Of a DNA stretch of 64,000 nt, positions 1 to 64,000 are shown piece by piece. Below the pieces are notes generated by a model. It saw nothing but the letters and a program-made list of their open reading frames with translations, did no database searches and was not told where the DNA came from. The stretch comes from Branchiostoma floridae. Taxonomy: Eukaryota > Chordata > Leptocardii > Amphioxiformes > Branchiostomatidae. Each line of letters starts with the position of its first letter. The stretch's first letter is position 1. The position numbers and the translations under genes are program-made. Location of the stretch: positions 19,596,953 to 19,660,952 of the forward strand of contig NC_049982.1 of NCBI RefSeq assembly GCF_000003815.2. The letters run 5' to 3'.

Positions 1-121
1 CGCCCACTAGCAATCTGCAGAAAGTCACGTGTACGAGCCTGAGGTGCGCAGTTAACTTTAACACTTGCACAAAGCACGTCTCGTCTTGCTGAAAACTTGT
101 ACTCCAAAACTTTTCAAAGAC

Positions 122-142
122 ATGCTGAAGTGGTCTAAACAG
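122..142 (+). CDS. Gene 1 exon 1, start codon
   Basis: ATG at 122 with G at -3 opens MLKWSKQ and runs in frame into a consensus donor (CAG|GTGAGT). Joined to exon 2 it supplies the basic n-region of a signal peptide. If this ATG is not used, the ATG at 535 in exon 2 gives a shorter signal peptide beginning MCWWVLL. Confidence 0.55.
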
Positions 143-3100
143 GTGAGTACAACTTAGTTTGCCACTTCGAATTTGAATATTCTTGTATGATGTTTAGTTT
201 GGCTGCTGAGAACCGGCGACTGTACACACGAATGTTTGATAAAACTGCTTTCATCTGAGAATGGCATGGTCTGAACTTTTAACCCTTCACTTTAAAGTTG
301 ATCAGGTTCTACAAGTTATACGTTGTATACGTGAACATAGCTAACAGAAAAGCGCTTTTTTCGTGCTGTTAACGCTGCATGCCTGTCAGAGTTATTTACC
401 ATTCACTAGACCTTTAAATGGAATTTGGTACGACAAAAGGCATTTTCCACACGAAATAGATGTCGACATGGAAATGTACTTACATCGTTGAATTTTGAAC
501 AAAAAGATTCTATTATTCACTTTTTCAGGCAAGAATGTGTTGGTGGGTTCTTCTTGGGCTTAGCGTCTTTATTTTACCTGCTGGAAGTGTAAGTATTGTC
601 CCCTCGCTGACCCCGGAAATAACACTGATTAAAAGGAAATGTGTACATGCGTCAATACGTGTTGAGCTTGTGTAGCTTGGGACCAACCAAGAAGGATCGT
701 ATGAGGGCTGTCTATTAAAATTGGTAGCCATTTGTTAGGCCAGCGCTTCATGTATTTTTAAGTTTTGACAACCTTTATGTGCAATTATTCCCGTTGATTG
801 TTCTTCCGACGTCTTCACTTTATTTCATCAAGTTTTACAGATATACGGACCTCTTGGTTTGTCCCTTAAATGTCGTCATATCCCCCCACTCCTGATAACA
901 CGCGCAGGTGTAAAGGCGTACAGGATACCGTGTTAATGATTAAACATGTGTGGACGGATTATGTTGCTAAATAGTTGAGGACCATGACACTTGCTGGACT
1001 GTTATATAACACTTACGGGCTCTGCTAAAGTATTAAGTGATCAAAACGTAGCTATAGTGACAGAAAAAAATGTTCTGGAAAATTGTACAAACCAGACCGT
1101 CGATTGTGGCACCAAGCAACATTAGAATTGTTTCTAGGTCACAATACCAAAATATGCATCCAGATGATGCAATATTTTGAAACCTTTTTCGTCAATCAGC
1201 AATTCTGTGTTATTGATCAGGTAACTGGTACAGAAGCAAAGAGCATCTGGTGGTATTTTAAAAGTTGGAATACGGAATATGTACTAGCGTTAAATATGTG
1301 AAGGATTCCACTCACCTCGTGAGCGCCATGAACATCGCTCATTCAAAATTTAATGGCTGACATAAAGTTGAGGTAAAAAGAGGAAGTAAAACCATAGTTG
1401 CCTCTAATTGTGTTTGCACAACCAGTGACTCATCATGGTACTACGTATATTTCTTTCATCGTCTACGAGCTGCCAGAGTAAACATAATTGTTATTCGCGA
1501 TCGACACGACACAATATAGATATTGATTTAAACAGCAATGTCCCAGACTGCATGTACGTCTTGACATATTGTGCCTGGAGAGATCATGGTTATCGTGCGG
1601 AAGGTCGAAAGTTCGACGCTCGTTCATTTTTATTGACCATATCTTTTTCTGTCACTTCATATTTCCGAAGAATAAGCACCAACAGAAAGTATTCTTCTGC
1701 CTGCAGACTCTAAAATGATTCAAAATCAATGCACCTAGGTTCATGACGACGCCGTCGACACAACAACCATCAAGATGGAGGGACAGGGATCAGACAATGG
1801 TCCTCTGTTCCCGCCATCCTTTGCTCCAGCACCAGGGCCAATACCCTTGCCGACTTCTGGCATTGCTATGATCACCAAACCCCGGGCTTTCGTGCCCAAT
1901 GGTAGGAACAACATCATTTTTTCACTGGGAATGGAATGAACGTTTTTCGGAGCAAGAAATGAGAGAGTCGAAAGCCCACCTAATCGCACTATTAAACAAC
2001 ATGTCCACATTACAATACCTGCAACGATAGCGGCGTCTTTCCTCCATTATACATTTCTTCCCTTTATATTTACAGCCTTTTATTTATTTTCTATTCCCTG
2101 CAACACAGATAATTCAGAAGAGGATGGAAAAGATGGTAGGATTAGCATTGAGGCGGTGGTCATCCCCATTTTGTGCGGAGTGTTAGTCCTTGTGTTATTG
2201 GTTTGTTTGCCATGAGATACAGGGCAGCAAGGACAAACAAACACCAGGTAATTGTATTAAAGCACACTTACCTTGCCTTAGACCATATAGACTGTTTCAT
2301 TGATTAACTCGGTGGGCGTACTTTCTCCATAGAGTGCGGTCTTGCGCTGCTACTGCCATGAGTTCGATGTTATTCATGCCCAGGAAATGTTGCACAGGAA
2401 ATATTCCCTTATCACAGAGTGTAAACCTTTATCGAGCACGGGTCTGGCTTAAATGTCATGATCAAGATTTATACTTTTCAAAAATCTAATCATTTAATTT
2501 GTTCAAGGTTCCTTCCTGCCAACAATGTATCAGTTAATTTTCCAACTATGCTGCGAACACGCATCAAACGTTTATGAAATATGTAATTCAGTGCCTTCTA
2601 AATCTTTTTGTGTGAAAAAAAAATCAATCACACTGGGACGTTGAAATGGAAGACGTTTTTGAATGATTTTCTATTCGCTTTTTTTCACAGAGTTTAGAAG
2701 AGCATATAGAGCTGGAACGTGGTTCAGCCGGCAGGCGACACCTAGCGGTGGCGGACCAGATAGTGAATTCAACCTTCCAACCCCGGCGCTCTGATGAGTT
2801 GACGTTGGAAGTTCCTGTCGACTGTACGTATCCCCTTATGGCCGAAACTGATGAAAATAACCTGCCAACGGTAGATCAGACAGTGAACTCTACTTCTCTC
2901 CCTCAGAACACCTCCGAATCGTCCCTAGAGCCCTCAGTCGATTGTACCTGTCCGCTCATGGACTACACTGACAAAAACAACATTTTTCTCAACGACGGAC
3001 TGTCAAAGGACGATTCGCAGCCTAATTCTCTAAATCTCTGGCCAGGTCCCTCTGCAGAACCAACTCCCGTGACTTTTCAGAAAATGGCACCATCAAATCT

Positions 3101-4808
3101 CTACATCCACCAGTTTTCCCGCCATTTTGACCACGATGGCGGAAAGTTGGCTGTCCCGAAGTTGTCCGATGTGGAGGTCATCATCCCTCGCGGGGCCATC
3201 CCGAAAAACCTGAATGGCGAGCTGGCGATTGAAGCCCGTGTGGTTAGACCGGATATCAATTTGAACCTGGCGGCTGGTGCAGTAGAGGAGAAACGTTGTA
3301 CCGAGCACGAACTCCAGCTCTCCCCAGCAGTCGAAATGCTAGCAGAGGGAATACTGAAATTCGACAAACCTGTCACCATCCGAATCCCTCACCGCGCGAG
3401 CGTCGACAAAGCCGATTGGTCACCACGAGTGCAGTGCAGCGAATCACAGGTCGGCTCTCAGATGCAGTGGAAGGACATCCCTCCCGAGAGCAAGGACAAC
3501 AACTCTGCCTTGGTGGACTGCTGCTATACTTACGACGCCAGCTACGTCTACGTCAAAACTACGCATTTCACGACTTATGTGGTTACGGGGTGTTGTAAGA
3601 AAAGGAGAGCTCTGGACCTGCAGTGTGTCGTGTTCGGACAGTATGTGGAGCGTGGTGAGGAACAGGAGGTGATATTCAGGGTGTACCTGTGTGACACCAT
3701 AGTGGACCACCGTCAGGTATGTCCCCAAAGCCCACATTGATTTTTGCATGATGATACATTTTGTTATAACTAAATGGCATTGGACGAAGAACCAGTAACC
3801 TTCTTTATGTTCCATGTTGTCCCTAGAGTCTAAAGAGCGATGAGGGGCAGTGTGGCGGGCGGGAGGTGTGCATGCCGCGCCCGCTGAGCTTGGCTCATGG
3901 GAAGAGCGACATCATTGTGACGTTATTGGATGAGGTCAAAAAGAGCGAGCCACCTGTAAGTAGTTGGCCGTGGACCGTAGACAGCCTACATGGGACGCAG
4001 ACTAGTCAACAGGTATCTTTACCGAAAAAGTTTCTGAGGAAACTGTTGTGTGTTTATTTGTCACCTTCCTTATCCTTTCAATCAATTGACTAACTGCAAG
4101 ATGAGTTGTGAGCAGATGTGGTAACTACGGCGATGAGTTCACCTTTTATATTTGATATCCCAGTCCATAAAGGCCCAGAGCTGCATTAAATGTGTCAAGT
4201 GCAGCCCGGCACACAGAGCACCGTTCGCTCAGTTCATCTGCAAACCGACGGACCCGACTGCGAGACAGTCCCACATCGTGGCGTCATTCGAGGTCAAAGA
4301 GAGGCCCGCACGACGAAAGAAGACCGAGGTAGACGAACCCCTGATCATGAGCGTGAGGGACTTTGAACTTGTTAAGGTAAGTGTTGGCACCTCGAAAAAC
4401 TATCATGTTGATTTTCGTACAAAGCAGTCATTCAAAATCATCGATGTATACATCTAAAGATACACGCTTGCTCCTTTCCTTGTACAGCAACGAGCCAAGA
4501 CTATCACGTGTCAGTCTGTGCGAGAAGGGGACCTTGCCAAAATTGCTGAACTCATCCCTATAAAGGGAGTAAAACCCTTAGCCCGCCAGTATCTGGACCT
4601 CACCGATGTAGAGATACAGGCAATAGAGAGGGACCACCAGAATGACTCCAGAGAGCAAACGACCCAGTTTCTGCTGGCATGGAGGCGGAAGGAGGGTTCT
4701 CGTGCAACTCTTGACAAGTTGGTCAAGTCCCTGACATCTTGTGGTCTCCACGATGCTGCGGATGTCGTACGCCAAATGCATGCTTCACAGTGTGTTTCAC
4801 TTGCGTGA
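122..4808 (+). CDS. UNC5CL-like membrane protein: signal peptide, TM helix, ZU5, UPA and death domains (8 exons)
   Basis: Exons 122-142, 529-588, 1739-1901, 2109-2247, 2691-3716, 3827-3955, 4164-4376 and 4488-4808 join with GT-AG borders to about 690 residues. Residues 1-27 form a signal peptide (hydrophobic VLLGLSVFILPAGS). Residues 28-97 are a short Pro-rich ectodomain with no Ig or thrombospondin module. Residues 98-114 are a transmembrane helix followed by basic residues. The linker at about 150-230 holds a tandem duplication. ZU5 starts near 270 (FDHDGGKLAVP, then IPRGAIP), UPA spans about 425-575 and a death domain about 590-680. This is the intracellular order of UNC5 netrin receptors and UNC5CL, which signal through death-fold contacts. 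Length exceeds human UNC5CL (about 518). Exon 4 is one base short for its phase, giving a TGA after the helix; a one-base assembly error or a real frameshift are both possible. A lancelet-specific ZU5-death paralogue is an equally good name, so no symbol is given. Confidence 0.8.
529..588 (+). CDS. Gene 1 exon 2, signal peptide
   Basis: The acceptor TTTTTCAG precedes ARMCWWVLLGLSVFILPAGS, a classic hydrophobic core with small residues at the end, then the donor GTAAGT. Phase 0 at both ends. Cleavage would fall near the Ala-Gly-Ser at the exon end. Confidence 0.65.
1739..1901 (+). CDS. Gene 1 exon 3, Pro-rich ectodomain
   Basis: The acceptor CACCTAG is followed by an open phase-0 frame of 54 codons (VHDDAVDTTTIKMEG..., then a PPSFAPAPGPIPLP stretch) ending at donor G|GTAGGA in phase 1. 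There are no cysteines and no recognisable domain, so the extracellular part looks like a short stalk. It also lies opposite a minus-strand ORF that is only its shadow. Confidence 0.55.
2109..2247 (+). CDS. Gene 1 exon 4, transmembrane helix (apparent frameshift)
   Basis: After acceptor CAACACAG the frame reads DNSEEDGKDGRISIEA and then a hydrophobic VVIPILCGVLVLVLLVC helix. Immediately after it the frame hits TGA, while the +1-shifted frame continues FAMRYRAARTNKHQ, a normal basic stop-transfer tail, into donor CAG|GTAATT in phase 0, exactly the phase needed by exon 5. One missing T in the short T run at about 2205-2208 explains everything. This is either an assembly undercall or a disabling allele. 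Confidence 0.6.
2691..3716 (+). CDS. Gene 1 exon 5, duplicated linker and ZU5 domain
   Basis: 342 codons in phase 0, from acceptor TTTTTTTCACAG to donor CAG|GTATGT. The first third is an acidic linker with two 40-residue tandem copies, each containing DQxVNST and VDCTxPLM. From 3114 comes a ZU5 fold: FDHDGGKLAVP, VEVIIPRGAIPKN, ELQLSPAVEM, KPVTIRIPHRASV and the closing THFTTYVVTG. The UPA domain starts at RALDLQCVVFG. Of the overlapping open frames on both strands, only this one has domain structure. Confidence 0.88.
2754..2993 (+). repeat. 120-bp tandem duplication inside gene 1 linker
   Basis: Two adjacent coding units of 120 bp (starting at 2754 and 2874) encode DQIVNST...VDCTYPLM...DENN and DQTVNST...VDCTCPLM...DKNN. 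The unit length keeps the frame. The first copy has YPLM, which fits a Tyr-x-x-hydrophobic sorting signal; the second has CPLM and has lost the tyrosine. Confidence 0.75.
3827..3955 (+). CDS. Gene 1 exon 6, UPA domain part
   Basis: 43 phase-0 codons between acceptor GTCCCTAG and donor CCT|GTAAGT: SLKSDEGQCGGREVCMPRPL and on through KSDIIVTLLDEVKKSEPP. It continues the UPA beta-sandwich begun at the end of exon 5. Confidence 0.8.
4164..4376 (+). CDS. Gene 1 exon 7, end of UPA and hinge
   Basis: 71 phase-0 codons from acceptor ATATCCCAG to donor AAG|GTAAGT. Contains the Cys-containing segment SCIKCVKCSP, then the UPA strand SHIVASFEVKERP and a basic hinge ARRKKTE leading into the death domain. 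Confidence 0.8.
4488..4808 (+). CDS. Gene 1 exon 8, death domain and stop
   Basis: From acceptor CCTTGTACAG the frame encodes a complete death domain of about 85 residues: GDLAKIAELIPIKGVKPLAR, YLDLTDVEIQAIERDH, then the hallmark Trp in LLAWRRKEGSRATLDKLVKSL, and LHDAADVV. TGA at 4806-4808. Phase 0 entry agrees with exon 7. Death domains pair homotypically in receptor complexes. Confidence 0.9.
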   Translation, partial: QRAKTITCQSVREGDLAKIAELIPIKGVKPLARQYLDLTDVEIQAIERDHQNDSREQTTQFLLAWRRKEGSRATLDKLVKSLTSCGLHDAADVVRQMHASQCVSLA

Positions 4809-5095
4809 AAGTCCAAACTTTGATTTATTTTTTGAGCATCTACAGAGTTTTTTTACCATTGAACAACATTTACAGAGGAAGCTGTCATTTGATTCATATT
4901 AGCAAACAGGTTTAGTCGCAAGGCCAATGGAATACATAGAGTCGAGAAATATACATGTGGTAGAGATATCGGAAACATATATGTGATAGTAGACGGTGAT
5001 TGAAATTACTGCAACAAGAGACTAATTCAAGAAGCTGGTGCTGGCTATATCTATACAAGCAGAGGAAGATGAATACCACACTTTTATATAATTTG

Positions 5096-5440
5096 TAATT
5101 ACCTTTGCCAGAATGGCTAAGGTTATGTTTTAGGCTTGTGAGTCTGTCTGTCTGTCTGTGTGTGTGTTAACAGCATAACTCAAGAAGCCTTGGATGGATC
5201 CCGATAGTATTTGGTAGGTGGGTAGGGGTCGGGAAAACGAAGGTCAAGTTCGATAATGGGCCCCCTAGCGGCTTGCTAAGGTACTGCAACAGAACCGCAA
5301 TTTTTGATATCTCGTGTTCTGGACATGCTGTGGTTATCATTTTTGGGTGGTAGATAGCCCTTGGGGCAGAGAGTGAGTGCTGTAAGTTTCCTACTTTGAA
5401 AGAGAATAAGTCAGGAAGGGATGAAAGGATCATCATGATT
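5096..5440 (+). repeat. Hairpin-led dispersed repeat, copy 1
   Basis: Begins AATTACCT with a small stem-loop (ACCTTtgCC ... GGctAAGGT), then TTATG, a (TCTG)n/(TG)n run and a conserved block around ACTCAAGAAGCCTTGGATGG. A second copy with the same layout lies at 61452. The far end is not defined. Confidence 0.5.
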
Positions 5441-6213
5441 TTTGGTATGCTGACAGCTTAAGTGATGCTTGATACAATTTAATATTAGTATTTAAATAGG
5501 GATCTAATTTGTATAAGCAACGGCAAAATGTTATGAAGCAACTCCAGGCATATAAAATAAAACATAATGAGTAACACATTTATGTCTACAGACATCATTC
5601 TACATAACAAACCTGGTTTATTTGGCAAAGGTATGTGTTCGTGGAACTCTAGTTTGTTTATAATTTTCAAAATATTACCTTTTCTGAAATTGTGTCTGTA
5701 TATATTGAACATCCCAGTTTTGTCACTTCGCTCGGACAGTGAAACACAAAAGCTTCATAAATTGTCTTATGCTAAGAGAAGAGTGTCATTTCGTTCATTC
5801 GTAAATGTAGGGAAGTAAAAGGTAAATCGTGCTGACCTGCATATGTATGTGTCTGCATGTATGTATGTATGTAAATACGCACGAATGCATGTAGGAGTCG
5901 TCAAAGGGAATAATTGTTAACTGGCAAATCAGTTTTCAACTGAACAAGAAACCAAACAGTCAGCCAAGTAACCATCCGCCAGCCGACCCAACTAACCAAC
6001 CAACCGACCGACCGACCAACTTGAACCAATGTCTGTCAGTCTAGCTGTATGTACGTAACGTTAGATGTATGTATGTGTGTGTGCATGTACTGAGTCGTTA
6101 AATAGTAGTTTTTATTATCTTTTGAAGCTCATCATACAGAGAGCCAATGATGGCGGGAGTAACAGTTCCCCCTGTAGAATTGATATCAGTCTGCCATTTT
6201 CAACCCAGGTTAC

Positions 6214-6312
6214 CATGGTGACGCCGTGACCAGAATGCTGATGTGTTTCCCAATATAAACCCCACCACACACACAGCGGCTGCGAGGATTATCAAGTACA
6301 GGATAGACATGA
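6214..6312 (-). CDS. Possible first coding exon of a minus-strand signal-anchor protein
   Basis: On the minus strand an acceptor (TTTTCATGCAG, ending at 6313) precedes ATG at 6310, then MSILYLIILAAAVCVVGFIL and GNTSAFWSRRHH, and a donor CATG|GTAACC at 6213. A hydrophobic helix followed by SRRHH suggests a type II membrane anchor or signal peptide. Read through without splicing it stops after 36 codons. No downstream exon was recognised towards 4809, so this could be a small protein, a gene fragment or chance. Confidence 0.25.
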
Positions 6313-8604
6313 CTGCATGAAAATTCACTAATATTGAGCTGAATGTAAAGCTAGCAGTCGATATCGTGACAGTGGCGAAAGGTTTTGTGGTCGTCCTTAC
6401 CGCAATCGATTATTTTCGGCTAGAGTGCCCCCCAAAGGTATCTGCTCATGTCAGGCGGACTACGCGTGGTGGAGGCCTCCCACTTTTCACCTGGACATGA
6501 GATGACCTTCCTTTTAGTGACAGTACTTAGTGACGACAGCCCAGCACCTCCCCCGGGTTTACATTACCGCAGAAACTGCTGCATGAATCAGCAATTCGTA
6601 TCTCTATAGCAGAATCGTTTTCATATCGCCCGACCTCTTTATGTGGGCAATCTTCGGGAAGAAAGTGCAGAAGGCATTAGCTCTAAGACGCTAAAAGCAG
6701 TGATATTGGCCATTCTATTTCGAACAGCCGTGTAAGTGCTCTATTTCTCCGACCAAATTGGCCCTTTCCAGGGCAAGACATATGGGAAATGTCTTGGGAC
6801 TGATTTGTCCTTCTAGCTGTTTTCTCAGACGGATCAGTGTTTGTCCTTAGATGTCCCTATTGAATGCGGTAGAAATTTGATGGAGCACAACCAGGAATAT
6901 GAAAATGATGTAATAACAACGTCTAGACATGTTATATGATGTGACTACAGTGAATAATGTCTGGAAAAGACGATTATGTGAAATTATTGCAAAATGATAC
7001 AAATAAACCTGGATCTGAACAATGCCCTTCTACTTAGTGTAGAAATGCCGTATTTTCTCTCTGTACGTTTAAGTGCCTCTTCACTTCTTTATATTTGTCT
7101 GCGATGACGCTCCTCAACTAAAATTTATTTCGCGTATTTTCAGGTGGTTATCCACATTTCTCGATTTCCCAAAATATTTCTCATCACTTTCATACATATT
7201 TTTCTGAAGTCACGTGTTGTTTCATCCCTTAGAAGGCCATCAAATTCACTTTAAGGTAGTGGATAGCGCCATCAATTTGAGGAGAGGAGACGCCATCGGC
7301 AGGAAAGTTGAAATAAACGCACCCTCTTGGAGCAGTCAAATCTGTTTTCAAAATTTTTCAGATCATAAATCTAGAGGTCTTTACCATCTCCAACACGGAT
7401 AGGCTATCTCTCTACAGACCGTACCAGCCTTCCTGGTAAGCTCACCGCACCACGCTGAATACAGAACCTACTCAGTCAGCCTTTCAGAAAACACAGTAAT
7501 GGGTTCAACGACTGCTTTACCATAACTAGACACGTTTTCCTAGACGTGCGCCTGCACGTACTACTGAATCAAGGTCATCAATATTTCAACTGGAGCCTTT
7601 TTTATAAGTAGCAGTCCTTTGGTTTTTACATTAATTTGTCCTTTCTTCCTTCTTATCTAAAATAATTTGACACCAAGACAGAACGCCTAATGGAAACAAA
7701 CATCCATGAAAGGTTGTTGGCATCAGGGCATGACGGGTTGGCGCCTGACGTTCTGTTGATATGTAACTCATGTAGTAATGTTAGTGACCGCCAGGAAGCA
7801 GGAAGGTGAAATAGAGATTTTATGATCTCTTTAATGAGAGACTAGACTCAGCGCCTGTTTCGAAAGGAAGTACTTATTGCTCGTCACCAAGCGACGGAGC
7901 TGACTTTCTATTTTAAGCCGATCTGTCAGCATCTGGCCTTAGGTAAATCACCTTCCGTCTGAGTGAGGGTAATCTCACAAGCAGATTTGGGGAGAGAAAA
8001 CCGTGGCGTATATTGTGTTGTATCTAAGTTGATCTACTACTTATCATAGTTGATCTACTACTACACAAACACACCCGCCCACCCTCGTCTGTAGTGAATG
8101 GGCCAACTGCGACTACTGGCAGTTTTGGCATGGCCTATACCCATGGCACACAGATTGTTGGCACACGTTTGACTCTCCTGTCACTTCCTGATGCTGTTGT
8201 TCGTTAGAAGCAGCCAAAGATTTGGCCTTGGCGTGTTTTCCTTGCGTTTCGGTGAGACCTTTCCCTACGCCCTCTTAGTTACAGGGACCTCCACCCGGTG
8301 GATGGGACAGTTAGGGAACTCGTGTATTGAAACATATTGCTCCTGGTGTATTGCCCGGCAAGTAACCTTATATTCCATGTTGCTTTTGATCATCAAAGAG
8401 ATGTGAAATGTGCATCACAGGAAGCAAGGACAGCCATCCAGCAATCTGATGAGGGTTGACAGTTCTGAAAAATCTGTGGTTAATTTCAGTTTGTCAATGA
8501 CATTTTATATCATACTTGATAGATTGTCTTCATGGCAGGGCTCGAGTGCACTATTTTACGCTTCAAAACCTTGGTTTGAGATAAAAATGCAATTATAATT
8601 ATCA

Positions 8605-8699
8605 AAAGCCTTAGAAATAAAGCAAGTGCCCCCAGGTCTTACATGGTAGGCTTCTGAAGAAACTATTTCGGGCTTGAATAAATATATTTCTAAGGCTTT
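8605..8699. repeat. 95-bp foldback (MITE-like)
   Basis: Termini AAAGCCTTAGAAATA and TATTTCTAAGGCTTT are perfect 15-bp inverted repeats around a short AT-rich centre. No target-site duplication was obvious. Confidence 0.5.
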
Positions 8700-9879
8700 C
8701 AGAAATGTTTAACATCTCTGTTTCAGCCAATCAGCACTGGCTTAGGCATTACAACACACCACCCCAGTTATGGCTTAATTGCATAAACGTAACAACAAGT
8801 CGTTATATTTTATACATGGTCAGATGGAGGGGACAATACTAGATTTCATGATATGAAGTAAGGAATTCATGTTCAACATAGCCGGCCGTGGTCCTGAGGA
8901 AAGACCCCTCCCTCTGGCCCTGGGCGATTTGGAACAGGACTCACAGGTCTATTTTTGCCAGAACATAAGGTGGGCAAAGTACAGAATTTTATCATGATCA
9001 AGTGTCTACCTTTCGTTTAGCCTTGCCAAACGAAAAGAAAATATCGTAATTAAGGTCCAACACGTGCGATGGTGCGGTGTGAGTGGTTCAAAACAAACAG
9101 TCCCTTGGCCGCACCTGGGTCAATTACTGTCGTATTGAGGTCACCTGAGTGGCGGCGAATGGCAGCTCGCTCCAGACCCTTGCGATTGAGCCCTCGCAAT
9201 TCAGTCCCATGCTGCCAAGAGGGAGGAGTCGGCCCACCCAATAATTAGAATGATAATATTAATATGAAATATCTTAATAACCACCTGTAACTCTCCAAAC
9301 TGAACGGATCATATGTTTGTCCCCCGAGGTTTTCTCCAGGCATACAGATGCTTTATCTGTTGTATTTGTACAAAGCTCGGTAGCTTATCAACATCATAGC
9401 ATTGTTTATATTGAGGTCGTATATATTTCACAGCGTAATGTTCTAGTAAGCATCCATTTGGCATCACCCTACACATTATAATAAGGATATGAAGGATGTG
9501 ATTATTGTGAATACAGAAGGATGTGATTATTGTGAAATGTGAATACAAACAAATGAGAAGCTACATATCAGTAATCGATACCACGTTAATGCAAAGGACA
9601 ATGTCTGTCATCCTCTTTTCTCATTACAGACCAAGGCACGAAATGTCCAATTAAATCGTTATATACCAATTCTGCACACATAATTTAAGCCTAATATAAT
9701 AAGCAGAAACTGATATCTGCCGCGGTATGCCGCCAATATACCCCCCTACTGGCATGAAATGGTTTGTCCCAATATGGGATACCATTTGTATACACAAGTA
9801 CCTGCATCTGATTATCCTTAGATTGGCGGCTCCCTCCTTCCCTTGTTAAATATTTCTCTCGACACGGGCGTATTTTCCG

Positions 9880-10174
9880 GAGGTCAGAGCACAGCCGGGT
9901 TTATTTTTAGCCGGGAAGACGGTGGTCTTCTAGCACGCCCTTCCCTTCTCGTCTCAGTCTCGGGCTGAACCACAACACACAGGCGGTGTAGACTGGGGGC
10001 ACGGCCGCAGCAACCCGCTATCGGGACTGCCGACCGACAATCGGGAAATAACGGTCGGTCAGTTTATTCGCAGTGTATTTTGCTGCCACGAGACTCCAGG
10101 ATCTTGAATTTCTCCTCCTCAACCGTGTGTCCGAGAAGACATTGTTCTTGAAACGTCTCATCACACTCGACGAT
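9880..10174 (+). promoter_or_regulatory. Probable ANKRD55 promoter and 5' UTR
   Basis: GC-richer and CpG-richer than the flanks, directly upstream of the ANKRD55 start codon, with an inverted CCGGG pair around TTATTTTTAG (9895-9915), which fits an MEF2-type A/T-rich box. The transcription start cannot be read from sequence alone. Confidence 0.4.
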
Positions 10175-48466
<38,292 letters not shown>

Positions 48467-48786
48467 CCATCGATCAAGTTCAACGAATCACAACTGCAAA
48501 GTAAGGGTCTGAACGACGTCTCTCAATAAGACTCTTCATCAATTTGTGGTATGAAACTTTACCTCCTGACTGTGGAGGAATATGCATCTATGTCCACACG
48601 CATATCTCCAGAACATGTGGATATTATACAACGGCTACTGGGTAACCATTTATTACCTACAGAACACTTCTTCTGCTGATCTATGTCGTCAAAATGAATG
48701 AAATGAACGATTTCACATTATTATGAGGATGATTGACCCATGCTGTGATAAGAACACAGTCCTGAAATGGAAACAATGCATAACTT

Positions 48787-49370
48787 AACAGGCGGCGGCA
48801 GCAAATTTCTTTTGTGGGGGCAAAATATTGGTGATAGATTTGTGAGCATGTTGTCACGTCCGGTGTTCTGCCTGGCTTTGCCGAGTGGAGTTCATGTCGG
48901 GAGCAACATTTGCGTGACATCACAGACCGCCTACCGTGACGACGGACCCTTTCACTAATTCTCATAAGCCTACACGATGACACGGACCAAGCATTCCCCT
49001 TCCTGTTCTTTGCTCTATTCCCGGTAAAAGACATGGTAAGAGGGATATGCCTTTTACCAAGAATAGAACAAAGAAAGGAAGGGGGATGCTTGGTCCGTGT
49101 CAATGCCGACGCTCCCCCAATACATTTTCACCATGTCCAGCGCTTTAGGCGCGAGCCGTCGCAAGGGAGGTTTGGGAACATTTAAAATCTGGACCTTTTC
49201 ACCATTTCCTGCCTTTTTTGGGGCAAATTTTGCTGGTGGACTAGCTGGGTTTATGAAATTTCTATTGGTGAAAAAATACACATGGGTTTCAGCTTGATTT
49301 TTTGTGGGGGCCATGTCCCCACAACATATTTTTTTGTGGGGGCGACTGCCCCCACTGTGCCGCCGCCTCA
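48787..49370. mobile_element. Foldback element with GGCGGCGGCA ends
   Basis: Left end AGGCGGCGGCAG (about 48791) and right end TGCCGCCGCCT (about 49368) are inverted; GTGGGGGC boxes sit inside both ends. A 123-bp hairpin is nested inside. No target duplication or transposase seen. Confidence 0.5.
48979..49101. repeat. 123-bp imperfect hairpin
   Basis: GACACGGACCAAGCATTCCC (48979) pairs with GGGGATGCTTGGTCCGTGTC (to 49101). Homology continues inwards through a TTCTTTG...GGTAAAAG segment to a short loop, arms about 52 bp with few mismatches. Confidence 0.85.
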
Positions 49371-51019
49371 CAGCACCAATGATGTGTGACGTCTTCACCA
49401 GGATGTTGGTCGGCACGTTTGGGTCTTACATTCCCGCCTAAATCATGGGGTAACAAAATAGGCGACATCTCCTCGGTACGGGCAAAATGGTTTTCGCTGC
49501 GTTCAAAACAATGTCAAACTGTGGACCTTCTGTGTGACAGATTTTGACAAGAATCAAGATATCTATAAAGGTCTGTAAAATATAAGAGCAATCTATCTTT
49601 ATGGTGGACAATAGCCATCTTTTGTACATTGTGACATGGTAATATTTCTTGTTGACGTACGTTATGTTGCATATCAGTTTGTCCACACTGAGCTTATATT
49701 AAACCTGATGTGAGACAATTCTGACACTGATTTTGGGACATATAAGAGACAACATTCTAGAATATGTCTGCCTTTCATACATAAGGCAGTTGGGAAGAGA
49801 CTTGAGTAATTTCACTCCGTTTCGCATATAATCAACATACGTCAAGTTTAAACTATTTTGGTAAATTCACACATTCTAGTTAACAATTTTGGCAAACCTG
49901 TGCAATCCCGTGTACATACTATCCTATTCAGATATGAATGTCAGAATTATCGGACAAACCTAAACATATCATTTTTCGGGTTGTATAATGCAATTGAGTA
50001 GTTGGGTGTAACATGAAATTTTGATAACCTTCTTCAGAAAATTGATAACCTTCTTCAGAAGTGACATATTAGCGTATGTACTACAGGCCAAAATTGCGTA
50101 TTAAGACTTTTCCAACGAGAAGACAATCATGACAACTTGCCTTCATTTTAATACTTAGTTCAGTACATTTCAAAACACATGCCAAAATGGACTGGACAAT
50201 GTTTAATATATAAACACCCACACTATCGTAATGTCGGGTACATTCCTTGACAAAGTACTAGTCAGTTAGCTACTGTCAATTTCTCTATAATAATTTGTTT
50301 TTAACAGAATGTTATATCTATCACGATCTGGTATCCAGCCCTGAAGCAAATGTTGCACAGGACAGACTTGAATCTTGCAGATAAATGATGATTGTCACAG
50401 TCTGATAGAATATCTCTGTACGCAGTTATATCGGTGTACATGTGCTGTATGCAAAGTACTAATACGACTTTCAAGCTTATACATCAAACCAACTGCATAA
50501 CATAATGTTTCAATCAGGTAAAGCGTATGGCAAACTCTTGGGGACCAAGATAGGTCGTACAAATTATAAGCTGGCTACACTGATTGACAATTCTAAAAGC
50601 TCGGCTACTGTACATGGTGTACAAATTACTGTAGATAATATCATTCGCAGCATCCGATTGGCGATAGTCTTTGAACCATTGTAAGCATCAAGGAAGAACG
50701 CATCTTTTCTGGCTATTCAACATTTTCTCTCGAATGTGGAATTTGCTTACTGTAAATAAAAAGAATGGATATATTACGCATCGTTTGATACTGACATGTC
50801 TGTTGTTGTACAAGAATGAAATAAATTAAAGATGAAATTCTTTGTTCAGTTAAAGGTGGGACTTTCTTTTTGTCTTTATCATGGACGTTTGTACCGAGTC
50901 AATTGTAATGTAATTGATGTTCCGCATGTTCTCTATTGTCTGATCGTCTGCAAGTTTGTTTGGGAGATAAAACATCTTCTTGGATTGTAGAGAATAATTG
51001 GTTTCTTGTTTCTTGTGTG

Positions 51020-52295
51020 ACCATAGATGTACTCGTAGTGGCCTCAACCGAGAGATGTTTATTGTTTATAGGCCATTAAATCTGCACAAATCATGGTAGG
51101 TACACCTGCGAACCCACACCTGTGATGAATGTTAAATGTTTTCAATTTGTGATTTAACCAATGTGAAAATCCTTACCCTTAAATATGCCATTTTACGTAA
51201 ACCCCCTCCCGAAAATTAACCATCATGTATGTGTAAAGAGAACTTGGACTTTCTTTGAGATGGATTCTGACTTTTAGTCCACACCATGGGAATAACAACC
51301 GATCACAACGGCTACCAATTCCATCGTGCCAGTGGGATGTGTTGTTTAACTGTCAATGACAGTGCCGTGTCCAGTAGGAAATTAAACGGGCCATTAGCTC
51401 TCCCTGTGGACGCAGGCACCACACAGACAGCTGCGGCCCACAGCCGAGCCGGCCCGTCGAATCTACTGGCCAAAAAACTACGTAGTGCAGGTTTCTATTC
51501 ACAATTACTTTGGAGTAAAAAAAATATGCTTGTAATGTTTCTGTTGTTGTTATGATACATTCAGATCGGCGATTGTGACGAATGAAATACCCACCAAATA
51601 ATTTTGTATCACAGAGTTTCAATCTTTGTGCTCTGATTTATATTGATTCTGACACTTTACTTCATATTTCTTTCTCTATGCAATTTACATAAAACATAAA
51701 ACGAGCCCACAACTACATGTAGTCGACGTATCCCAAAAGTTCTGTTACACTGTTTTAAGCAGCGCCATTAGAGGATACATAAAAACGTCAGAGGACGGAT
51801 GCGTGGCGTTCTCATTTTCTACCCCAGGGAGGTCCCTCCAGTGTACCAGGTGGCGACCGTTTCCCGCCTGGGTTGTTCCATTGTGCAGACGGCAACTCAC
51901 AGATGCTACCAACCAATAATGCACCTGTGTCAAGACACGTGACCACCTGTTACCACCCTCCCATTCACAATAGACCCCAGTGAAGGAAGTAGGTGACAAG
52001 ACAAGGAATCGATAATTTCTGTTTTCACACTATGATCCTTCAATGTTTGCCCCGTTTGTGTAGAGTTTGCACGCTATCAGGACAGCATTAAGCTACTAGG
52101 ACTGTGTTTTATCTGTGAACGTTTGGCCATGGGTTGTTTGTCCGAGGTAGAGCATTCACCGAAGATAAAAGGTTTTGGCATAGGTGGGGGTTTGCAGGTG
52201 TGCCAACCACGATTTGTGCTGTAGGTTTAATGGCCTATCTATATGTACAACAATAAACATCTCACGGATGAGGTCACCATTAACACGTCTATGGT
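51020..52295. mobile_element. Possible 1.28-kb element with about 100-bp imperfect inverted ends
   Basis: The left end ACCATAGATGT...CCGAGAGATGTTTATTG...GGCCATTAAATC...ACACCTGCGAACCC is repeated in reverse at 52190-52295. No target duplication and no domain in the enclosed short frames. Could be an old non-autonomous DNA transposon. Confidence 0.5.
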
Positions 52296-52646
52296 ACGAT
52301 GACTGACCCATGGATTTAAAAAACACAAAATTAGGGCAGTTGTGTTACATCACCAAACGATTTCCCATCCATGGGGTAAAGGAGCGTGGGTATTTATGTA
52401 AGTGTGTTTATCATCACAATCTTACTCATACATGCTTGTCGTCCGAGTCCTAAATACGCACATGTAAGTACATGAGTGGTTACTTAAGCCAACGTGTTGT
52501 GCAAAGGTCGGATTCGATACACTAAGACTAGGAAAGTCTAAAGGTTCATAGTAACAGCGAAACTCGGATCTACCTGCACTGCCTGTTATACCAGTTTGTC
52601 AGCATACGTCATATTCTAGACTCACAAAGTTGCTTTTAAAGACTTC

Positions 52647-52688
52647 AAGCAAGGAGCTTTCATCAACGTTGATAAAAGCTCCTTGCTT
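52647..52688. repeat. 42-bp near-perfect palindrome
   Basis: AAGCAAGGAGCTTT and AAAGCTCCTTGCTT flank the inner palindrome ATCAACGTTGAT; one mismatched pair only, no loop. Confidence 0.85.
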
Positions 52689-53299
52689 CGAGCAAAGAGA
52701 AGGTCAATTTGTCTACTGTCTATGTGTTTTTAAAAACCTACAAAATTATTTCTTGATGTCCTAACTTACACAAGGTAACTTTGACTGGTATTTCTCCATG
52801 GACATGGCGGACACTTCTACTCGCCTAATGTTAGGAGGCGAGACAAATTGAAAGCCCAGTAATAACGTACGCCTAAAAACGTTAGAATAACAGCCGGAGC
52901 CAAACCTCTGCTTGGAGAGTGGACACTTCCTCTTTACAAACCTAAATGCGTACGTGTATCACATGTAAGACACAATTGGTACTGTATGTGCATTGTATTA
53001 TAACAAGCTCCTATCAACATATATAGAACAATATATGTAGAAATATTGCAAATAGATTACGTGGTGTATTTTTCAAAGTGATATTTTAAGTGGATTTTAG
53101 ACTCAGCATTTAATGGGATTATGTTAATGTCTTTGAGAGATTATTCAAACGATTGTACACTTTAGCTAAAAGCGACAGTGGTTTATATGATTAACCTTTG
53201 ATGTTTATGTGCAAGAAGTTGTAAGCAAAACTTTTAAAGAGAAATTCTACCATGTCGCATGTGAGTTACCAAAGGCCTCTGGTACGCTCCAAGGCGAAA

Positions 53300-53440
53300 A
53301 ATAATGATTGGTCCCAACCAATGGGATAGCCCACGATGTGTGATGTTGTCGGGTCTTGTGCAAACACATGCTGCCCGGGAGTGACGACTGCTGCATAATG
53401 AATGAAGTAGTAACGATGATCGCCTATCAGCATGTGAAAC
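53300..53440 (+). promoter_or_regulatory. Candidate HOPX promoter with opposed CCAAT boxes
   Basis: ATTGG (53307-53311) and CCAAT (53318-53322) face each other about 120 bp upstream of a GC-rich, ATG-free segment that ends in a consensus donor. Assignment to HOPX is by position and strand only. Confidence 0.35.
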
Positions 53441-53573
53441 AAGCGGCACTACAACAATAGCTCACTGGCAAGCGGGAATCCACACCGCACGGAGGGAGCC
53501 GAGTCAGTCACGTCAGAGATACGACAGGGACCGTACGTACGCTGGCTGTGTCCTGGGCAGGAACAGACGACAG
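53440..53573 (+). other. HOPX: Candidate non-coding 5' exon (HOPX 5' UTR)
   Basis: A GC-rich block without any ATG ends GACGACAG|GTAAGA at 53573. Its left border is a guess. It could splice to an acceptor upstream of the HOPX coding exon (TTACAG at about 58746-58751). Confidence 0.35.
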
Positions 53574-54851
53574 GTAAGACATTGAACAACGTTGACAAGG
53601 CTTACGTGATGCTGTTTTCTTCGTAACTATTTCATCTTCATCGCTTTGACACAAATCTCAGAAAAAAGTAGGGGAAAGGTCTTGGTGTGGAACACAGGTA
53701 ACACACGACTGACTGAATTTCTTTCACATTTCGTTGAACTTTCTGATAGTACTCCGTTTTGGGACACTAAGCAGAAAAGGCCACTACACGTGCAAACTAG
53801 CACTGTCGTTTGACTAAGAACATAAACACCCTTTGTTAGATCTTTAGATTTGTATTGATGCACAGTTATTTGGCCCAGGTGTTAACGTAAATGTTGTGTT
53901 TGAACAAAATGGGTTCAAAGTTTTATATTCAAAGGAGACAGATATATTCAAAAGAAAAAAAAAGTAAAAGTACTGGGAGATGAATTTGTTATACCAAAGG
54001 TTTTACATGTAAACGCCTAAAATTAGACATATGTCTGATACCAGCAAGGACGTTATATATATATTTTGCATGACCTTTACAGTATCTTGTCCCGACCCAT
54101 GCGTTGCTATTTAGAACCATCCGCTCGGTGTGACGAACAGAAAATATGTTCGTAAAAATATTGACATAAAACTTTCATGAAAGGAATTTTCCCCATGTTT
54201 CAATTCATATCCTTTGTGCGACAACGCACTGATGTCGCGTATGTAGTGCCTGCCATTGTGTCATCTCTCTTTTGTCACAAAGAGCAATTTTCGGAGAGGG
54301 TCATACATATTCATTAAGCCTTTTGGCCATGGTTTTTCCATGTCACCAAATGGGGTAAACCTGATAAGGGCGAACTGTGGAGTGAAATACGGTGACAAAA
54401 CGTCGCCGTCAGCACGCCCCTGGACGGGTTGTGGTCCCAAATAAATGGGACTGGGGGTCGCCAAATGTCAGTGTCAAAGGCATGCCATAGCCATTAGGTC
54501 ACACGCTCTCAGTGACGCACTGTCACCCCCCCCCCAAAACAACACCCCAAAACAGAAGGTTTTGAGCTGTTTTGGACAGGACAGTACGACTGTAAGACCG
54601 TGAATCAGTTCACTTCAAGGCATTGTTCTTTATTCCAGGAAACAACAATATTCTGAAATTCCATTTGTTTCATCTTTTTCGATTATCGTTGCAATATTCC
54701 CAGGACCTGTTTCTTCCTTCACAACTGAATTTCATATCATATGTCTCAGAAAAGATGTCAATGCAGCCTCTTCGTACATCAATGTATTTGAGATCTAAAA
54801 AACATTGGTCTCTTTACCTGAATGAGACGCAAATGTCATGTTTGCAAAGCA

Positions 54852-54869
54852 TGACGTCATTTGACGTCA
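54852..54869. promoter_or_regulatory. Paired cAMP-response elements
   Basis: Two perfect TGACGTCA palindromes at 54852-54859 and 54862-54869, one helical turn apart (10 bp start to start). CREB/ATF family binding to this octamer is established; function here is inferred. Confidence 0.45.
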
Positions 54870-57800
54870 TCGGCGTAGAATTTTATTCCACTATAACAAC
54901 AAGATAAAGCACATGTGTTCTTTTCCATAAGGGCTTTACAAGTGCTAAAAATAGCATAATGTCACAAGCTCATCGGTCATAAATAGTCTTATCTATCATA
55001 ATCAATACATGGTGCACCGCATAAGATTATGAAAGTTGTGGAAGACCTGTAATTTCTGTAATTCCACGGAAGTTTAAGCCAGAGGCTCACCAAATCACCG
55101 TATATTAAAACGTAACCCATTCATTAATCTGATGACCGTAGCTACCTGGACGCTTCCGTTGCCGTGCGTTTTTATACAGCGTTACCATCACGACGTTCCG
55201 TGTCTCTGTTCACGTACAAACAGCCACACATCACCTGATAAGGGCGCCGAGTCCTGGTCATGAGCTGTTTAATTTGCACTTATCTCATTCTTCTGTCGCT
55301 GAGTTCGTCTGGAAAACAATACGCCTGACGTACGGAGCAGACCACGATTTCATAGACCAGTTAATAAAATGTGTTTAAGAAATAAGTACATATCATTATC
55401 ACATCACCGTAAGTGTCGTAAAACTAATGTATGGGCAAAGTTGTAACACAAGCGTCAAGTGGTTTGGTGACAGAGAACAGTGAGAACATGCAGAAGTTGA
55501 GAAGACAAAATATTGCAGCGAGCTATATAGCTGTACGTAGCGATTGCAGATGTGGAGGGGATGTGCGGATAAGGGGGGAGGGGGTGGGGGGCTTCATAAA
55601 CTTCGTTCACCAGGCTTATCTCTAAGCAGATGTTGGGGTGAATATCAGTGCAGATGAGTCATTTACCTGAAATGGGTTAAGTAGCTGTCACAGAAGCCCG
55701 GCAATCTTCCATGCCCTACAGTACAATCTTCCATGTCCTAACACTATGGTGTTCATAACGTTATCCTAGATTCATGCATGGCTCGTGAACCATTTCCACC
55801 GGAAATCGATCAGAAACCGTACCGTTTTTCCCCGTTGTCATATTCCGGAATATGGGGCGGAACCATGCGCGAATATTCCCATGAAAGTGGTGATAATGGG
55901 AGCTGTACTGGATGTGAGGATTTTCCGCCCATATGAAACCAGTATTTCTGTATACATGAAAGTGTAAGCACTGATAATATACATTCGAACCAGTACGAAT
56001 GTACACACACTATAAATTGTTCCTAAAGGAATGCCTAGCGAATTCATTATATGATTATTTTACATCTTTCAAAAGGGAATAGACTAAATGCCCCATCAAT
56101 ATATTCACATAATTCTAACGACTCCTTTATGTGCGCTGGCGGAAATATAAAAATTGCAGCTGGCGGTAAGTAGCAATTAGGACCCCCAATTAGCAATGCA
56201 ATCATTCATCTACTCACTACCGAAATCACCGTGTTGCTTTATTCTCAAGTTTTTAATACCTGCCAGTCTATTGTTGTGTTCGTGATATCCGTTACTGCTT
56301 CTCAGTATTAAACTCATTAACTGGAGAATTCAATCATTGCCGATGGGTTCTGGTGAGTGGTGTCTTAATCATGGCGGCAATTTCTGAGAAAAAGATGATT
56401 TGCGACTATTGGAATGCCTAATTTGGCATCCATCGGTGTCTAACAAACATAAGATTCATTGAAGCATGGACGAAAAGCACTTGTCCTAATTCGGAGCGAA
56501 TGACGTGTGAATGATTGCAAAAGTTTAATGATTTCTTCACTGCAATTATGGTCATTATGTTCCTCTACAAAACACATTAGCGACACTTCTGTTTTAAGCA
56601 GGCACCGATCTTAGCGGAGGTAAACACATTCTAATGATACTTTCCCAATCAGTTGCAAGATACACATAAGATACCGTATTGTTTCAGATATACATCGTTC
56701 GAGTATTACATCCTATTTGGTCTTAATTTGGAAATGTAATTGTAATTATCTAGCAATCATCCCAAATTGCTAATGAAAAACATTGATGCGTGTATGCGGT
56801 ACAAAGAGAACGTGCGAAACAACATCACAACAACGCGTTCATAACAATTAGTGTTTTTTGTATTCTTTTTCGCTCGTCCTGTTTAAGATATTTATCTGTA
56901 TATCGAGGCTACCTCGTGACCTGACCTACATTGAACAAAAACACTCCAGCCCGCTGCTCTTTGGTTTCCGGCTTGTGGTAAAATGAAAAGCTCAGGCAAT
57001 CCATGGTTACACAGCTGTTTTCCTAGTAATGCATGCTGGCTTACGTAAGCCCTATACAGAATTTAATGCAAATCTGAGGGAAGTGTTTGACTAAAATGTC
57101 CAAGTAGATGCTGGGTCGCTTAATTTGTGGCTGCTAGCGACCGGATTTGTGAGAAAGCCCCCCCCCCCCCCTAAAAAAAACACATCTGCAAATATTAGTA
57201 GTTACAAGAAAGAAACACATTTTTATTGGAACGTCATTTCCTTACCATACCAGTCCTTGGCAAACAAGTTACCATCGCTAAGGGATAAAACGCGAGGTAA
57301 CAGCGACTAGCTGCTACTGTGAATTGGAAACGAAAATAACAAGAATTCAATGCCGTGCAATGCTGTGGGAATTTGTCTTGTATGTGACGACAATGACCAC
57401 AAAAGCCGCCATTTTACCACCACGATCTCTGACCTCAACCTACATGTCAATGTCAGATAGGTTACTGATTTGTATACCTGTGAAAATAGGTGACGTCATT
57501 TTCCACCGGGCGATTTATAACCCAATTCATGCCGATATTTCGACTAACATTGGGTCAAAAGGCATTGGAAAAAATGGCACCTTTTTGTTCATTCTCTAAC
57601 ACTAGCGTACAAATGCATTGCTATGCAACAGTACTCGTTTTTGTTGCTATAAACAAAGGACGTGTGCTCCAGTGTTTGGGACCCCTCCCCCTTCCCTGCC
57701 TGATGACCGCTAGCACCCCGGTGACGTCACACGACCGGCCTCTTGAAACTGAGAAGAGTGATTTTCTGGGACGTCGACAATGAAAAGACCCTTCGGCTTC

Positions 57801-57871
57801 TCAAGTAGAGAGGGAGTAGGTAGTGACGGTGTGAGGGATGATCCAATGTTACACGCGGAATGGAGCACAAA

Positions 57872-57949
57872 AAAGGCCAAACGATAGTATTCAGTCTTCA
57901 GCCACTGTTGCAACAGTGGCTGAAGACTGAATACCATCGTTTGGTCTTT
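57872..57949. repeat. 78-bp loopless palindrome
   Basis: Two 39-bp arms meet at GTTG|CAAC (57910/57911) and pair with two mismatches (for example ACGATAGTATTC against GAATACCATCGT). With no loop it is not microRNA-like; a cruciform or collapsed MITE pair is more likely. Confidence 0.9.
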
Positions 57950-58911
57950 GCTGTGTGATAGTTGGTAGTAGTATAGCAACTTATAACGGAGGCCAAACTT
58001 TAATAGGTACAGAAAACATGCAAGCTAAATCCAACAGGTGGTTGAGTATCACGAACTTACAGTTTGCGCCATTGGGAGACTTCGGGTGGTCAGAGCTGGC
58101 CATTGCCCTGTATTACCAGCCCTTTGAGAGTAAGAGCAATTCTAACATCGTAATTTTTGTCTCGAGTTGGATGCAAGACAATTTTGTGAGTACGTTAAAT
58201 CAATGGTTAAATTCGATGCGTGCGACGATCGAATGGTCTATTCGATTTCGGAAGAAAGACTACTGTATGATCACGAATCAGATGACTAAGGGTCCTAGAC
58301 CCCCTCACCCTCCCCACAACATGAGAGGTTAAGAAATGTGCTAATCACCACCCTGTCCTTGTTTGGTGGACAGTCCCTACGCGCCACATTTCGTTGACAG
58401 GCGTGTGTCGTATCGTTTGCACCCGTGACCCGGGTTACGCCGCGCCGGTAGTTGGCACTAAAAGGGCGACGCCATTCGCTCCCGCCCTCACAAATATTAT
58501 GAGAGCAAGCCGAGCTCGCCTAAGAGAGGTGTACTAGCACGCTAGAACCAAGTCATATACGTGTAGCTATGCAGGGAAACAAAACAATACTGGACCGCAT
58601 ATCGTTGTGATCTCACTGCGCTCTGTGGTAGTGCCAAACGACAATTATGTGCAGTAACCCGAAAGAAGTTCCAGGAGCTCATCTCACGGTGCTGTGGTTT
58701 TGAGTCCCATGGTACACTGACTGTGTTGTGTTGTATTCAAAACCCTTACAGGTGGTTGAACCGAGATACGGGGGCGCTGAACCAAAACCACAAACAACAC
58801 TTGAAAAGACTCGGACAGGAGACAGGGCGTGACGGTGTATATCACGCAGGTGTGCCCAGTGCTCACCATAGCTCCAGAACGGTTCGTGTGTCAACGTTTG
58901 GTCGGCGGAAC

Positions 58912-59100
58912 ATGTCGTCTTCCCCAAGAAGCCCCACGCTCATCACCGCTAGGCTCTCCCCGCCCGGACAAATGTCCCGAATCAGCGACGACCAGGAGAG
59001 GATCCTGGAGTATAACTTCGGCCACCTGACGAAGACTCCCGATGGAATCACGCTGGAGATCATCGCTGCGGAGTCGGGATTGTCCGTGGAGGAAACAGCG
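58912..59100 (+). CDS. HOPX: HOPX coding exon 1
   Basis: MSSSPRSPTLITARLSPPGQ then the first two homeodomain helices, ending GLSVEETA at donor GCG|GTAAGA. The frame is open further upstream to 58723 but without an ATG. An acceptor CCCTTACAG at about 58751 may start this exon. Confidence 0.9.
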
Positions 59101-60801
59101 GTAAGATATACGTTAGCCTACGACGGTACTTCATTTTTCATTGTTGATTAGTGAACTCAAAGTGGTCTCTCTTTACAGCAATGTGCTACAAGTTAACCCA
59201 GAGATCACTATTGTGGTCGTTTCTCCTGTTTGTAGAATTTGTGGCGCCTATCTAAAGATGCATCCGTAAGTGTTTTTCATTCACAGCAAAAATATGAGCT
59301 TCGGAATGCCTCAAAAGGCATGACTAGTTGATATTTGTGGTTATCACGACAGAACAATACACGCATATGCTATTTGGATATTCAGGGTATACTAGTACAA
59401 ACTGGCGACAATTGATGACCATTAGAGGTACAATATAAGGTCTCTTACATAAGTAGATTTTCATTCCGAGGAGAACAAATATCTCGGATGTTGTTGTTTG
59501 TGCACAAAGGCCAGTTTGTGTTCATGTCAAACACGGACTCGGTCCTAACCCCGTTATCTCGGCTCTATCAAAGGAAAAAACATTAAAGGCTTCTTCTTGA
59601 GTCAAATGCATTGATGCTTACATAGCAATCTGTCTCAACAAATGCGATGCCTCCAATACCGGCTTACCCATTATGGTTTGAAATATAGAAGTCAGATTAT
59701 GATAGCAATCTTGACACACAAAAAACACACCCATATTCAAAGCCAGAATGTTTCACCAAGTCTTCACATCGCCGTCAACTTTAGTTTTGGAGAAGAAGTA
59801 AAATGAGGAGGAGGATAGTAAGGTGCTATTTTCCCGTCTTGTGGTAACGATCAGTCAACGCTCGTCTGCATGCCTGTCAATCATTGTCCATCCTTGAGAG
59901 TCATGTTTTCCCGTGGCGGATACGTGTGCGAGCGGTTGTGTACGGTTCGGATTCGCCCCGTCAGTTAAACAAACTCATTTAACCCACTTACCCTTCGGGC
60001 CAAGGAAAGTTACTCACGCTGAAAATGGGAAGTCGTGTCAGCAGGGGATTCCTTAGTGTGAGCCGGGCTGCGTGTGGTGTTCCCAAAATCGATTAACTCT
60101 CAAATCGTCTCTTAGTGAACTTAAGCTTCTTTTGCTCAACTATGAACTCTTCACTACTCCATTTGTTCCCAAGCAAATTGGTGCCTTCCTGACAGCATCT
60201 GACACTGCTTCCACCATTGTACTATAATACTCATTTGGAAAGGCGATAGTACATCAAACATAGCCTCCTTGACGAAACAATTTTCCTTGGAGCAACATAC
60301 CAACCTCTGAGACAATCCCAGACTAATATGTGGGCCAAAATGTCCCTTTTTGATAAAAGAGGACGAATCACTTACTACGCTCAACATGTGCTAGCAACGC
60401 AGTATAAAAACAGCACCCCTAATCAGACGTGTTTCGAGATGCCATCTACGATTGTTGATTAGCCTCTTGATATGTTGTCAAACTTGTCATAAAATACTCG
60501 AGACGGGTTGCGCTTCCGGTCATCAAAGTTGTATAAACTGGTGACGTCACACCTCCCGTCCTACCAACGTCATAAGTTAGGTTGTTAACGTATGCAACTT
60601 GAGTTGTCTTAAACAAAAGTATAAGCAGCTGTACAGTTATTATGGGTCCGGGTCTTAACTGCAAAGGCTTCATATCGAACTTGTCAACTTTTACTGATGC
60701 ACACATTCCTTTTCCCCACTCAGAAATGGTTCCAACATCGGTACGCCTTGTGGAGACAGAAAGAAGGCCTTCCACCCAACAGCGGAAGGGTAACAGACTA
60801 A
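58912..60801 (+). CDS. HOPX: HOPX orthologue, homeodomain-only protein (2 coding exons)
   Basis: Exons 58912-59100 and 60724-60801 join in phase 0 to 88 residues. The homeodomain (about residues 18-77) reads DDQERILEYNFGHLTKTPD, LEIIAAESGLSVEETA, then KWFQHRYALWRQKEGLP; the protein ends RVTD. It matches human HOPX (EILEYNF..., LIAAEAGLSEEETQ, KWFKQRLAKWRRSEGLP, VTD end) without gaps across the splice. HOPX in vertebrates is a nuclear cofactor that does not bind DNA and modulates SRF-type transcription in heart and stem cells. Here homeodomain Asn51 is His and Arg53 is Tyr, so DNA binding is likewise unlikely. Start: ATG at 58912 has A at -3; a second ATG at 58972 would give 68 residues, nearer the human 73. 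Confidence 0.93.
60724..60801 (+). CDS. HOPX: HOPX coding exon 2
   Basis: Acceptor TTTTCCCCACTCAG; 25 codons KWFQHRYALWRQKEGLPPNS then GRVTD and TAA. Encodes homeodomain helix 3 and the conserved HOPX C-terminus. Too short to stand out as an open frame by itself. Confidence 0.93.
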   Translation, partial: KWFQHRYALWRQKEGLPPNSGRVTD

Positions 60802-62901
60802 CAGCGAGCGTACAGAACTCACCACTGCCAGGGAGTGACAACGACAACGTACTCAACATAGTATGGCACTGGTCATCCCATAGCCTTCATTGTTACAAAC
60901 TTCAACATTCACACAGGGCTAGTTTATTTGACAACTTGACAGGTGGCGTTCAGGAAAGGAAGAGTTATACTGTATGGGAATTTCAATTTAGCAGAGATAG
61001 AAATTAAGATTTGTGAGAGGGGCAAGGAAAGTTTTCAGAACCTTCAGTGACAGTGACCTGTAAAATGGATTAATCCTTATGGAAGTGTAAATGTCTACGT
61101 CTTAGTGGTCTTGTCTTTCTAGAGAAAAAAAATGACATCTCCAAACTTGACATTTTCGTACAGATAAGTTCTCCGCTGCTTCACCTCAATCAAGTATGAA
61201 GGTATTTTGTCGATCTAGGGACTAGATATGTATAGATATACAAATACATGTATTTGTATATCGTGTGATGTCCATGTATATTTCATTGTATATGTTTTAT
61301 TTAAGTTGCGGCTGTGCACGCAAAGCCACAAAGCAATGTGAGGAGAAGACAATATGTGTATCTCTTGATATTTGTAAACGTGTTCATGCAAGCTGTGTTT
61401 ATTTAAAGAAGAGAAGGAATGGCGGATTATGGATGACTGAAACAAAAACGTAATTACCTCCATGAAATGTCATGGAATGGAGGTTATATTTTCTGTTATG
61501 TGTCTCTGTCTGTGTAGATGATTACTCAAGAACGGCTGGATGGATTGGTTTCATACTTGTTGTGTTGGTGGGGTGTGATGAAAGCTCGAATCGATGAGAT
61601 TTTGGGAGCCGTATCTGTCGTTATAATCGATGTAATAATATCAGAAATCACCCCTATATTTGAGATATATTGGTACAGGCATCGTGCTTTATGTGTTTGT
61701 TAATTTGCTTAGCTCCAAGCAGATGGTGAGGTGACAGCTGTTAGCAGACGGGGTTAGCGCCAAGTATTCATCTTACAGTTGGTGTAGGGCTGTCAGAGGA
61801 AAGTGTGCATCTCGTTTTTGTACCGTGTGAACAGCTGATGTTATGACATATTGGTGGAAAATCAAATCACCATCTGACTAAAGTTGGCCACATCCCTTCT
61901 TCTTTCTGAGTTTTCCAACTTCCTCCCACCACACAGCTCTGAGGCACATAGTCGAACCTCAATAATGCTGACAACCTTTGACATTTTAAATGCCAAACAT
62001 CAAGGATCATCAAGCTTAATGAACACCACGCTACCATATGCCGTCGAGTGGCGTCGACCTCTTAAACGCACATTACACAATTAAGTGTCTGATTTTACTA
62101 ATCAGATGGACATCCTCTGTGTCATTAAATAAATACACCACTACTTTCCCATAACATTTATATTATATAACCATTACTCTCAAATACAACCGACTATAAA
62201 CATACATACCATCCACAAAAAAGCAATAAATATTTCATGGAGGTATGAGGTCCCCGAACTCTAGTTTATCTATGTATTATTTACTGTAGTGATCAATCTA
62301 TATGATCTAGTAGCAAATGATGGGATCGATAAATGCAAAGTCCGGATGTTCATCGGACATTTGTATGTCTGTTTCCGTTTTCATGTTGTATAGTCATTGC
62401 AATATTTGTGGAACGGCGGAACAATTACAGAATTTCATCTTGATTCAGCCTGTATTGAGATGACTAGGGTTTAATAAAACATATGGTTGATTATTTTGCC
62501 TGAATGTTTTACAATTTACGAGCTTAGCGTCTAGTTGTGTCAGTGACATAAACATGGACTGCGCCTATCGTGCCAATGCAAAACATCCCAATGACTGCCC
62601 CAACTTTGTGCTCTAAACTCAGTGTTGTATATTTTGCCGTTCTGTCCAATATTCTGGTGTGATTAAGCCACCAAAGCACAATTTTCATAGAACAGTTGTG
62701 TATTTTATCGAGTCACATGTTGGGATGCAATATCACAATTAAACACATGAATATCTAAAGTTTGTACTCTTTGATGTTTAGAAGTGGTATCGAGCACCTC
62801 TTGTATAAGTAACGTTAGCCATTACCTCTCCACGGGTCAGACCTTCACGGCAGCTTGATTACATAAAAGCTCTCATGTACGCATAAAAGTCCTCTCAGTA
62901 A
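60802..62901. other. HOPX 3' flank and intergenic DNA
   Basis: No gene recognised. Contains the hairpin-led repeat (61452-61720), an inverted relative of its end at 62226-62270, and AATAAA motifs near 62125 and 62226 that might serve a long HOPX 3' UTR. Confidence 0.45.
61452..61720 (+). repeat. Hairpin-led dispersed repeat, copy 2
   Basis: AATTACCTCCATGAAATGTC and its inverted partner CATGGAATGGAGGT form a stem-loop, followed by TTAT, a TCTGTCTGTG run and ACTCAAGAACGGCTGGATGG, the same layout as at 5096. An ATTTCATGGAGGTATGAGG end lies inverted at 62231. Confidence 0.5.
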
Positions 62902-63681
62902 TACCCGCCTCACATTATATACGATCTTCGGACGTACTTCGCGATCGCAGGAAGGTCGGCTGATTTTAAGATCTTAAGATGGTCTTGCGTATTTTTCGCC
63001 CAGAACCTGTTCCCCTCACATATAAGCGAGCCTCGTGCGATCGACGGCGAATAAATCTATGATAATGAACCTCCCATGACCTCTTGCACGCGGACAAGGG
63101 AATACAAAACGTTCCTGTTGTCGGAATCTTTTTAACCAATGAATGGAATGCGCGGGCATTATAGAAATGACGCAAGAAAAGAAAGTGTGTCGCAAAGCCA
63201 GCCTACATACTGCCACAGGAGCCACAATGTTAGAATTACCCTCACATTCCCAGAAATTCAATATTTGTTAACAATCGGAAGTCGGGTGAACGTCGCCCGA
63301 ATGTCGCCCGACTAACGGGCGTTCGCCATCCGATTTGCGTTCGATGATTAATAACTATGTCTGTGCTCGCCTATCGGTCTTCAATCGTTGGATTGACGCA
63401 AGACTATTGACCGATACCCTTGCGAGGTACGCACGATTTGCACGCACGATCTGCGACTCGGTAACGAGCTCTACGATCTTGGATATCTCCTGCGACTTGT
63501 CGCTTATGTTTAAGAACATGTTTCGCTGCACCGCGACCGCCGTAAGACTCCTGAAAATTGCCGGCGATCCCTAAAAATCGCAAGATGATCGTGAGAACAC
63601 CGAACGTCTTACTCACGAAAATGTCATTTAGAGCTCGTAAACTAGTCTTCCGATCGAATCGCGCCTAATGTGAGGCGGGTA
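62902..63681. mobile_element. Harbinger-type non-autonomous element, 780 bp, TAA target-site duplication
   Basis: Termini TACCCGCCTCACATTA and TAATGTGAGGCGGGTA are perfect 16-bp inverted repeats flanked by TAA at 62899-62901 and 63682-63684; a 3-bp TWA duplication is the PIF/Harbinger signature. The interior is rich in CGATC, GTCGCCCG and CGACTTGTCG motifs, with no transposase frame. Confidence 0.8.
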
Positions 63682-64000
63682 TAAGGGGCCGGTCACGTGA
63701 AGATCGTACGAAAGTCTTGGGATAGTCGTGGAAATGTCCTGCAAAATTCAGCTGCATTAAAGGCTGTGTAAGTTACTGTAAAAGCGGTCTTCGGTTCTAT
63801 CACAACATTTTACAGCGTCAACATAGTACGACTTTCTACGATTACGTAATGTGATTGTTACGTAAATCAAACTTTTTTCTTTTGTACCCTTTCTTGCAGA
63901 CACACTCGTAGTTTCCTACTGTTGTGAACCCAATATCGCTACAGCATGTGTGCAACTGTAGACGTGATTTCAAGGTTCGACGTCTTTTCTTCTGTTACAA
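63682..64000. other. Window end, no gene seen
   Basis: Begins with GGGGCCGGTCACGTGAAGATC, whose GATCGTACGAAAGTC motifs resemble the interior of the Harbinger-type element, so a second related repeat may start here and leave the window. No coding sequence recognised. Confidence 0.3.

Follow-up and report, generated by a model that had tools for sequence, protein, structure and literature searches.

HOPX in the lancelet Branchiostoma floridae, a homeodomain protein without the usual DNA-contact residues

Judged by its sequence, the gene described here is an ordinary orthologue of a known family: lancelet HOPX, a small and divergent homeodomain protein of the PRD class. The explanation that best joins the observations, and that we consider very probable, is that this orthologue lost most of its DNA contacts on the HOPX stem and, without specific DNA binding, would act as a co-regulator.

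Gene model and genomic surroundings

The gene is located within a 64-kb window (the whole stretch of DNA that was analysed, C4:19596953-19660952) and comprises the following features:

58912..59100, + strand: HOPX coding exon 1, with the N-terminal 20 residues and the homeodomain to position 46 (helices I and II)
59101..60723, + strand: HOPX intron, phase-0 GT-AG, 1623 bp, at homeodomain position 46/47
60724..60801, + strand: HOPX coding exon 2, with recognition helix KWFQHRYALWR, EGLP motif, VTD terminus and stop
58972..58974, + strand: second in-frame ATG (residue 21), a candidate alternative start that directly precedes the conserved homeodomain portion
62128, 62225 and 62473 (span 62128..62478), + strand: candidate polyadenylation signals AATAAA, by pattern match only

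Exon 1 is translated into 63 residues (MSSSPRSPTLITARLSPPGQMSRISDDQERILEYNFGHLTKTPDGITLEIIAAESGLSVEETA) and exon 2 into KWFQHRYALWRQKEGLPPNSGRVTD, followed by the stop codon; joined (MSSSPRSPTLITARLSPPGQMSRISDDQERILEYNFGHLTKTPDGITLEIIAAESGLSVEETA / KWFQHRYALWRQKEGLPPNSGRVTD) they yield a protein of 88 residues with RVTD as its C-terminus. The intron has a GTAAGA donor and a pyrimidine-rich CAG acceptor. Upstream of 58912 the open frame of exon 1 (58567-59148) contains no further in-frame ATG, and if translation were to begin at 58972, the protein would count 68 residues and begin nearly at the homeodomain.

We used mouse HOPX as a query against all stop-to-stop ORFs of at least 15 residues in the window. 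The ORF of exon 1 was matched with 31.5 bits (E 2.5e-8) and that of exon 2 with 25.3 bits (E 2.2e-6), and there was no third significant match among the window ORFs (next best E 3.2). That the exons represent a pseudogene or chance ORFs is hardly credible: both are open, the splice sites follow the consensus, the terminus is conserved, and the 25.3 bits of the weaker exon were reached in none of 100 simulated windows with matched dinucleotide frequencies (top score 12.3 bits), a control that rules out chance ORFs. By sequence criteria lancelet HOPX is a real gene, and the sequence-only reading was right in stating that two exons, here joined across a phase-0 GT-AG intron and both matched by mouse HOPX, reconstruct a full homeodomain-only protein ending in VTD.

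In the genome (513,431,437 bases in 431 contigs) the only match to the DNA of exon 1 is its own locus, in a DNA search that diverged copies may escape. A homeodomain search of the genome resulted in at least 135 matches (150 of 246 candidates scored); HOPX is not among the matches listed, probably because single exons score too weakly. Fourteen of the listed matches are found on contig C16 at 10.30-10.64 Mb, in a run that looks like a Hox cluster. Loci of the PAICS family (SAICAR-synthetase), a marker of human 4q12, were found at C5:836233-840526 and C6:5916494-5918577 and not on C4 with HOPX, so that synteny with human 4q12 received no support from this one marker. Two of the four PAICS family matches on C5 contain internal stop codons, possibly just introns that are read through.

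The window contains a number of other features. A nearly perfect palindrome of 90 bp, whose 45-nt arms are 91% complementary and abut without a spacer, lies at 57866-57955, roughly 950 bp ahead of the HOPX start codon; it is like a hairpin or a small mobile element. Downstream of HOPX, perfect 17-nt inverted repeats (ATACCCGCCTCACATTA) at 62901-63682, with 748 bp between them, resemble the termini of a non-autonomous DNA transposon. Among the ORFs at 2667-4805, which perhaps form a single ankyrin- or UNC5-type gene, the domains recognised are ZU5 (E 1.1e-13) and Death (E 2.3e-17). Ankyrin-repeat ORFs at 42902-46088, the last of 462 residues, are reminiscent of ANKRD55.

Membership of the HOPX family

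A PDB search with lancelet HOPX returned two entries for homeodomain only protein as top matches, 1uhs (E 1e-17) and 2hi3 (E 1.5e-17), both of which we take to be from mouse. They are followed by two designed dTor proteins (E 2.4e-4 and 5.2e-4, through repeated weak stretches), and the nearest homeodomain outside HOPX is that of PAX6 (E 9.7e-4). The Pfam Homeodomain profile scores 25.4 bits (cut-off 22.9). The alignment to mouse HOPX is ungapped, with 36 of 67 residues identical (a moderate 54%) and the insertion included, and the single gap relative to PAX6 is a one-residue insertion between helices I and II that results in a homeodomain of 61 residues. With 88 residues (68 from Met21) and its VTD end, the protein barely exceeds the homeodomain in length.

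As far as the available text of these papers goes, the one-residue insertion is a trait of HOPX (Holland et al. 2007, PMC2211742; PMC2533040), and human HOPX, like many PRD genes, has an intron at homeodomain position 46/47 (Holland et al. 2007, PMC2211742). The lancelet donor follows residue 46 and the acceptor precedes Lys47, matching this intron; the chicken coding intron is placed between the first and second helices in the portion of PMC2533040 at hand, which is at odds with 46/47.

In a tree of 19 rows (one vertebrate HOPX, and outgroup homeodomains entered by hand save nearly all of PAX6), lancelet HOPX groups with mouse HOPX in the one clade that is starred, with support 99/98. Membership of another homeobox class is ruled out by this clade together with the PDB ranking (1e-17 against about 1e-3 for PAX6), and the same evidence, along with the insertion, the 46/47 intron and the C-terminus, bears out the HOPX identity first proposed from the letters.

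Lancelet and vertebrate HOPX have in common the 61-residue homeodomain with its insertion, the 46/47 intron, the EGLP...VTD terminus, the absence of Arg31, Asn51 and Arg53, and the replacement of Val/Ile47 by Lys47; should translation begin at the first ATG, lancelet HOPX would differ from the vertebrate protein by 20 additional N-terminal residues ahead of Met21. A homeodomain recognisable by sequence also occurs in PAX6, GSC and further members of the PRD class, many of which have the 46/47 intron as well, but PAX6 keeps Asn51, Arg53 and Arg31 and lacks the insertion. The same holds for GSC and other PRD-class homeodomains, which are DNA-binding, as is PAX6. Mollusc Hopx (Crassostrea CGI_10009529 and others) belongs to the same family according to the tree in the accessible part of PMC5322547, where two oysters group with 100% bootstrap and together with a snail with 67%.

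Contact positions and timing of the loss

Numbered as in PAX6, lancelet and mouse HOPX are identical at Leu31, Lys47, Trp48, Phe49, Arg52, Ala54, Trp56 and Arg57, and differ (lancelet/mouse) at 25 (Thr/His), 44 (Glu/Gln), 46 (Ala/Gln), 50 (Gln/Lys), 51 (His/Gln), 53 (Tyr/Leu), 55 (Leu/Glu) and 58 (Gln/Arg). This agrees with the sequence-only reading as to Gln50, His51 and Tyr53 in the lancelet and Lys50 in the vertebrate protein, the latter as seen in mouse. At positions 25, 31, 47, 51, 53 and 55, which we take to be the DNA-contact positions of the homeodomain, lancelet HOPX is unlike PAX6 in six out of six cases, and Tyr25, Arg31, Val/Ile47, Asn51, Arg53 and Lys55 are absent from both lancelet and mouse HOPX; the canonical Asn51 and Arg53 are replaced by His51 and Tyr53 in the lancelet. 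Lancelet HOPX has Gly3 and Met5 where PAX6 has Arg at both positions. Over the homeodomain stretch, the lancelet protein (61 residues) and the mouse protein (57 residues) both carry a net charge of -3, and 17 other homeodomains (entered by hand) range from +2 to +13.

At positions 46 and 58 it is mouse HOPX that retains the PAX6 residue and lancelet HOPX that departs from it. Human HOPX retains Lys55, so that mouse is not the least-changed vertebrate HOPX at every position. The pattern is a mosaic and not a series, since lancelet HOPX is more ordinary only at position 50 and less so at 46, at 58 and, relative to human HOPX, at 55.

This bears on the proposal, made from the letters alone, that lancelet HOPX is an intermediate stage, caught part-way in losing DNA binding with Gln50 kept and Asn51 and Arg53 gone. 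Gln is the commonest canonical residue at position 50, and a single base change separates the codon of His51 (CAT) from an Asn codon, and likewise from the Gln codons, which makes Asn to His to Gln a short path. Position 50 is, however, a specificity residue, and Lys50 is equally ordinary, being the normal state in K50 homeodomains such as GSC, OTX2 and PITX2 (GSC and Pitx are Lys50 families), so Gln50 does not signal that DNA binding was retained. It may even be that Lys50 came first and Gln50 later, because the nearest ordinary relatives are, in the available text of the two reports, GSC for human HOPX (38%, PMC2211742) and, for chicken Hop, Pitx of amphioxus (47%, PMC2533040). Given also that lancelet HOPX is as non-canonical as mouse at the six contact positions, has lost the Arg58 kept in mouse, carries an equal net charge and has the longer branch, we regard a protein part-way through the loss as quite improbable, and the term intermediate is not supported.

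In the 19-row tree the shared HOPX stem measures 2.74 and the tips 0.93 (lancelet) and 0.22 (mouse); with 17 rows and three models the stem measures 1.74, 1.53 and 1.37, the lancelet tip 0.87, 0.80 and 0.69 and the mouse tip 0.26, 0.22 and 0.25, where stem length confounds loss of constraint with time and is based on one vertebrate HOPX and hand-entered outgroups. In all four models the stem exceeds either tip, so that change in HOPX seems mostly to predate the split of lancelets and vertebrates, and the lancelet tip exceeds that of mouse: lancelet HOPX seems to have changed more since the split.

A separate loss of Asn51 in lancelets and in vertebrates, from a DNA-binding ancestor, would suit the fact that the two lineages disagree at residue 51 (His against Gln) and at residue 53 (Tyr against Leu), and for residue 51 alone both histories are equally short at the amino-acid level. 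At the level of base changes the short path from Asn via His to Gln mildly favours an early non-Asn state at this position, and this is the single argument for the order of events proposed from the letters. But the identical Leu31 and Lys47, the common insertion and the long stem place the bulk of the change ahead of the split, which makes two separate losses unlikely. The claim that Asn51 was lost before the vertebrates survives in part: residue 51 alone cannot date the loss, because it is His in the lancelet and Gln in mouse, while the usual set of DNA contacts was probably gone before lancelets and vertebrates diverged, for which Leu31, Lys47 and the insertion, common to both, are stronger dating evidence. 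Our preferred reading is that the contacts would mostly have been lost on the HOPX stem, ahead of the split, and that positions 50, 51, 53 and 55, once freed, may then have drifted in each lineage.

The loss may be far older, since HOPX has been published from molluscs: within the text available, Paps et al. 2015 (PMC5322547) report Hopx there and trace the family back to the base of Bilateria, the earlier list of Holland et al. 2007 (PMC2211742) gave HOPX with no invertebrate orthologues, and a tree separates the lophotrochozoan family Lopx from every PRD family but Hopx (PMC6118893).

Proposed function and meaning

Lancelet HOPX would fold as a homeodomain, would lack specific DNA binding and would, by homology, serve as a protein-protein co-regulator as in vertebrates. 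In the accessible text of the respective papers, an EMSA with five probes, comprising four homeodomain sites and one bHLH site, showed no binding by chicken Hop (PMC2533040), and vertebrate HOPX binds SRF and recruits HDAC2 (the review PMC9179269; PMC12608687). By homology, the role of lancelet HOPX is most likely of the same kind as that of vertebrate HOPX. A surviving transition form, with weak or altered-specificity DNA contacts made by Gln50, His51, Lys47 and Arg57, is very improbable.

The B. floridae homeobox survey of Takatori 2008 reportedly lists Hopx. Because of the material used by Paps et al. (PMC5322547, available text), the gene has probably already been catalogued for B. floridae. 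In the available portions of the literature examined we did not find amphioxus Hopx in print by name, gene or residues, nor a residue comparison of lancelet and mouse HOPX.

Lancelet HOPX can serve as an outgroup to its vertebrate counterpart and suggests that the co-regulator state goes back at least as far as the chordates. Consequently, a DNA-binding ancestor of HOPX would have to be sought in molluscs or other bilaterians, and not in lancelets.
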